A stretch of DNA of 64,000 bases from Hyphomicrobiaceae bacterium. Lineage in GTDB: Bacteria; Pseudomonadota; Alphaproteobacteria; Rhizobiales; Xanthobacteraceae. Numbering within the stretch: position 1 is the first letter of the stretch; every line of letters starts with the position of its first letter. Below are positions 1 through 64,000 of this stretch, one piece after another. Location: NCBI GenBank assembly GCA_947472885.1, contig CANJBX010000005.1, positions 1 to 64,000 of the forward strand, given 5' to 3'. Made by a program: the position numbers and the translations under genes. The notes under the pieces were generated by a model, which saw nothing but the letters and a program-made list of their open reading frames with translations, did no database searches and had not been told where the DNA came from.

Positions 1-264
1 ACCCCGGAAACCGGCTCAACCTGCATGTATTTCTGGAGTTTGATGCGCAATTACAAACTCCAGGACCAGTCGCTGACGACCTTCCTGCGCGAGGCCAATG
101 CCACGATATTTCTGGAAGATCAGGTCGTCGTCGAGGCCCAGCAAATAATGTTGGACGCGCAGCCCGGCCATGGACTACGAAACCTCAATATCGACGCAGA
201 TTCGATGCGGACACGCCGCATCATCGAAGATATGATCGCGAGCGAGAAGCGGAGCGCGGCCTGA
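1..264 (+). CDS. Rieske-type aromatic ring-hydroxylating oxygenase, C-terminal fragment (truncated by window edge)
   Basis: Open frame from base 1 (TPETGSTCMYFWSLMRNYKLQD...), resembling the C-terminal region of VanA-type oxygenases; ends TGA at 264. Confidence 0.7.
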   Translation, partial: TPETGSTCMYFWSLMRNYKLQDQSLTTFLREANATIFLEDQVVVEAQQIMLDAQPGHGLRNLNIDADSMRTRRIIEDMIASEKRSAA

Positions 265-384
265 ACGGGCGCGGCGCGTTTCCCGGAAATAGCGGCATCA
301 CAGGGAAGTTCGTCGTTCCGGCATTGCCAGCAGTGGCAACCGGGGGCGAGCATTTTGCAGGTTCGGAAGTGACGGGTTTGAAGC

Positions 385-1569
385 ATGGCGAAGCATAAAA
401 TTCTTATCGCGGGCGCGGGTCTGGGCGGACTGGCGGCAGCATCCTGCCTCCTGAAGGCCGGCCACGATGTCGAAGTTTACGAACAGGCCCCGGCGCTCGG
501 CGAAGTCGGCGCGGGCATTCAGGTCAGCGCCAACGCCCAGCATGTGCTGCGCTACCTCGGCCTCGGCCCGCAGATCGACAAGGTCGGCGTGAAGCCTGGC
601 GCCTATGTGTTCCGCACCTACGACACCGGCGAACTGATCCAGCAGTTTCCGCTCTCGGAAGAACACGAACGCCAGAACGGCGCACCCTACACGCAGATGC
701 ATCGCGCGGACTTCCACGAGATGCTTGCCAACAAGGCGCGCGAATTCAAGCCGGACGTCATCCATCTCAATCGCCGCATCACCGGCTTCACGGAAACCGA
801 AAACGGCGTCGAACTGCATTTCGCCGACGGCACTTCAGCCAAGGGCGACATGCTGGTCGGCGCGGACGGATTGAAGTCCGCCGTACGCCATCAGATCGCC
901 GGCGACGCGCCCGCGACCTACACCGGCGATGCCGCATGGCGCGTCACGGTGCCGGTCGAACGCCTGCCGGAGAATTTTCTGGACAAGGTGATGTCGTTGT
1001 TCATCGGCGGCGGCGGCCACGCCGTCTGCTACTACGTGCGCGGCGGCAAGCTGCTGAACTTCGTCGGCATCGTCGAAACCGACGATGTGCAGGAAGAATC
1101 CTGGACGGTAAAGATGCCGTGGGAACAGCTCAAGGCCGACTTCAAGGGCTGGCATCCCATCGTCCAGCGCGTGCTGGACGAAGCCGACCATGACCAGTGC
1201 TTCCGCTGGTCACTGTTCTACCGGCCACCGATCGATAACTGGAGCACCGGGCGCGCCACGCTCCTGGGCGACTCGGCTCACGCCACCCTGCCCTATCTTG
1301 CGCAGGGCGCGGTGATGGCGATCGAGGACGGCGCGGTTCTGGCGCGCGCGCTCGACATGTCCCCGACGGTTGCCGAAGGCTTGCAACTCTATCAGCGCAA
1401 CCGTATTGCCCGCACCGCGAAGATCGTCACACAATCGACGGAAAACCGCCGGCTGTTCCATCTGCGTTCGCGCGAGGAAGTCTTCGCCGAGTTCGGCAAG
1501 CGCGACGAGGGCCAGGACCGCAACACGTGGCTGTATTCGTACAATCCGATGACGGTCGAGCTTAAATAA
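385..1569 (+). CDS. FAD-dependent monooxygenase (salicylate / 3-hydroxybenzoate hydroxylase-like)
   Basis: N-terminal GAGLGGLAAASCLLKAGHDVEVYEQ dinucleotide-binding motif, GADGLKSAVR and GDSAHATLPYLAQGAVMAIEDG motifs. Confidence 0.9.
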   Translation: MAKHKILIAGAGLGGLAAASCLLKAGHDVEVYEQAPALGEVGAGIQVSANAQHVLRYLGLGPQIDKVGVKPGAYVFRTYDTGELIQQFPLSEEHERQNGAPYTQMHRADFHEMLANKAREFKPDVIHLNRRITGFTETENGVELHFADGTSAKGDMLVGADGLKSAVRHQIAGDAPATYTGDAAWRVTVPVERLPENFLDKVMSLFIGGGGHAVCYYVRGGKLLNFVGIVETDDVQEESWTVKMPWEQLKADFKGWHPIVQRVLDEADHDQCFRWSLFYRPPIDNWSTGRATLLGDSAHATLPYLAQGAVMAIEDGAVLARALDMSPTVAEGLQLYQRNRIARTAKIVTQSTENRRLFHLRSREEVFAEFGKRDEGQDRNTWLYSYNPMTVELK

Positions 1570-2337
1570 TTACAGCCACCGCCGGGCAAAAAACGCCGCG
1601 GTCATCACGACCGACAGCACGATGACGCCCATCCTTATGTGCTGATGGCTGAGCCTCCGCGCGCCATGCGCGCCGGCAAAGCCGCCGATCACCGCGCCGG
1701 CGATCATCACCGCCGTCTCGATCCACCACACCTGCCCGGAAAACAGAAACAGCGCGACCGCCGTCGTGTTGGCGCCCGCGACCACCACAGTGCGCGTCGG
1801 CCCCATGACTTTCAGGTTGGCTTCGCTCATCAGGCTCCATGCCGCCATCATGAGGATACCGACCGCGCCGCCGAAGTAGCCGCCGTAGATTGCCAGCACG
1901 AACTGCACAACGAGGACCGCGACCGGCCCGATATGTACGTAGCGGCGCAGCGCCAGCCCGGCTTCGCGTCCGAACACGAATGCCAGGGTCGCCGCCAGCA
2001 ACAGCCACGGCACGATGCGGTCGAAGGCCGCCGCCGGCGTGTAAAGCAGTAGCAGGGCACCAACGCCGCCGCCGATCACGCTGACGATGAACAGTGGCTT
2101 CAGCGGCACCGGCCCGAAGGCCCGAAAATCGTTGCGATAGGCCCAGGCGCTCGCCAGCGCCGCAGGCCACATCGCCACCGTACTGGACACATTGGCCGAC
2201 AGCGCCGGCAATCCGAGAAACACCAGCACGGGAAACGTCACGAACGAACCGCCGCCGGCAGCCGCGTTCATGGCGCCCGCGATGAATCCCGTCGCGGCGA
2301 GGATAAGGAAATAGATCACGCACCGACATTCCGGCAC
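1570..2337 (-). CDS. TauE/SafE family sulfite exporter-like membrane protein
   Basis: Multi-TM protein with GFIAGAMNAAAGGGSFVTFPVL signature; convergent with the preceding gene. Confidence 0.85.
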   Translation of the reverse strand: MPECRCVIYFLILAATGFIAGAMNAAAGGGSFVTFPVLVFLGLPALSANVSSTVAMWPAALASAWAYRNDFRAFGPVPLKPLFIVSVIGGGVGALLLLYTPAAAFDRIVPWLLLAATLAFVFGREAGLALRRYVHIGPVAVLVVQFVLAIYGGYFGGAVGILMMAAWSLMSEANLKVMGPTRTVVVAGANTTAVALFLFSGQVWWIETAVMIAGAVIGGFAGAHGARRLSHQHIRMGVIVLSVVMTAAFFARRWL

Positions 2338-2700
2338 GGCCCGGTGCCGCGCAATGAGTCATTCACGCAGTTCGCCTTCGCCGGAAGCGAAACCGGCGTC
2401 GGCGGCGAGGAAAAAGAGTCCTATTTGCAACGCTCCCGGTGAACTTTTGCCGTTCACGATCTGGACTCTTTGGGCGGAGTCCCGATGCAGGTAGATTGGA
2501 CCGATTCGGGGGCCACCCGCGATCTCGGCTGATGGCGCGTTGACGTGACCATCAGCAAGTCTGGCTACGGCCTCCTCGTGTGATCTGCGTATTTATTTCC
2601 GCCGCGTCTTCGGTCCTGAAAGGACTGCGGATGATCGGCGGATTCGGGCGATTCCGGTGGCGGGGCTTGCTGCCTGCCGGATCGATCAAGGGCTGCGGGA

Positions 2701-5187
2701 ATGCGGGTTGCGATCCAATCGATTGGGTCCGGGATTTTCCGGCTGCGCGTCGCGCAGCGCAGCTTCAGCGCCGCCGCATTCACCCTGCTGCCTGTCACCG
2801 CGAAAGCCGAAGGGCTCGACCTTTCCCTGTTCAAGACCACGCTTGCTGCCGCGCATCATGAGTACATCGCCTATTCGGTGATGTTCGGCGTGCTGGTATT
2901 CGGCGTCGTCTGCGCCGCCATGCTGGTGCGCACGCGCAACCACGCCGCCGCCGACCGCGCCGCCGCCGGTATCAAGATCAATGCCCTCAAGGGCGAAATC
3001 GACCGCGCCAACACGCTGCTGCGCATCGAACCGCAGGTGCTGGTGGCATGGCCCGCCGAGGACGGCGAGCCGGAGATCATCGGCAATGCCGCCGTCGTCG
3101 CCGGAAAGCCCGCGGCGATCCTTTCCTTCGATACGTGGCTTGACCCGGAAGCCGCGCGCGAACTCACCGAGGCCGTCGCGGCGCTGCGCGAACACGGCGA
3201 CAGTTTCACGCTGCCGATGACCGTCTCCGTGGGCCACCAGATCGAGGCCGATGGCCGTGCGGTCGGCGGACGCGCCGTATTGCGGCTGCGGCAGGTCAGC
3301 GGCATTGCCCAGCAATTGGCGAAAGTCACCGCCGAACACCGCCAGCTGCAAAAGCGCGTCGAAGCGCTGCGCGTGCTGGTCGAGACGGTGCCGTCGCCGA
3401 TCTGGCTGCGCAACGAAGCCAACGAGCTGGTGTTTGCCAACAAGGCCTATGCCGACGCCGTCGAGAGCAATCCGGCCGACGCCGTCGCAAACCACACCGA
3501 ACTGCTCGATCACAGCGCACGCGAGGAACTCCGCCTCGGCATCGCCAACGGCAGCTTCTATGCCAAGCGCCTGCCCGCCGTCGTCGCCGGCGAGCGCCGC
3601 GTCCTCGACGTGTTCGGCGTGCCGACCGCCAACGGCAGCGCCGGCATCGCCATCGACGCCACCGAAGCGGAAGCGCTGCGCGCCAGAATGATGCGCATGC
3701 TCGACGCGCACCGCTCGACGCTCGACCAGCTTGCCACCGCCGTTGCGATCTTCGACGCCCAGCGCCGCCTGACGTTCTACAACGCCGCCTACGCGCTGCT
3801 TTGGGAACTCGACGCCGGGTTCCTCGATCAGGCCCCGAGCGACTCGCAGATCCTTGAACAGCTACGCGCCGCGCGCCGCCTCCCCGAGCAACAGGACTTC
3901 CGGGCGTGGCGCACGCAACTCCACGAGGCCTATCAGGCCGTCGAAGCGCGCCAGCACGAATGGCACCTGCCCGATGGCCGCACCTTGCGCGTCGTCACCA
4001 CGCCGAACTCCGAAGGCGGCGTCACCTATCTGTTCGACGACGTCACCGAAAGCCTCGACCTTGCGCGGCGCTTCGATGCGCTCATCCGCGTGCAGGGCGA
4101 AACACTCGACAACCTCGGCGAAGCCGTCGCGGTGTTCGGCAGCGACGGCCGCCTGCGGCTTTCCAATCCGGCCTTCGCGCAGATGTGGCGGCTTGAAATT
4201 CCCGAACTCACCGAACGCCCGCATATCGAAAGCATCATCGCCCGCTTCCGCACACTCACCAACGACGAGACGATGCTGCAGGAACTGCGCGCGTCGGTCA
4301 CGGCGCTGGAAGTCCGCCGCCCGGCCGACCTTCGCATCGAGCGCGTCGATGGCGCGATCCTCGATTGCTCGGCGCAGCCGCTGCCGGATGGCGCAACGCT
4401 GGTGACGTTCATCGACATCACGGCCTCGGTGAATGTCGAACGCGCGCTGGTCGAGAAGAACGAGGCACTGGTCGCCGCCGACCATCTCAAGGAAGCGTTC
4501 CTGCAGCACATGTCCTACGAGCTGCGTTCGCCGCTGACCAACATCACCGGCTTCGCCTACTTCCTCGACGACGAGAAGACCGGCCCGCTCAACGAGCGCC
4601 AGCGCGAATACCTCGGCTACATCACCTATTCGACCAATGCGCTCCTCGCCATCGTCGATAATATTCTCGATCTCGCCACCATCGACGCCGGCGTCATGAA
4701 GCTCGATCTCGGCCCGGTCGAAATCCGCCGCACCATGCAGGCGGCGGCGGAAGGCGTGCAGGACCGCGTCGCCAAGGACGGCATCCATCTCGAACTGCGC
4801 GCCGCGCCCGACGTCGGTACCTTCGTCGCCGACGAGCGCCGCGTCCGTCAGGTGCTGTTCAATCTCCTGTCCAATGCCATCGGCTTCTCGCCGCAGGGCA
4901 GCACGGTCACACTCACCGCCGAAAGCCGCTCCGACGCCGTGGTGTTCACCGTCAGCGATCAGGGCCCCGGCATCGCCGAGGACCGCAAGGACAAGGTGTT
5001 CGACTCGTTCGAGACCCAGTCCGTCGGCTCGCGCCATCGCGGCGTCGGCCTCGGCCTGTCGCTGGTGCGCTCCTTCGTCGAACTGCACGGCGGCTCGGTC
5101 CGTATCGATTCCGTCGCAGGACAGGGCACCACCGTCACCTGCATCTTCCCCCACGAACACGAAGCAGCCCGCACCGCCGCCGAATAG
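2701..5187 (+). CDS. divL: DivL-like PAS-domain histidine kinase homologue (H-box Tyr); exact start uncertain
   Basis: Several PAS-like segments, DHp segment LKEAFLQHMSYELRSPLTNITGF with Tyr at the usual His position, HATPase motifs (NLLSNAI, DQGPGI, GVGLGLSLV); located directly upstream of tsaE. Confidence 0.85.
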   Translation: MRVAIQSIGSGIFRLRVAQRSFSAAAFTLLPVTAKAEGLDLSLFKTTLAAAHHEYIAYSVMFGVLVFGVVCAAMLVRTRNHAAADRAAAGIKINALKGEIDRANTLLRIEPQVLVAWPAEDGEPEIIGNAAVVAGKPAAILSFDTWLDPEAARELTEAVAALREHGDSFTLPMTVSVGHQIEADGRAVGGRAVLRLRQVSGIAQQLAKVTAEHRQLQKRVEALRVLVETVPSPIWLRNEANELVFANKAYADAVESNPADAVANHTELLDHSAREELRLGIANGSFYAKRLPAVVAGERRVLDVFGVPTANGSAGIAIDATEAEALRARMMRMLDAHRSTLDQLATAVAIFDAQRRLTFYNAAYALLWELDAGFLDQAPSDSQILEQLRAARRLPEQQDFRAWRTQLHEAYQAVEARQHEWHLPDGRTLRVVTTPNSEGGVTYLFDDVTESLDLARRFDALIRVQGETLDNLGEAVAVFGSDGRLRLSNPAFAQMWRLEIPELTERPHIESIIARFRTLTNDETMLQELRASVTALEVRRPADLRIERVDGAILDCSAQPLPDGATLVTFIDITASVNVERALVEKNEALVAADHLKEAFLQHMSYELRSPLTNITGFAYFLDDEKTGPLNERQREYLGYITYSTNALLAIVDNILDLATIDAGVMKLDLGPVEIRRTMQAAAEGVQDRVAKDGIHLELRAAPDVGTFVADERRVRQVLFNLLSNAIGFSPQGSTVTLTAESRSDAVVFTVSDQGPGIAEDRKDKVFDSFETQSVGSRHRGVGLGLSLVRSFVELHGGSVRIDSVAGQGTTVTCIFPHEHEAARTAAE

Positions 5188-5252
5188 CCGCGATTGTTAT
5201 GTCCGTACAAGGCGGATAAAAGCCAACAACAGCAGGACATCTGCGACACGAC

Positions 5253-6809
5253 ATGTTCGCGAATACGCCCGACGGAAAATCCTTCACGCTTGAAATCGCC
5301 AGCGAAGGCGAGTTGCGTCCGCTCGCCGCCATGCTCGCCACGGTACTGGAGCGCGGCGACGTGGTCGCGCTGTCGGGCGACCTCGGCGCCGGCAAGACCA
5401 CCTTCGCGCGCACGATGATCCGCGAACTCACGGCGAACCCCGCGCAGGAAGCGCCGAGCCCGACCTATACATTTTTGCAGACCTATGAGGCCAAGAGCTT
5501 CACCATCGTCCACGCCGACCTTTACCGGCTGACCAGCCCGGACGAACTTACTGAACTCGGCTTCGACGACCTCCCCGAAGGCGCGGTGCTGCTGGTCGAA
5601 TGGCCAGAACGCGCACCCAGGTTGCTGCCGGACAATTACTGGGAAGTCACCCTCGCGGTGCTGCCCGAACGCAGCGACGGCCATCGCACGTTTTCGCTGA
5701 TCGGCCATGGCGCCTATGCCGGGCGTCTGGAGCGGATTATTTCAACGCGGCGCTTCCTCGAAGAAAACGGCTTCGGCGGCGCACAGCGCGAACGCATGGC
5801 GGGCGACGCCTCCAGCCGCAGCTACGAGCGGCTGTTGTTCGAGGGCAAGCAGTTCATCCTGATGAATTCGCCGAAGCGGCCCGACGGCCCGCCGGTCAAG
5901 GACGGCAAGCCCTATAGCGCGATTGCGCATCTCTCCGAAGATATCCAGCCGTTCGTCGCGATCTCGCGAACACTGCACGACAAGGGTTTCTCGACGCCCG
6001 AGATTTACGCCGCCGACCTTTCCGACGGCTACATCGTGCTGGAAGACCTCGGCAACAACGCCGTCGTCTCCGGCACGCCGCCGGCGCCGGTCCGCACCTG
6101 CTATGAAGCAGCCGTCCATGTGCTGATCGCGCTGCACAAGCAGATATTGCCCGATGCGCTGCCGGTCGCGCCGCATGTGGCCTACAGCCTGCCGTCCTAC
6201 GACATGGACGCCTTCCTGATCGAAGCCGAACTGCTGCCGGACTGGTACCTGCCGTTCCGCAATGCACCGGCATCGGACGTGGCGCGCGGCGAATACGTCG
6301 CGATCTGGCGGGAAATTCTCGCACCCGCTGTCGCGGCCCGCGAGACCTGGGTGCTGCGCGATTTCCATTCGCCGAATCTGCTGTGGATGCCGGAGCGTCG
6401 CGGCATTGCCTGCATGGGCATTCTGGATTTCCAGGATGCCGTGATCGGCCCCGCCGCCTACGACCTCGCTTCGCTGCTGCAGGACGCACGCGTCGATGTG
6501 CCGGAAGCGTGGGAAATGGAAATGCTCACGAGCTATATCCGCGCGCGCTCCATCGACGATCCGAATTTCGACATGCAGCAATTCGCCGCGCTCTACTCGA
6601 CCATGGCGGCGCAGCGCGCGACTAAAATTCTAGGGATCTTCGCGCGGCTCGACCGCCGCGACGGCAAGCCGCAGTATCTTCGACACCTGCCGCGCATCTG
6701 GAACTATGTGCAGCGCGCGCTGGTGCATCCGGCACTCGCGCCGCTCGCCGAATGGTACAAGGCCAATGTACCGCCGCCGCCCGGCGTCGAGGTCATGTTT
6801 CGCCCGTAA
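5253..6809 (+). CDS. tsaE: TsaE (tRNA t6A biosynthesis ATPase) fused to an aminoglycoside-phosphotransferase-fold kinase (AmgK-like)
   Basis: N-terminal Walker A GDLGAGKTTFART and SPTYTFLQTY; C-terminal APH-fold motifs (VLRDFHSPNLLW, GILDFQDAVIGPAAYDLASLLQDAR). Confidence 0.9.
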   Translation: MFANTPDGKSFTLEIASEGELRPLAAMLATVLERGDVVALSGDLGAGKTTFARTMIRELTANPAQEAPSPTYTFLQTYEAKSFTIVHADLYRLTSPDELTELGFDDLPEGAVLLVEWPERAPRLLPDNYWEVTLAVLPERSDGHRTFSLIGHGAYAGRLERIISTRRFLEENGFGGAQRERMAGDASSRSYERLLFEGKQFILMNSPKRPDGPPVKDGKPYSAIAHLSEDIQPFVAISRTLHDKGFSTPEIYAADLSDGYIVLEDLGNNAVVSGTPPAPVRTCYEAAVHVLIALHKQILPDALPVAPHVAYSLPSYDMDAFLIEAELLPDWYLPFRNAPASDVARGEYVAIWREILAPAVAARETWVLRDFHSPNLLWMPERRGIACMGILDFQDAVIGPAAYDLASLLQDARVDVPEAWEMEMLTSYIRARSIDDPNFDMQQFAALYSTMAAQRATKILGIFARLDRRDGKPQYLRHLPRIWNYVQRALVHPALAPLAEWYKANVPPPPGVEVMFRP

Positions 6810-6830
6810 AATCACGCAAAACCCGCATGG

Positions 6831-6845
6831 TTAGCGAAATCTTAA
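6831..6845. promoter_or_regulatory. Candidate CtrA-type box TTAG-N7-TTAA
   Basis: TTAGCGAAATCTTAA in the tsaE-murU intergenic region; one mismatch to TTAA-N7-TTAA. Confidence 0.35.
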
Positions 6846-6958
6846 CGCGCCGCCGCTACCACAACTCCCAGCATCCGCACCTTATTGCTGCGGCGGTTTG
6901 TGCGTAACACGCTGTCGCCTGAGTGTTACACTCCCCCGATAACTGTCGCTGTAACGCA

Positions 6959-7708
6959 ATGACCCGTTCGAACGATTCCCCGCACCCCGCCAATACTCCT
7001 CGCCACGCCATGGTGATGGCGGCCGGCCTTGGCACGCGCATGCGCCCACTCACGGACAACATGCCCAAGCCGCTGGTGCCGGTGGCAGGCAAGCCGCTGA
7101 TCGACTTCGTGCTGGACAAGCTTGCCAATGCGGGCGTCACCACCGCCGTCGTCAACGTCCATTACTTCGCCGACCAGATCGAACAGCATCTTGCCGCGCG
7201 CAAGGAGCCGAACATCGTGATCTCGAACGAGCGTCCGCGGCTCCTCGGCACCGGCGGCGGGGTCGTCAATGCGCTGCCGCAACTGGGCGGCGGGCCGTTC
7301 TTTCACGTCAATTCCGATACGCTGTGGCTCGATGGCGTGTCGCCCAATCTCGACCGCCTCGCCGCGACCTTCGATCCCGCGCGCATGGACGCGCTGCTGC
7401 TGCTGGCCGCGACCGCCAACAGTATCGGCTATTCCGGCCGCGGCGACTACGCCATGACGCCGGACGGTGCGCTGCGCCGCCGCGGCGAACGCGATGTGGT
7501 GCCGTTCGTGTTTGCTGGCGTCGCGATCCTCTCGCCTGCCCTGTTCAAGGATGCGCCCGCCGGCGATTTCTCGCTGACCACGCTGTTCGACCGCGCCAGC
7601 GAGGCCGGACGGCTCGCGGGCCTGCGGCTCGATGGCCTGTGGATGCACGTCGGCACGCCCGATGCCGTCACCGCCGCCGAAACCGCCATTCGCGCCAGTG
7701 CGGCGTGA
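6959..7708 (+). CDS. murU: Nucleotidyltransferase family protein, MurU-like (N-acetylmuramate-1-phosphate uridylyltransferase)
   Basis: MVMAAGLGTRMRPLTDNMPKPLVPVAGKPLIDFVLD nucleotidyltransferase motif; immediately downstream of the AmgK-like domain. ATG at 6959. Confidence 0.85.
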   Translation: MTRSNDSPHPANTPRHAMVMAAGLGTRMRPLTDNMPKPLVPVAGKPLIDFVLDKLANAGVTTAVVNVHYFADQIEQHLAARKEPNIVISNERPRLLGTGGGVVNALPQLGGGPFFHVNSDTLWLDGVSPNLDRLAATFDPARMDALLLLAATANSIGYSGRGDYAMTPDGALRRRGERDVVPFVFAGVAILSPALFKDAPAGDFSLTTLFDRASEAGRLAGLRLDGLWMHVGTPDAVTAAETAIRASAA

Positions 7709-7750
7709 TCTGATCCCTCTTCATTTGCCGCCGGTGCTACACTGACCGGC

Positions 7751-10700
7751 ATGATTCCGGGTTCCCCCTCAGCCTCGAAGCGCGGCCGTGTTTTCACCAT
7801 TCCGGCGTCGGTGCCGTTCCTGCCGACGCTGGTGAAGGCGTTGCTCGACGGCACGCTGGTCGCAGGATTTGCGCCGCGCGGCCAACCGCTGGAACTGGCG
7901 CGCGCCACCATCTACCTGCCGACCAAGCGTTCCTGCGTGCTGGCGCGTCAGGCTTTCCTCGACGAACTTGGCACCGATGCCGCTGTGCTGCCGCGCATCG
8001 TCCCCATCGGCAGCATCGACGAGGACGAATTCGCTTTCGCGGAGACTGCTAACGCAGACGCACTGGATTTAAAGCCATCCATCGGCGGCTTTGAGCGCCG
8101 CGCGCTGCTGACGCAGTTCATCCTGAAGTGGGCGGCGTCGCCCGGCGTGCGCAGCGCGGAAGGCACGCCACTGGTCGCCACATCTCCAAGTGCGGCGCTC
8201 GCCCTGGCCGACGACCTCGCGCGGTTGATGGACGACATGACCACCCGCGAAGTGCCGTGGTCGAAGCTCGATACGCTCGTGCCGGAGAGCATGGACAAAT
8301 ACTGGCAACTCACGCTCGATTTTCTCAAGATCGCGCGCGAACACTGGCCGGCCCTGCTCAGGGAGCGGCAAGCCATCGAACCGGCCGAACACCGCGACCG
8401 TTTGATCGCCGCTGAAGCTGAACGCCTGAAGACACGCCCGGACGGTCCGGTGATTGCCGCTGGCTCGACCGGCTCGATGCCGGCGACGGCGAAGCTGATC
8501 GCAACGATTGCAAAATTGCCGCATGGCGCGGTGGTGCTGCCGGGCCTCGACACCGACCTCGACGAACCCTCGTGGAGGCTGATCTCCGGCGAGAACGACA
8601 ACACGCCCGCCGCGGGCCACGCCCAGTTCGCGCTGCATGGCCTGCTGGCGCGCATGGAAATCGAACGCGGCGCGGTCGATACACTGGGTACTCCATCAGA
8701 GGAAGGCCGCGAGACGCTGGTGTCGGAGGCGCTGCGCCCCGCGCAGAGTACGCACATCTGGCCACAGCGGCTGGACGACAGGGACATCGCCGCGCGCATC
8801 GCGGCGGGACTTTCCAACCTGACCCTGATCGAGGCCGCCAACGCGGAAGAAGAAGCGCTGGCCATTGCGATTGCGCTGCGCGAGGCAGTGAATACGCCCG
8901 GCAAGACCGCCGCGCTGATTACGCCCGACCGTGCGCTGGCGCGCCGCGTCACCGCCGCGCTGCAACGCTGGCACATCGACGCCAACGACACTGGCGGCGA
9001 CCCGCTGGGCAACACGCCCGCCGGGGTGTTCGCGCGGCTCGCCGCCGAAGTCGCGCTCGATGGGCTGCCGCCGGTCTCACTGCTGGCGCTGCTCAAGCAT
9101 CCACTGTTCAGGCTGGGCGACGGCAACAGCGTCGCCGCACTGGAACGCGCCGTGCTGCGCGGGCCACGTCCGCGTGGCGGTAGCGCGGCACTGGCGAGCG
9201 CCGTGAAGAATACGCGCGCCGAGTGGGACAAGCTCCAGCGCAAGGAGCGCTCGTCGATCCATCGGTTCGACCCGCAGGCGGCGCTGACGGCGGCTGACTT
9301 CGACCATGCGGCGGCGCTGGTCGATAAAATTTCCGCCGCGCTCAAGCCGCTGGAAGAAATCGCCCGCAGCAAACCGCTGCCGTTCGGCGAGATGGCGAAG
9401 CGTCATCGCGAGGTCATCGCGCATCTCAGCACTGAGGGCGACAACGCAGCCGCATTCCTGCGCGAGGACGGCAAGAAGCTCACGGAGACGTTCGAGGAAA
9501 GCGAAAGCCAGACCGCGGATTCGGATATCGCGCTGTCGCCCATCGACTACGCCGAATTTTTCCTGACCGCGATTGCAGGCACCGTCGTGCGCTGGCAGGA
9601 GAACCCTGCGGCACGCGTGCGTATCTATGGTTTGCTCGAAGCGCGACTGACCGACACCGACCGCGTCGTACTCGGCGGACTGGCGGAAGGCGTGTGGCCG
9701 CCGGAAGTACGCGGCGATCCGTGGCTCAGCCGTCCGATGCGCCATCAGCTCGGACTGAACCTGCCGGAGCTGCGCATCGGCCTTACCGCACATGACTTCG
9801 CGCAGCTCCTTGGCGCGCGCGAAGTGTTTCTCACCCGCGCCACCAAGCTCGGCGGCGCGCCGACGGTGGCTTCCAGATTTCTGCAACGGCTCGGCGCGGT
9901 CGCCGGCGAACGCTGGACCGAGGTCGCGGCGCGCGGCGAGAACTATCTCGCGTGGGCGCGCAATCTCGATCATCAGGCACAAGAAGCAAAGCCGGTTGCG
10001 CGTCCCCAACCCAGGCCACCGCGCGCGGCGCGGCCGCACCGGCTGTCCGTCACCGATATCGAGAACTGGCGGCGCGATCCCTATTCGATCTACGCCGGCC
10101 ATATTCTCCGCCTGCGGCCGCTGGAGGACATCGACACGCCGCCCGGCGCACGCGACCGCGGCACGCTTATTCATGGCGCCATCGGCGAATTCACCGATAT
10201 CTACAAGGACAGGCTGCCGCCCGATGCGGAGCGTGTGCTGATCGGCATCGGCGAGCGGCATTTCGAGCCGCTGAAGGACTTTCCCGAGGCGCGCGCGTTC
10301 TGGTGGCCGCGCTTCCTGCGCATCGCCAGGTGGTTCGCGCAATTCGAGACCGCGCGCCGCCCCGACATTGAAACGCTTTACACCGAGCTTTCGGGCACCC
10401 GCGAGTTTCCGCTTGGCGATGCCACCTTCACGTTACGCACGCGCGCCGACCGTATCGAGCGCCGCAAGGACGGCTCCTACGTCATTCTCGACTACAAGAC
10501 CGGAACGCCGCCGACGACGCCGCAGGTGCAGACCGGCCTCTCGCCGCAGCTCACGCTTGAAGCCGCGATCCTGCGCGGCGGCGGCTTCGAGAACATCGAC
10601 CCCCATTCGCCGGTGACGCAACTCGCCTATATCCATCTGCATGGCGGGCCGGATGGCGGCGCCGACAAGCCCGTCACATTCAAGAGCAGCACGGCAGACA

Positions 10701-10891
10701 CCGAGGCCGATCTGGCGTGGCAAAGGCTCATCATGTTTGCCACGCGCTTTGACAACGACACTACCGGCTATCTTTCGCGCGAGACGCCGATGTTCGCGCG
10801 GCGCGGCGGCGGCGACTACGACCATCTTGCGCGCGTCAAGGAATGGTCGCTGTCCGGCGGCGCGGATGACGGCGAAGGAGGCGGCGAATGA
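7751..10891 (+). CDS. addB: Double-strand break repair protein AddB
   Basis: 1046 aa; C-terminal PD-(D/E)XK nuclease region (YVILDYKTGTPPT); 4-bp overlap with addA. Confidence 0.93.
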   Translation: MIPGSPSASKRGRVFTIPASVPFLPTLVKALLDGTLVAGFAPRGQPLELARATIYLPTKRSCVLARQAFLDELGTDAAVLPRIVPIGSIDEDEFAFAETANADALDLKPSIGGFERRALLTQFILKWAASPGVRSAEGTPLVATSPSAALALADDLARLMDDMTTREVPWSKLDTLVPESMDKYWQLTLDFLKIAREHWPALLRERQAIEPAEHRDRLIAAEAERLKTRPDGPVIAAGSTGSMPATAKLIATIAKLPHGAVVLPGLDTDLDEPSWRLISGENDNTPAAGHAQFALHGLLARMEIERGAVDTLGTPSEEGRETLVSEALRPAQSTHIWPQRLDDRDIAARIAAGLSNLTLIEAANAEEEALAIAIALREAVNTPGKTAALITPDRALARRVTAALQRWHIDANDTGGDPLGNTPAGVFARLAAEVALDGLPPVSLLALLKHPLFRLGDGNSVAALERAVLRGPRPRGGSAALASAVKNTRAEWDKLQRKERSSIHRFDPQAALTAADFDHAAALVDKISAALKPLEEIARSKPLPFGEMAKRHREVIAHLSTEGDNAAAFLREDGKKLTETFEESESQTADSDIALSPIDYAEFFLTAIAGTVVRWQENPAARVRIYGLLEARLTDTDRVVLGGLAEGVWPPEVRGDPWLSRPMRHQLGLNLPELRIGLTAHDFAQLLGAREVFLTRATKLGGAPTVASRFLQRLGAVAGERWTEVAARGENYLAWARNLDHQAQEAKPVARPQPRPPRAARPHRLSVTDIENWRRDPYSIYAGHILRLRPLEDIDTPPGARDRGTLIHGAIGEFTDIYKDRLPPDAERVLIGIGERHFEPLKDFPEARAFWWPRFLRIARWFAQFETARRPDIETLYTELSGTREFPLGDATFTLRTRADRIERRKDGSYVILDYKTGTPPTTPQVQTGLSPQLTLEAAILRGGGFENIDPHSPVTQLAYIHLHGGPDGGADKPVTFKSSTADTEADLAWQRLIMFATRFDNDTTGYLSRETPMFARRGGGDYDHLARVKEWSLSGGADDGEGGGE

Positions 10892-13800
10892 CACGCGCCC
10901 CGATCCCGGCCGGACTGATCGACCGGCAGCACCGCGCCTCCGATCCCGCCGCATCGGCGTGGGTGTCGGCCAATGCGGGCGCGGGCAAGACCCATGTGCT
11001 GGCGCAGCGCGTGATCCGGCTTTTGCTCAACGGCACCGATCCGGCGAAAATTCTCTGCCTGACCTTCACCAAGGCTGCCGCCGCCAACATGGCGAACCGC
11101 GTGTTCGGCACGCTCGGCAAATGGATTTCTTTGAAAGACGAGGAATTGGCGGCGGCAATTCGCGAAACCGGCGCAGCCAAGACCGATGCGCAGTCGCTGG
11201 CGCTGGCACGCCGCCTGTTTGCCTCGGCGCTGGAAACACCGGGCGGTCTCAAGGTGCAAACCATCCATGGCTTCTGTACGCGATTGCTGCAACAGTTCCC
11301 GTTCGAGGCCAATGTGGCGGCGCGCTTCGCCGTGCTGGACGATACGCAACAGCACCAGATGCTGGAGCGTGCGGAAATGACCGTGCTGCTGGAAGCCGTC
11401 GGCAAGCCGGACGGTGCGCTTGGGCGGGCACTGGCTGCCGCAACACTCGCGACCAGCGACCAGACCTTCAAGGGCGCGCTGCGTGAGGCGATTTTCATGC
11501 GCGACAAGGTCGCGGCATGGACGGCGGGCGATAACGACCTTGCGCGCGCGGCGTCCGAACTGACCCAGATGCTCGGGCTTGGCGCAGGCGACACCACGGA
11601 GAGTATCGAAGAAGCATTCTTCCAGAGCACCATCATCCCGCTGTCGCAATTGCCGGGCCTGATGGCCGCGCTGGCGCTCGGCTCCAAGACCGATGCCGAA
11701 CACATCAAGCGTCTGGAGATTGCTCAAACAACGACCGGCAACGAGCGCCGCGACGCCTACATCGCGATTTTCTGCACCGGCAAGCTTGAACCGCGCAAAT
11801 CCATCGTCACCAAGACGATCGCAACGGCAAATCCTTCGCTTGCCGAAAGGCTCGTGCAGGAACAGCAGCGCGTCTGCGGGCTGATCGCCAGGCGCAACGC
11901 CGTTGTGATCCGCGACCGCACCATGGCACTCGTCACCATCGCCACCGCGATGATGAGCCACTACCAGCACGACAAGGAACGCCGCGGACTGCTGGACTAT
12001 GAAGACCTGATCGCCCGCACGCGCGACCTCTTGACCCGCGTCGAGGCCGCATGGGTGCACTACAAGCTCGATCTCGGCATCGACCACCTGCTGATCGACG
12101 AAGCGCAGGATACCAGCCCCGATCAATGGGAGATCATCAAGCCGCTGGTGGCGGAATTTACCGCCGGCGCGGGCGCGCGCGGCAACGTCAAGCGTTCGAT
12201 CTTCGCGGTCGGCGACGACAAGCAATCGATCTTCTCGTTCCAGGGTGCAGCGCCTGCGGAATTCGCGGAGATGCGTGACTTCTTCGAGCGCGCGCATAAG
12301 GACACCGGGACGGAATTCCGCGCCATCGAATTCCAGCACTCGTTCCGCTCGGTCACCGCCGTCATCGACGCTGTCGATATCGTGTTCAGGCGTCCGGAAG
12401 CGCACGCCGGGCTTTCGCGCGACGAGAAACAGACCGCGCACGCTGCCGTGCGGACGGCAGCGCCGGGCCTTGTCGAACTCTGGCCGCTGGTCGCGCCGGA
12501 AGACCGTCCCGAAGTCGATCCGTGGGATGCACCATTCGATACGACCTCACAGACCAGTCCGCGCGTGAAACTCGCGCGGCGCATTGCGGCGGCGGTCAAG
12601 GTCTGGACCAGTAGCGATCATTATGTCGGCGACGACGACAAGCGCCACAAGGTGACGCCGGGCGATGTGCTGATCCTGTTGCGCCAGCGCGGCCCGCTGT
12701 TCGAAGCCATCATCCGCGCACTCAAGAACGCGCATGTCCGCGTCGCGGGCGCCGACCGGCTGGTGCTGACCGAACATATCGCGGTGATGGACCTGCTGGT
12801 GCTTGCCGACGCCATCCTTCTGCCGCAGGACGATCTCGCGCTCGCAACCGTGCTGAAGTCGCCGCTGTTTGGCCTGAGCGAAGAAGCATTGTTCGAGCTG
12901 GCATGGGATCGCAAGGGCACCTTGCGCGCCGCACTACGCGAGAAGCGTGCCGACATCGCCGGCCGTCTCGACGATATTTCGAAGGATGCGCGGGAACTTT
13001 CACCATTCGCCTTCTATGCAAAACTGCTCGGCGCGGGCAAGGCGCGCGAAATGCTGCTGGCGCGGCTCGGCAACGAAGCTAACGACGCGCTCGACGAATT
13101 CCTCAACCTCGCGCTCGACTACGAAGCGCGCGAAGTGCCATCGCTGCAGGGTTTCGTGTCGTGGCTGCGCACCGCCTCGGCCTCCATCAAGCGCGACATG
13201 GAGATCGCCCGCGACGAGGTGCGCGTCATGACCGTGCATGGCGCCAAGGGCCTCGAAGCACCCATCGTCATTCTGGCCGACACCACCACCGCGCCTGCCG
13301 GCCCCGCGCATCATCAGCCGCGCCTGCTCGCATTGCCACCGCACAACGCCGGCCTGAATACGCCGGACCGTCTTGCCTGGATGCCGAGCAAGGCCGACGA
13401 CGTCGCCGCGACCGCCGCCGCGCGCCAGACCGCGCAGAACGCCGCCGAGGACGAGTACCGCCGCCTCCTCTACGTCGGCATGACCCGCGCGGCGGATCGC
13501 CTGATCGTGTGCGGCGCAGTCGGCCGGAACGCGATGCCCGCCGGTTGCTGGTACGATCTTGTCGCGCAGGGGCTTGAGGCCAGCGGCGAACTGACCGAAG
13601 CGCCGGCAGACTACGGCGAGCCTGCGAAGGACGAAGCGCCAGAAGACTATATGGTCAAACGCTTCCAGAAATTCGCGGCGCCGTCATCCGAGCCACCCGC
13701 TGCTGCTCCCATTGCTGCCCATGCAGCGCCCAAGCAAGCGTGGCTTGCGCAGGACGCGCCCGCAGAACCAAAGCACAAAACCATCACGCCATCGTCCGAT

Positions 13801-14373
13801 GATGCACCCCCAAAAACTCTCACCGCCGTCAGCCGCGAAGCCCGCCGCGCCGCCATGCTGCGCGGTTCGCTCATCCATCGCCTGCTGCAATCGCTGCCTG
13901 ACGTTGCGCCGGAAAGCCGCCGCGCCAGGGCGGAGAACTTCCTGAAGAATTCCGCTGCGGATTTCTCCGCCGCCGAGCAGAATGAAATGCGGGCACAGGC
14001 TTTCGCCATTCTCGACGACGCGCGCTTCGCTGCATTGTTTGCGCCCGGCAGCCGCGGCGAAGTGCCGATTGTCGGGCGCATCGTCATCGCCGGAAAACCG
14101 TCAACACTCGTCAACGGCCAGATTGATCGCATCGCGGTGACGGACACCGAAGTCCTGATCGCCGACTACAAGACGAATCGGCCCGCACCCAAACGGCTGG
14201 AAGACGTGCCGCCGTCCTACCTGCGGCAATTGGCGCTTTACCGGGCGCTACTCGCGAAAATTTATCCTGCAAAACGCATCAAGGCCGCGCTGATCTGGAC
14301 AGATGTGCCTGATCTCATGGAACTTTCGGATAGTGTGCTGGACAAGGCGCTTAGCGAATTCACCTCTGCGTGA
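10888..14373 (+). CDS. addA: Double-strand break repair helicase AddA (UvrD/Rep family)
   Basis: SANAGAGKTHVLAQRVIRLLL Walker A, LLIDEAQDTSPDQW, MTVHGAKGLEAPIV, C-terminal nuclease motif VLIADYKTNR. Confidence 0.95.
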   Translation: MTRAPIPAGLIDRQHRASDPAASAWVSANAGAGKTHVLAQRVIRLLLNGTDPAKILCLTFTKAAAANMANRVFGTLGKWISLKDEELAAAIRETGAAKTDAQSLALARRLFASALETPGGLKVQTIHGFCTRLLQQFPFEANVAARFAVLDDTQQHQMLERAEMTVLLEAVGKPDGALGRALAAATLATSDQTFKGALREAIFMRDKVAAWTAGDNDLARAASELTQMLGLGAGDTTESIEEAFFQSTIIPLSQLPGLMAALALGSKTDAEHIKRLEIAQTTTGNERRDAYIAIFCTGKLEPRKSIVTKTIATANPSLAERLVQEQQRVCGLIARRNAVVIRDRTMALVTIATAMMSHYQHDKERRGLLDYEDLIARTRDLLTRVEAAWVHYKLDLGIDHLLIDEAQDTSPDQWEIIKPLVAEFTAGAGARGNVKRSIFAVGDDKQSIFSFQGAAPAEFAEMRDFFERAHKDTGTEFRAIEFQHSFRSVTAVIDAVDIVFRRPEAHAGLSRDEKQTAHAAVRTAAPGLVELWPLVAPEDRPEVDPWDAPFDTTSQTSPRVKLARRIAAAVKVWTSSDHYVGDDDKRHKVTPGDVLILLRQRGPLFEAIIRALKNAHVRVAGADRLVLTEHIAVMDLLVLADAILLPQDDLALATVLKSPLFGLSEEALFELAWDRKGTLRAALREKRADIAGRLDDISKDARELSPFAFYAKLLGAGKAREMLLARLGNEANDALDEFLNLALDYEAREVPSLQGFVSWLRTASASIKRDMEIARDEVRVMTVHGAKGLEAPIVILADTTTAPAGPAHHQPRLLALPPHNAGLNTPDRLAWMPSKADDVAATAAARQTAQNAAEDEYRRLLYVGMTRAADRLIVCGAVGRNAMPAGCWYDLVAQGLEASGELTEAPADYGEPAKDEAPEDYMVKRFQKFAAPSSEPPAAAPIAAHAAPKQAWLAQDAPAEPKHKTITPSSDDAPPKTLTAVSREARRAAMLRGSLIHRLLQSLPDVAPESRRARAENFLKNSAADFSAAEQNEMRAQAFAILDDARFAALFAPGSRGEVPIVGRIVIAGKPSTLVNGQIDRIAVTDTEVLIADYKTNRPAPKRLEDVPPSYLRQLALYRALLAKIYPAKRIKAALIWTDVPDLMELSDSVLDKALSEFTSA

Positions 14374-14638
14374 CAAAACCTTGACGCTGCAGGGCAGCGT
14401 CCATAGGTTCTCGGCGCACCACAGACCTGCCCGCGATTCCACCCCGCAGCGCCCGGCCTGACACTTCAAGCTCCGGTGATATCTGGACTATTCCGGTTCG
14501 GTTTCCGGGTTATTCCGGATGTAACGCCCGGTTATCCCAAGCCGGTCTATCTATCTGGTGCTACCGTTTCGCTGCTACGATTCTCTCACGTTTTCTGGCT
14601 CGCATCCGCAGCCGTTCTCGCATGACATGAGGTGCCCC

Positions 14639-14959
14639 ATGGGCGTTGGTAAAGTTTCAGATTCGACCTTCGAGACCGAAGTGTTGCAGTCCGCCGAGCC
14701 GGTCGTGGTCGATTTCTGGGCCGAATGGTGCGGACCCTGCAAGATGATCGCGCCTGCCCTTGAGGAAATTCAGACCGCGCTCGGCGCGAAGGTGAAGATC
14801 GTCAAGCTCAACGTCGATGAAAATCCGGCGACCGCGCAGAAGTACGGCATCATGTCGATCCCGACCCTGATGCTGTTCAAGAACGGCGAACTCGCCTCGC
14901 GTCAGGTCGGCGCCGCGCCGCGCCAGAAGCTCGAGCAGTGGATCACGTCGGAAACCTGA
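14639..14959 (+). CDS. trxA: Thioredoxin
   Basis: [21 protein letters not shown] active site; ATG at 14639 preceded by GAGGTG. Confidence 0.96.
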
Positions 14960-14986
14960 TCCGCGCTGATCGAACGTAATTACAAA

Positions 14987-15017
14987 CGGCCGGTGGAAAC
15001 ACCGGCCGCTTTTGTTT
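14987..15017 (+). terminator. Rho-independent terminator downstream of trxA
   Basis: Perfect 8-bp stem CGGCCGGT / ACCGGCCG, loop GGAAAC, followed by CTTTTGTTT. Confidence 0.8.
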
Positions 15018-15019
15018 CC

Positions 15020-15107
15020 GTCATTGCGAGGAGCGCGCAGCACAACGAAGCAATCCCGGTCAGGCGTGCACACATGACCGGGATTGCTTCGCTTCGCTCG
15101 CAATGAC
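15020..15107. repeat. Intergenic palindromic repeat (GTCATTGCGAGGAGC...GCTCGCAATGAC type)
   Basis: GTCATTGCGAG at the left end and CTCGCAATGAC at the right end; internal GAAGCAATCCCGGTCA / TGACCGGGATTGCTTC arms. Confidence 0.85.
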
Positions 15108-15116
15108 AGCAAGATC

Positions 15117-16418
15117 TCAAGTCGGCGGCGTGCCGTTCACTTCGAGGATTTCGCCGGCAAGATACAGCGATCCCGTAATCAGGATGCGCGGCGGCGCGGA
15201 AAGATTGAGCTTGCCGACCTTCTCCAACGCTTCCGCTACGTTTTCGGCGACATCCGACGGAATGCCGACGTGGTTCGCCGTGAACGCCACGCCCGACGCC
15301 GGCAGCGTTTTTTCCTGATGGATCGGAATCGCAATCAGCTTGCGCGCCAGCCCTGAGAAATTACGCAGGAAGCCTTCCGCATCCTTGGTCGCCAGCATGC
15401 CGACGATCATCACCAGCGGGCGCGGCACGCGCTCCTCGAGATCCGCAAGCGCAGCAGCGGCAGCGCGTCCGCCGTCCGCATTGTGTCCGCCATCGAGCCA
15501 CAGTTCAGAACCCGCAGGCGCCAGCGCAGGAAGTTTCCCTGTGGTCAGGCGCTGCATGCGCGCGGGCCAGTCAACCTTCAGGATGCCCACTTCGTAGGCG
15601 TGCGGCGGAATATCCAGTCCCGAGATGCGCAGCGCGGCAATCGCGGTGCCGGCGTTGTCGAACTGATGGCGGCCGAACAGCCGCGGCGCCGGCAAATCCA
15701 TCAGGCCCTTGTCGTCCTGATAGACCAGACGCCCGCGCTCCTCGCCGGCCATCCATTCCTGTCCCAGCAGATGCAGCGGCGCACGGATTTCCTGTGCGTA
15801 TTGCGTAATGACTGACAACGGGCCTTCGCCCTGCCGCCCGATGATCGCCGGCACGCCGCGCTTCATGATCGCGGCCTTTTCGGCGGCGATCTTTTCCAGC
15901 GTGTCGCCGAGAAATTCGATGTGGTCGATGGAGATGGGCGTGATGACGCTCGCCAGCGGCCTGTCGACCACATTGGTGGCGTCGAGCCTGCCGCCGAGGC
16001 CGACTTCCAGCAACAGCACGTCGGCCGGCGTGCGCGAGAACAGCAGGAAACCCGCGGCGGTTTCGATCTCAAACACCGTGATCGGCGCATCGCCATTGGC
16101 GCGCTCGCACTCGGCCAGCGCCGCCGCCAGCGCATCGTCGGACACCAGCGTGCCGGCGAGGCGATAGCGCTCATTGATACGGACAAGATTCGGCGAGGTA
16201 TAGGTATGCACGCGCATGCCGGCGGCTTCGAGGATCGCCCGCATAAACGCGACGGTCGAACCCTTGCCGTTGGTGCCGGCAACATGGATGACCGGCGGCA
16301 GGCTGCGTTCGGGATGGCCGAGCGCGCCGAGAATGCGCCAGATGCGGTCGAGCGACAGGTCGATGCGCTTGGGATGCAGCGCCAAGAGCCGCGCAAGGAT
16401 CGCGTCAACCTGTGTCAT
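15117..16418 (-). CDS. folC: Bifunctional folylpolyglutamate synthase/dihydrofolate synthase
   Basis: HVAGTNGKGSTVAFMRAILEAAG and YTSPNLVRINERYRLAG motifs; 433 aa. Confidence 0.95.
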   Translation of the reverse strand: MTQVDAILARLLALHPKRIDLSLDRIWRILGALGHPERSLPPVIHVAGTNGKGSTVAFMRAILEAAGMRVHTYTSPNLVRINERYRLAGTLVSDDALAAALAECERANGDAPITVFEIETAAGFLLFSRTPADVLLLEVGLGGRLDATNVVDRPLASVITPISIDHIEFLGDTLEKIAAEKAAIMKRGVPAIIGRQGEGPLSVITQYAQEIRAPLHLLGQEWMAGEERGRLVYQDDKGLMDLPAPRLFGRHQFDNAGTAIAALRISGLDIPPHAYEVGILKVDWPARMQRLTTGKLPALAPAGSELWLDGGHNADGGRAAAAALADLEERVPRPLVMIVGMLATKDAEGFLRNFSGLARKLIAIPIHQEKTLPASGVAFTANHVGIPSDVAENVAEALEKVGKLNLSAPPRILITGSLYLAGEILEVNGTPPT

Positions 16419-16451
16419 CTGGAAATCATCGCGCGTGCCGCTGCGTCACGG

Positions 16452-17366
16452 TCACGCGTTGGAGGGAGCCGGCAGCGCCTGACGCTCCGGCGCCGGGGAA
16501 ATGGCCGCGGTGCCCGGCTCAGCCTTGGTCAGCAGGCGGCAAAGATTGGCAAGCGTCGCGCGCAATTCCTGGCGTGGCACGACCATATCGACCATGCCGT
16601 GTTCTTTCAGGTATTCCGACTTCTGGAATCCTTCCGGGAGCTTTTCGCGGATGGTCTGCTCGATCACGCGCGGACCGGCGAAGCCGATCAGCGCGCCCGG
16701 CTCGGCGATGTGCACGTCGCCCAGCATGGCATAGGACGCCGTGACGCCGCCGGTGGTCGGATTGGTCAGCACCACGATGTACGGCAGATGCGCCTCGCGC
16801 AGGCGCTGCACGCCGACCGTCGTGCGCGGCAATTGCATCAGCGCCAGGATGCCTTCCTGCATGCGCGCGCCGCCCGAGGCCGCGAACAGGATAAACGGCG
16901 AGCCCTTGTCGACCGCCGTCTCAAGCCCCTTGATGACCGCCTCGCCTGCGGCCATGCCGAGCGAGCCGCCCATGAAATCGAAATCCTGCACGCCGATCAC
17001 GACCGGCAGCCCGTCAAGCCGGCCATAGCCGAGCTTCACGGCGTCGTTCATTCCCGTTTTGGTACGGGCATCCTTGAGACGGTCGGTGTAGCGGCGCGCA
17101 TCACGGAATTTCAAGGGGTCCAGCGGCACGTCCCGCACGCCGATGTCGAGCCAGGTCTCGCCGTCGAACATCGACTTCAGGCGCGCCGTGGCGCCCATGC
17201 GCATGTGATAGTTCGAGCCGGGAATGACGAACTGGTTGGCCTCGACGTCCTTGAAGAACACGAGCTGGCCGGTCTCCGGACACTTGATCCAGAGGTTTTC
17301 CGGCGTGTCGCGGCGCGCAAGCATGTTGCGGATTTTTGGCCGGACGACGTTTGAAATCCAGTTCAT
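16452..17366 (-). CDS. accD: Acetyl-CoA carboxylase carboxyltransferase subunit beta
   Basis: [34 protein letters not shown] and [15 protein letters not shown]; start at 17366. Confidence 0.95.
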
Positions 17367-17501
17367 GCGAGATTCCCGCTGCTCTCTCGTTTCGTCATGT
17401 TCGGCCCACGTGTCCCGCCTTTGGCGGGCACAAGGATGAACTCTTATGCCGGGCATCCACGCCTTTGTTGTGGCGCGGCTGCTCTGATTCTCAAATATAG
17501 C

Positions 17502-18341
17502 TTATTCCGCCGCTTTCAACGCCGCGCTACGCACGCCTTTTGCGATCTGCGTTACCAGATCGGTGACGGCGGTAACGGTACGCGCCGTCGCCTTGCCGCT
17601 ACCATCGAGCGAATCCTTGACCGCGCTGACCAGCGCCGAACCGACCGCCACGCCATCGGCATGGCGGGCAATGCCGGCGGCGCTTTCGGCGTTGCGCACA
17701 CCGAAGCCGACGCAGACCGGCAGCTTCGTGTGACGCTTGATGCGCGCGACCGCCTGCCCGACCTTGCCGGCGTCGGGCACGGCCGAGCCGGTGATGCCGG
17801 TGATCGAGACATAATAGACAAAGCCCGACGTGTTCTGCAGCACCATCGGCAGGCGCTTGTCGTCGGTCGTCGGCGTCGCGAGGCGGATGAAGTTGAGGTC
17901 CGCCTTGAGCGCGGGGATGCAGAGTTCGTCGTCCTCTTCCGGTGGCAGGTCCACGACGATGAGACCATCGACACCGGCAGCTTTCGCATCGGCGAGGAAT
18001 TTATCCACGCCGTAGATGTAGATCGGATTGAAGTACCCCATCAGCACGATGGGCGTGTGATTGTCTTCCTCGCGAAACGCCTTCACCAGGGCGAGCGTCT
18101 TGATCATGTTCTGGCCGGCCGCGAGCGCGCGCAGACCCGCAGCCTGGATCGCCGGACCGTCCGCCATCGGATCGGTGAACGGCATGCCGAGTTCGAGCAC
18201 ATCGGCGCCAGCCTTGGGCAGCGCCTTGGTGAGCGCGAGCGAGGTCGCGTAATCCGGGTCGCCCGCCATGGTGAACGTCACCAGTCCGGCGCGGCCTTCG
18301 TCCTTGAGCGCGGCGAAGCGCTTGTCGATACGGGTACTCAT
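17502..18341 (-). CDS. trpA: Tryptophan synthase subunit alpha
   Basis: [50 protein letters not shown]. Confidence 0.96.
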
Positions 18342-18362
18342 GCTGACACGCGGGAGGTGCTA

Positions 18363-18415
18363 TACCTCTCCCCAGTGGGGAGAGGTCGGCCGCGCAGCGG
18401 CCGGGTGAGGGGGAT
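18363..18415. repeat. Palindromic repeat, left copy flanking the DUF559 ORF
   Basis: TACCTCTCCCCAGTGGGGAGAGGTCGGCCGCGCAGCGGCCGGGTGAGGGGGAT; inverse-oriented relative to 18766..18817. Confidence 0.9.
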
Positions 18416-18758
18416 GGACTGGTTCAAGCGGAAAGCGCGCAAGCTGCGTGCATCCCAGACCAGCGCCGAAGCGCGGCTCTGGCAGGCGCTGCGCAACCGG
18501 CGAATGGCACGCTGGAAATTCCGGCGGCAACATTCCATTGATCGATACATCGTCGATTTCGTTTCATTGGAAGGCAAACTGATAGTCGAAGTCGATGGCG
18601 CAACCCACGGCACAGATGCCGAAGTTAAACGCGACGCCGAACGAACACATTTGATCGAGACGCTCGGATTCCTGATCGTCCGTGTCACCAATACTGACGT
18701 ATATGAAAATCTCGATGGCGTGCTGGAGATGATCGACCAGACCTTGCGGCCCGATTGA
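18414..18758 (+). CDS. DUF559 (Vsr-like/PD-(D/E)XK) endonuclease-domain protein
   Basis: 114 aa MDWFKRKARKLRASQTSAEARLWQALRNRRMARWKFRRQHSIDRYIVDFVSLEGKLIVEVDGATH...; typical DUF559 motifs VDF and VEVDGATH. Confidence 0.88.
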   Translation: MDWFKRKARKLRASQTSAEARLWQALRNRRMARWKFRRQHSIDRYIVDFVSLEGKLIVEVDGATHGTDAEVKRDAERTHLIETLGFLIVRVTNTDVYENLDGVLEMIDQTLRPD

Positions 18759-18765
18759 GAACAGC

Positions 18766-18817
18766 ATCCCCTCACCCGCGCGCTGCGCGCGCGACCTCTC
18801 CCCGCCGGGGAGAGGTA
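18766..18817. repeat. Palindromic repeat, right copy flanking the DUF559 ORF (inverted)
   Basis: ATCCCCTCACCCGCGCGCTGCGCGCGCGACCTCTCCCCGCCGGGGAGAGGTA; reverse complement matches the left copy architecture. Confidence 0.9.
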
Positions 18818-18849
18818 ATCCGAGTGCGCGGCAAATTTATGCACCACAC

Positions 18850-20067
18850 TCATTGGCCCTTCTTCTCCAGATACTGTTCCACGCTTGCGAGATCCTTGTC
18901 GCCGCGGCCGGACATATTGACCACCATGATGTGATCCTTCGGCAGCGCCGGCGCGCGCTTGATGACGCCCGCCAGCGCATGGGCGGTTTCGAGCGCCGGG
19001 ATGATGCCTTCAAGCTTGGAGCAAAGCTGGAACGCCGCCACCGCTTCATCGTCGGTCGCGGACATGAACTGCACCCGGCCCATGTCATGCAGCCAGGAAT
19101 GCTCAGGCCCGACGCCCGGATAATCGAGGCCAGCGGAAATCGAATGGCCTTCGTTGATCTGGCCGTCAGGGTCCATCAGCAGATAGGTGCGGTTGCCGTG
19201 CAGCACGCCGGGCCGCCCGCCCGCAATGGACGCCGCATGCAGGCCCGTGAGGCCATATCCCGCCGCTTCGACGCCGACGATCTCGACGGAACGGTCATCG
19301 AGGAACGGATGGAACAGGCCCATCGCATTGGAGCCGCCGCCGATACAGGCGATCAGCGAATCCGGCAGGCGGCCTTCCGCCTTCATCATCTGCTCTCTGG
19401 TCTCGTTGCCGATCACACACTGGAAATCGCGCACCATCATCGGATAGGGATGCGGGCCCGCGACCGTGCCGATGCAATAGAACGTATCGGCGACGTTCGT
19501 GACCCAGTCGCGCAGCGCCTCGTTCATCGCGTCCTTGAGCGTCTTCGCGCCGGACTCCACGGGGCGCACTTCCGCGCCGAGGATCTGCATGCGCATGACG
19601 TTCGGCTTCTGCCGCTCGACATCGACCGCGCCCATATAAACTACACACGGCAGGCCGAACTTGGCGCACAGCGTTGCGGTCGCGACGCCATGCATGCCCG
19701 CGCCGGTTTCCGCGATGATGCGCGGCTTTTTCATGCGGCGCGCCAGCATGATCTGGCCCAGCACATTGTTCACCTTGTGCGCGCCGGTGTGGTTTAGCTC
19801 TTCGCGCTTCATGTAGATTTTTGCGCCGCCCAGATGCTGCGTCAGACGCTCGGCGTAATAGAGCGGCGACGGACGGCCGACATAGGTCGCGAGATGGCCG
19901 TCCATTTCCTTTTTGAACGCCGGGTCGGCCTTGGCCTCGGCATAGGTCTTTTCCAGATCGAGGATCAGCGGCATCAGCGTTTCGGCAACAAAGCGTCCGC
20001 CGAAATTGCCGAAGTGCCCGAGCTCGTCCGGGCCGGTGCGGTAGGAATTGGGCTGCTGGACGGTCAT
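18850..20067 (-). CDS. trpB: Tryptophan synthase subunit beta
   Basis: [18 protein letters not shown]-lysine motif, [13 protein letters not shown]. Confidence 0.97.
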
Positions 20068-20729
20068 GCGTTACTCATCATCGTGGTGGCGGCTTCACGC
20101 GCGGCGCGGATGAAAGCGCGAATTTTATCGGCGTCTTTTTCACCCGGCGCACGCTCGACGCCGGAGGATACATCGACGCCGGGCGCGTGCGTAATCCGCA
20201 GCGCCTCCGCGACATTGTCCGGCGTCAACCCGCCCGACAGCATGTAGGGCAAGGCGAGGTCTAGATTCTCCAGAAGGTGCCAGTCGAACGGCATGCCGAG
20301 GCCGCCCGGCCGCGTCGCATCCTTTGGCGCGCGCGCATCGAACAGGATGCGGTCGGCGGCGTTCAGGTAAGGCGTGACGGCGGCGAGGTCGCTCCCGGTT
20401 TCGACCGCAAGCGCCTTCATCACCGGCAGCTTGAATTTAGTCTTGATGGCGGCGACCCGCTCCGGCGTTTCCTTGCCGTGGAGTTGCAGCAGGTCCGGCG
20501 ACAGCGCCGCGACGATTTCAGCGAGCAGTGCATCGTCCGCATCGACGGTGAGCGCGACCTTTCCGGCGCGGCCCTTCACGCGCGCGCCGAGCGCGCCAGC
20601 AGCATCAATCGAAAGATTGCGCGGCGACGGCGGGAAAAACACGAAGCCGACCATGTCCGCACCCGCATCGAGCGCGACATCGAGGGTTTCCGGCGTCTTG
20701 AGGCCGCAGATTTTGACGATCAGAGACAT
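20064..20729 (-). CDS. trpF: Phosphoribosylanthranilate isomerase
   Basis: [31 protein letters not shown]; start at 20729; 4-bp overlap with trpB. Confidence 0.95.
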
Positions 20730-20738
20730 ATTACCCTT

Positions 20739-20787
20739 GCGCATGATCTGATCCGAAAACCGGCGACCACTTTTCGGGATCATGCGC
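20739..20787. repeat. Intergenic palindromic repeat (GCGCATGATC...GATCATGCGC type)
   Basis: GCGCATGATCTGATCCGAAAACCGGCGACCACTTTTCGGGATCATGCGC with inverted termini. Confidence 0.8.
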
Positions 20788-20873
20788 CGGTTTATACCCT
20801 GCCCGGCCGGTTTTGTCTTGTCTGGCTTTGGCGCAGGGCTTCCCACTTACTGCATTGATATAACTAGGATATT

Positions 20874-21830
20874 TCAGACTTTAAGGCGCTGCCAGACCAG
20901 CATCGCTGCCGCCAGGTCTTCCAGCGCCGTACCGACCGACTTGAACAGCGTGATCTCGTCTGCCGATGTGCGGCCCCTGGCCGTACCTCGGGTGAGGCCA
21001 AAGAGGTCGCCCTGCACCTGATCGAGCCGCAGCGCACCCGTTTGCAACGGCTGCACGATGTCGCCGCCCTCTTTGGTCGCGCCGGCCATCGTATCGACGA
21101 ACACTCGCGCGCGGGAAACCGCCGCATCGTCCGACTCGCGCATGCCGGGCCGGAAGGCGCCAACGAGATCGAGGTGCACGCCGGGCCTGAGCCATGCACC
21201 GCGCACGAGCGGTTCATTCGACAGTGTCGCGCAGGATACGATATCGGCGTCGCGTACCGCCTGCTCGAGATCGTCCGTCACCGTGACACGCACGCCGGGC
21301 AGCGCGAGTTGCTTCGCCAGCGCATCCGCCCTGGCGCGCGTGCGATTCCACAAGGTCACGCGCGAGATCGGCCGCACGCAGCAATGCGCCCGCACGAGAT
21401 GCGGTGCCAGCGCGCCGGCACCCACCATGACGAGATGGGCTACATCCTCACGCGCGAGATATTTTGCCGCCAGCGCGGAAGCAGACGCCGTGCGCCACGC
21501 GGTCAGCGCCGTGCCGTCCATCACCGCCAGCGGTGCGCCGGTGTCGCCCTGCATCAGGACATAACTGCCGTAAACCGAAGGCCGCGAACTGGCGCGGTTA
21601 TCGGGAAACACCGACACGATCTTGCAGCCCAGATATCGCGGGCCACCGTGGGTCGCCCTGTCGGTCCAGGCCGGCATCAGCAGCAGCGTGGCATCGCGAC
21701 CCGCTTGCGGAATCGTGTGGTGATGGCGCAGCGGCACGGTAATGTCGGCGCGGAACGCTTCCGCCAGCGCGGCGATCAGCGTGTCGTAACTCAGTGCGGC
21801 GTCGATTTCCTCCGCACTGATGCTGCGCAT
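20874..21830 (-). CDS. Ornithine cyclodeaminase / mu-crystallin family protein
   Basis: DGTALTAWRTASASALAAKYLAREDVAHLVMVGAGALAPHLVRAH and SCATLSNEPLVRGAWLRPGVHLDLVGAF motifs. Confidence 0.88.
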   Translation of the reverse strand: MRSISAEEIDAALSYDTLIAALAEAFRADITVPLRHHHTIPQAGRDATLLLMPAWTDRATHGGPRYLGCKIVSVFPDNRASSRPSVYGSYVLMQGDTGAPLAVMDGTALTAWRTASASALAAKYLAREDVAHLVMVGAGALAPHLVRAHCCVRPISRVTLWNRTRARADALAKQLALPGVRVTVTDDLEQAVRDADIVSCATLSNEPLVRGAWLRPGVHLDLVGAFRPGMRESDDAAVSRARVFVDTMAGATKEGGDIVQPLQTGALRLDQVQGDLFGLTRGTARGRTSADEITLFKSVGTALEDLAAAMLVWQRLKV

Positions 21831-21838
21831 GGATGATT

Positions 21839-22204
21839 CTACGCTGCCGGAGGGTGCATCAGCCTGGGCTGTTCAACGCGCGACAATGCCGCTGCTTCCG
21901 CCATTTCAGCGCGCCGCCGAAGTTGCTCATTATCATTGCGCAGCTTGCGGGTCTCCGCGTCGAGCGTGCGTGCCGCCCGCCGCCAGTGGGATTGCTTCAG
22001 CCACGTCGCAATGCCGCCGAGGATCACGCCGACGATCACCAGCGCAAAGGAGAGCGCGAACAGCGGCGCCTGGAAATTCAGCGCCGTCGCGGAAATGCCG
22101 AAGGGATCGAGGGTAAAGGCGACCGTCTGCCGGTTCGCGACCGCGAAGGCAACAATCAGCAACGCAAGCGGAATGAGAATAATGGCGCGGAAGAGATTAC
22201 GCAT
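21839..22204 (-). CDS. LapA-domain small membrane protein
   Basis: Two hydrophobic segments, AVANRQTVAFTLDPF motif; adjacent to ihfB as in many proteobacteria. Confidence 0.75.
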   Translation of the reverse strand: MRNLFRAIILIPLALLIVAFAVANRQTVAFTLDPFGISATALNFQAPLFALSFALVIVGVILGGIATWLKQSHWRRAARTLDAETRKLRNDNEQLRRRAEMAEAAALSRVEQPRLMHPPAA

Positions 22205-22220
22205 GGATTGCCCATTCTTT

Positions 22221-22269
22221 TCCCGGACGCGCTTCGCGCGCGATGCGCGCTCGTCCGGAACACGAGAGC
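22221..22269. repeat. Intergenic palindromic repeat (CCCGGACGCGC...GTCCGGAACACGAGA type)
   Basis: TCCCGGACGCGCTTCGCGCGCGATGCGCGCTCGTCCGGAACACGAGAG; similar to 31566..31625 and 31721..31770. Confidence 0.65.
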
Positions 22270-22303
22270 TATATGCGGAGCAGCCAGAAAGCCACGCGGC
22301 GAC

Positions 22304-22594
22304 TTACGCTTCCGCCGTCGTGTTCAGCCGCTCGCGCATTTCCTTGCCGGTCTTGAAGAACGGCACATGCTTCTTGTCGACCGAAACATGCGCACCAGTG
22401 CGCGGGTTGCGGCCGGTGCGGGCCGGACGGTTCTTGACCGAGAAGGCGCCGAAGCCGCGCAACTCGACCCGATCGCCGCGCGCCAGCGCATCGACGATCT
22501 CGCCGAAGATGGCGTTGACGATATTTTCGACGTCACGCTGATAAAGGTGCGGATTCTGTGCCGCGACGCGCTGTACGAGTTCTGATTTAATCAT
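22304..22594 (-). CDS. ihfB: Integration host factor subunit beta
   Basis: [52 protein letters not shown]. Confidence 0.93.
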
Positions 22595-22675
22595 CTGTCG
22601 TCGCCGTTTGCCTTGAGGCCCTGTTGTCTGCCGCGCGAACCTGCCCAAGCCGGAAATATGCGGCAGTGCACATAG

Positions 22676-23662
22676 TTAGTCACGGGACAGAGGGTGCCAA
22701 AGCGCCAACAGGCCGTCAAGGTTCAGTCGGTCGAGAGTTTGCAGCGCCCCGGCCCCGGCGAACCGCTGGGCCAGCGACTTCAGGCCCATGGAATCGAGCA
22801 AGGCCGCCATCCCGAGGTGCAGGAACGACAGGTCGCTGAAACGGTCCTTGAGCTGCCAATCGCGAACCGGGGTTTTTTCTTCGATGCCCTTGGTGGCAAG
22901 CCAGGCCACGGCGGTTTTCTCGTCACCGATCTCGTCGATCAGCCGCAGGTCCACGGACTGCCGGCCGGTGAACACGCGGCCGTCCGCCACGCGATCCAGT
23001 GCCGCGCCGTCGAGCTTGCGGCGGTCGCCGACCATGCCCTTGAACCAGTCGTAGCTGTCGCGCACCAGCGCCTCGATGGCGGCGCGCGCTTCCGGGCTCG
23101 TCGGCTCGAAGCTGTTGGGCGCGGCCTTGAGCGGCGAGGACTTGATCTCCTCGACCTTCACACCGACGGTTTTCATCAGCTCGGTGAAATTCGGGTACTG
23201 GAAGAGGACGCCGATGGAGCCGACCAGCGAGGTCTTCTGCGCGACGATGTGGTCGGCCGCGAGCGCAGCGATGTAGCCGCCCGATGCTGCAAGGCCATCG
23301 ACCACGATGACGGTCGGCTTCGCCTGCGCGACCTGACGCAGCGCATTGTGGAGTTGTTCGGAGCCTGCCGTGGTGCCGCCGGGGCTGTCGATATGAACGA
23401 TCACGCCCTTGGCCTGCGACTTCGCAAGCCGCTCCAGCGCCTCGACGCGGTCGGTGTTGCCCTGGATGATGCCGGAAATGGTGACGCGGGCGATAAAACC
23501 GCTCGTCGTCAGGCTGCTGACGTTGCTGCCGCCTCTACCGAGGAATGCGAAAGCCCCGCCGCCAACGGCGACCAGCGCGATCACAACGGCAAGGACGCGC
23601 CAGCGGGTGAGTTTGCGCCGCAGCCGGCGCTGGTCAACGATTGAGTCTGCGTCGAGCGGCAT
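22676..23662 (-). CDS. sppA: Signal peptide peptidase SppA
   Basis: N-terminal TM; IDSPGGTTAGSEQLHNALRQ and VVDGLAASGGYIAALAADHIVAQ motifs. Confidence 0.9.
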   Translation of the reverse strand: MPLDADSIVDQRRLRRKLTRWRVLAVVIALVAVGGGAFAFLGRGGSNVSSLTTSGFIARVTISGIIQGNTDRVEALERLAKSQAKGVIVHIDSPGGTTAGSEQLHNALRQVAQAKPTVIVVDGLAASGGYIAALAADHIVAQKTSLVGSIGVLFQYPNFTELMKTVGVKVEEIKSSPLKAAPNSFEPTSPEARAAIEALVRDSYDWFKGMVGDRRKLDGAALDRVADGRVFTGRQSVDLRLIDEIGDEKTAVAWLATKGIEEKTPVRDWQLKDRFSDLSFLHLGMAALLDSMGLKSLAQRFAGAGALQTLDRLNLDGLLALWHPLSRD

Positions 23663-23693
23663 AGATCAAGTTCTCCATTACGCCGAAACAAAC

Positions 23694-23719
23694 CCCGGAC
23701 GCGGCGAACCGCGTCCGGG
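23694..23719 (-). terminator. Hairpin terminator downstream of rpsA
   Basis: Perfect 11-bp stem CCCGGACGCGG / CCGCGTCCGGG with 4-nt loop, T-rich on the minus strand (GGTTTGTTT). Confidence 0.7.
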
Positions 23720-23737
23720 TATTGGATGGATAAAGGC

Positions 23738-25462
23738 TTACTCGTCGTCCTTCTCGGCGCGCTTGAGCGCGTGACCGAGAATGTCGCCCAAGGTAGCACC
23801 CGAGTCGGACGAGCCGTATTGAGCGATGGCGTCCTTCTCTTCGGCAACTTCGAGCGCGCGGATCGAGACCTGCACCTTCTGCGCCTTGCGGTCGAACAGG
23901 GTGACGCGGGCATCGACCTTCTGACCGACTGCGTAACGCTCGGGCCGCTGTTCTTCGCGGTCACGGGCGATTTCAGAACGCTTGATGAAGGCCATGAGTT
24001 CGGTGCCGACGATCTTCACATCGAGGCCGGTTTCCTTGACCTCGACGACTTCGCAGGTCACGACCGCGCCCTTCTTGAGATCGCCCGAAGCGCCGCCGGT
24101 ATCCGCGAAGGGATCGCCGGAAAGCTGCTTCACGCCGAGCGAAATACGCTCCTTCTCGACATCGACGTCGAGCACCACGGCCTTGACCATGTCGCCCTTC
24201 TTGTATTCCTCGATGACCTGTTCGCCCGGACGCTTCCAGTCGAGGTCGGAGAGGTGGACCATGCCGTCGATGTCGCCGTCGAGGCCGAGGAACAGGCCGA
24301 ATTCGGTCTTGTTCTTGACTTCGCCTTCGACATTGGTGCCCGGCGGATACTTCTCGACGAACACTTCCCACGGATTGCGCATGATCTGCTTGAGACCGAG
24401 CGAGATGCGGCGCTTGACCGGATCGACTTCCAGGATCTGGACTTCGATTTCCTGCGAGGTCGAGACGATCTTGCCGGGGTGAACGTTCTTCTTGGTCCAC
24501 GACATTTCCGAGACGTGGATCAGGCCTTCGATGCCCGGCTCCAGTTCGACGAACGCGCCGTAGTCGGTGATGTTGGTGACACGGCCCTTCATGCGCATGC
24601 CAAGCGGATACTTGGCTTCGATGCCCTGCCACGGATCGGCCTGAAGCTGCTTCATGCCGAGCGAGATACGGTGCGTCTCGTGGTTGATCTTGACGATCTT
24701 GACCTTCACCTGCTGGCCGATGTTGAGCACTTCGGTCGGGTGATTGACGCGGCGCCACGCGATGTCGGTGACGTGCAGCAGGCCGTCGATGCCGCCGAGG
24801 TCAACGAACGCACCGTAGTCGGTGATGTTCTTGACGACGCCGTCGATGACCTGACCCTCCTCGAGGTTCTGGACGAGTTCCTGACGCTGTTCGGCGCGGG
24901 TCTCTTCGAGAACGGTACGACGCGACACCACGATGTTGCCGCGGCGGCGATCCATCTTGAGGATCTGGAACGGCTGGTTGACGTTCATCAGCGGGGTGAC
25001 GTCGCGGATCGGACGAATATCGACCTGCGAGCGCGGCAGGAACGCCACGGCGCCGTCGAGATCGACCGTGAAGCCGCCCTTGACCTGATTGAAGATGACG
25101 CCCGTGACCTTCTCGTTGGCGGTGAACGCCTTTTCGAGCTTGCCCCAGCTCTCTTCGCGGCGCGCCTTGTCGCGCGAGAGTACGGCCTCGCCGAGCGCGT
25201 TTTCGATGCGCTCGAGATAAACTTCGACTTCGTCGCCGACCTTGAGTTCGTTCGGACGGCCCGGAGCTGCGAATTCGCGCAACGCAACGCGGCCTTCCAT
25301 CTTCAGACCGACGTCGATGATCGCCATGTCCTTCTCGATGGCAACGATGATCCCCTTGACCACCGAACCTTCGTTGAGGCCGTTCGGGCCGCCGAAGGTT
25401 TCATCGAGCATTGCGGCGAAATCGTCGCGCGAGTTCTGTGCAGTAGCGGTAGCAGTAGCCAT
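23738..25462 (-). CDS. rpsA: 30S ribosomal protein S1
   Basis: Repeated S1 domains; N-terminus MATATATAQNSRDDFAAMLDETFG; start at 25462. Confidence 0.96.
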   Translation of the reverse strand: MATATATAQNSRDDFAAMLDETFGGPNGLNEGSVVKGIIVAIEKDMAIIDVGLKMEGRVALREFAAPGRPNELKVGDEVEVYLERIENALGEAVLSRDKARREESWGKLEKAFTANEKVTGVIFNQVKGGFTVDLDGAVAFLPRSQVDIRPIRDVTPLMNVNQPFQILKMDRRRGNIVVSRRTVLEETRAEQRQELVQNLEEGQVIDGVVKNITDYGAFVDLGGIDGLLHVTDIAWRRVNHPTEVLNIGQQVKVKIVKINHETHRISLGMKQLQADPWQGIEAKYPLGMRMKGRVTNITDYGAFVELEPGIEGLIHVSEMSWTKKNVHPGKIVSTSQEIEVQILEVDPVKRRISLGLKQIMRNPWEVFVEKYPPGTNVEGEVKNKTEFGLFLGLDGDIDGMVHLSDLDWKRPGEQVIEEYKKGDMVKAVVLDVDVEKERISLGVKQLSGDPFADTGGASGDLKKGAVVTCEVVEVKETGLDVKIVGTELMAFIKRSEIARDREEQRPERYAVGQKVDARVTLFDRKAQKVQVSIRALEVAEEKDAIAQYGSSDSGATLGDILGHALKRAEKDDE

Positions 25463-25980
25463 GTAGTCTCCTGAAGCACCGGCGGTTGGTGTTGCGTTCC
25501 GAACGCGCGGGCTGAAAGCCCAGTGGGCTGTCAGCAACTGCCGATAAGCGGCAGGCCGGCGCAAAAGCCGAGCGATTGGAACGATGATTTTCCGGGGCGC
25601 GGCGGCGGGGCACAGGAGCGGGGCTTGGTCCTCCAACCGCGAGGGCTATACAAGCGCCTCGGCCCGCTCCGGCAGCCTCGACGATTTCGAGTAGCTCCGG
25701 ATCGCGCGGATATAGCCCTAGTGGGCCGTTCCGGCAAGCAAAAACCGCCGATTTAACGCCATTTGGCAGTCATTCAAGCGGAACCTGGTCCGGGCAATTT
25801 CCCTGTGAGGGAGCCCCGGACGATGCGGGTATCGCGAAAAGCCGGCTTATGACCAGGAACGGCCCCCCCTGAACGAGAGGGTATTGTTCATCGATGCATA
25901 AAACGCTTGCGGGCAACTGACATCACAAGATCATCGCTCTACGATCACGCCTGCCGAGGCATTTTACCAGGATTGCCCCC

Positions 25981-26883
25981 ATGCCCATCGTGTACCGGCC
26001 TGCCCGAGAGCAAGATCTGGCACCAGCCCAAGAGCTGGTGGTTCGCAGCGTTAACGACCTCACCGAACGGCATGGCTTTGGACCCATGGCATCGTTGCGT
26101 CCGACGCTGTTTCAGTCGTTTTCCCTGAAGGACGACCCCGACGGTCTGTGGGTGGCCGAGGATGCCGGTGAGATTCTCGGCTTTGCCTTCAGTTGGGTCT
26201 GTGGCGACCTGTGGTTCCTCGCGGAGCTGTTCGTGTCGCCCGATCATCAGGGCCGGGGCATTGGTCAGGAGTTACTGAAACGCACGTCGGATCATGCGCA
26301 GAAAAATGGCGCGATCCACAGGGCGCTGATCACCTTCACGTTCAATACCGTGTCGCAAGGTCTCTACATCCGGCACGGCATGTTTCCCCGGCTTCCACTT
26401 CATAATTTCAACGTCACGCGCGAGGTTTTGCTCAAGCGCTTGCCGGAAGCACAATTGCGCCATGCGCCGCTTGAGGACACCGCCTCACACTTGCAGAGCC
26501 TGGCCCACATCGACGCGCAAACCCTCGGAGTGTCACGCGCCAAGCATCACAGGCATCTGATCAATGAAAGCGGTTTGAACGGTGTCGCCTTTTACGCCGG
26601 GGACGATTGCGTCGGCTACGCCTACATTTCTCCGGGCGGTCATATCGGCCCGCTGGGCGTTACTCAGCCGGAGTTCATCGGCGCTGCATTCAAGACCGCA
26701 CTGCATCTGGCTGCACATAGCGGCAGCGCGAACATATCGGCGTTCATTCCCGGCACCAGCGACGCCACCCTTCGCATCGCCGTTGAACACGGGATGCGTA
26801 TTACGCTTCCGATGGTGCTGGTATCGACGCACGACTTTGGAAATTGGTCGCAGTATTTGCCCCGCAACCCGGGCTTCATGTAA
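25981..26883 (+). CDS. GNAT family N-acetyltransferase
   Basis: LFVSPDHQGRGIGQELLKRTSDHA acetyl-CoA binding motif; 300 aa with a possible second GNAT-like half. Confidence 0.82.
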   Translation: MPIVYRPAREQDLAPAQELVVRSVNDLTERHGFGPMASLRPTLFQSFSLKDDPDGLWVAEDAGEILGFAFSWVCGDLWFLAELFVSPDHQGRGIGQELLKRTSDHAQKNGAIHRALITFTFNTVSQGLYIRHGMFPRLPLHNFNVTREVLLKRLPEAQLRHAPLEDTASHLQSLAHIDAQTLGVSRAKHHRHLINESGLNGVAFYAGDDCVGYAYISPGGHIGPLGVTQPEFIGAAFKTALHLAAHSGSANISAFIPGTSDATLRIAVEHGMRITLPMVLVSTHDFGNWSQYLPRNPGFM

Positions 26884-26957
26884 TCGCGGCGTCTCCGCGC
26901 GTGGCGCTTATAGGTCCGGTTGAGGTCGGCAACGACCATTCCGTGGTAACGCGGCAA

Positions 26958-27593
26958 TCAGGGATTGCGGCCGGCGCGCGCACGCTCGACCAGCGCAATT
27001 GCCGCATGCATCGCACCATCGACATCGAGCGCCGTGGTATCGAGCACATGGGCGTCTGGCGCAGCCTTGAGCGGTGCAGCGGCACGGCTGGTGTCACGCG
27101 CGTCGCGCTTGAGGATATCGGCAAGGATGTCGGCCTGCATCACCGGAAGCCCCTGCGCCTTGAATTCAAGGTAGCGCCGGGTGGCGCGCACTTCCGGCGT
27201 CGCCACAACAAAGATTTTTACATCGGCGTCCGGGCAGATCACCGTGCCGATGTCGCGGCCATCGAGTACCGCGCCCGGTGGGCTTGCCGCGAAATCCTGC
27301 TGAAACTTCAGCAGCGCCGCGCGCACCTGCGGTATCGCGGAAACAATCGACGCCACTTCGCCGACGCGCGCGCTTTTGAGTTCAGGATTGCTGAAGCTGT
27401 CAATATCGAGCGATTTTGCGGCATGTTCCGCGCGCACAACGTCGGTCAATGGATGGCCGCCCTCAAGCATCGCCAGCGCCACCGCGCGATAGATCAGCCC
27501 GGTGTCGAGATGGCGCAGGCCGTAATGCGCGGCGAGCTTCTTGCCGAGCGTGCCTTTCCCTGACGCAGCGGGGCCATCGATGGCGATGATCAT
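26958..27593 (-). CDS. cmk: Cytidylate kinase
   Basis: [39 protein letters not shown]. Confidence 0.96.
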
Positions 27594-28921
27594 TTAAAAC
27601 TCGCGCCCAGCCCTCGCATCATCGGCGCGAAGGTCGGGAAGCTGGTGGCGATGAAGCTCGTATCGTCCGCCGTCACCGGCTTGTCGGCCGCCAGGCCCAT
27701 CACCAGCGCCGACATGGCGAGGCGATGATCCATGTGGGTTGCGACAAGGCCGCCGCCGGGCGCGCGGCCTTTGCCATGCACGATCAGGTCGTCGCCGACG
27801 ACTTCGACTTCTACGCCGTTGACGCGCAGCATGTCGGCGGTCGCGGTGAGGCGATCGGATTCCTTGATGCGCAATTCCTTCAGGCCGCGCATGGTCGTGA
27901 CGCCTTCGGCAAAGGCCGCCGCCACCGCCAGGATCGGATATTCGTCGATCATCGCCGGGGCGCGTTCCGGCGGCACTTCGACACCGCGCAGCGTTGATGT
28001 GCGCACGCGCAGGTCCGCGGTATCCTCGCCGCCGTCGCTGTTCTGCGCCAGCGTTTCGATGGAAGCGCCCATCTCCTTCAACGTCTGCAACAGTCCCGCG
28101 CGCAGTGGGTTGGTCATCACGCCTTCAAAAATAATTTCCGAACCTGGCACCAGGAGCGCGCCGACCAGCGCGAATGCCGCAGAAGAAGGGTCCGCCGGCA
28201 CCTTGATGTCGGCCGGCACCAGTTCGGGCTGGCCCTGCAAGGTGATCCTGCGGCCGTGACCAACGACCTCGACGGAAATGTCAGCGCCGAAGTGGCGCAT
28301 CATCCGTTCGGTATGGTCGCGGGTGGCTTCCTTCTCGATCACCGTCGTTGCGCCCGGCGCGCCGAGGCCCGCGAGCAATGCGGCGGACTTGAGCTGGGCG
28401 GAGGCCGCGGGCGGTTCATAGACAATCGGGATCGGATCGCGCGCGCCGGCCAGCGTCAGCGGCAACCTGCCGCCATCGGCCATCATCACGGCCCGCGCGC
28501 CCATGCGCACCAGCGGATCGAGTACGCGCTGCATCGGCCGCTTGCGCAGCGAGGCATCGCCATCGAATGTCGCGGTGATCGGACAGCCCGCAACCGCACC
28601 GATCATCAGCCGGCAGCCGGTGCCGGAATTGCCGAAATCCAGGGTATCGCGCGGCTGGGCGAAACCGGAAACGCCAACCCCGTCCACATGCCAGACGCCC
28701 TCGCCGACCCGCTCGACCGTTGCACCGAGGAGGCGCAGGACTTTGGCGGTATTCAGCACGTCTTCACCCTCCAGCAGCCCGGAAATCCGGGTGCGGCCGA
28801 CCGCAAGCGCGGCCAAAATCAGGGCGCGGTGGGAAATGGACTTGTCGCCGGGGGCGCGGACACGGCCTTTGAGCGGCCCGCTACGGGCGGAGGTCATTGG
28901 AATCGCGGTTTCTGAATACAT
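27590..28921 (-). CDS. aroA: 3-phosphoshikimate 1-carboxyvinyltransferase (EPSP synthase)
   Basis: [55 protein letters not shown]; 4-bp overlap with cmk. Confidence 0.96.
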
Positions 28922-29078
28922 GGCGGGGTCGTCCTACCATGCGGCGGCTTTCCCCGTCACTTGACAGTTGTGCGCCCTCGGCAGTCCGTGGCCCACATTC
29001 ACCCGGCTATTGACAGCCGCCCCGCGACCCGCCAAGGGGAAGGCCCTTTTTTCAATCGCTCCGTGAGGATTGCGCTTC

Positions 29079-29507
29079 GTGGCAAAACCCGAGCTTGGTA
29101 CGAAACGTCTCTGCGCTGGCTGCGGCGTCAAATTCTACGATTTGAGCAAGACGCCGCCGGTGTGTCCGTCGTGCGGTACTGTGTTTGAAATCGTTATTCC
29201 GGTGTCGCGTGCGCGGCCTGATACGGCGGCGCGTGCTGCCGCTGCGGCTGCTGCCGCCCGTACGGCCGAGGCTGAGACCCCGGAACCGGCAGAGGCCGAA
29301 CTGATTTCGCTTGAGGACGCTGATGCCGAGGCAACCGGCAAGAAAAAGGTTGCTGGCGACGGTTCCGAGGCTGCTGACGGCGTGGATGGCGATGAAGCCA
29401 TCGACGACGAGGATGAGGACGAGACCTTCATCGAGCAGGAAGAAGACGAAGACACCGACGTTGCCGAAATCATCGGCGGTGATATTGAGAACGAAGAAGA
29501 AACCTAG
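29079..29507 (+). CDS. TIGR02300 family protein (zinc-ribbon-like N-terminus, acidic C-terminus); GTG start
   Basis: VAKPELGTKRLCAGCGVKFYDLSKTPPVCPSCGTVFEI followed by Ala/Glu/Asp-rich tail. Confidence 0.88.
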   Translation: MAKPELGTKRLCAGCGVKFYDLSKTPPVCPSCGTVFEIVIPVSRARPDTAARAAAAAAAARTAEAETPEPAEAELISLEDADAEATGKKKVAGDGSEAADGVDGDEAIDDEDEDETFIEQEEDEDTDVAEIIGGDIENEEET

Positions 29508-29558
29508 TTTCTGTAAGTTACGTTCGGACGCGGCAACCCACTACCGCGTCGGTTAAAT

Positions 29559-29634
29559 GGGGCCATAGCTCAGCTGGGAGAGCGCCTGCATGGCATGCAG
29601 GAGGTCAGCGGTTCGATCCCGCTTGGCTCCACCA
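29559..29634 (+). tRNA. tRNA-Ala (anticodon GGC)
   Basis: 76-nt cloverleaf GGGGCCATAGCTCAGC...GGTTCGATCCC...GCTTGGCTCCACCA; anticodon loop ATGGCAT; G3:U70 pair; encoded CCA. Confidence 0.96.
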
Positions 29635-29778
29635 ACCCTTCGCCTGCGGGCTACGGGCGTTCCTGAATTGAGGGATTTCAGTTTGCGTTGCACACGAGTG
29701 ACGCTTCAGCACCTTGACGCTGGCACCCTCCCCTCGCAAGAATCCCCGCCTTATTCGAAATAACGACCGGGACGACGA

Positions 29779-30561
29779 ATGACCGACAAGATCGCGCTCA
29801 AGAAACTGACCGACCATATCGTTTCGGCCATCGCAGCGGCGAGCAAGGTCGAGCGGCCGTTCTATCATCTCGAGTTCGGCAACATTTTTCCGGATGACGT
29901 TTACGCACAGATGCTCGATGCGATGCCGAAGTCGTCGGACTATCGCGCGCTGCCCGGCCGCAATGGCGGCAACCTGCGCGCCGACGGCACCTCGACCCGC
30001 GTCAAGATCGACCTGTTTCCCGAATATATCCGCCACCTGCGCGAGCCCAAGCGCACGACCTGGGACCTCGTCGGCTGCGCGCTGACATCGGCTGCGGTTC
30101 AGGATGCGTTCGTCGAGGCGCTGGCGCCCGGCCTTGAAAAGCGGTTCGGCAAGGATTTCCGCGACACCGGCATGTATCCGATCCCGGTGCTGACCCGCGA
30201 TATTCCGGGCTATCTCATCACGCCGCACACCGACACCCGCTGGAAGGGCATCACCGTGCAGCTCTACTGCCCGCGGGATGACAAGGCGACGCATATCGGC
30301 ACCATCTTTCATGGCCGCCTGCCCGACGGCTCGCTGCCGAAGGTGACGAAGATGAAGTTCGCGCCGAATTCCGGCTACGCTTTCGCTGTCGGCACCGACA
30401 CCTGGCATTCTGCCGACCCGGTCGACAATTCCGTCGAGACGCGCGACTCGATTCTGCTGACCTATTTTGTCGATGCCGGGCTGCTGCGCTTCCTGCGCAA
30501 CCGCGGCAAGCGCGTCGGCAACTTCGTGCTGAACGAAGCACGGCATATTACGCGGCAGTAG
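29779..30561 (+). CDS. 2OG-Fe(II) oxygenase-like protein
   Basis: PHTDTRWKG...(HxD) and distal TDTWHSADPV; 260 aa. Confidence 0.6.
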   Translation: MTDKIALKKLTDHIVSAIAAASKVERPFYHLEFGNIFPDDVYAQMLDAMPKSSDYRALPGRNGGNLRADGTSTRVKIDLFPEYIRHLREPKRTTWDLVGCALTSAAVQDAFVEALAPGLEKRFGKDFRDTGMYPIPVLTRDIPGYLITPHTDTRWKGITVQLYCPRDDKATHIGTIFHGRLPDGSLPKVTKMKFAPNSGYAFAVGTDTWHSADPVDNSVETRDSILLTYFVDAGLLRFLRNRGKRVGNFVLNEARHITRQ

Positions 30562-30650
30562 CAGCCGGTCGCCATTGCCGGCGCTACGGCCCTTGCACAT
30601 CCCTCTGTAATTCCTGGATAAATCCGGCCTGGGGCCGGTATTTCGGGATT

Positions 30651-30679
30651 CTTGAACCCTTAACCGATCACCCCCATAT
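30651..30679 (+). promoter_or_regulatory. RpoH (sigma32)-like promoter upstream of hsp20
   Basis: CTTGAA-N15-CCCCATAT. Confidence 0.6.
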
Positions 30680-30686
30680 TAATAGC

Positions 30687-30768
30687 AACCCAGCGCGGGA
30701 AGGCACGTTGCACCTTCGCCGGGTTCGGACGCCGCAAGGGTCCGACAAAGTCGCCGAAAAGGGCTTTG
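30687..30768 (+). promoter_or_regulatory. Structured hsp20 5'-leader, three consecutive candidate hairpins (possible RNA thermometer)
   Basis: AACCC...GGGTT with inner GAAGG/CCTTC; TCGGAC...GTCCGA; CAAAG...CTTTG enclosing AAAAGGG just upstream of ATG 30774. Confidence 0.45.
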
Positions 30769-30773
30769 CCACC

Positions 30774-31199
30774 ATGTCGCGCGTACCGTCGCTATCAAGT
30801 CCGTTCCTGCTCGGTTTCGATGAAATCGAGCGCGTCCTCGACCGGGTCTCAAAGGCCGCGGACGGCTATCCACCCTACAATATCGAGCGGGTGGGACGCG
30901 GAGAACGAAATCCCGAATGCCTGCGCATCACGCTGGCAGTCGCAGGATTCACCCGCGATCAACTCGACGTCACCGTCGAGGAAAACCAGCTCGTCATTCG
31001 TGGGCGGCAACAGGACGACAAGACCCGCCACTACCTGCATCGCGGCATCGCCGCGCGGCAGTTCCAGCGCACATTCGTGCTGGCGGAGGGAATGGAAGTC
31101 CTGGGAGCCGATTTGAAGAACGGCCTGCTGTCGATCGATCTCGAGCGTCCCGAACCGGAACGTCTCGCCAGATCGATTGCAATTACTGAAGAAGAATAG
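30774..31199 (+). CDS. Hsp20 / alpha-crystallin family small heat shock protein
   Basis: MSRVPSLSSPFLLGFDEIERVLDRVSKAADGYPPYNIER...; IbpA/HspA-like. Confidence 0.92.
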   Translation: MSRVPSLSSPFLLGFDEIERVLDRVSKAADGYPPYNIERVGRGERNPECLRITLAVAGFTRDQLDVTVEENQLVIRGRQQDDKTRHYLHRGIAARQFQRTFVLAEGMEVLGADLKNGLLSIDLERPEPERLARSIAITEEE

Positions 31200-31268
31200 G
31201 CGTGAAACAGAAACGAGCCTCAAGGCGTTCGATGCATAAGCAAATGGTCGAGTAAGGAGTTGAGGGCT

Positions 31269-31562
31269 ATGAAGAACGAAAACGTGTTCGAGAAATTCAT
31301 CCCGGACGAAGCCGTCGCCGCCGGCGATGTCGTCACCCCGGAAGCCCTGGCCCGCCTTGGCGGCGGCCGGCTTGCATACGTGACGCCGATCCGTTCGGAA
31401 GACGTGCAATCGATGTTCCCGCAGGCGCCGGATATTGCGCCGGGCATCGAATTGTTTGTGCTGCATGCTGCCGACGGCACGCCGATCATGCTGACCGACA
31501 GCCGCGAGGCCGCTGTTGCGAACGCATGGAGCAACGAGCTTGAAATGGCGAGCGTGCACTAA
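31269..31562 (+). CDS. DUF1150 family protein
   Basis: 97-aa protein with PEALARLGGGRLAYVTPIRSEDV; directly downstream of hsp20. Confidence 0.85.
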   Translation: MKNENVFEKFIPDEAVAAGDVVTPEALARLGGGRLAYVTPIRSEDVQSMFPQAPDIAPGIELFVLHAADGTPIMLTDSREAAVANAWSNELEMASVH

Positions 31563-31565
31563 CGC

Positions 31566-31625
31566 TCTCGTGTCCCGGACGCGTGAAGCGTAGCGCAGCT
31601 ACGCGGAACAAGATCCGGGACCCAG
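31566..31625. repeat. Intergenic repeat, TCTCGTGTCCCGGACGCG...GATCCGGGACCCA type
   Basis: Inverted relative to 31721..31770. Confidence 0.75.
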
Positions 31626-31666
31626 CGCAACAATTGCGAAGCACAAATCGCTTTCACTGAAAACGA

Positions 31667-31696
31667 AACGCGGCCTAGCGGCCGCGTTTTTATTTT
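31667..31696 (+). terminator. Intrinsic terminator of the hsp20-DUF1150 unit
   Basis: Perfect 9-bp stem AACGCGGCC / GGCCGCGTT, loop TAGC, then TTATTTT. Confidence 0.75.
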
Positions 31697-31720
31697 GTGG
31701 TTGAATATGTCCGTGAAGCT

Positions 31721-31770
31721 CTGGGTCCCGGATCATCGCGCGCGATGCGCGCTCGTCCGGGACACGAGAC
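31721..31770. repeat. Intergenic repeat, TGGGTCCCGGATC...GTCCGGGACACGAGA type (inverted copy)
   Basis: Reverse complement begins TCTCGTGTCCCGGACGAGC and ends GATCCGGGACCCA. Confidence 0.75.
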
Positions 31771-31783
31771 CTTTACTGGAGCT

Positions 31784-32257
31784 TCAGCTCGCGTTCTTGA
31801 TTTCCGTCGGCGCCGACATCGCCAGCACCGCGTAGATCGCTTCCGCGTCGCGCGCATCGCGCAGCTTGTTGGCGAAATCGGTGTCGCGCAACATGCGCGC
31901 AATTCGCGCCAGCGCCTTGAGGTGATCGGCGCCCGCCTGTTCCGGCGCCAGCAGCACGAAAATCAGATCCACCGGCTGGCCGTCCAGCGCCTCCAAATCG
32001 ATAGGCCGGTCGAGCCTGGCAAATAGTCCGAAAATCTTTTCGATCTTGGGCAGCTTGCCGTGCGGAATGGCAATGCCGTTACCGATGGCGGTCGAGCCGA
32101 GTTTCTCGCGCTGCATCAGCACGTCAAAAATTTCGCGCTCGGAGCGCCCGGTCGACTCGGAAGCCTTCGCTGCAATTTCCTGCAGCGCCTGCTTCTTGTT
32201 GTTGACCTTGAGCGCCGGAATGACCGCTTGCGGCGCGACGAGATCGGTAATCGGCAT
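31784..32257 (-). CDS. ptsN: PTS IIA-like nitrogen regulatory protein PtsN
   Basis: MPITDLVAPQAVIPALKVNNKKQALQEIAAKA, GNGIAIPHGKLP active-site motif; start at 32257. Confidence 0.93.
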   Translation of the reverse strand: MPITDLVAPQAVIPALKVNNKKQALQEIAAKASESTGRSEREIFDVLMQREKLGSTAIGNGIAIPHGKLPKIEKIFGLFARLDRPIDLEALDGQPVDLIFVLLAPEQAGADHLKALARIARMLRDTDFANKLRDARDAEAIYAVLAMSAPTEIKNAS

Positions 32258-32612
32258 GAAACTTCCGGTAATGGTGAAAGAGCCCGGGCACGCGCTGCGG
32301 CTCAATGGGCGGCGGCACCATAGGGAGCGGCCCATTGGCCGTCAATAGCCGCCAGTGGCCGATTTCCGGCGAATTGCCGCGCGCGGCCGGCGGCTGAAAA
32401 ACAGGCGTAATCAGGCTTAATATGACAGCCTATCTGGCTCCAGGTCACGACTTGAGCCACGACCTGGAAGCAATGGAACTTCCGCTATTGATTGTATACC
32501 AACGCACGCATTGACCGCGGCGGTTAACGCCGCCTTGATAGCCTTCGCATTCGCCGGGCAATGACGCCGACATCTAACTCCGTGGCAGCGAAGCCAAGAT
32601 CGTCCAACACCG

Positions 32613-33197
32613 ATGGACCCCACGCTTAAAATCGTCATCGTCGATGAAAACCCGATCCGGGCGGCCATTCTCGAGGACGGCCTGCAGGAAGCCGGCTTTA
32701 CGCAGGTGGTGCGTATTGCGGAAATGACCAACCTGCTGTCGCGCATCTACGCGCTCGATCCCGAAGTCATCCTTATCGACCTGGAAAATCCGAGCCGCGA
32801 CGTGCTGGAGCAGATGTTCCAGGTCAGCCGCGTGGTGAAGCGGCCGATTGCGATGTTCGTCGATAGCAGCGATTCCGCTTCCATTCAGGCTTCCGTCGAT
32901 GCGGGCGTTTCCGCCTATATCGTCGATGGCCTGAAAAAAGAGCGCATGAAACACATCCTCGATCTGTGCATCTCGCGCTTCAATGCGTTCTCGCGCATCC
33001 AGGGTGAACTCGAAAAAACCAAGACGCAGCTTGAAGAGCGCAAGGTGATCGACCGCGCCAAGGGCATCCTGATGAAGGCCAAGAACTTGACCGAGGAACA
33101 GGCCTACGCCCTCATGCGCAAGACAGCCATGAACGAGAACAAGAAGATCGCCGAGATCGCACAGTCTATTGTGATGGCTTCGGACCTGCTGAAGTGA
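32613..33197 (+). CDS. nasT: ANTAR-domain response regulator (NasT)
   Basis: Receiver-like N-terminus and C-terminal ANTAR segment AKGILMKAKNLTEEQAYALMRKTAMNENKKIAEIAQSIV; overlaps nasS by 4 bp. Confidence 0.9.
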   Translation: MDPTLKIVIVDENPIRAAILEDGLQEAGFTQVVRIAEMTNLLSRIYALDPEVILIDLENPSRDVLEQMFQVSRVVKRPIAMFVDSSDSASIQASVDAGVSAYIVDGLKKERMKHILDLCISRFNAFSRIQGELEKTKTQLEERKVIDRAKGILMKAKNLTEEQAYALMRKTAMNENKKIAEIAQSIVMASDLLK

Positions 33198-34360
33198 GCA
33201 CGGAAATGAACGAGCGTTTGCGCATAGGCTTCATTCCGCTGTGCGACGCAGCGGCGCTGATGATCGCAGTCGACAAAGGCTTCTGCGCGCAGGAGAAGCT
33301 CGACGTCGAATTGATCCGCGAAGTGTCGTGGTCGAACGTGCGCGACAAGCTCAACATCGGCATTTTCGACGCTGCCCATCTCATCGCGCCGATTGCCATC
33401 GCGTCGAGCCTCGGCCTCGGGCACGTCAAGGTGCCGATCATTGCGCCCGTCGCGCTTGGCATCAACGGCAATGCCATCACGGTTTCGCCCGCGCTTTATC
33501 GCGCGCTGGCGGCAGAAGCGGGTGACGGCATCATCGATCCGCTCAAGACCGCGCAGGCGCTGGCGCGGCTGGTGGCGGAGCGCAAGCGCAAGGGCGAAGC
33601 GCCGTTCACCTTCGGCATGACGTTTCCCTACTCGACGCACAATTATCATTTGCGCTTCTGGATGGCCGCGGGCGGCATCGACCCAGACGAAGACGTGCGG
33701 CTGGTGGTGTTGCCGCCGCCCTACATGGTGGATTCGCTCGCCAGCAAGCAGGTCGATGGCTTCTGCGTCGGCGCGCCCTGGAATTCGGTCGCGGTCGATC
33801 AGAACGTCGGCCACATCCTGCATTTCATGTCCGACATTCTGGCCAGCGCCAGCGAGAAGGTATTGGCGCTGCGCCAGACCTGGGCAAATGAAAATCCCGA
33901 TGTCGTGACGCGGCTCATTCGCGCGCATCACCGCGCCGCGCAATTCGCGGACGACCTCGCCAACCGCGACGAAGTCTGCAACATCCTCGCGGCCCCGAAC
34001 CGCATCGGCATCGCCGCCGAAGTGATCCGCCGCACCCTGGACGGCAAGCTGAAAGTCGCACCCGACGGCACGACGCGCGAGAGTACGCGCTATCTGCAAA
34101 TCGGCAGGAATGGCGCTGCCCGCCCGAACCCGGTCCATGCCGCGTGGCTCTACGCCCAGATGGTGCGCTGGCGGCAGGCGCCGCTGTCGGCGGCGTTGCT
34201 CGCGCAGGCCAGGGCCGTGTTCCGGCCGGACCTATATGATGCCGTCACCGGCACGTCCGCCCAGCCCGCCACAGGCGAACCGGCCGACAGCGTCGGGGCT
34301 TTCGCAGGACCCGCCTTCGATGAAGGCGATCTCGCCAAGTACCTCGCCGCCTGGCGGTAA
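33194..34360 (+). CDS. nasS: NrtA/CmpA-family nitrate-sensing protein NasS; GTG start
   Basis: CmpA/NrtA family protein without an obvious signal peptide, translationally coupled to nasT. Confidence 0.85.
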   Translation: MSTEMNERLRIGFIPLCDAAALMIAVDKGFCAQEKLDVELIREVSWSNVRDKLNIGIFDAAHLIAPIAIASSLGLGHVKVPIIAPVALGINGNAITVSPALYRALAAEAGDGIIDPLKTAQALARLVAERKRKGEAPFTFGMTFPYSTHNYHLRFWMAAGGIDPDEDVRLVVLPPPYMVDSLASKQVDGFCVGAPWNSVAVDQNVGHILHFMSDILASASEKVLALRQTWANENPDVVTRLIRAHHRAAQFADDLANRDEVCNILAAPNRIGIAAEVIRRTLDGKLKVAPDGTTRESTRYLQIGRNGAARPNPVHAAWLYAQMVRWRQAPLSAALLAQARAVFRPDLYDAVTGTSAQPATGEPADSVGAFAGPAFDEGDLAKYLAAWR

Positions 34361-34397
34361 ATACTTCTTGCCGCTTAACTTTTGGGCCCCTGCCTAA

Positions 34398-34416
34398 TTT
34401 TGTGCATTGCACAAAA
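34398..34416. promoter_or_regulatory. Perfect inverted repeat TTTTGTGCA-T-TGCACAAAA, possible regulator site
   Basis: 9-bp perfect arms around a single T, ~145 bp upstream of the predicted nrtA transcription start. Confidence 0.4.
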
Positions 34417-34532
34417 ATCGCGCAACCTGCCTCCACCCAGCGCGGCATCCAGTGGCAAACAGGCCTGTGCCCAGTTTCTATACTTGGCACCTAAGCTACT
34501 GATTTTCATTAGAAAAGACCCAAAAAACCGAA

Positions 34533-34550
34533 TTGGCACGGCCTTTGTAT
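34533..34550 (+). promoter_or_regulatory. Sigma54-like promoter TTGGCACG-GCCT-TTGTAT
   Basis: Close match to YTGGCACG-N4-TTGCW, with GT instead of GC at the -12 element. Confidence 0.65.
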
Positions 34551-34561
34551 AGGGAAGGACA

Positions 34562-34600
34562 GCGGACCTCTCAAAAAGGTCTGCGGTCCAACGAAGGACC
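34562..34600 (+). promoter_or_regulatory. ANTAR-type two-hairpin RNA target in the nrtA leader
   Basis: P1 GCGGACCT-CTCAAAA-AGGTCTGC; P2 GGTCC-AACGAA-GGACC, hexaloop with A1 and G4. Confidence 0.7.
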
Positions 34601-34610
34601 ACGACCGCAC

Positions 34611-34665
34611 GCCGCGATTGGGAGGAGCGCGCTGCAGCGCCTCACGACGCGGCTTTTTGTTTTTT
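34611..34665 (+). terminator. Leader intrinsic terminator (predicted target of NasT antitermination)
   Basis: GCCGCG ... CGCGGC with internal GC-rich stem followed by TTTTTGTTTTTT. Confidence 0.8.
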
Positions 34666-34712
34666 GCACCTGACACGACCGCCAAACCCGATCACCGAAA
34701 GGACCCAGGTCA

Positions 34713-36032
34713 ATGACGACCGAGACCAAGACCCCAGCAGCCGGCACCTTCAGCCGCCGCAAATTCCTCAAGGCAGGAGCAAGCACTGCCGCTCTGCTAA
34801 GCGCAGCCAGGTTCAATTTCCCCGGCGGCGCGTTTGCGCAGACCGCAGGCCCGGAGGTCAAGAAGGCAACGCTCGGCTTCATCGCCTTGAGCGATGCCGC
34901 TCGCCTGTTCATCGCAAAGGAAAAGGGCCTGTTCACCAAGTACGGCATGCCGGACGTTGAAGTCGCCAAGCAGGCATCGTGGGGCGCGACGCGCGACAAC
35001 CTCGTACTCGGCGGCGAAGGCAACGGCATCGACGGCGCGCACATCTTGTCGCCGATGCCCTACCTCATCAGCGCCGGCAAGGTGACGCAGAACAATGCGC
35101 CGACGCCGATGTATATCCTCGCGCGCCTTAACCTCGATGCACAGTGCATCTCGGTCGCCAAGGAATACGAAGACCTCAAGATCGGTGTCGATACCGCGCC
35201 GCTGAAGATCGCCTTCGACAAGAAGAAGGCGACGGGCAAGCCGGTCAAGGTCGCGATGACCTTCCCCGGCGGCACCCACGACCTGTGGATTCGCTACTGG
35301 CTCGCTGCCGGCGGCATCGATCCCGACAAGGACGTCGAGACCATCACCGTTCCGCCGCCGCAAATGGTGGCGAACATGAAGGTCGGCACCATGGACGCGT
35401 TCTGCGTCGGCGAACCTTGGCCGGGCCAGCTCGTCCATCAAGGCATCGGCTACACCGCCATCAACACCGGCGAACTGTGGGCCAAGCACCCGGAAAAATC
35501 GCTCGGCATGCGCGCCGACTGGGTCGACAAGAATCCGAAGGCTGCTCAGGCCATCCTGATGGCCGTGATGGATGCCCAGATGTGGGCCGACAAGATGGAA
35601 AACCGCGAAGAAGTTGCGGCGATCTGCGCCAAGCGCCAGTGGATCAACTGCCCGGTGGAAGACGTCACCGACCGCATGAAGGGCAGGTTCGACTACGGCA
35701 TTCCCGGCAAGGTCGTCGAGAACTCGCCGCACATCATGAAGTATTGGCGAAATCACGCGTCCTATCCGTTCCAGAGCCATGACCTGTGGTTCATGACCGA
35801 GGACATTCGCTGGGGCAAATATGACGCCGGCTTCGACAGCAAGGCGCTCATCAAGAAGGTCAATCGCGAAGACCTTTGGCGCGAGTCGGCCAAGACCCTT
35901 GGCGTTGCCGCAGCCGACATTCCGGCTTCGACCTCGCGCGGCAAGGAAACGTTCTTCGACGGCAAGGTATTCGACCCGGAAAATCCGGCCGCCTACCTCA
36001 AGAGCCTCACCATCAAGCGCGTCGAGGTTTGA
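34713..36032 (+). CDS. nrtA: Nitrate ABC transporter substrate-binding protein (NrtA-like, Tat signal)
   Basis: SRRKFLKAGASTAALLSAARFNFPGGAFA Tat-type signal; CmpA/NrtA family core. Confidence 0.88.
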   Translation: MTTETKTPAAGTFSRRKFLKAGASTAALLSAARFNFPGGAFAQTAGPEVKKATLGFIALSDAARLFIAKEKGLFTKYGMPDVEVAKQASWGATRDNLVLGGEGNGIDGAHILSPMPYLISAGKVTQNNAPTPMYILARLNLDAQCISVAKEYEDLKIGVDTAPLKIAFDKKKATGKPVKVAMTFPGGTHDLWIRYWLAAGGIDPDKDVETITVPPPQMVANMKVGTMDAFCVGEPWPGQLVHQGIGYTAINTGELWAKHPEKSLGMRADWVDKNPKAAQAILMAVMDAQMWADKMENREEVAAICAKRQWINCPVEDVTDRMKGRFDYGIPGKVVENSPHIMKYWRNHASYPFQSHDLWFMTEDIRWGKYDAGFDSKALIKKVNREDLWRESAKTLGVAAADIPASTSRGKETFFDGKVFDPENPAAYLKSLTIKRVEV

Positions 36033-36068
36033 TGTGACTCGGCGCATGCACAGCGAAAGATCTTCTTC

Positions 36069-36154
36069 CACCTCTCCCCAGCACAAGGGCGTTCACGCCC
36101 GTCTTCGACGGGCTTTGCGGGGAGAGGTCGCGCCGAAGGCGCAGGTGAGGGGGA
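36069..36154. repeat. Palindromic repeat of the CCTCTCCCC...GGGGAGAGG...GGTGAGGGGGA family with enlarged loop
   Basis: CACCTCTCCCC ... GGGGAGAGGTCGCGCCGAAGGCGCAGGTGAGGGGGA; loop contains a GCCCGTC-TTC-GACGGGC hairpin. Confidence 0.8.
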
Positions 36155-36182
36155 CCATCGCTGGCGTGCGCTGCCAAGAAAT

Positions 36183-36224
36183 TCCCCTCACCCCAACCCT
36201 CTCCCCGCAAGCGGGGAGAGGGAG
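36183..36224. repeat. Second, inverted copy of the same repeat family
   Basis: TCCCCTCACCCCAACCCTCTCCCCGCAAGCGGGGAGAGGGA. Confidence 0.8.
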
Positions 36225-36245
36225 CGCCAACAGTGAGATCGCCTC

Positions 36246-37145
36246 ATGACCATGACCGTGCTGAAAACCGAACCGGCCTCCGTCCTGCCGCCCGCAGCGG
36301 CGGCGAAGGTGCTGCCGTTGCCCAAGCCGGAGCGCGCGTTTTTCAAGACGAGCGTGCTGCCGAAACTCAAGGGCTTCGCCACCAGCGTGGTGCCGCCCGC
36401 CGTCGTCATCTGCCTCCTGCTCGCGGTCTGGGAAATACTCTGTCGCAAGGCAGGCGCGACCTTGCCGCCGCCCTCGCGCGTCAATGCCGATACCAGGGAA
36501 CTCATCTTCGATCCGTTCTTCGACCGCGGCGGCCTCGACAAGGGCCTGTTCTGGCATCTCTCCGCGAGCTTGCAGCGCGTGGCGCTCGGCTATGCCATCG
36601 CCGCCGTTTGCGGCGTCGCGCTTGGCACACTGGTCGGCCAGTCGATGTGGGCGATGCGCGGCCTCGATCCGATCTTCCAGGTGCTGCGCACCGTGCCGCC
36701 GCTGGCGTGGCTGCCGCTCGCGCTTGCCGCTTTCCGTCAGGGCCATCCGTCGGCGATCTTCGTGATCTTCATCACCTCGATCTGGCCGATCATCATCAAT
36801 ACCGCGGTCGGCATCCGCAATATTCCGCAGGACTACCGCAATGTCTCCGCCGTGCTGCGGCTCAATCCGATCGAGTTCTTCTACAAGATCATGGTGCCGT
36901 CGGCCGCGCCCTACATCTTCACCGGCCTGCGTATCGGCATCGGCCTGTCATGGCTCGCCATCGTCGCCGCTGAAATGCTGATCGGCGGCGTCGGCATCGG
37001 CTTCTTCATCTGGGACGCCTGGAACTCCTCGCATATCAGCGAAATCATCCTGGCGCTGATCTACGTCGGCATCATCGGCTTCCTGCTCGACCGCATCGTG
37101 GCCACGCTCGCCAACATCGTCACCCGCGGCACCGCGTACAACTGA
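36246..37145 (+). CDS. nrtB: Nitrate ABC transporter permease
   Basis: Multi-TM BPD permease; VPPLAWLPLALAAFRQGHPSAIFVIFITSIWPIIINTAVGI. Confidence 0.9.
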   Translation: MTMTVLKTEPASVLPPAAAAKVLPLPKPERAFFKTSVLPKLKGFATSVVPPAVVICLLLAVWEILCRKAGATLPPPSRVNADTRELIFDPFFDRGGLDKGLFWHLSASLQRVALGYAIAAVCGVALGTLVGQSMWAMRGLDPIFQVLRTVPPLAWLPLALAAFRQGHPSAIFVIFITSIWPIIINTAVGIRNIPQDYRNVSAVLRLNPIEFFYKIMVPSAAPYIFTGLRIGIGLSWLAIVAAEMLIGGVGIGFFIWDAWNSSHISEIILALIYVGIIGFLLDRIVATLANIVTRGTAYN

Positions 37146-37156
37146 GGGAACACATC

Positions 37157-37951
37157 ATGGCCTATCTTCAGATTGACCACGTCGACAAGACCTTTAGGCG
37201 CGGCGCGGTCGAAACCAGCGTACTCAAGGACATTACCCTGATCATCGAGAAGGGGGAATATGTCTCGATCATCGGCCACTCCGGCTGCGGCAAGTCCACG
37301 CTTCTCAACATCGTGGCCGGCCTGACGCCGGCGACCGTCGGCGGCGTCATTCTGCAGAACCGCGAAGTCAATTCGCCGGGGCCGGATCGCGCCGTCGTGT
37401 TCCAGAACCACTCCCTGCTGCCGTGGCTCACGGTCTACGACAACGTGCGGATCGGCGTCGATAAGGTGTTCGGCCGGACCAAGACCCGCACTGAGCGCAA
37501 CGCCTGGACGATGCACAATCTCGAACTCGTGCAGATGACCCACGCCAGGGACAAGCGCCCCGGCGAAATCTCCGGCGGCATGAAGCAGCGCGTCGGCATC
37601 GCTCGCGCGCTCGCCATGGAGCCCAAGGTGCTCCTCCTCGACGAACCTTTCGGCGCGCTCGATGCGCTGACCCGCGCGCACCTGCAGGACTCGGTGATGG
37701 CGCTGCACCAGAAACTCAACAACACCGTGATGATGATTACCCACGACGTCGATGAGGCCGTGCTGCTGTCGGACCGCATCGTCATGATGACCAACGGCCC
37801 GTCGGCGCAGATCGGCGAAATTCTCGACGTGACACTGCCGCGGCCGCGCAAGCGGCTCGAGGTGGCAACCTCTCCCGCCTACCTCAAGGCGCGCCAGCGC
37901 GTGCTGGAGTTCCTCTACGAACGCCACGCCTACATCGAATCGGCGGCGTAA
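37157..37951 (+). CDS. Nitrate ABC transporter ATP-binding protein
   Basis: GHSGCGKSTLLNIVAGL Walker A, ISGGMKQRVGIARALAMEPKVLLLDEPFGALDALTR. Confidence 0.93.
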   Translation: MAYLQIDHVDKTFRRGAVETSVLKDITLIIEKGEYVSIIGHSGCGKSTLLNIVAGLTPATVGGVILQNREVNSPGPDRAVVFQNHSLLPWLTVYDNVRIGVDKVFGRTKTRTERNAWTMHNLELVQMTHARDKRPGEISGGMKQRVGIARALAMEPKVLLLDEPFGALDALTRAHLQDSVMALHQKLNNTVMMITHDVDEAVLLSDRIVMMTNGPSAQIGEILDVTLPRPRKRLEVATSPAYLKARQRVLEFLYERHAYIESAA

Positions 37952-37986
37952 CGGGTTTTGCCGTCCTTAATGCCGATGGATGCAAT

Positions 37987-39759
37987 ATGTCGAACGATTT
38001 TACTGCGGAGCAGAAACGGTATCTCGAAGGCTTCATGTTAGGCCTTCAGGTCGCGCGTGTCGGCCGCAAGCCGGGCGCAGCAGCCATCAGCGGCGGAAAT
38101 GCAGAGCCGACCGGACCTGAAGCCGCACACCTCAAGGCGCAGCAGGCGACGGTCGCGCGCGGCGGCAAGCTCGTCGATCAGGAGAAGTGGAAGCGCGGTC
38201 TGCCGCATCCGTTCGATGCTTACGGCACGTTGAAAGATCAGGCGGACAAGAACGAACCGCCGAAGCCGATGGATAATTTCCGCTGGCGCTATCACGGCCT
38301 GTTCTATGTAGCGCCGGCACAGGAGTCCTACATGTGCCGGATGCGGATGCCGAACGGCATGCTCAAGCACTGGCAGATGGCGGGTCTTGCCGATGTCGCG
38401 GAGGATTTCGCCGGCGGCTTCTCCCATGTGACGACGCGCGCCAACCTGCAGATCCGTGAAATCCTGCCCAGGAACGCAATCAACGTCCTTGAAGGCATCA
38501 CGGACCTGGGCCTGACAGCCCGCGGCGCAGGCGCCGACAACATCCGCAACGTCACCGGCAGCTCCACCGCCGGCATCGACCCGCTGGAATTGCTCGACAC
38601 GCGGCCTTATGCCCGCGAATGGCACTATCACATTCTCAATGACCGCTCGCTTTACGGGCTGCCGCGCAAATTCAACGTGGCGTTCGACGGCGCGGGAGCG
38701 CTGGCGACGCTGGAAGACACCAACGACATCGGCTTCCAGGCAGTCGATGTGCGCGAAGGCTTCGATGCCGAACCCGGCATCTGGTTTCGCCTGACACTTG
38801 GCGGCATCACCGGCCACAAGGACTTCGCGCGTGACACCGGCGTGATCGTGAAACTCAACGAGGCGACGAAAGTCGCCGACGCCGTCGTGCGCGTGTTCAT
38901 CGACCACGGCAACCGCACCGACCGCAACAAGGCGCGGCTGAAGTATGTCCTCGACGACATGGGATTCGAAAAATTCCTGTCGCTGATGGAGGAGAAGCTC
39001 GGCGCGCCGCTCACCCGCATCCCGGCGGAAGCCATCAACCCGCGCCCGCAGTTCGACCGCCTCGCGCATATTGGCGTGCACCGGCAGAAGCAGGAAGGCC
39101 TCAACTGGGTCGGTGTCGTGCTGCAGACCGGCAAGCTCACCGTCGAGCAGATGCGTGGCATTGCGAAGATCTCAGCTGATCTCGGCGACGGCGATATCCG
39201 CCTCACGGTCTGGCAGAATCTGCTGATCTCCGGCGTCGCCGACGACAAGGTTGAACTCGCGAAAGCCGCGATCTCCGCCATCGGCCTGACGACCGATGCC
39301 ACTACCATCCGCGCTGGCCTTGTTGCCTGCACCGGCAACGCCGGCTGCAAGTTCGCCGCCTCCAACACCAAGCGCCATGCCGAAGACATCGCACAATGGT
39401 GCGAGCAGCGCGTGCAGATCGACACACCGATCAATATTCACCTCACCGGCTGCCACCATTCCTGTGCGCAACACTACATCAGCGACATCGGCCTCATCGG
39501 CGCGCGCGTCGCGGTGTCCGACGAAGGCGACACGGTCGAGGGCTACCACATCTTCGTTGGTGGCGGCTTTGGACCGCAGGCCGGCGTCGGTCAGGAAATC
39601 TTCCATGACGTAAAAGCGCCCGATGTGCCACAGACCGTCGAAAGCCTGCTGCGCGCCTATCTTACCCATCGCGAAGCCGATGAGACATTCCTCGCTTTCA
39701 GCCGCCGCACCACGGTCGATGCATTGAAGGCCATGTGCGCCGGGGAGATCGCGGCATGA
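37987..39759 (+). CDS. nirA: NirA family assimilatory nitrite/sulfite reductase (siroheme-[4Fe-4S])
   Basis: CTGNAGCKFA and TGCHHSCAQHYISDIGL cluster motifs; 590 aa. Confidence 0.9.
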   Translation: MSNDFTAEQKRYLEGFMLGLQVARVGRKPGAAAISGGNAEPTGPEAAHLKAQQATVARGGKLVDQEKWKRGLPHPFDAYGTLKDQADKNEPPKPMDNFRWRYHGLFYVAPAQESYMCRMRMPNGMLKHWQMAGLADVAEDFAGGFSHVTTRANLQIREILPRNAINVLEGITDLGLTARGAGADNIRNVTGSSTAGIDPLELLDTRPYAREWHYHILNDRSLYGLPRKFNVAFDGAGALATLEDTNDIGFQAVDVREGFDAEPGIWFRLTLGGITGHKDFARDTGVIVKLNEATKVADAVVRVFIDHGNRTDRNKARLKYVLDDMGFEKFLSLMEEKLGAPLTRIPAEAINPRPQFDRLAHIGVHRQKQEGLNWVGVVLQTGKLTVEQMRGIAKISADLGDGDIRLTVWQNLLISGVADDKVELAKAAISAIGLTTDATTIRAGLVACTGNAGCKFAASNTKRHAEDIAQWCEQRVQIDTPINIHLTGCHHSCAQHYISDIGLIGARVAVSDEGDTVEGYHIFVGGGFGPQAGVGQEIFHDVKAPDVPQTVESLLRAYLTHREADETFLAFSRRTTVDALKAMCAGEIAA

Positions 39760-41438
39760 ACCAGTCCGTGTTTCCCCCCGCCATCTCCCTGATCCCGGAC
39801 ACTGCGCCATTCACCGCCGAACAGCGCACCTGGCTCAACGGCTTCCTCGCGGGTCTCGTCTCACTCGATGGCGCAGGCGTGACCGCGCTGTCGCCGGATC
39901 AATCTGCCGCGCTGCTGCCGAACGCACCGTCCGCGCCGAAAGGTCCGCTGGACGATGGCGATGACGGCGAAGCGCCGTGGCACGACCAGACCATGCCGCT
40001 CGACGAGCGCATGAAACTAGCCGCCGGCAGGCCATTGCGCCGGCGAATGATGGCAGCAATGGCGCAACAGGACTGCGGACAATGCGGATACAACTGTTCC
40101 GACTATTCCGACAAGCTGGTCCTTGGCGAGGAGACGCGGCTGAATCTCTGCGTTCCCGGCGGCAAGGAAACGCTGCGAATGTTGAAGACGCTGCAGCCCG
40201 AGATCGGCAGCTCGCCGGCACCATCTCGGCCTTCGCCAGCGGAAGCAAAAGCGCCGACAACGATGCCGGGTGCCGGTGCTACGGCTGCACCAATGTCCGG
40301 CTCGGTCTCGCCAAGCGCACCAACACCCGGCACTTCGCGCGAAGCTCCGGCTGACGCGATCTTCCGCGCCCGCACCAGGCTGACCGGAGAAGGTTCCGAA
40401 AAAGACACCTACCATATCGAAATCGACCTCGCCGGCAGCGGCATCGACTATGCCGTCGGCGATGCTTTCGGACTTTATCCGCGCAACGATCCGGGTCTGG
40501 TTTCAGCCGTCATTTCCGAACTCGGTGCACAACCCGACTTCGAGATCAACGGCCGCACCCTGCGTCAGGTGCTGACCGACAACGTCTCGCTGTCGCTCGC
40601 GCCCGATGTGCTGTTCCAGTTGTTCTCCTACATCACCGGCGGCGACCGCCGGCAGAAGGCCAAGCTGCTGGCCGACGGCGGCGACCCGGACGGCGACGCC
40701 GCGACGCTCGACGTGCTGGCGGCGCTGCAGAAGTTCAGGGGCGTGCGCGTCGATCCCGAAGCCTTCGTGGAAGCGCTCGATCCGCTCCAGCCGCGCCTCT
40801 ATTCGATCTCGTCGTCGCTCAAGACCTCGCCGAACGCCGTGACGCTCACGGTCGATACCGTCCGCTATGAAATCGAAAGGCGGCAGCGCCTCGGTGTCGC
40901 CTCGACCTTCCTCGCCGACCGCATCACCACCGGCGACAAGATCAGGGCCTATGTCCAGAAGGCCGGCCACTTCAACCTGCCGGAAGATCCGGCGACGCCG
41001 ATCATCATGATCGGACCCGGCACCGGCGTCGCGCCGTTCCGCGCCTTCCTGCATGACCGCATGGCGTCGGGCGCAACCGGCAAGAACTGGCTGTTCTACG
41101 GCCACCGCCGCCGCGACACCGATTTCTTCTACGAGGACGAGTTCCTCGACATGAAGGCGAAGAACGTGCTGACACGCCTGTCGCTCGCATGGTCGCGCGA
41201 CACTGCCGAGAAATTCTATGTGCAGGATCGCATGCGGCAGGTCGGCCGCGACGTCTGGGCCTGGCTCTCCGAAGGCGCGCACATCTATGTCTGCGGCGAC
41301 GCCAAGCGGATGGCCAAGGACGTTGAGCGTACGCTGGTCGATATTGTTGCGCAGCATGGCGTGCGCACGCTCGAGGAAGCCGTCGCTTTCGTCGGCGCGC
41401 TCAAGAAGCAGCATCGCTATCACCAGGACGTTTACTGA
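39756..41438 (+). CDS. Sulfite-reductase-alpha-like FAD/NADPH oxidoreductase with N-terminal FeS (CxxCGYxC) domain
   Basis: QQDCGQCGYNCSDYSDKLVLGEETRLNLCVPGG; downstream FAD domain (PRLYSISSS) and NAD(P) domain (IIMIGPGTGVAPFRAFLHDR); ATGA overlap with nirA. Confidence 0.85.
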   Translation: MNQSVFPPAISLIPDTAPFTAEQRTWLNGFLAGLVSLDGAGVTALSPDQSAALLPNAPSAPKGPLDDGDDGEAPWHDQTMPLDERMKLAAGRPLRRRMMAAMAQQDCGQCGYNCSDYSDKLVLGEETRLNLCVPGGKETLRMLKTLQPEIGSSPAPSRPSPAEAKAPTTMPGAGATAAPMSGSVSPSAPTPGTSREAPADAIFRARTRLTGEGSEKDTYHIEIDLAGSGIDYAVGDAFGLYPRNDPGLVSAVISELGAQPDFEINGRTLRQVLTDNVSLSLAPDVLFQLFSYITGGDRRQKAKLLADGGDPDGDAATLDVLAALQKFRGVRVDPEAFVEALDPLQPRLYSISSSLKTSPNAVTLTVDTVRYEIERRQRLGVASTFLADRITTGDKIRAYVQKAGHFNLPEDPATPIIMIGPGTGVAPFRAFLHDRMASGATGKNWLFYGHRRRDTDFFYEDEFLDMKAKNVLTRLSLAWSRDTAEKFYVQDRMRQVGRDVWAWLSEGAHIYVCGDAKRMAKDVERTLVDIVAQHGVRTLEEAVAFVGALKKQHRYHQDVY

Positions 41439-42594
41439 GCCGCCATGAACGCACCGCTGCACACACCTGCGCCGGTTCGCACCACCTGCCCCTATTGCAG
41501 GGTGGGCTGCGGGCTCAAGGTGCAGCCGGGCGCGGTCGGCAAGACGACGGTCGCCGGCGACGAGGACCATCCGGCGAATTTCTCACGGCTGTGTTCAAAG
41601 GGCGCAGCGCTCGGCGAAACCCTCGGCCTCGATGATCGCCTGCTGTATCCGCTGATGGTCGGCGCGGACGGTGCGCGTGCGCGCACCACCTGGCCCAGGG
41701 CGCTCGATGCGGTCGCCGACGGCTTCAAGCGCATCATCGGCGAGCATGGCCCCAACGCTGTCGCGTTCTATCTCTCCGGGCAATTGCTGACCGAGGATTA
41801 CTACGTCCCCAACAAGCTGATGAAGGGCTTTATCGGCTCGGCCAATGTCGATACCAACTCGCGCCTCTGCATGGCGTCGTCGGTCGTCGGCCACAACCGC
41901 GCGTTCGGTTCGGACACGGTCCCCGGCGCGTATGAAGACCTCGACTCCGCGGACCTCATCATCCTGGTCGGCTCCAACACCGCATGGTGCCATCCGGTTC
42001 TCTATCAGCGCATAGTGAAAAACCGCAACGAACGCGGCGCCAAGATCGTCGTCATCGACCCGCGCCGCACCGCGACCTGCGAAGACGCCGACCTGTTTCT
42101 CCCCGTCGCGCCCGGCACCGACACCATTTTATTTTCAGCGCTGCTGGCACACCTCGCCGACACGCTCGCCATCGACTTCAGATATATCGACAGCCACACG
42201 ACCGGGTTCGAGAACGCGCTGGCGCGCGCGAGAGAGATCGCGCCGAACATCATCTCCGCCGCCAAGGCATGCGGCATCGTCGCCGAAGACCTCGCGCGCT
42301 TCTGCAACCTGTTCCGCAGGACCGCCAAGGTCGTCACCTGCTACTCGCAGGGCGTCAACCAGTCGGCGCAGGGCACCGACAAGGTCAACGCCATCATCAA
42401 CTGCCACCTTGCGACCGGCCGCATCGGCAAGCCGGGCATGGGGCCGTTCTCGCTGACCGGCCAGCCGAACGCCATGGGCGGCCGTGAGGTCGGCGGTCTT
42501 GCCAATCAGCTCGCTGCCCACATGAAGTTCAACGACGCCGACATCGACCGCGTACAGCGGTTCTGGCACGCGCCGAACATGGCGAAGCGCGAAG

Positions 42595-42613
42595 GGCTGA
42601 AGGCTGAAGGCTG
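42595..42613. repeat. 7-bp tandem repeat GGCTGAA GGCTGAA GGCTG causing the nasA frame shift
   Basis: Direct reading; removal of one 7-bp unit restores ...GLKAVDMFDAIARGEIKALWVMGTNP. Confidence 0.9.
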
Positions 42614-43108
42614 TCGATATGTTCGACGCCATTGCACGCGGCGAGATCAAGGCGCTGTGGGTAATGGGAACCAATCCGGCGATGTCGCTTCCCCGCGCAA
42701 GCGCCGTGCGCGAAGCGATGAAGAAACTAGAGTTGTTCGTCGTGTCGGAAAACGTGTTGTCGAACGACACCGTCAATTCCGGCGCGCATATTCTCCTTCC
42801 TGCCGCCGCCTGGGGCGAGAAGAACGGCACCGTCACCAATTCGGAGCGCTGCATCTCGCGCCAGCGTTCGTTCCTGCCGCTGCCGGGCGAGGCCAAACCC
42901 GATTGGTGGGCGGTGGCGCAGGTCGCGCAGCGCATGGGTTTCACAGATGCGTTCGCCTACACCTCGGCGGCGCAGGTTTTCCGCGAACACGCCGCGTTGT
43001 CGGGTTTCGAGAACAACGGCACGCGCGATTTCGACATCGGCGGGCTTGCTGAAATCACCGACCGCGAATTCGATGTACTGGCGCCGGTGCAATGGCCGGT
43101 TCTTGCTG

Positions 43109-43242
43109 ATCCCTCCCCTGAAAGGGGAGGGTCCGCGCAGAGCGCGGGGGTGGGGTCTTCTTTCGCAACGACGACCCCCACCCGCTTGCCTGCGCTCGCT
43201 GCGCGAGCTGCGGCAATCGACCTCCCCCTTGCAGGGGGAGGT
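43109..43242. repeat. REPIN-like doublet of palindromic repeats inserted in frame within nasA
   Basis: ATCCCTCCCCTGAAAGGGGAGGGTCCGCGCAGAGCGCGGGGGTGGGG ... CCCCCACCCGC...CGACCTCCCCCTTGCAGGGGGAGGTA; two hairpins in inverted arrangement. Confidence 0.85.
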
Positions 43243-44451
43243 ATGAGCAAAGCCAAACGCTTCTTTGCCGACGGCAAGTTCTACACGCCCGATGGCAAGG
43301 CGCGCTTCATCGCACCGGAAATTCCGCAGCTCGGCGAAAAGCAATCCGAAGCATTCCCGCTGCGGCTCAACACCGGCCGCGTCCGTGACCAGTGGCATTC
43401 GATGACGCGCACCGGCAAGAGCGTGCGGCTTGCGTCGCATGTCGCCGAGCCTTTTGTCGAAGTGCATCCCGGGGATGCGCAGGCCGCCGGCATCAGTGAC
43501 GGCAGCTTTGCAAGGCTCACAACGGCCTATGGCGCGTGCGTACTCAAGGTCATCGTCACCGACGGCCAGCGCCAGGGTTCGCTGTTTGCGCCGATCCACT
43601 GGAGCGATGCGACCGCCTCCTCGGCGCGCATCGGCGCACTGGTGACGCCGCGGACCGACCCGCATTCCGGCCAGCCGGAAATGAAGGCGACGCCAGCCGC
43701 GATCTCGCCGGTTGAATTGCCGGTGCGCGGATTCCTGCGCTCACGGCGCAACATCGCACTGCCGGAAGATACATGGTGGGTCCGCATTGCCACCGCACAT
43801 GGACCGGAACTGCGCATTGCCAGCAAGCGCGATGTCCTGTTCTGGCATGAGTTCGCGCAGCACACGCTTGGGCAGGACGCGCAGCTGGTCGAAACCATCG
43901 ACTCCGCGCAGGGTATCTATCGCGCAGCCGCTTTCATCGACGGTGAATTCGATGGTTGCCTGTCGGTCGGCCCCGGCGACGTTGCGCTGCGCTGGGAAGG
44001 ACTGTCATCGCTGATCGCCGCCGGCGTACCCGCAGATGGATCGGCAGTCACAGTGTCGTTGAGTACCGCAATCGAGGACACCAACGACGGCCCGATGGTC
44101 TGCGCCTGTGTCGGCGTCGGACTTGAAACCATCCGCACCTGCCTGCGCTCAGGCCATGCCGCGAGCGTCGCCGATGTCGGCAAGGCAACCGGCGCCGGCA
44201 GCAACTGCGGCTCGTGCCTGCCCGAACTCAAGCGCATCGTGGCGCGGGAAAAACACGCTTCGGCAACCGCGTGATGGCCGCCATCGCCCCAGCCGCGGTT
44301 TTGGCGCGAACAGGCGTAGCGTCAGGGCGTCGCCAGACAGCACATAATTTATCCTATCGATCTCAGAAGGCCAGTAATTTTCTTATTTCCATCCGCTCAT
44401 TGCAGCCCTTTAATAGAATATCCTACTATCTGGTCATTCCCCAGCGGAGCC

Positions 44452-44577
44452 ATGACCATGTCGCCCCAGTTCCCGGATTCGCCCGTATTCAACCGCCTCG
44501 CCACCGGCGCGGTTGTCGCGGCCTTCGTCTTCATCGGCTTGTTGACTGTGGGCATCGTGCCCGGTGGCCTGCGCTGA
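44452..44577 (+). CDS. Small single-TM hypothetical protein (41 aa)
   Basis: MTMSPQFPDSPVFNRLATGAVVAAFVFIGLLTVGIVPGGLR, preceded by GCGGAG; upstream of cysG. Below the ORF-track size limit. Confidence 0.45.
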   Translation: MTMSPQFPDSPVFNRLATGAVVAAFVFIGLLTVGIVPGGLR

Positions 44578-44674
44578 CGGCACCGCCGATGCCGGGCAGC
44601 AACGTCAGCAACGCACTCGCAAAGACTGACGCCGAACCGCCTGTTCCCGGTCACGAGCTAAGGTAAAAGAGTTC

Positions 44675-46141
44675 ATGACCGACACCCGCAAACCCGCCGA
44701 GACACGCCCCGCCCGCATGGATGCGCTGGCGCGGCTGCCGGTGTTCTATGCGCTGGCGGGCAAGCGTGCGCTGGTCGTCGGCGGGCGCGGACCTGCGGCG
44801 TGGAAGGTCGAACTGCTTTCCGCCACCGGCGCTGCGGTCGATGTAATCGCTCACAATATTTCCGACGAGATGCGCGACGTGATTGCCGGCGCGCCGAACG
44901 GACCTGTCACCTTGCATGAACGCGCGTGGCGCGCGGAGGACATTTCCGGTGCCGCCATCGCCATCGGCGATTTCCCCGATGAGGAAGAAGCCGCGAAATT
45001 CGCCGCCGCCGCACGCGCCGCCGGCGTGCCGGTCAACGTCATCGACAAGCCGAAGTTCTGCGACTTCGCCTTCGGCGCCATCGTCAACCGCTCGCCGCTG
45101 GTCATCGGCATTTCGACCGACGGCGCGGCGCCCGTGTTCGGCCAGGCCATTCGCGCCAAGTTAGAGGCAATCCTGCCGCAAGGCTTCGCGCTGTGGGCTG
45201 CCGCTGCGCGGCGCTGGCGCGACCATGTGAAATCTTCCGGCCTGTCGTTCGAAGCGCGCCGCCGCTTCTGGCACCTGTTCACCGCACGCGCGATCCGCGA
45301 ACCCAACCACGCGCCTGCCGATGCCGATTTCGACACGCTGCTCACTGAGACGCGCAACCAGGCGCAGGCGGCGGAGGCCGGCTCCGTCACACTGGTTGGC
45401 GCAGGCCCCGGCGATCCCGAATTGCTCACGCTGAAAGCCGTGCGCGCGCTGCAATCCGCCGATGTCATTCTCTATGACGATCTGGTCGCGCGCGAAGTCC
45501 TCGATTTCGCGCGCCGCGAAGCGCGCAAGATGCTGGTCGGCAAGACCGGCTATGGCCCGTCGTGCAAACAGGAAGAAATCAACGCGCTGATGGTGCAGCT
45601 TGCGAAAGCCGGCCGCCGCGTCGTGCGCCTCAAGGGCGGCGACCCGCTGATCTTCGGCCGCGCCACGGAAGAAATCGACGCCTGCCGCAATGCCGGCATT
45701 GCGCTGGAGATCGTGCCCGGCATCACCTCGGCGCAGGGCGCTGCCGCACGGCTCGGCGTTTCGCTCACCGAACGCGCCACCGCGCGCCGCGTGCAATACA
45801 TCACCGGCCATGACCGCAAGGGCGCGCTGCCCGACGACATCGACTGGCAGAGCATCGCCGACCCCTCGACGACAACCGTGGTCTACATGCCGAAGAAGAC
45901 GCTCGGCGAACTCGCTGCCCGCGCCATCGCGCAGGGCCTCGACCCGGCGACGCCCGCGGTTGCGATTGCAGGCGCGACGCGCGCCAATGAAGTCGTAATC
46001 GCCGCACCGATTTCGCAGCTTGCGGAGAAGATCGCGCAGACAAGGCTTGAAGGCCCGGCGCTGGTGCTGATCGGCAAGGCCATGGCGGGGGCGATGGTGA
46101 AAAGCGATCCGCAAGCTGAGACGCAGCAGGCTTCGGCTTAA
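44675..46141 (+). CDS. cysG: Siroheme synthase CysG
   Basis: N-terminal precorrin-2 dehydrogenase region and C-terminal SUMT motifs LVGAGPGDPELLTLKAVRALQSADVILYDDLV, VRLKGGDPLIFGRATEE. Confidence 0.93.
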   Translation: MTDTRKPAETRPARMDALARLPVFYALAGKRALVVGGRGPAAWKVELLSATGAAVDVIAHNISDEMRDVIAGAPNGPVTLHERAWRAEDISGAAIAIGDFPDEEEAAKFAAAARAAGVPVNVIDKPKFCDFAFGAIVNRSPLVIGISTDGAAPVFGQAIRAKLEAILPQGFALWAAAARRWRDHVKSSGLSFEARRRFWHLFTARAIREPNHAPADADFDTLLTETRNQAQAAEAGSVTLVGAGPGDPELLTLKAVRALQSADVILYDDLVAREVLDFARREARKMLVGKTGYGPSCKQEEINALMVQLAKAGRRVVRLKGGDPLIFGRATEEIDACRNAGIALEIVPGITSAQGAAARLGVSLTERATARRVQYITGHDRKGALPDDIDWQSIADPSTTTVVYMPKKTLGELAARAIAQGLDPATPAVAIAGATRANEVVIAAPISQLAEKIAQTRLEGPALVLIGKAMAGAMVKSDPQAETQQASA

Positions 46142-46148
46142 CTTAACA

Positions 46149-46233
46149 TACCCCTCACCCCGCGCTGCGCGCGACCCTCTCCCTCAAGGGGAGAGGGTGG
46201 ACGCGAACACAGTGAGCGGCCGGGTGAGGGGTA
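46149..46233. repeat. Palindromic repeat, same family as 18363/18766 and 36069/36183
   Basis: TACCCCTCACCCCGCGCTGCGCGCGACCCTCTCCCTCAAGGGGAGAGGGT...GGCCGGGTGAGGGGTA with inverted termini. Confidence 0.85.
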
Positions 46234-46234
46234 T

Positions 46235-47356
46235 CTAACCCCGCATCACTTCCAGCAGCACGCCTTCCGCCTTGCGGTGATCTTCAAGGATAATCGCAAT
46301 CGGGTCTGCCGCCTTGCTGCCGTCGTCGGTTATGAGATTGCCCGGCCGGTCGGGTGCGCGGCCGAAGCCACACGGCGCGCCGATGCCAAATTTCGGCAGA
46401 TACTTTTTGATCGCCTCGAGCTGCGGGCGAATGCCCTTCGGCCCGTGCAGGTGGTGGATCGCACCCATGTAGACGCGCGCGCCGTCATGCTTGAGATCCT
46501 TCAGCGGCGCGAAGAACGAATCCTCCGCAGAACCCAGCGTTGGAATATGCAGGAACTCGACCTGCCGCCCGGACGCCGCGGCTGCCGCATTCGACAGGAT
46601 CACCGCACCCTGCAGGCTCGGCGGCTGGCGTGACGGCCAGCCCGACAGCGTGCCGAAGCACATGTGATGGCCGAGATGCACCGCCTTCGGCATCCACGCG
46701 CAAACATCATGCGCCGGCGCACAGACGCGGGCAGCTTCTTTCTTCGCAGCCTCGACGCCATGCTCGGCGAGCGCCACATCGACCAGACGATTCTCGATGG
46801 CCAGATCCCACTGGATGGCGAGATCGTCATTCGGGATCATCTCGACGATCTTCTCGACTTCCGCGCGCAGCGCCTCGGTAAATCCCGGCGCGACCTTTTC
46901 GACGTCTTCATCGGGGAAGAAATAACGCACCGAGCTGTAGGTCAGCGGAATGCAGACCTGAAAGCGCACCCGCTGCGGAATGGTGCCGTCCTTCTTCATA
47001 TACTTGAACAGCGCGTAGGAATTGATGGCGTCGCGCGCAAAGCCAAGCCGCCAGCCCGGATCGCCAAACTTCACTTTCGTAACGCCGGGCTTCACGCGAA
47101 AACCAAACTCGTCGTGGCGGCCGCGCGGCCACCATTGCTCAACGCCGTTTTCCGGGGCGGGATACTTGATGGTCTCGAGATCAGGATGGCCGTTGAACAC
47201 CCGAAACGCGATACCATCGATCCAGTAACGCCGCGTACCGACTTCGCCGTCCGGCAGGTAGTCGAGCCATTGCCCGAGAGCGCCGCCAAAAATTCGAAAA
47301 GATTGCTCCGCAGTGTCGCATGGCAGGCTGCCTGGCAGGAAAAGTTCACCCGACAT
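46235..47356 (-). CDS. MetE-like (cobalamin-independent methionine synthase / UroD-fold) family protein
   Basis: 373 aa; HHMCFG (HxC) and distal APCGFGR Cys consistent with a zinc-thiolate site. Confidence 0.5.
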   Translation of the reverse strand: MSGELFLPGSLPCDTAEQSFRIFGGALGQWLDYLPDGEVGTRRYWIDGIAFRVFNGHPDLETIKYPAPENGVEQWWPRGRHDEFGFRVKPGVTKVKFGDPGWRLGFARDAINSYALFKYMKKDGTIPQRVRFQVCIPLTYSSVRYFFPDEDVEKVAPGFTEALRAEVEKIVEMIPNDDLAIQWDLAIENRLVDVALAEHGVEAAKKEAARVCAPAHDVCAWMPKAVHLGHHMCFGTLSGWPSRQPPSLQGAVILSNAAAAASGRQVEFLHIPTLGSAEDSFFAPLKDLKHDGARVYMGAIHHLHGPKGIRPQLEAIKKYLPKFGIGAPCGFGRAPDRPGNLITDDGSKAADPIAIILEDHRKAEGVLLEVMRG

Positions 47357-47427
47357 TTCATTCCCCTTGAGTTACTTTTTTATATTTCACGCCGAACCCG
47401 GCGCGATAGCAAAGCTGTTTCGGCAGA

Positions 47428-47889
47428 CTATAGCCGCCTTTGTTGCGCACGGCGAAACGCCAGCACCAGACCCAGCGGAAAAATCCCGAACACCCAAAGC
47501 ATGTTGAAGCCGATCTGGCCCAGGAACACGTAGTCGCAGTTGGGACACCCCGCCTCGCCTGGAACGAAATAATTTTTCCGGTAAAGCACGACGGTGAGCA
47601 GCGTCAACGCCGTCACGCCCGTGATGTAGATCACGCACAATGACCGTCGGCGCAGCCGCAGTGCCGCGACCGAGGTCAGCATCGCCGGGAACGCCACCGC
47701 GAGCGAGATCATGGAAAGTACGCCAAGCTGCGAGAGCGGCCGCGACGCCTCGCACACGCGCGGCGTAATGCCTGCCTCGCTGCAAACCTGCACGAAGCTG
47801 ATCATCCAGAGGATCGCAAAGTTCAGCGCGTAAACCGCCATCGCCCATATCCACGGACGTTCCGGCAACAGGCCTTGCATAAAATTCAT
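47428..47889 (-). CDS. Hypothetical multi-TM membrane protein
   Basis: 153 aa with about four hydrophobic segments; abuts the upstream lipoprotein ORF. Confidence 0.55.
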   Translation of the reverse strand: MNFMQGLLPERPWIWAMAVYALNFAILWMISFVQVCSEAGITPRVCEASRPLSQLGVLSMISLAVAFPAMLTSVAALRLRRRSLCVIYITGVTALTLLTVVLYRKNYFVPGEAGCPNCDYVFLGQIGFNMLWVFGIFPLGLVLAFRRAQQRRL

Positions 47890-48408
47890 CTAGCTTCCCA
47901 ACTTCTCAAGCTCGGGGAACGGCTGATAGACAGCATCGCTGCACCTGTCAGAAGACGATTCCTCAAACACTTCCCCGGCCCTTGCCGGCGTCCGTTCGGG
48001 CGCCGCCTCGCCGAACTGATCGAGCTTGCCACGGCGAAAGACCGCGATCCGCGCCTTGTTCCCGGTATAGCGGCCATCCATGTTCATGGCATTAAACCGC
48101 ACACACACCACGTAGCGTTCCCCGCGGCCCACGGATTTCAGTACCGGCGCGGAAATGGCCGCCTCACGGATATTGCGCGGGTTGTTCACATAGGAGCGGA
48201 CGGCGGCCAGAACATCGCTTTTATAGTCGGCTGGAACCGTATTGCCGGGTTCTGCATTAGCCAGCTGCCTGCTGTAGCCGTAGCGGAACATGTCTCCCCC
48301 GCAGGCCGCCAGCATGCCCGCCAGCACGAGCAGCACTACGCCGCTCGCCAGCCGGCGGACGGGTGGGCAGAAGATGTGGGAACGTAAGGATTGATGGCCT
48401 TGGGACAT
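47890..48408 (-). CDS. Hypothetical lipoprotein
   Basis: LVLAGMLAAC-GGD lipobox; 172 aa. Confidence 0.6.
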   Translation of the reverse strand: MSQGHQSLRSHIFCPPVRRLASGVVLLVLAGMLAACGGDMFRYGYSRQLANAEPGNTVPADYKSDVLAAVRSYVNNPRNIREAAISAPVLKSVGRGERYVVCVRFNAMNMDGRYTGNKARIAVFRRGKLDQFGEAAPERTPARAGEVFEESSSDRCSDAVYQPFPELEKLGS

Positions 48409-48733
48409 GCTGGCTTGGAAGTCTTGGGTCCGGCGTTAGTTTCAAGTGTGACACTTCGATTGTGGATGATGCGCGACAAAGCGCGCGCTGTCACCAAGAC
48501 GTTACCAATACCCGCGAATCTGTCTCCCAAGGCATCTGCTTTGTACCCGGCCCGCGTGCGTGGATTAAATCCCCGTAATCCGATGCCCCGAAACCGCCAT
48601 GCCGATGAACCGTACCTAAATACACGATCAACGGCGCGTTCAGCCGGCAAGGCGAATACTGACACCCTCGCAGCACAGCCGCGCACGCTGCTATCTCTTG
48701 AAGGTCAGCGGCGCTACTTGATGGAGCTGCAAC

Positions 48734-49009
48734 ATGTTCCCGCAACGTGACGTGATGGAGACCGAAGCTGGCATCGCGCCAGCCGGCACCATGCCTTTCA
48801 TCCTGCTGTCGTCTTGCCGCAAGGCGAGATCAACCTCGCACTATCTCGTCAGCGGCGCACCGACACGCTGCGCCGAATGCACCCAGGATTTCCCGGCGCA
48901 AGGCGAACACGCCGAATGCTGGCACGGCGACGACAACCGCTATTACTGCAGCGAGGTCTGCGCGGCCAAAAGCAAGGCGCGCCGCAGGCAGACAAGGAAA
49001 GCGGCGTAG
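48734..49009 (+). CDS. Hypothetical small Cys-rich (zinc-finger-like) protein
   Basis: CAECTQDFPAQGEHAECWHGDDNRYYCSEVCAAKSKARRRQTRK. Confidence 0.5.
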   Translation: MFPQRDVMETEAGIAPAGTMPFILLSSCRKARSTSHYLVSGAPTRCAECTQDFPAQGEHAECWHGDDNRYYCSEVCAAKSKARRRQTRKAA

Positions 49010-49012
49010 GCG

Positions 49013-51085
<2,073 letters not shown>

Positions 51086-51156
51086 TGGGAAACTCCGGTT
51101 TAATATTCGTGACTGGGATCAATTCTTGCGGCGGCAGTCATCGCAGCGGGGGCGGA

Positions 51157-51768
51157 TCAGTCTTCCGGTCCACCCTGCCAGCGCCGGACGCCGGTTTCGA
51201 TGTCAAAGAAATCCAGCAAGCGCCCAACCGTGTGGTTGACGATATCGTCCACGGTCTTCGGCTTTGAATAGAACGCCGGAACAATCGGCGCGAGGACAGC
51301 ACCGATGTCCGACAGCGTCACCATGGTGCGCAGGTGCCCGCCATGCAGCGGCGTTTCACGCACGGCGAGTACGAGCCGGCGCTTTTCCTTCAGCACGACG
51401 TCCGCCGCGCGCGAGACGAGCGAACTGGTCACGCCCGTCGCAATCTCGCTCATGGTGCGGATCGAGCACGGCACAATCACCATGCCCATGGTCTTGAACG
51501 AACCCGACGAGATCGACGCACCGATATCGCCGGCCGCATGCGTCACGGACGCGAGCGCCCTGACATCTTTGGTCTTGAGATTGGTTTCATACGCCAGCGT
51601 CATCTCCGCCGACTTGCTCATCACGAGATGCGTCTCGATATCCATGCCGCGCAGGATTTCCAGCATCCGCACGCCATAGATCACACCGGACGCGCCGGAG
51701 ATGCCGACGATCAGCCTTCGCGGCTGCGCCGAAGATTTGACAGATGGCTTGGCAGGCTTACTTGCCAT
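51157..51768 (-). CDS. ubiX: UbiX family flavin prenyltransferase
   Basis: RLIVGISGASGVIYGVRMLEIL, VIVPCSIRTMSEIATGVTSSLVSRAADVVLKE. Confidence 0.92.
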   Translation of the reverse strand: MASKPAKPSVKSSAQPRRLIVGISGASGVIYGVRMLEILRGMDIETHLVMSKSAEMTLAYETNLKTKDVRALASVTHAAGDIGASISSGSFKTMGMVIVPCSIRTMSEIATGVTSSLVSRAADVVLKEKRRLVLAVRETPLHGGHLRTMVTLSDIGAVLAPIVPAFYSKPKTVDDIVNHTVGRLLDFFDIETGVRRWQGGPED

Positions 51769-52273
51769 CGGTTGCTGCCTTCAATGCCCGCACGAAACCA
51801 TCGACGGCGGCCTGCGGAAATGTCTTTCCCGTCGCGCTCTGGAACGCCGAGAGATTATCACGCGCGGCGGCTTCCGGCGATGCCGCCATGGACGACTTCA
51901 AGCCTTCGGACAGTTTCGCCATGGCATTGAGTTGCAGCTGCTCACCCTCGAGTTCGAGCGCCTGCACCTTCTTGCGGAACGCCAGCGCGGCTTCCTGCTC
52001 GACCAGCGGCGCGTTTTCCTTCAGCAGGCGGCGCACGCCGCGCACCGGCACGACCACATCATGCTGCCAGCCGATGGACTTCTCGCTGACCGCCTTCGCC
52101 TCGGCGACGCCAAGCGTGCGCTTCTGCGCCGACAGCCACATCAGGAACAGGATCATGTTGACGTCGATGCCGGCGGAATCCTGCAGCGTGATGGCGGCTT
52201 CGGACACGCCCTGCTGACGATAGTAACCGAGGACGAAATCCCAGATCGGCGAGGCGCTATTTTCGGTGGTCAT
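51758..52273 (-). CDS. TIGR02444 family protein
   Basis: MTTENSASPIWDFVLGYYRQQGVSEAAITLQDSAGIDVNMILFLMWLSAQ; overlaps ubiX start. Confidence 0.7.
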   Translation of the reverse strand: MTTENSASPIWDFVLGYYRQQGVSEAAITLQDSAGIDVNMILFLMWLSAQKRTLGVAEAKAVSEKSIGWQHDVVVPVRGVRRLLKENAPLVEQEAALAFRKKVQALELEGEQLQLNAMAKLSEGLKSSMAASPEAAARDNLSAFQSATGKTFPQAAVDGFVRALKAATDGK

Positions 52274-52553
52274 GCAGTTCCTTCAAGGGCTGTAAGCGAG
52301 CGTTGTCCGCTCTTGATATGCGTTGCCTTGGTTTCCGGCCAGCAGTTTCCGATTTCGCGGTGCAATGGGCAATATAGCCCCGCGGCCTTCGGCCCGTGCG
52401 GCGGGCGCATATGGGCGGCCGGATTGCGCACTGGCAGAGCCCCCGCAAAGCATATAAAACGCGGCAGCATCGGGGTTCCCGGGTCATGATGGACCGGGGA
52501 ACCCGGCAACAGAAGCGCCGGCTTGCCGGCATCACGTTTTGAGGAAAGCGATC

Positions 52554-53438
52554 ATGACCGACACGACCCTGCGCACGGCGCTGGCCGATTATTCCTTCAC
52601 CAAGCCGCTCAAGAGCGGCGCGCAGACCATTCCGGGCGTGACGCTGCAGTTCGAGGAAATCAAGCCGGTCAACCGCGCCTTCGCGCCAATGGCTCGCGAG
52701 CAGAAATTCGACGTTTCGGAAATGGCGATCGTCACCTATCTGCTGGCCAAGTCTTTCAACAAGCCGATCATCCTGCTTCCCATCGTGATGATGGGCCGCT
52801 TTCAGCACAACACGATGGTCTACTCGAAAGAGCGCGGCAAGATTACCCTGCCGGACCTGCTGACGCGCCGGCTTGGCGTGCGTTCCTACACCCAGACCAC
52901 CGGCGTGTGGATTCGCGGCATTGTGCAGAACGACTACGGCGTCGATCTCAACAAGGCGAGCTGGACCGTGCAGGAAGCCGCTCACGTCCTTGAGTATCAG
53001 GACCCGCCGGAACTCAAGCGCATCGGCATGGAACACGACCTCATGAAGATGCTGCTCTCCAACGAAGTCGATGCGGTGATCTACGGCGCCGATCTGCCGG
53101 ACGATCCGCGCCTCGACACCGTGATCGAGAATCCCAAGGCCGAAGCGATGAAGTGGTACGAGAAGCACAAGTGCGTGCCGATCAATCACATGGTCTGCGT
53201 CACCGAGAAACTCGCCAGGGAAAATCCAGGCGCGGTGAAAGCCGTCTACGAGGCGCTGGTGAAGGCCAAGCAGGCCAACCCGCCGAAGCCGGGCGAACCG
53301 GATACCGCACCTTATGGCTTCGATGCCGTGCGCCCCGGCGTCGAGCTGATCGCCGAATACGCCTATCAGCAGCGCATCACGCCGAAGCGTTTTTCGTTCG
53401 ACGAAATCTTTGCGGATGCGAAGAAGATATTGGGCTGA
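52554..53438 (+). CDS. 4,5-dihydroxyphthalate decarboxylase-like / SBP-fold protein
   Basis: 294 aa, FDVSEMAIVTYLLAKSF and GVRSYTQTTGVWIRGIVQNDYGVDL; ATG at 52554 after GAGGAAAG. Confidence 0.65.
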   Translation: MTDTTLRTALADYSFTKPLKSGAQTIPGVTLQFEEIKPVNRAFAPMAREQKFDVSEMAIVTYLLAKSFNKPIILLPIVMMGRFQHNTMVYSKERGKITLPDLLTRRLGVRSYTQTTGVWIRGIVQNDYGVDLNKASWTVQEAAHVLEYQDPPELKRIGMEHDLMKMLLSNEVDAVIYGADLPDDPRLDTVIENPKAEAMKWYEKHKCVPINHMVCVTEKLARENPGAVKAVYEALVKAKQANPPKPGEPDTAPYGFDAVRPGVELIAEYAYQQRITPKRFSFDEIFADAKKILG

Positions 53439-53460
53439 GACGGATCAAATCCGACAAGTT

Positions 53461-53506
53461 GAAAGCGGCGCGGCTAGCCATCTCGGATAGCCGCGCCGCT
53501 TCAATT
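53461..53506. terminator. Bidirectional hairpin terminator between convergent genes
   Basis: AAGCGGCGCGGCTA / TAGCCGCGCCGCTT 14-bp stem followed by CAATTTC. Confidence 0.65.
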
Positions 53507-53516
53507 TCGAAGCCAA

Positions 53517-54491
53517 TCAAGTCTGCGGAATCTTGGCCACCCGCACATACTCGCCCCATTCCGGGATCGCCTTCATGAACATCGCCTGGGTCTGTTCCGG
53601 CGTGCGGATCAGCGGGTCCGCACCCGACAGCGCGAGGAATTTCTTGGTGTCCTCGGTGCTGGCGATGTCGGAGAACCACTTGTTGATCTTGTCGGCGACC
53701 GGCTTCGGCGTGCCCTTCGCGACCATGACGCCCCACCACAGATTGAGATCCATCGGGACACCGGATTCCTTCATGGTCGGAATGTGCGACGCCGCCTTGA
53801 GCCGCTCGGCAGTCGAGACGGCGAGAATGCGCATGCGGCCCTCGCGCTCCTGCGCCAGCCCGAAGATCGGATCGTGGATCGCGTAGTCGAGCTTGCCGCT
53901 CTGCATTTCGTTCATGCAGTCCGACGCATTCTTGTAAAGCACCTCGACGGATTGGAGCCCCGCCGTGTTCTTGTAGAGCGTACCCATGATGATGCCGGGA
54001 TTGGCGGCGACGGCGTAGGTCGCCTTGTCGCCCTTCTGCTTCATCGCGGCTGTCAGTTCGGCAACGGTCTTGTAAGGGCTCTTGGGATCGACCATCAGCA
54101 TGAAGGCAAGGTTGCTGGTGGTGGCGATGGCATCGAGCGTCTTGCCCGGATCGACCGGCGGATTCTTGAACAGCGCCATGGTCGCGGCCACCGTCGTGCC
54201 CGCGAACAGATAAAGCGTGTAGCCGTCGGGCTTGGAGCGCGCGACATATTCAGTCGCGATGTTGCTGTTGGCGCCGGGCCGGTTCTCGACGACCACGTTG
54301 CGGCCGGAAACCACACGCAGCTTTTCGGCGAAGTAGCGCACGAAAATATCCGCGCCGCTGCCGGGTGGGAAACCGCAGATCATGTGAATATCCTGGCTCG
54401 GATATTCCTGCGCCTGCGCGCCGCGCACGCCAAAGGCGGTTGCGAGGCCGAGCGCGCCGGCCGAATACAAAAACTCTTTACGGTTGATCAT
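53517..54491 (-). CDS. Bug-family tripartite tricarboxylate transporter substrate-binding protein
   Basis: YPSQDIHMICGFPPGSGADIFVRYFAEKLR... NVVVENRPGANSNIATEYVARSKPDGYTL. Confidence 0.93.
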   Translation of the reverse strand: MINRKEFLYSAGALGLATAFGVRGAQAQEYPSQDIHMICGFPPGSGADIFVRYFAEKLRVVSGRNVVVENRPGANSNIATEYVARSKPDGYTLYLFAGTTVAATMALFKNPPVDPGKTLDAIATTSNLAFMLMVDPKSPYKTVAELTAAMKQKGDKATYAVAANPGIIMGTLYKNTAGLQSVEVLYKNASDCMNEMQSGKLDYAIHDPIFGLAQEREGRMRILAVSTAERLKAASHIPTMKESGVPMDLNLWWGVMVAKGTPKPVADKINKWFSDIASTEDTKKFLALSGADPLIRTPEQTQAMFMKAIPEWGEYVRVAKIPQT

Positions 54492-54712
54492 GTTTTTCTC
54501 CCTGGCTGGCGGTCGCCGCGTTCAAAAGCGGCGGCTTGGGCGGCAGCTTGACCGGAATGCTAGCTCATACGCCGGAAAATTAGAATATCCGGGCACCGCT
54601 TTCGCAACCGCCAGCCGCGCGGCAAAGATACGCGGACGGACAGGATCGTGGGACTTCCGGGACATTCCGATCCGGCCTAGAGTTGTTCAAAATCTGACTC
54701 AGGGAGAACGGC

Positions 54713-55759
54713 ATGGGCGGCTCCTATTTCCTGCGCAACCACTGGTATATCGCGGCGCATGGTTTTGAACTTGTCGGCAAGAAGCCAGTCAAGCGCACCA
54801 TCTGCGACGAAGCCGTCGTGATTTTCCGTGGCGAGGACAACAACATCGGCATCCTGAGCGACCGCTGCCCGCACCGCTTTGCGCCGCTCTCCACCGGCGA
54901 AGTCTGCGGCAACGACATCCAGTGCGGCTATCACGGCATCCGCTTCAACCGCGACGGCGACTGCACGCATATTCCTGGCAACCTCGAAGTGCCGCACGGC
55001 TTTCGCGCCAGGCGTTACCCGGCCGTCGAGCGCCATGGCTTCGTCTGGATGTGGATGGGCGAGAAAGAAGCCGACCCATCCCTGATCCCGGACTTCCGCG
55101 AGAACAGCGATCCGGGCTGGGCGCCGGTGCCGGGCTATCTCAACATCGCCTGCAACTACCAAATCATGGTCGATAACATTCTGGATCTCACCCATGTCGT
55201 GTTCGTGCACAAGACGACGCTGGCCGGCGGCGGCGTCACCGACACGCCGCTGGAAGTGAAAGTCGAGGGCGACAGCGTGAAGGCGCAACGCGTGATGATG
55301 AATGTCGATACCGCGCCGATCTATCGCGCCGCGCGCGGACTGAACGGCAAGATCGACCGCTGGCAGATTTTTGAATCGCTGCCGCCCTGTTACGTCAAGA
55401 TCGTGCTGGGTGCGCGCGAGGCGGGCGCGACGACACCGCTCGGCGAGCCGGTGCACATGGTACTCAACGGCTTCACGCCGGAGAGCGAGAAGCGCCACCA
55501 CTATTTCTGGTCAACGACGCGGCCCTGGGCGCTCGGCGACAAGAAGGTGGACGAACTCTACAAGGGCATGATCGACCTCGCCTTCAACGAGGACAAGGAG
55601 ATCGTTGAGGAACAGCAGAAATTCATCGACGCCGATCCGGAGAATTCCCACTTCACGAATTTCGCGTTCGACCGCGCAGGCCAGTCGGCACGGCGCATCC
55701 TTCGCCGCCTGATCGACGAGGAGCAGGCGGCGGACAAGAAACTTGAGGCGGCGGAGTAG
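54713..55759 (+). CDS. Rieske [2Fe-2S] aromatic ring-hydroxylating oxygenase alpha subunit (VanA-like)
   Basis: DRCPHRFAPLSTGEVCGNDIQCGYHGIRF Rieske motif CxH...CxxH. Confidence 0.93.
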   Translation: MGGSYFLRNHWYIAAHGFELVGKKPVKRTICDEAVVIFRGEDNNIGILSDRCPHRFAPLSTGEVCGNDIQCGYHGIRFNRDGDCTHIPGNLEVPHGFRARRYPAVERHGFVWMWMGEKEADPSLIPDFRENSDPGWAPVPGYLNIACNYQIMVDNILDLTHVVFVHKTTLAGGGVTDTPLEVKVEGDSVKAQRVMMNVDTAPIYRAARGLNGKIDRWQIFESLPPCYVKIVLGAREAGATTPLGEPVHMVLNGFTPESEKRHHYFWSTTRPWALGDKKVDELYKGMIDLAFNEDKEIVEEQQKFIDADPENSHFTNFAFDRAGQSARRILRRLIDEEQAADKKLEAAE

Positions 55760-55877
55760 CGCCGAAAACCTGCCAGCTTTTTACAATATGTAGATCGCGC
55801 AGCGCCCATACCCTCGTCCCTTGTGGGAGAGGGTGTTCGAGCAAGCCACACGGCACCAAAGACAACGCCAGAAAAAG

Positions 55878-55905
55878 AAAATGGCCGGGAAATCCCGGCC
55901 ATTTT
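55878..55905. terminator. Bidirectional terminator between convergent oxygenase and intradiol dioxygenase genes
   Basis: Perfect 12-bp stem AAAATGGCCGGG / CCCGGCCATTTT, loop AAAT, flanked by A and T runs. Confidence 0.8.
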
Positions 55906-55926
55906 TATTACGTTGAATTAAGAGAT

Positions 55927-56805
55927 CTACGCCGCCTTCGCCTGCGACAACTTCTGCAGCGTGAAATCGTAATGCACGACATAGAACGGCGTGGTCATCA
56001 CTTCGCCGCCCGGAGCCTTCTCGCCGGTCTTCTTCTTCACGAACTCGACGATCAGCGGCTCCTTCACGCCATAAACCACATCGGTTTCGATGTATTGATC
56101 GCCCTTCTGGAAAAGGTGCGTGATGATGCGATGGAAGCCCGGCGAATCCAGCAGGAAGTGGATGTGCGCAGGACGATACGGGCTGATGTTGGTCTTGCCG
56201 AACAGCCCGCCGACCGTACCGTCGAGCGGAATGGTGTAGCCGATCGGGGCCACCGTGCGGACGACATACGAGCCGTCCGCCTTGCTGTGATAGATGCCGC
56301 GCATGTAGGCGTTCGACGCCTCCACCTGCGCCTCGTAAAGCCCCTCGCCGTCCGTCTGCCAGACATCGAGCATGACATTGCCAAGCGGCTTGCCGTCGAA
56401 ATCCATCACCTTGCCTTCGACGAAGCACGGAATGCCCGGCGCATCGCCCGACATGCTTTGCCCATCGGCGATTTCGGGCGAGTCATGAATATGGAACGGG
56501 CCGGTGACGGTCGTCGGCGTCGCCTTGCTCGAAAGACGATGATTGATCGAGTCAACCAGCATCGAGACGCCGAGCGTATCCGACAGCAGGATGAATTCCT
56601 GGCGCTTGTCGGTGCAGATCTTGCCGGTCTCGGTCAGGAAGTTGACCGCGGCGATCCACTCTTCCTCGGTCGGCTCGATGTCACGCACCCAGCCGTGCAG
56701 ATGCTTGACCAGCGAGGTCATGATCTTGCGCAGGCGCGGGTCGGGAATGTTGCTCCAGCGTTCGACAGCGAGATCGGTCAGGTTTTCTTCGGTAGAAAAG
56801 GGCAT
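55927..56805 (-). CDS. Intradiol ring-cleavage dioxygenase (catechol/hydroxyquinol 1,2-dioxygenase type)
   Basis: GNVMLDVWQTDGEGLYEAQ, YRPAHIHFLLDSPGFHRIITHLF; N-terminal dimerisation region present. Confidence 0.92.
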   Translation of the reverse strand: MPFSTEENLTDLAVERWSNIPDPRLRKIMTSLVKHLHGWVRDIEPTEEEWIAAVNFLTETGKICTDKRQEFILLSDTLGVSMLVDSINHRLSSKATPTTVTGPFHIHDSPEIADGQSMSGDAPGIPCFVEGKVMDFDGKPLGNVMLDVWQTDGEGLYEAQVEASNAYMRGIYHSKADGSYVVRTVAPIGYTIPLDGTVGGLFGKTNISPYRPAHIHFLLDSPGFHRIITHLFQKGDQYIETDVVYGVKEPLIVEFVKKKTGEKAPGGEVMTTPFYVVHYDFTLQKLSQAKAA

Positions 56806-56833
56806 GAGCAGTTTCCTCTGAAGGTCGGTTCCC

Positions 56834-57880
56834 TTAAGCCAGTTCTTTGCGAACGATCTTGGCGCCATCGACCATCGCCTTCATTTTGCTGAAGGCGACT
56901 TTACGCGGCAGGTACTTCATGCCGCAGTCGGGAGCGATGACGAGCCGTTCCGCCGACACATACTTTAGCGCGCCGCGGATACGTTCGGCTACCTCTTCGG
57001 GAGTCTCGATTTTCATGTCGCCGAGGTTCAGGACGCCGATGATGAGGTCCTTTTTCTTGATCTCCTGCAATGAGGACAGATCGAGCTTGGGCTCGGCCGT
57101 CTCAATGGAAATCTGGTCGGCGCCGGAATCCTCAAGTTCAGCGAAGAATTCGTAGCGGTTCGGCTTGTTTTTCACGACGTGGGAGTAACCAAGGCACAGG
57201 TGCACCGCGACCTTGCAGGACGGGCGCGGTTTGACGCCCTCGATGGCGCGATTAAGGGCCTTGATGCCGAATAAGCGCGCCTGATCGGAAAACGAGACCA
57301 TCCACGGCTCATCGAGCTGCACGATGTCCGCGCCGGCGGCGAACGCGTCCATGATTTCTTCCTTCACCACGGCGGCGAAGGCATAGGCGAGTTCTTCCTT
57401 GTCCTTGTAGTAGTCGTTCTGCGCCATCACGGCCTGGGTGCACGGACCGGGGATCGTCACCTTCACCTTGCGGTCGGTGTTCTTGCGCACGACCTCGACG
57501 GAGTGCTTCTCCATCGGGTGCTTGCGCTTGATCGCACCATAGACGCGCGGCACCGGAATGAGCTTGCCGAAACGGTTGGGCGCTTCGCCGGGCTTATCGA
57601 CGTCGACGCCGTCGAGACCTTCGGCGAAATGATTGGAATAGCTTTCGCGGCTCTGTTCGCCATCGGTGATAATATCGAGACCAGCGCGTTCCTGATCATG
57701 AACAGCCAGCAGCGTTGCATCGTCGAACGCCTGCTGACGCAGTTCCTTCGGAATGCGCCACAGATGGTCCGTACGCGTGCGCACCACGGATTTGACGAGT
57801 TCCGGCCGGTCGATCAGCCACTCGGGTTGCGGATAGGAACCGACAAGGGCGGTTGGCAGCAGGACGGAATCGTTGGGCAC
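56834..57880 (-). CDS. Cobalamin-independent methionine synthase II-like (MetE C-terminal domain) protein
   Basis: VGSYPQPEWL, DGEQSRESY, QLDEPW, VHLCLGYSH (HxC) and APDCGMKYL zinc-ligand motifs. Confidence 0.85.
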   Translation of the reverse strand: MPNDSVLLPTALVGSYPQPEWLIDRPELVKSVVRTRTDHLWRIPKELRQQAFDDATLLAVHDQERAGLDIITDGEQSRESYSNHFAEGLDGVDVDKPGEAPNRFGKLIPVPRVYGAIKRKHPMEKHSVEVVRKNTDRKVKVTIPGPCTQAVMAQNDYYKDKEELAYAFAAVVKEEIMDAFAAGADIVQLDEPWMVSFSDQARLFGIKALNRAIEGVKPRPSCKVAVHLCLGYSHVVKNKPNRYEFFAELEDSGADQISIETAEPKLDLSSLQEIKKKDLIIGVLNLGDMKIETPEEVAERIRGALKYVSAERLVIAPDCGMKYLPRKVAFSKMKAMVDGAKIVRKELA

Positions 57881-58026
57881 GCATTAACTCCCGTATGTTT
57901 TCTTCGGCTTCTCACGAACTGTCCGCCGATGCGGCAATCTGTTGAGCCGGACGATTTATCCCAACCCGCGACGAGCGGCGCAAGCCGCGTGTTGACGCTA
58001 CGGTGCGCGCCTTTTCGGGAATTGGC

Positions 58027-59367
58027 CTATTTCGCCAGCAAATCGTACAGCCATGCGGACATTGCAAAGGCCTCTGCGTCACGGTCGGCAAAGCCGATGA
58101 ACTGCAGGCCCAGCGGCAAGCCCTCTGCCTGCAAGACAGGCAGCGACAGGGCGGGTACGCCGAGGAGCGACGCCGGAACCGCCAGCTGCGGATTGCCCGT
58201 CGATGCGATACCCACCGGCGCCGCGCCCGGCGCGGCCAGGGTGATGCAGCCGTCACAATCAGTGGCAAGCTCATTGTAGCCCGCGCGGATTTCGTCGCGG
58301 GTGATGAGCGCCGCACGATAATCCTCAATCGTCAGCTTCTCGGCGACCTTGAAGCGCTCGCGCACCGGCGCGGAGAGTTTTTCGGCGTCGCGGTCGGCCA
58401 ATGTGCGAATGAAGCCACGCATTTCCCAATCGCTGAAGATCATCGAAAAATTCATGGCGTCGGCGATATCGGCCTCGACCGCATCGACGATGGCGTGGTT
58501 GCAGCGGTCGATGATCTCGACACCCTTAGCCTCGATGCGTTCGACGGCGGCGGCGAAGGCACGCTTGGCCTCATCGGTTGCCGTCGCCCATCCGGCGGTT
58601 TCAAGCAGGGCCAGCCGCTTGGGTATTTTCGCCGCAGGTAATTTGTTCGGTCCAACGATACCCGGAAAGCCCGGATCGCCGCCGGCGCGCACGACGATTT
58701 CGTAGGCGACCTGCCAGGTGTCTTCGAGCGTCGCGGCGATCACCGCCGTACAGCTCTGGCTTTGCGGATCGTGGCTGCCGGTGCGGTTGATGCCGTGGAC
58801 GCTGGGCTTGAAGCCGAATGCGCCGCAATAGCTCGCCGGCCGCAATCCCGATCCGATCACCTGCGTGCCGAGCGCGGCGGTGACGATGCCTGCGCCGACG
58901 GCCGCCGCCGAACCGCTGCTCGATCCGCCGGGGGTGCGGCTGGCGTCATGGGGATTGCGCGTCTTGCCGTGCGGGTACGACATCGCGAATTCCGTCGTCA
59001 CCGTCTTGCCCAGAATGACCACCCCTGCCGCACGCAGCGCGGCAACCGACGCGGAATCCTTCCCGGAATGCCAGCCATCGAACAACGGCGAACCGAATTG
59101 CGTCGGCATGTCGGCAGTCTCGATAATGTCCTTGATCGCGACCGGCATACCATCGATGGGCGACACCGGCGTGCCAGCGGCCCAGCGCGCGGTCGAACGG
59201 TCGGCGGCGGCGCGCGCACCCTCGATGTTCAGCGTCACGAAGGCCGCGATCTGCGGCTCCCAGTGATCGAGTGCCGCAAGACTGCGTTCCAGAAATTGCC
59301 GCGGCGTGTCCGCGCCGGTGCGGAATTTTTCAGTCGCCGCGAGGAAAGGACGCAAGACTAGCTTCAT
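58027..59367 (-). CDS. Amidase (amidase-signature family)
   Basis: RTPGGSSSGSAAAVGAGIVTAALGTQVIGSGLRPASYCG signature. Confidence 0.93.
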   Translation of the reverse strand: MKLVLRPFLAATEKFRTGADTPRQFLERSLAALDHWEPQIAAFVTLNIEGARAAADRSTARWAAGTPVSPIDGMPVAIKDIIETADMPTQFGSPLFDGWHSGKDSASVAALRAAGVVILGKTVTTEFAMSYPHGKTRNPHDASRTPGGSSSGSAAAVGAGIVTAALGTQVIGSGLRPASYCGAFGFKPSVHGINRTGSHDPQSQSCTAVIAATLEDTWQVAYEIVVRAGGDPGFPGIVGPNKLPAAKIPKRLALLETAGWATATDEAKRAFAAAVERIEAKGVEIIDRCNHAIVDAVEADIADAMNFSMIFSDWEMRGFIRTLADRDAEKLSAPVRERFKVAEKLTIEDYRAALITRDEIRAGYNELATDCDGCITLAAPGAAPVGIASTGNPQLAVPASLLGVPALSLPVLQAEGLPLGLQFIGFADRDAEAFAMSAWLYDLLAK

Positions 59368-59510
59368 TTAAGATGGCCTTACCACGTGGGCAGCAGCGCG
59401 GTCGCGCGATAGGACATGACTGTAATGCCCGTTTCATGGGCGCGTCGAGACTGGCGAAACGCATGCGCGGCCTGTATGAAATGGCGAGCATAAAACGGGA
59501 CGGAGCGCAC

Positions 59511-60464
59511 ATGCAGTATCGGACACTCGGCAACTCGGACCTCAAGCTCTCAGTCCTGGGCATCGGCTGCAACAACTTCGGCCCGCGCGCCGACCTTGAG
59601 ACCACGCGGCGCGTGATCCATCACGCCGTCGATACCGGCGTAAACCACTTCGATACCGCCGATATCTATGGCGGCGAAGGTACGTCCGAGAATTTCATGG
59701 GCCAGGTGATGGGCGACAAGCGCAAAAAGATCATCCTTGCGACCAAGTTCGGTCTGCCGATGGCTGCCGGCAAGGGTGGCTCGCGCAACTATGTCGCAAC
59801 TGCCATTGAAGGCAGCCTGAAGCGGCTGCGCACCGACTACATCGACCTTTATTATCTCCACAAGCCCGATCCGAGCGTGCCGATTGCCGAGACGCTGGGC
59901 GCCCTCGACGACCTCAAGAAGCAGGGCAAGATCCGCTGGATCGCCAACTCCAACATGGATGCTGCGCAGATCGACGAAGCCGATGCGGCGGCGAAGAAAA
60001 ATGGCTTTGCACCGTTTGTCGCGGCGCAGGACGAACTCAGCCTCATCAAGCGTGGCACCGAGCGCGAGCGCATTCCGGCGATGCTCAAGCATGGCCTTGT
60101 CTTCATTCCCTACTTTCCGCTGGCGAGTGGTCTCCTTACCGGCAAATACAAGCGCAATGCGCCGATGCCGGCCGGCACGCGCCTTGCGACCGCCGGCCGT
60201 CTCGCCGACGTATTCGTGAACGACCAGAACCTCGAACTCACCTACAAGCTCGACGAATTCTGCACCCGGCAGAAGCTCAACATGCTGGATGTCGCCTTCG
60301 CCTGGCTGCTGACGAAGCCCTACATCACCAGCGTGATCGCGGGCGCGGTGAAGACCGACCAGATCGACGCCAACATCAAGGCGACCGACTACAAGCTGTC
60401 GGCGTCGGACATTGCGGAACTCGACAAGATCACCGCACAAGCGGTGCAGTCGCAGCCGCATTAA
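59511..60464 (+). CDS. Aldo/keto reductase
   Basis: MQYRTLGNSDLKLSVLGIGCNNFG, FDTADIYGGEGTSE, YIDLYYLHKPD. Confidence 0.94.
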   Translation: MQYRTLGNSDLKLSVLGIGCNNFGPRADLETTRRVIHHAVDTGVNHFDTADIYGGEGTSENFMGQVMGDKRKKIILATKFGLPMAAGKGGSRNYVATAIEGSLKRLRTDYIDLYYLHKPDPSVPIAETLGALDDLKKQGKIRWIANSNMDAAQIDEADAAAKKNGFAPFVAAQDELSLIKRGTERERIPAMLKHGLVFIPYFPLASGLLTGKYKRNAPMPAGTRLATAGRLADVFVNDQNLELTYKLDEFCTRQKLNMLDVAFAWLLTKPYITSVIAGAVKTDQIDANIKATDYKLSASDIAELDKITAQAVQSQPH

Positions 60465-60481
60465 CCTCATCAGGCTAACTG

Positions 60482-60507
60482 CACCTGCGGCGAAATCGCC
60501 GCAGGTG
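60482..60507 (+). terminator. Hairpin downstream of the aldo/keto reductase
   Basis: Perfect 11-bp stem CACCTGCGGCG / CGCCGCAGGTG, loop AAAT; weak T tract. Confidence 0.55.
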
Positions 60508-60626
60508 AATTGATTAACGCGCGCGCACGCCCGCGCTGTTAACGCCAGCATTAACCCGTCCTTGATCGCAAGTGGCATCGTCACCTACGAAAGCGGATGT
60601 AGCCGGAATCTTCAACCGGCATTGGC

Positions 60627-61874
60627 ATGAGGCGGGCGACGCGCATGAAAACCGATACGCTGAAATTCAAGAGCCTGCGGCTTGCCGCTGCGGGCGCAGC
60701 ATTGCTTGTCACGACAAGCGCGGCACTGGCTGCCGTTCCCTGCCGCACCAACGGGCCGTTCCCGGCCTGGCTCGCGCAGGTGAAGAAGGAAGCGCAGGCG
60801 CAAGGCATCTCGCCCCGCGCACTCGCGCAAGCCGAACCCTTCCTCACCTACGATGCGCGCATCGTAGGTATCGACCAGGGCCAGCGCGTCTTCACACAGA
60901 CCTTCATGGAATTCTCCCAGCTTCTGGTACCGCCGTCTCGCATCGCCAACGGCCAGGGACAACTGAAGCAACATGCCGCGATCTTCGCGCGCGCCGAAAA
61001 GGAATATGGCGTGCCGGCATCGGTCATCGCCGCGTTCTGGGGCCTTGAAAGCGATTTCGGCGCCAACATGGGCAAGGAGCAATCCATTCGCTCCATCGTC
61101 TCGCTTGCTTACGATTGCCGCCGCGCGGAAATGTTCCGCGGTCACCTGTTTGACTCACTGCGTCTTCTGGATCGCGGCGATCTGCAAGCCTCCGAAATGA
61201 TCGGCTCGTGGGCCGGCGAGCTCGGCCAGTCGCAGATGATGCCGACCGAATATTTCAAATACGCCGTCGACTATGACGGCGACGGCAAGCGCAACCTGTT
61301 GCGCAGCCCTGCCGACGTGATCGGCTCGACCGCGAATTATCTCCAGCACCTTGGCTGGAAGCGTGGCCAGCCGTGGCTTCAGGAAGTGAAAGTGCCGGCG
61401 AATTTCCCGTGGAAGGAAGCCGGGCTGGATGTGAAGCATTCGCGCAACGAATTCGCGAAAATGGGCGTCACCTATGTCGACGGCCGTCCGCTGCCGAAGG
61501 ACGACATGCCGGCGAATGTGTTGCTGCCGATGGGCCGCTTCGGACCGGCATTCATGGTCTACGACAATTTCCAGGTTTACATCGTGTGGAACAACTCCCT
61601 CGTCTATTCGACAACGGCCGCCTACTTTGCCACGCGCCTCAATGGCGCAGGCCCGATGCGTTCACCGACGCAGGCTGTCCCGACGGTTTCGCCGGAACAG
61701 GCCAAGGAAATGCAGACCATCCTGACCAAAATGGGCTTCGACGTCGGCGGCATTGACGGCAAGCTCGGCCTCGCCTCGCGCACCGCGATCAAGCAGGTGC
61801 AGATCAAGTTCGGCATGCCGGCGGATTCCTATCCGACGCCGGAACTGCTGGATCGGTTGAAGGCGGGGAAGTAA
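60627..61874 (+). CDS. Lytic murein transglycosylase (MltB-like) with C-terminal peptidoglycan-binding domain; start could be 60645
   Basis: Signal peptide; ASVIAAFWGLESDFGANMG, GELGQSQMMPTEYFKYAVDYDGDGKRNL; C-terminal GLASRTAIKQVQIKFGMPADSYPT. Confidence 0.92.
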   Translation: MRRATRMKTDTLKFKSLRLAAAGAALLVTTSAALAAVPCRTNGPFPAWLAQVKKEAQAQGISPRALAQAEPFLTYDARIVGIDQGQRVFTQTFMEFSQLLVPPSRIANGQGQLKQHAAIFARAEKEYGVPASVIAAFWGLESDFGANMGKEQSIRSIVSLAYDCRRAEMFRGHLFDSLRLLDRGDLQASEMIGSWAGELGQSQMMPTEYFKYAVDYDGDGKRNLLRSPADVIGSTANYLQHLGWKRGQPWLQEVKVPANFPWKEAGLDVKHSRNEFAKMGVTYVDGRPLPKDDMPANVLLPMGRFGPAFMVYDNFQVYIVWNNSLVYSTTAAYFATRLNGAGPMRSPTQAVPTVSPEQAKEMQTILTKMGFDVGGIDGKLGLASRTAIKQVQIKFGMPADSYPTPELLDRLKAGK

Positions 61875-61919
61875 GCTCCGGGTCACGCCCTGAGAGACTT
61901 TTTTCCGCCGGAACAAGAA

Positions 61920-62096
61920 ATGTTCGAGCCCATAGCAGGGAAAGTTGTACACGTTCGAGATCCTCTCCCGGGCGTGGAAGTGTTCCTCCGTGGCCTGCCT
62001 GACCATGAAAAGCTCGTAATCATTCAATTTCCAGACGGCCGCAGCTTTTCTTTCGTTATCCTAATCGAACAAAATTTCGTGAACCCACAGCCGTAA
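61920..62096 (+). CDS. Hypothetical small protein (58 aa)
   Basis: MFEPIAGKVVHVRDPLPGVEVFLRGLPDHEKLVIIQFPDGRSFSFVILIEQNFVNPQP; lower-GC segment. Confidence 0.35.
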   Translation: MFEPIAGKVVHVRDPLPGVEVFLRGLPDHEKLVIIQFPDGRSFSFVILIEQNFVNPQP

Positions 62097-62104
62097 ACTA
62101 CGAC

Positions 62105-62347
62105 TTGCCCAACCCACCCGTTCGAATTCAAATGGGCGACCTCAATCTGGTAGCAAAGTCCGTCGGCGGCACCTTGGAAGAGAATACAGAAGTAATAAAG
62201 CTGATGTTGGCTGGGCTTTCGAACATCAACAAGCAATGGCCGTTATTTAAAAATCCAATTTTCTACAGTGATCGGGATCGTTACAAGGGACAAGAAAGCC
62301 GATTTTCTTTCGTTCTGCCAACGGAAGAAGAAATATCCGCTCTTTAG
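62105..62347 (+). CDS. Hypothetical small protein (80 aa)
   Basis: MPNPPVRIQMGDLNLVAKSVGGTLEENTEVIKLMLAGLSNINKQW...; lower-GC segment. Confidence 0.35.
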   Translation: MPNPPVRIQMGDLNLVAKSVGGTLEENTEVIKLMLAGLSNINKQWPLFKNPIFYSDRDRYKGQESRFSFVLPTEEEISAL

Positions 62348-62377
62348 TCCGTATGTGCCAAGCAGTTGGTAACAAAA

Positions 62378-62408
62378 AAAGGCGCCACTGAAATTCAGCG
62401 GCGCCTTT
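62378..62408. terminator. Terminator between small ORFs and FAH-family gene
   Basis: AAAGGCGC ... GCGCCTTT stem with flanking A and T tracts. Confidence 0.65.
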
Positions 62409-62432
62409 CGTTTTTGCAATGCGTGATCAAGG

Positions 62433-63347
62433 TCAGATCATCTTGTTGCTGATCGTGCCGATCTGGTCGATCTCGATCTTCACGACATCGCCCGACTTCA
62501 GGAATGTACCCTTGCCGGCGCCGACGCCTGCCGGCGTGCCCGTCATGATGACGTCGCCGGGGTGCAGCGTGATGCCGCTCGACAGGTGCGCGATCTGCTC
62601 GGCGGCGGTGAAGATCATCTTGCCCGAATTCGAATCCTGCTTGAGCGTATCGTTGACCCACAGTTTCATCGGCAGGTTGGCCGGGTCCTTGATGTATTCC
62701 GCCGGCGTGATCCACGGACCCAGCGGACACGAACCCTCGAAGCTCTTGTGACGGATCCAGTCGGCCTTGAACGGCGAGGTATCCGGCACGTTCGGGCGTG
62801 GGCCAAGGTCACGCGCCGACAGGTCGTTGCCGCAGGTATAGCCGGCAACGCAGGACAGCGCGTTTTCAATCGACAGATTGCGCGCCTTGCGGCCGATCAC
62901 GACCGCGAGTTCGATTTCCCAGTCCATTTTCTTGGAGTAGCTGGAAATCTGCACATCCACGCCGGTGCCGACGACAGCATGCGGCGACTTGATGAAGAAC
63001 CACGGCTTGAGGCCAAGATCGTGCGGATCTGGCTCGGGCGGACGGCCCGCGGCCTTCCACATTTCCTCGGCATGGTCCTGATAATTCGCGCCGGCGCAGT
63101 AGATCACCGGCGGCAGCGGCAGCGGCGCCAGCACCTTGGCCTGCGCAACCGGCGTGCCCTGACCCTTGGGCGACCTGGAAGCGGCGTCGAGCGCCTTGTG
63201 CGCGGCGTCCCAGTCATTGAGGACATCCTGCACGCTGACGTATTTCGCCTGACCCGTGAGGGCGGCAACGTCGTAAATCTGGTCGCCAATCAGCGCACCA
63301 GCGCGCGGACCCTGAGCGGTTTGCACCGTCGCCAATTTATAAGCCAT
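62433..63347 (-). CDS. Fumarylacetoacetate hydrolase (FAH) family protein
   Basis: YCAGANYQDHAEEM, WEIELAVVIGRKARNL, TPAGVGAGKGTFLKSGD. Confidence 0.93.
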   Translation of the reverse strand: MAYKLATVQTAQGPRAGALIGDQIYDVAALTGQAKYVSVQDVLNDWDAAHKALDAASRSPKGQGTPVAQAKVLAPLPLPPVIYCAGANYQDHAEEMWKAAGRPPEPDPHDLGLKPWFFIKSPHAVVGTGVDVQISSYSKKMDWEIELAVVIGRKARNLSIENALSCVAGYTCGNDLSARDLGPRPNVPDTSPFKADWIRHKSFEGSCPLGPWITPAEYIKDPANLPMKLWVNDTLKQDSNSGKMIFTAAEQIAHLSSGITLHPGDVIMTGTPAGVGAGKGTFLKSGDVVKIEIDQIGTISNKMI

Positions 63348-63514
63348 GCCGTCCTCCCTGATTTTTTAGCTTGGCGGAAGTATCGCATTTTGGGCTGGCT
63401 GCCTACTGCCTGCCGTGAATGCCTGTCGTGCCGCGATGCCGCGCGATGAGACTTGACCGGCGCCGCCGCGACCTTTTCAAGTCATGGCTGAAAAGACGGG
63501 AAGGAACGCCTGAC

Positions 63515-64000
63515 GTGAAGGCCATGGTTATCCGGGAATTCGGCGCGCCGGGCGTCATGAAGTTCGAGGACGTGCCGACGCCAGAGCCCGGTCCGGGCGA
63601 AGTGCTGGTCGCGGTCCATGCGGTGTCGGTCAACCGGACGCTCGATCTTGTGGTGCGCGCCGGGAAATACGCACGTTCGCCTGCCCTGCCCCATATTCTC
63701 GGCGTCGATCCTTCGGGCGTGATCGCCAGGGTCGGCGAAGGCGTCACCAGCCGCAAGGTCGGCGACCGGGTCGTCACCACGATCCGCGTGAACAAGCCGC
63801 ACGAACCGCCGCGCATGCTGGGCATCCAGATGTGGGGCGGTTATGCGGAATACGTGAAACTCCCCGCGGACAAGACTTTTCTGGTGCCGGACGGCCTCGA
63901 CTTCATTACCGCCACCGTCGTTGCGCGCCACGCGCCGACGGCGTTCCACCTGCTGCGCGACCGCGCCAAGGTGAAAGCCGGCGAATGGGTGCTGGTCATG
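63515..64000 (+). CDS. Zinc-type alcohol dehydrogenase / quinone oxidoreductase family protein, N-terminal part (truncated by window edge; GTG start, or ATG 63524)
   Basis: MKAMVIREFGAPGVMKFEDVPTPEPGPGEVLVAVHAVSVNRTLDLVVRAGKY; frame open to the window end. Confidence 0.85.
   Translation, partial: MKAMVIREFGAPGVMKFEDVPTPEPGPGEVLVAVHAVSVNRTLDLVVRAGKYARSPALPHILGVDPSGVIARVGEGVTSRKVGDRVVTTIRVNKPHEPPRMLGIQMWGGYAEYVKLPADKTFLVPDGLDFITATVVARHAPTAFHLLRDRAKVKAGEWVLVM

Follow-up and report, generated by a model that had tools for sequence, protein, structure and literature searches.

How is transcription of the nrt-nir-nas operon controlled in a soil-type alphaproteobacterium that carries the genes for a nitrate sensor and an ANTAR-domain protein directly in front of it? 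We analyzed a 64,000-nucleotide stretch of DNA (hereafter the window) from the draft genome of this organism (3.88 Mb in 128 contigs) and propose, with a probability of about 0.75, that nrtA has an ANTAR-class leader, in which a sigma54-type promoter feeds a transcription attenuator dependent on NasT. The nasT gene (32613–33197, forward strand) codes for a response-regulator-like receiver domain (PF00072, Response_reg) joined to an ANTAR RNA-binding domain (PF03861, 5.7e-22), and its product is the sole ANTAR match in the genome in a profile search. Encoded next to the leader, this NasT aligns with EutV and retains the RNA-contact residues, with equivalents of Arg142, Lys149, Glu160, Tyr164 and Met172. 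The nasS gene (33194–34360, forward strand) specifies a cytoplasmic, NrtA-like nitrate sensor (NMT1_2, PF13379, 2.2e-72) akin to the NrtA/CmpC sensor domains in the PDB. Both genes are intact; their position directly upstream of the leader had been noted in a preliminary description of this DNA. The controlled operon opens with nrtA (34713–36032, forward strand; PF13379, 9.2e-105), whose orthologs share 63–85% identity. The genome also encodes RpoN (TIGR02395, 423 bits) and one strong NtrC (TIGR01818, 725 bits) in which the GAFTGA motif is present.

The putative sigma54-type promoter (34533–34550, forward strand) reads directly in the sequence as TTGGCACG (34533–34540), GCCT (34541–34544) and TTGTAT (34545–34550), which places the −24 GG at 34535–34536, the −12 G at 34547 and the predicted start near 34559–34560. 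The string TGGCACNNNNNTTGNA occurs a single time in the 64 kb, where 0.08 occurrences are expected. A weight matrix derived from 63 distinct orthologous boxes, with the window left out, gives the window box 27.3 bits versus 7.7 for the runner-up site in the 64 kb, the fixed positions of this matrix being partly imposed because the boxes were collected with a search pattern that demanded TGGCA and, a set distance away, TG[ATC]A. Apart from excluding G, the pattern did not impose the split at the variable −12 position, where the base after the −12 G is A in 51, T in 10 and C in 2 of the 63 boxes. The window box has the GG at −24 and the correct spacing, and its −12 element reads GT, not GC; the preliminary description had taken this T for a departure, and the counts make it ordinary in the group. 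Nearly every nrtA ortholog has a sigma54-type box, which, together with the rpoN and GAFTGA-type ntrC genes, bears out the earlier assignment and supports a promoter of the sigma54 type ahead of nrtA, as judged from sequence. Elsewhere in this genome, the glnK-amtB pair is preceded by a sigma54-type box, TGGCACGGGGCTTGAT, with GA at −12 (L194:859, reverse complement).

Further upstream lies the palindrome TTGTGCATTGCACAA (TTGTGC-N3-GCACAA; 34400–34414, no strand assigned), which, like hairpin 2 discussed below, was absent from the preliminary description. It is found in nearly all nrtA orthologs, whether nasS is linked or not, and is missing from a few leaders (L009, L010, L015, L019, L059 and L121). 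The orthologous copies deviate on average at 1.0–1.5 of 12 positions, versus 4.7 in shuffles, and their spacing to the box falls into two narrow classes (−117 to −122 or −130 to −133). This pattern suggests that the palindrome is a candidate enhancer site, behaving like one that a bacterial enhancer-binding protein would occupy, and makes it a concrete target for finding the activator of the nrt-nas operons in this group. The palindrome has no further exact copy in the 3.88-Mb genome, and a quick inspection of the open reading frames beside its near matches showed no obvious link to nitrogen. A search for the repeat at the glnK-amtB promoter of the same genome gave none that was clear (best match with 3 mismatches). 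Assignment as an enteric NtrC site (GCAC-N7-GTGC) was rejected because the orientation is wrong.

Two bases past the predicted start, the leader begins with a 5′ hairpin (P1 in the preliminary description; 34562–34584, forward strand) of 8 bp, in which the arms GCGGACCT (34562–34569) and AGGTCTGC (34577–34584) enclose the 7-nt loop CUCAAAA (CTCAAAA in the DNA, 34570–34576). It is followed immediately by ANTAR hairpin 1 (formerly P2; 34585–34600, forward strand), GGUCC-AACGAA-GGACC, where GGTCC (34585–34589) and GGACC (34596–34600) flank the canonical A1/G4 hexaloop AACGAA (34590–34595). A 5-nt linker (34601–34605), inside the 5–12-nt range of the eut genes, leads to the equivalent of ANTAR hairpin 2 (34606–34616, forward strand), CGC-ACGCC-GCG, which has a 5-nt loop and shares the 5′ arm of the intrinsic terminator. 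The latter (34611–34665, forward strand) consists of a hairpin (34611–34653, −23.6 kcal/mol) and the T-run TTTTTGTTTTTT (34654–34665). Direct reading thus placed every element that had been listed earlier (box, P1, P2, terminator and T-run) where that listing had it. The 55-nt hairpin region folds with −21.3 kcal/mol (z = −3.5; 1 of 200 shuffles equally stable) and the entire leader with z = −2.9 relative to shuffles. Single-sequence predictions give −46.3 kcal/mol for the terminator state and −37.4 kcal/mol when the pair is forced; a terminator state favored by free energy alone is what one expects where read-through needs a protein. Predictions for partial transcripts also contain an alternative fold, in which CCUCUCAA in the 5′ hairpin (34567–34574) pairs with UUGGGAGG on the left side of the terminator (34618–34625) over 8 complementary bases.

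Which of these hairpins form the ANTAR pair was assessed at about 100 orthologous nrtA loci from the family and order of the window, with the upstream stretches taken by genome coordinates; a DNA search for leaders of close relatives returned distant ones only. In leaders linked to nasS, the order is box, 5′ hairpin, hexaloop hairpin (commonly GGTCC-AAYGAC-GGGCC), AGC-AANGCC-GCT and terminator, and the 5′ arm of the terminator begins within the AGC-AANGCC-GCT hairpin. Overlap of hairpin 2 with the terminator 5′ arm was found in 27 of 31 leaders. The second hexaloop, defined as R1/G4 with G allowed at position 1, is present in 43 of the 44 nasS-linked leaders, the exception being the window. 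Leaders devoid of a linked nasS have it in 13 cases and lack it in 51, and some of these 13 could reflect chance or a nasTS located farther off or outside the fetched stretch. Most of the unlinked leaders retain the sigma54 box while the ANTAR pair is missing, including those of one genus with large genomes that we take to be Bradyrhizobium. Since orthologs without a linked nasS mostly lack the pair yet keep the promoter layer, formed by box and palindrome, this layer and that of the RNA appear to act as separable modules.

The pair is also marked by its base changes. In an unfitted alignment that excludes the window, 91.5% of the pairs are standard and two-sided changes occupy 8 cells in 3 pairs, values reached by 0 of 500 shuffles for the cell count and by 18 of 500 for the pair count. 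A larger alignment of 45 matches yields 94.2% standard pairs and 23 two-sided cells in 4 pairs, figures that lean toward structure as the matches were fitted to the model. The pair model, built without the window, finds matches in 19 of 61 relatives, mostly one per genome and nearly all at the nrtA operon. Ramesh et al. described an element, AGCAANGRRGCUY, the P2 consensus of Enterococcus faecalis, that overlaps the eut terminators (PMC3369931). Because the AGCAANGCCGCUG of the relatives matches this element in kind and place, we identify the P2 of the preliminary description as ANTAR hairpin 1 and the hairpin within the terminator arm as hairpin 2. These comparisons support an ANTAR pair made of hairpin 1 (34585–34600) and the terminator-overlapping hairpin 2 rather than of P1 and P2. 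The preliminary description had recognized the right class of element, a NasT/ANTAR attenuator ahead of nrtA. Variants of this arrangement occur among the leaders: L127 and L021 have three consecutive A1/G4 hexaloop hairpins ahead of the terminator, and L019, L117 and L118 have ANTAR-like loops with G1 in place of A1 (GACGCC, GAAGCC), for which a change in NasT specificity is possible. Leaders L041–L067 and L130–L142, which lack a linked nasS, share a conserved GACGCC-ATTGAA-GCCGTC just past the predicted start, which amounts to an A1/G4 hexaloop on a stem with a C-C mismatch.

The preliminary description named two departures, in the P1 loop and in the −12 element. One departure does exist, but it is neither of these: the 7-nt loop of P1 is no departure, because the relatives' loop at this position ranges from 3 to 8 nt, and the −12 GT is discussed above. 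The one that was missed lies in hairpin 2, whose loop, ACGCC, is one base short and carries its G at position 3; where the window has a single A, two are found in most relatives. The stem is retained through a two-sided change from A-U to C-G that is matched by the other (3′) arm of the terminator. A covariance-model search, which had been suggested as a check, did not recover the window: the pair model gives it 17.6 bits (E about 1.5, near whole-genome chance), as compared with 39–51 bits for the 16 training orthologs, and an Rfam search returned nothing relevant. We attribute the low score to hairpin 2, where the loop has 5 nt and a G in third place. In a search of the window's own genome for other ANTAR targets, the best model matches were at chance level (E of 0.17 and above). 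In E. faecalis eutP, altering A1 or G4 in either loop lowers induction, so that all four positions matter, and structural work has assigned the contact to G4 and suggested that Met172 may gauge loop size. Since the other nasS-linked leaders have one base more in the second loop, the window probably has a read-through that is weaker, leakier or tuned in another way. Decay, sequence error and a tolerated variant are each possible origins of the short loop.

The operon and its leader could be decaying, nasA being broken and the hairpin 2 base having been lost under relaxed selection, such that the terminator would now be constitutive or poorly relieved; we regard this as a tentative possibility on the unlikely side. 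The reading frames of nasA are split at about 42605 by a tandem duplication of the 7-bp GCTGAAG (two copies, 42596–42609) at a site where the nasA of relatives is a single frame, and a search of the whole genome for a second close NasA found none. Because of this frameshift, operon decay may be under way in this assembly, and the window is the only one of 44 nasS-linked leaders without the second R1/G4 hexaloop. Yet the reading frames of nasT, nasS, the nrtABC-type genes, the nitrite reductase gene nirA and the flavoprotein gene are all uninterrupted, and the terminator, hairpin 1, the stem of hairpin 2, the sigma54 box and the palindrome are retained.

It is doubtful, though conceivable, that the short loop is tolerated outright, NasT working through one canonical hexaloop and a second hairpin that overlaps the terminator and has a loop of 5 nt, in which case the two-hexaloop rule would be looser than thought. 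Two further leaders may mirror the window, as judged by eye and from single-sequence folds: in L107 and L117, hairpin 1 has a loop of 5 nt (ATCAA and GAGCA, respectively) and hairpin 2 a hexaloop (AACGCC, A1/G4, and GACGCC, G1/G4). Along with the window, they are natural loop-length variants with which the need of ANTAR proteins for two hexaloops can be tested.

It seems distinctly improbable that an error of assembly or sequencing accounts for the missing loop base, and perhaps also for the nasA duplication, and hides a fully canonical leader: the genome is a 128-contig draft and the single A of the window is matched by two in most relatives, but the remaining long genes of the window are uninterrupted and frequent indels are not evident. 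No second copy of the species was found for comparison, the genus being represented by this genome only. It is also very unlikely that P1 (34562–34584) and P2 (34585–34600) are the NasT pair with the P1 loop as a 7-nt variant, as first proposed, for although the two fold stably side by side and most nasS-linked leaders have a hairpin at the P1 position, in some with an A1/G4 hexaloop (AACGAC in L127, AACGGG in L021), the loop there varies among relatives in sequence as well as length, that of the window (CUCAAAA) has neither A1 nor G4, P1 and the terminator do not overlap, and the P1–P2 linker is 0 nt whereas eutP induction is impaired already at 3 nt.

We return to the attenuator built on hairpins 1 and 2. 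Under nitrogen limitation, an enhancer-binding protein, most likely NtrC, would activate RNA polymerase–sigma54 at 34533–34550. The nascent transcript would fold the 5′ hairpin, then hairpin 1 (34585–34600) and then hairpin 2 (34606–34616), the 3′ strand of which would double as part of the terminator 5′ arm (34611–34653). When nitrate is lacking, NasT would be held by NasS and the terminator would prevail; when nitrate is available, freed NasT would bind the hairpins, hairpin 2 would block the terminator, and nrtA and the genes beyond would be transcribed. By analogy with known systems, such layered control, by nitrogen through NtrC and sigma54 and by nitrate through NasS and NasT, is plausible. 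In Paracoccus denitrificans, where layered control has already been described, NtrC and NasTS govern the nas genes (PMC5424462), and RpoN is required for nrtA expression in Bradyrhizobium DOA9. Across a large alphaproteobacterial family, our data also put the NasT target in its correct position.

As in the window, nasTS lies directly upstream of the P. denitrificans nas leader (PMC5424462), and the NasT targets of Paracoccus and Bradyrhizobium diazoefficiens (PMC5424462, PMC6759348) likewise combine a hairpin leader before nas or nrt genes with general nitrogen control. Unlike these targets, the window operon opens with nrtA and a sigma54-type box, and its second ANTAR loop is of 5 nt. The EutV-dependent eut attenuators of E. 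faecalis (PMC3369931, PMC8934654) resemble the window in having hairpins 5 nt apart, the second sharing the terminator 5′ arm; in E. faecalis, where the linkers of the eut genes span 5–12 nt, neither 3 nor 14 nt will work. The eut signature AGCAANG..GCU is shared by the relatives of the window, and the window NasT keeps the RNA contacts of EutV, whereas the second loop of the window, ACGCC, is no A1/G4 hexaloop. EutV is switched by phosphorylation, whereas NasT would be freed by NasS. The Klebsiella nasF leader and NasR share with the window a nitrate-responsive ANTAR antitermination of nitrate assimilation together with Ntr control; NasR senses nitrate itself, whereas the window splits sensing, assigned to NasS, from RNA binding, assigned to NasT.

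Follow-up and report, generated by a model that had tools for sequence, protein, structure and literature searches.

The question raised by this locus is how a palindromic repeat came to be read as part of the nitrate reductase NasA, and whether the protein segment that it encodes was inserted or is an ancestral part of the enzyme. That selfish palindromes can spread in frame into protein genes has been known mainly from Rickettsia and from scattered REP cases. The window, which is the whole stretch of 64,000 nt analysed here, covers positions 1-64,000 of contig CANJBX010000005.1 of a Hyphomicrobiaceae bacterium (GCA_947472885.1; its own genome is called G000 below). In this window, a palindromic (REP-like) doublet of 134 bp lies in frame in nasA on the forward strand at 43109..43242 and is read as DPSPERGGSAQSAGVGSSFATTTPTRLPALAARAAAIDLPLAGGG. 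It contains two perfect palindromes, CCCTCCCCTGAAAGGGGAGGG at 43111..43131 (+) and ACCTCCCCCTTGCAGGGGGAGGT at 43220..43242 (+), which form an inverted pair, and inner inverted motifs, GGGGGTGGGGTC and GACCCCCACCC, around a spacer (43146..43183, +). The inner motifs have counterparts in other copies, which in the CCTCTCCCC subfamily are GGGTGAGGGG and CCCCTCACCC. The explanation that we prefer, with a probability of roughly 0.86, is that the block is a non-autonomous doublet of a genome-wide REP-like family which was inserted into a linker of NasA and is read through, and that the survivors of such insertions recur at tolerant linkers.

Palindromes of the nasA-block type are not expected by chance (0.00 in shuffled windows), and the strand of the block is predicted to fold far more strongly than its shuffles (z of -7.2 as DNA and -5.6 as RNA). 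The first-pass annotation had described two inverted palindromes at 43109-43242 without a stop in the nasA-side frame, with ends (ATCCC... and ...GGTA) common to other copies. The sequence and the ORF check agree with this description, there being no stop codon in the frame of ORF 42619-44274, and the same ends were seen again at other copies in the genome. What was called the nasA coding frame needs a qualification, in that the block is stop-free in ORF 42619-44274 but nasA itself is spread over two frames owing to a 7-bp duplication. A search for an Rfam family for the block gave matches at chance level only. Elsewhere in the genome, only the palindrome parts of the block find matches, and these are partial (best 87% over 59 bases), which speaks against a repeat-mediated misjoin having put the block into nasA. 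The assembly is a draft of 128 contigs and the family is repetitive, as such an artefact would need, but the flanks belong to one conserved gene that stays in frame across the block, and a parallel case exists in another genome (G036), so that a misjoin is very hard to credit.

The NasA comparison comprised 109 sequences aligned around the site, namely the window and 108 homologues. The aligned region measures 110 residues in the window, 109 in L020 (a homologue in genome G036, from another genus of the same family) and 61-71, mostly 65-68, in the other 107 rows, 101 of which have 66 or 67. An ancestral NasA segment is ruled out by this alignment, since 107 of the 108 homologues are without the insert; the exception, L020, has a different palindrome doublet, and the same segment did not turn up in distant genera. 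The absence from homologues claimed in the first-pass annotation, which had called for this alignment, was thus borne out, as was the presence of an insertion, but its size of ~45 aa is better put at a net gain of ~43 codons. The insert lies between the conserved QWP and RFFADG, in a variable linker directly ahead of the Molydop_binding domain; the alignment with solved formate dehydrogenases also crosses this stretch at the WP motif. In an AF2 model of the NasA C-terminal fragment (mean pLDDT 67), residues 161-216 have a pLDDT below 50, a faint hint that the insert residues may be without structure.

The course of events that we propose begins with a repeat family whose C-rich stems, CCTC(T)CCC..GGG(A)GAGG, are paired in inverted orientation. 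One doublet of this family inserted into nasA, at the linker that joins the Mo-cofactor core to the dinucleotide-binding domain at the C-terminus. Because its net length is a multiple of three and it is free of stops, it is read through as ~43 residues, rich in Pro, Gly, Ser and Ala and probably disordered, and the extra loop may be neutral. Most insertions of such presumably mobile repeats into genes would be removed by selection, and the survivors would sit at a few insertion-tolerant linkers, phase and frame permitting.

The gene itself lies in a nitrate-assimilation cluster, in which genes for a NirA family protein (37987-39759) and a sulfite reductase flavoprotein-like subunit (39735-41438) are followed by nasA. 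Mo-cofactor oxidoreductase domains, a C-terminal BFD-like [2Fe-2S] domain and the adjoining nitrite reductase genes identify it as NasA, but in the window it is not a single intact reading frame. The N-terminal part in the pre-shift frame (41445..42613, +; Molybdop_Fe4S4 and Molybdopterin domains) lies within ORF 41445-43052, and the C-terminal part with the insert (42619..44274, +; Molybdopterin end, Molydop_binding and Fer2_BFD) makes up ORF 42619-44274. The frame is shifted ~0.5 kb upstream of the insert because AAGGCTG is duplicated in tandem at 42600..42613 (+; sequence AAGGCTGAAGGCTG), where the homologues have one unit (EGLKAVDMF). As a 7-bp tandem duplication would be an unusual sequencing error, it is likely a genuine mutation, which could be older or younger than the insert. 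G000 showed no second nasA, and the copy in the window is probably not making full NasA at present. The duplication might also reflect slippage or phase variation.

The proposal of the first-pass annotation that the insert is tolerated in NasA is therefore not supported as it stands for this genome, since the gene is also frameshifted upstream. A real but lesser possibility is that the doublet entered a decaying gene, nasA of G000 being already or by now a pseudogene, in which case the open frame of the insert would be uninformative on tolerance in this genome. The 7-bp duplication, the lack of a second nasA in what was seen of the genome and the long terminal branch of the window NasA (0.51) all fit such decay. 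However, the window NasA keeps 306 of the 319 near-invariant positions, and one of the 13 differences is due to the shift itself; other divergent intact rows are much alike, with 12, 12 and 11 changes. Decay also does not account for the in-frame doublet at the same linker in the intact gene of the other genus.

In that second case, L020, the NasA frame is open over 984 aa, and the insert at the same linker is a doublet of the CCTCTCCCC subfamily (a CCTCTCCCCGCTTGCGGGGAGAGG pair) translated as APSPLPACGERSDRSAERDDPGEGASPRMRRQESPSPRPSPRKRGEGE. On the tree, the window falls within a 98%-supported group of seven NasA, the other six members of which are without the insert, and L020 falls outside this group. 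The different repeat subfamily and the different clade argue for two separate insertion events. The open frame also makes G036 a better case than the window for putative tolerance of the insert. When the L020 region was searched against 391 genomes of the family, among the matches listed only the window and L020 spanned both flanks and the insert.

The same search also matched in-frame doublets in a leucyl-tRNA synthetase (LeuRS; L157) and in a protein (L150) which, from reading its sequence, we take to be 5-oxoprolinase/hydantoinase-like. For LeuRS, translated queries found 12 genomes of 7 genera (372 genomes with a match) in which one and the same linker holds a full-size insert of ~40-60 aa (L270-L280, L295); the native linker, flanked by RLE and N/RPVxxRQVN, has 6 residues. 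For the 5-oxoprolinase-like protein, they found inserts of 38-72 aa (L300-L325), again at a single linker, which lies ahead of IRLMFMMSSGG; 26 genomes of 15 genera have them (up to 146 genomes with a match). Both searches detect in-frame inserts only and miss those out of frame. The G000 orthologues of the two proteins (L237 and L249) are without inserts. N-terminal "REP extensions" of some open frames (L148, L153, L158 and L168) were discounted as upstream DNA and not protein. With few tolerant linkers, and with phase and frame acting as a filter, recurrence at the same linker would be expected, as it is seen in NasA (2 genera), LeuRS (7) and the 5-oxoprolinase-like protein (15).

Alternatively, each gene might have received one ancestral insertion, which was passed across genera and later homogenised by the repeats of each lineage. 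The use of the same linker in many genera agrees with this idea, and so do the short flanks ENTFLPP/TTFLPP common to several LeuRS inserts of genera g34 and g4. However, insert-free rows are interspersed among the others, and the presence or absence of the insert changes state at least 10 times on the LeuRS tree and on the 5-oxoprolinase-like tree, although in both trees insert-bearing rows are over-represented and many forks are weak, and neither tree distinguishes gain from loss. Neighbours of the same genus moreover have unrelated repeat families (L300 with CCTCTCCCC versus L321 with CATCCTTCGAGACGC), and L270, with the insert, and L283, without it, are close LeuRS sisters, a difference pointing to what would be a recent event. 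In the sister pairs of LeuRS and the 5-oxoprolinase-like protein, this one included, the extracted stretches are of equal length and the empty-site alignment is not clean. Taken together, we consider a single ancestral insertion per gene unlikely.

The repeat families found among the inserts are CCTCTCCCC, CCTCCCC, CCCTCCCCTGGA, the CGTCCCCGCG type (L280 and L295) and CATCCTTCGAGACGC..CTCAGGATGAGG (L321-L323 and L325). This variety in sequence and family among inserts at one site is also hard to reconcile with a selected function, whether as RNA hairpins that adjust translation or the stability of the mRNA or as a useful protein loop. The strong predicted hairpins of the nasA block would suit a role in the transcript, and REP hairpins are known to influence mRNA fate (PMC5082802), but with the insert missing from nearly all NasA homologues (107/108) we judge a selected function quite improbable. 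Under the preferred explanation, essential or central enzymes (LeuRS, the 5-oxoprolinase-like protein and NasA) have a small number of linkers that repeatedly take inserts from unrelated repeat families, and palindromic DNA seems to have a few safe landing sites in proteins. Such recurrent inserts could chart, in nature, where proteins tolerate insertions, and could be used to test directly how repeat DNA gives rise to new protein segments.

How common the family is in G000 was determined by exact patterns, the covariance route having been dropped after MAFFT misaligned the 5' stem arms. There are 19 exact palindromes of the pattern CCTCCCCN{2,10}GGGGAGG (CCTCCCC) and 72 of CCTCTCCCCN{2,10}GGGGAGAGG (CCTCTCCCC), and a control with reversed patterns gave 0; looser patterns find further copies beyond these. 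The window holds several palindromes outside nasA, namely a CCTCTCCCC doublet of similar general type, with its left half at 18363..18386 (+) and its right half at 18793..18816 (-), a CCTCTCCCC copy at 36198..36221 (+) and a CCTCTCCC copy at 46175..46197 (-). Among the matches listed, 84 sites (41 doublets and 43 singles) were examined, with ~20 further palindromes outside this set, and at 17 of the 84 the frame stays open for 50 residues or more to either side. The ten longest of these 17 were read as possible in-frame copies and turned out to be antisense to or upstream of genes. The genome scan that the first-pass annotation had called for thus yielded only the nasA copy in frame within a conserved gene, among the 84 sites examined in the matches listed. 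Across the 41 doublets, ~2.3 of 6 frames are stop-free, from which we estimate that ~13% of hits in genes would be both in phase and free of stops (1/3 x 0.38); the in-frame state of a surviving insertion is therefore not improbable.

Insertions of this kind are already known. In a 2013 study, GTAG and CGTC REPs were found in frame in many conserved genes, often as dimers, adding 20-30 and up to 43-82 aa; the proposed neutral REP sites were linkers and loops, and different REPs occupied about the same recB site in two Xanthomonas species (PMC3733652). These REPs resemble the NasA doublet in being palindromes, often dimers, in frame in conserved genes, but they are GTAG and CGTC repeats, unlike the NasA repeat family, and differ from the present cases, in which recurrence extends over 2, 7 and 15 genera (NasA, LeuRS and 5-oxoprolinase-like protein, respectively). 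By the definition given there, the nasA block falls outside the GTAG superfamily, as it ends in ATCCC and GGTA with no GTAG tag next to the stem. CGTC REPs have a CGTC-like tag, an 8-9 bp stem beginning with A-T pairs and a CCA tail (PMC3733652), a layout that the nasA stems, which start with CCCTCCCC and ACCTCCCCC, do not share. The word "nitrate" is absent from the main text of that paper, which cites the Rickettsia RPEs as the classical in-frame case. The likeness to RPEs is one of layout, a palindromic element in frame in conserved protein genes whose peptide is apparently tolerated, and it applies both to the window, with its upstream frameshift, and to the intact L020 gene. Unlike RPEs, the nasA repeat comes from free-living alphaproteobacteria, is an inverted doublet and has mostly non-genic copies. 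The inverted halves of the doublet also correspond to the terminal inverted repeats of MITEs. Compared with the open-access literature, what appears to be new is that in each of three unrelated enzymes insertions recur at a single linker in different genera, together with the NasA pair and the link to DUF559 described below.

The first-pass annotation had called the block REPIN-like. As in REPINs with a RAYT, the repeat is an inverted doublet of short palindromes with a short spacer, dispersed (84 sites, 41 doublets, among the matches listed), mostly non-genic and non-autonomous, but the RAYT that should be flanked by the same REP is not found. One RAYT was detected in G000 (L174, NF047646, E 1.4e-55), and it is flanked on both sides (L174 1300-2140) by GTAGGGCGGATTA palindrome pairs, which are GTAG-type and a family distinct from the nasA repeat, with no CCTC palindrome within its 3.3-kb locus. 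It is therefore not an evident partner of the C-rich family.

Another candidate partner is DUF559 (PF04480), a putative nuclease. Its loci share the CCTC(T)CCC..GGG(A)GAGG palindrome type and the doublet layout with the nasA block, with the difference that the spacer holds the gene. In the window, a DUF559 gene (18414..18758, +; E 1.4e-34) lies between the halves of the doublet at 18363-18816, and a second one in G000 (L219 1502-1961) likewise fills the space between two inverted CCTCTCCCC halves, although these two cases, noticed via fetched repeat sites, are a biased sample. We surveyed 25 DUF559 loci from public plasmid records (L330-L355), picked by protein similarity alone and excluding L353, in which the domain is within a large protein. 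C-rich palindromes lie within 200 bp of the DUF559 domain at 14 of the 25 loci, on both sides in 5, compared with a mean of 0.53 loci and a maximum of 2 for random 400-bp stretches of the same loci (2000 draws); the filter was composed after the first loci had been viewed, and near-duplicates from Azospirillum make the effective n smaller. Loci with such palindromes come from, among others, Azospirillum, Sinorhizobium, Sphingomonas, Sphingobium, Novosphingobium, Methylobacterium, Deinococcus and Photobacterium. Judged from these sequences, the survey suggests a previously unreported association of DUF559 with C-rich palindromes, and we found no relevant paper on DUF559 with palindromes or REPs in the open-access literature.

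Tentatively, and with the odds slightly against it, the C-rich doublets could be a further REP-like mobile class, whose autonomous form has DUF559 between the halves and whose non-autonomous offspring include the nasA doublet and most of those in LeuRS and the 5-oxoprolinase-like protein. If so, DUF559 would stand to the C-rich repeats as RAYT stands to the GTAG REPs. We hypothesize that the DUF559 nuclease moves the repeats, and the association makes it a candidate, open to testing, for the enzyme on which a widespread class of repeats would depend. On plasmids, DUF559 also occurs within operons (sufB-DUF559-sufC, NAD(P) transhydrogenase subunits and hpa genes), and a palindrome passing the filter is not present at all of these. 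On the Photobacterium plasmid (L346, ~1839-3297), about eleven CCTCCCC palindromes are arrayed directly after the DUF559 gene.
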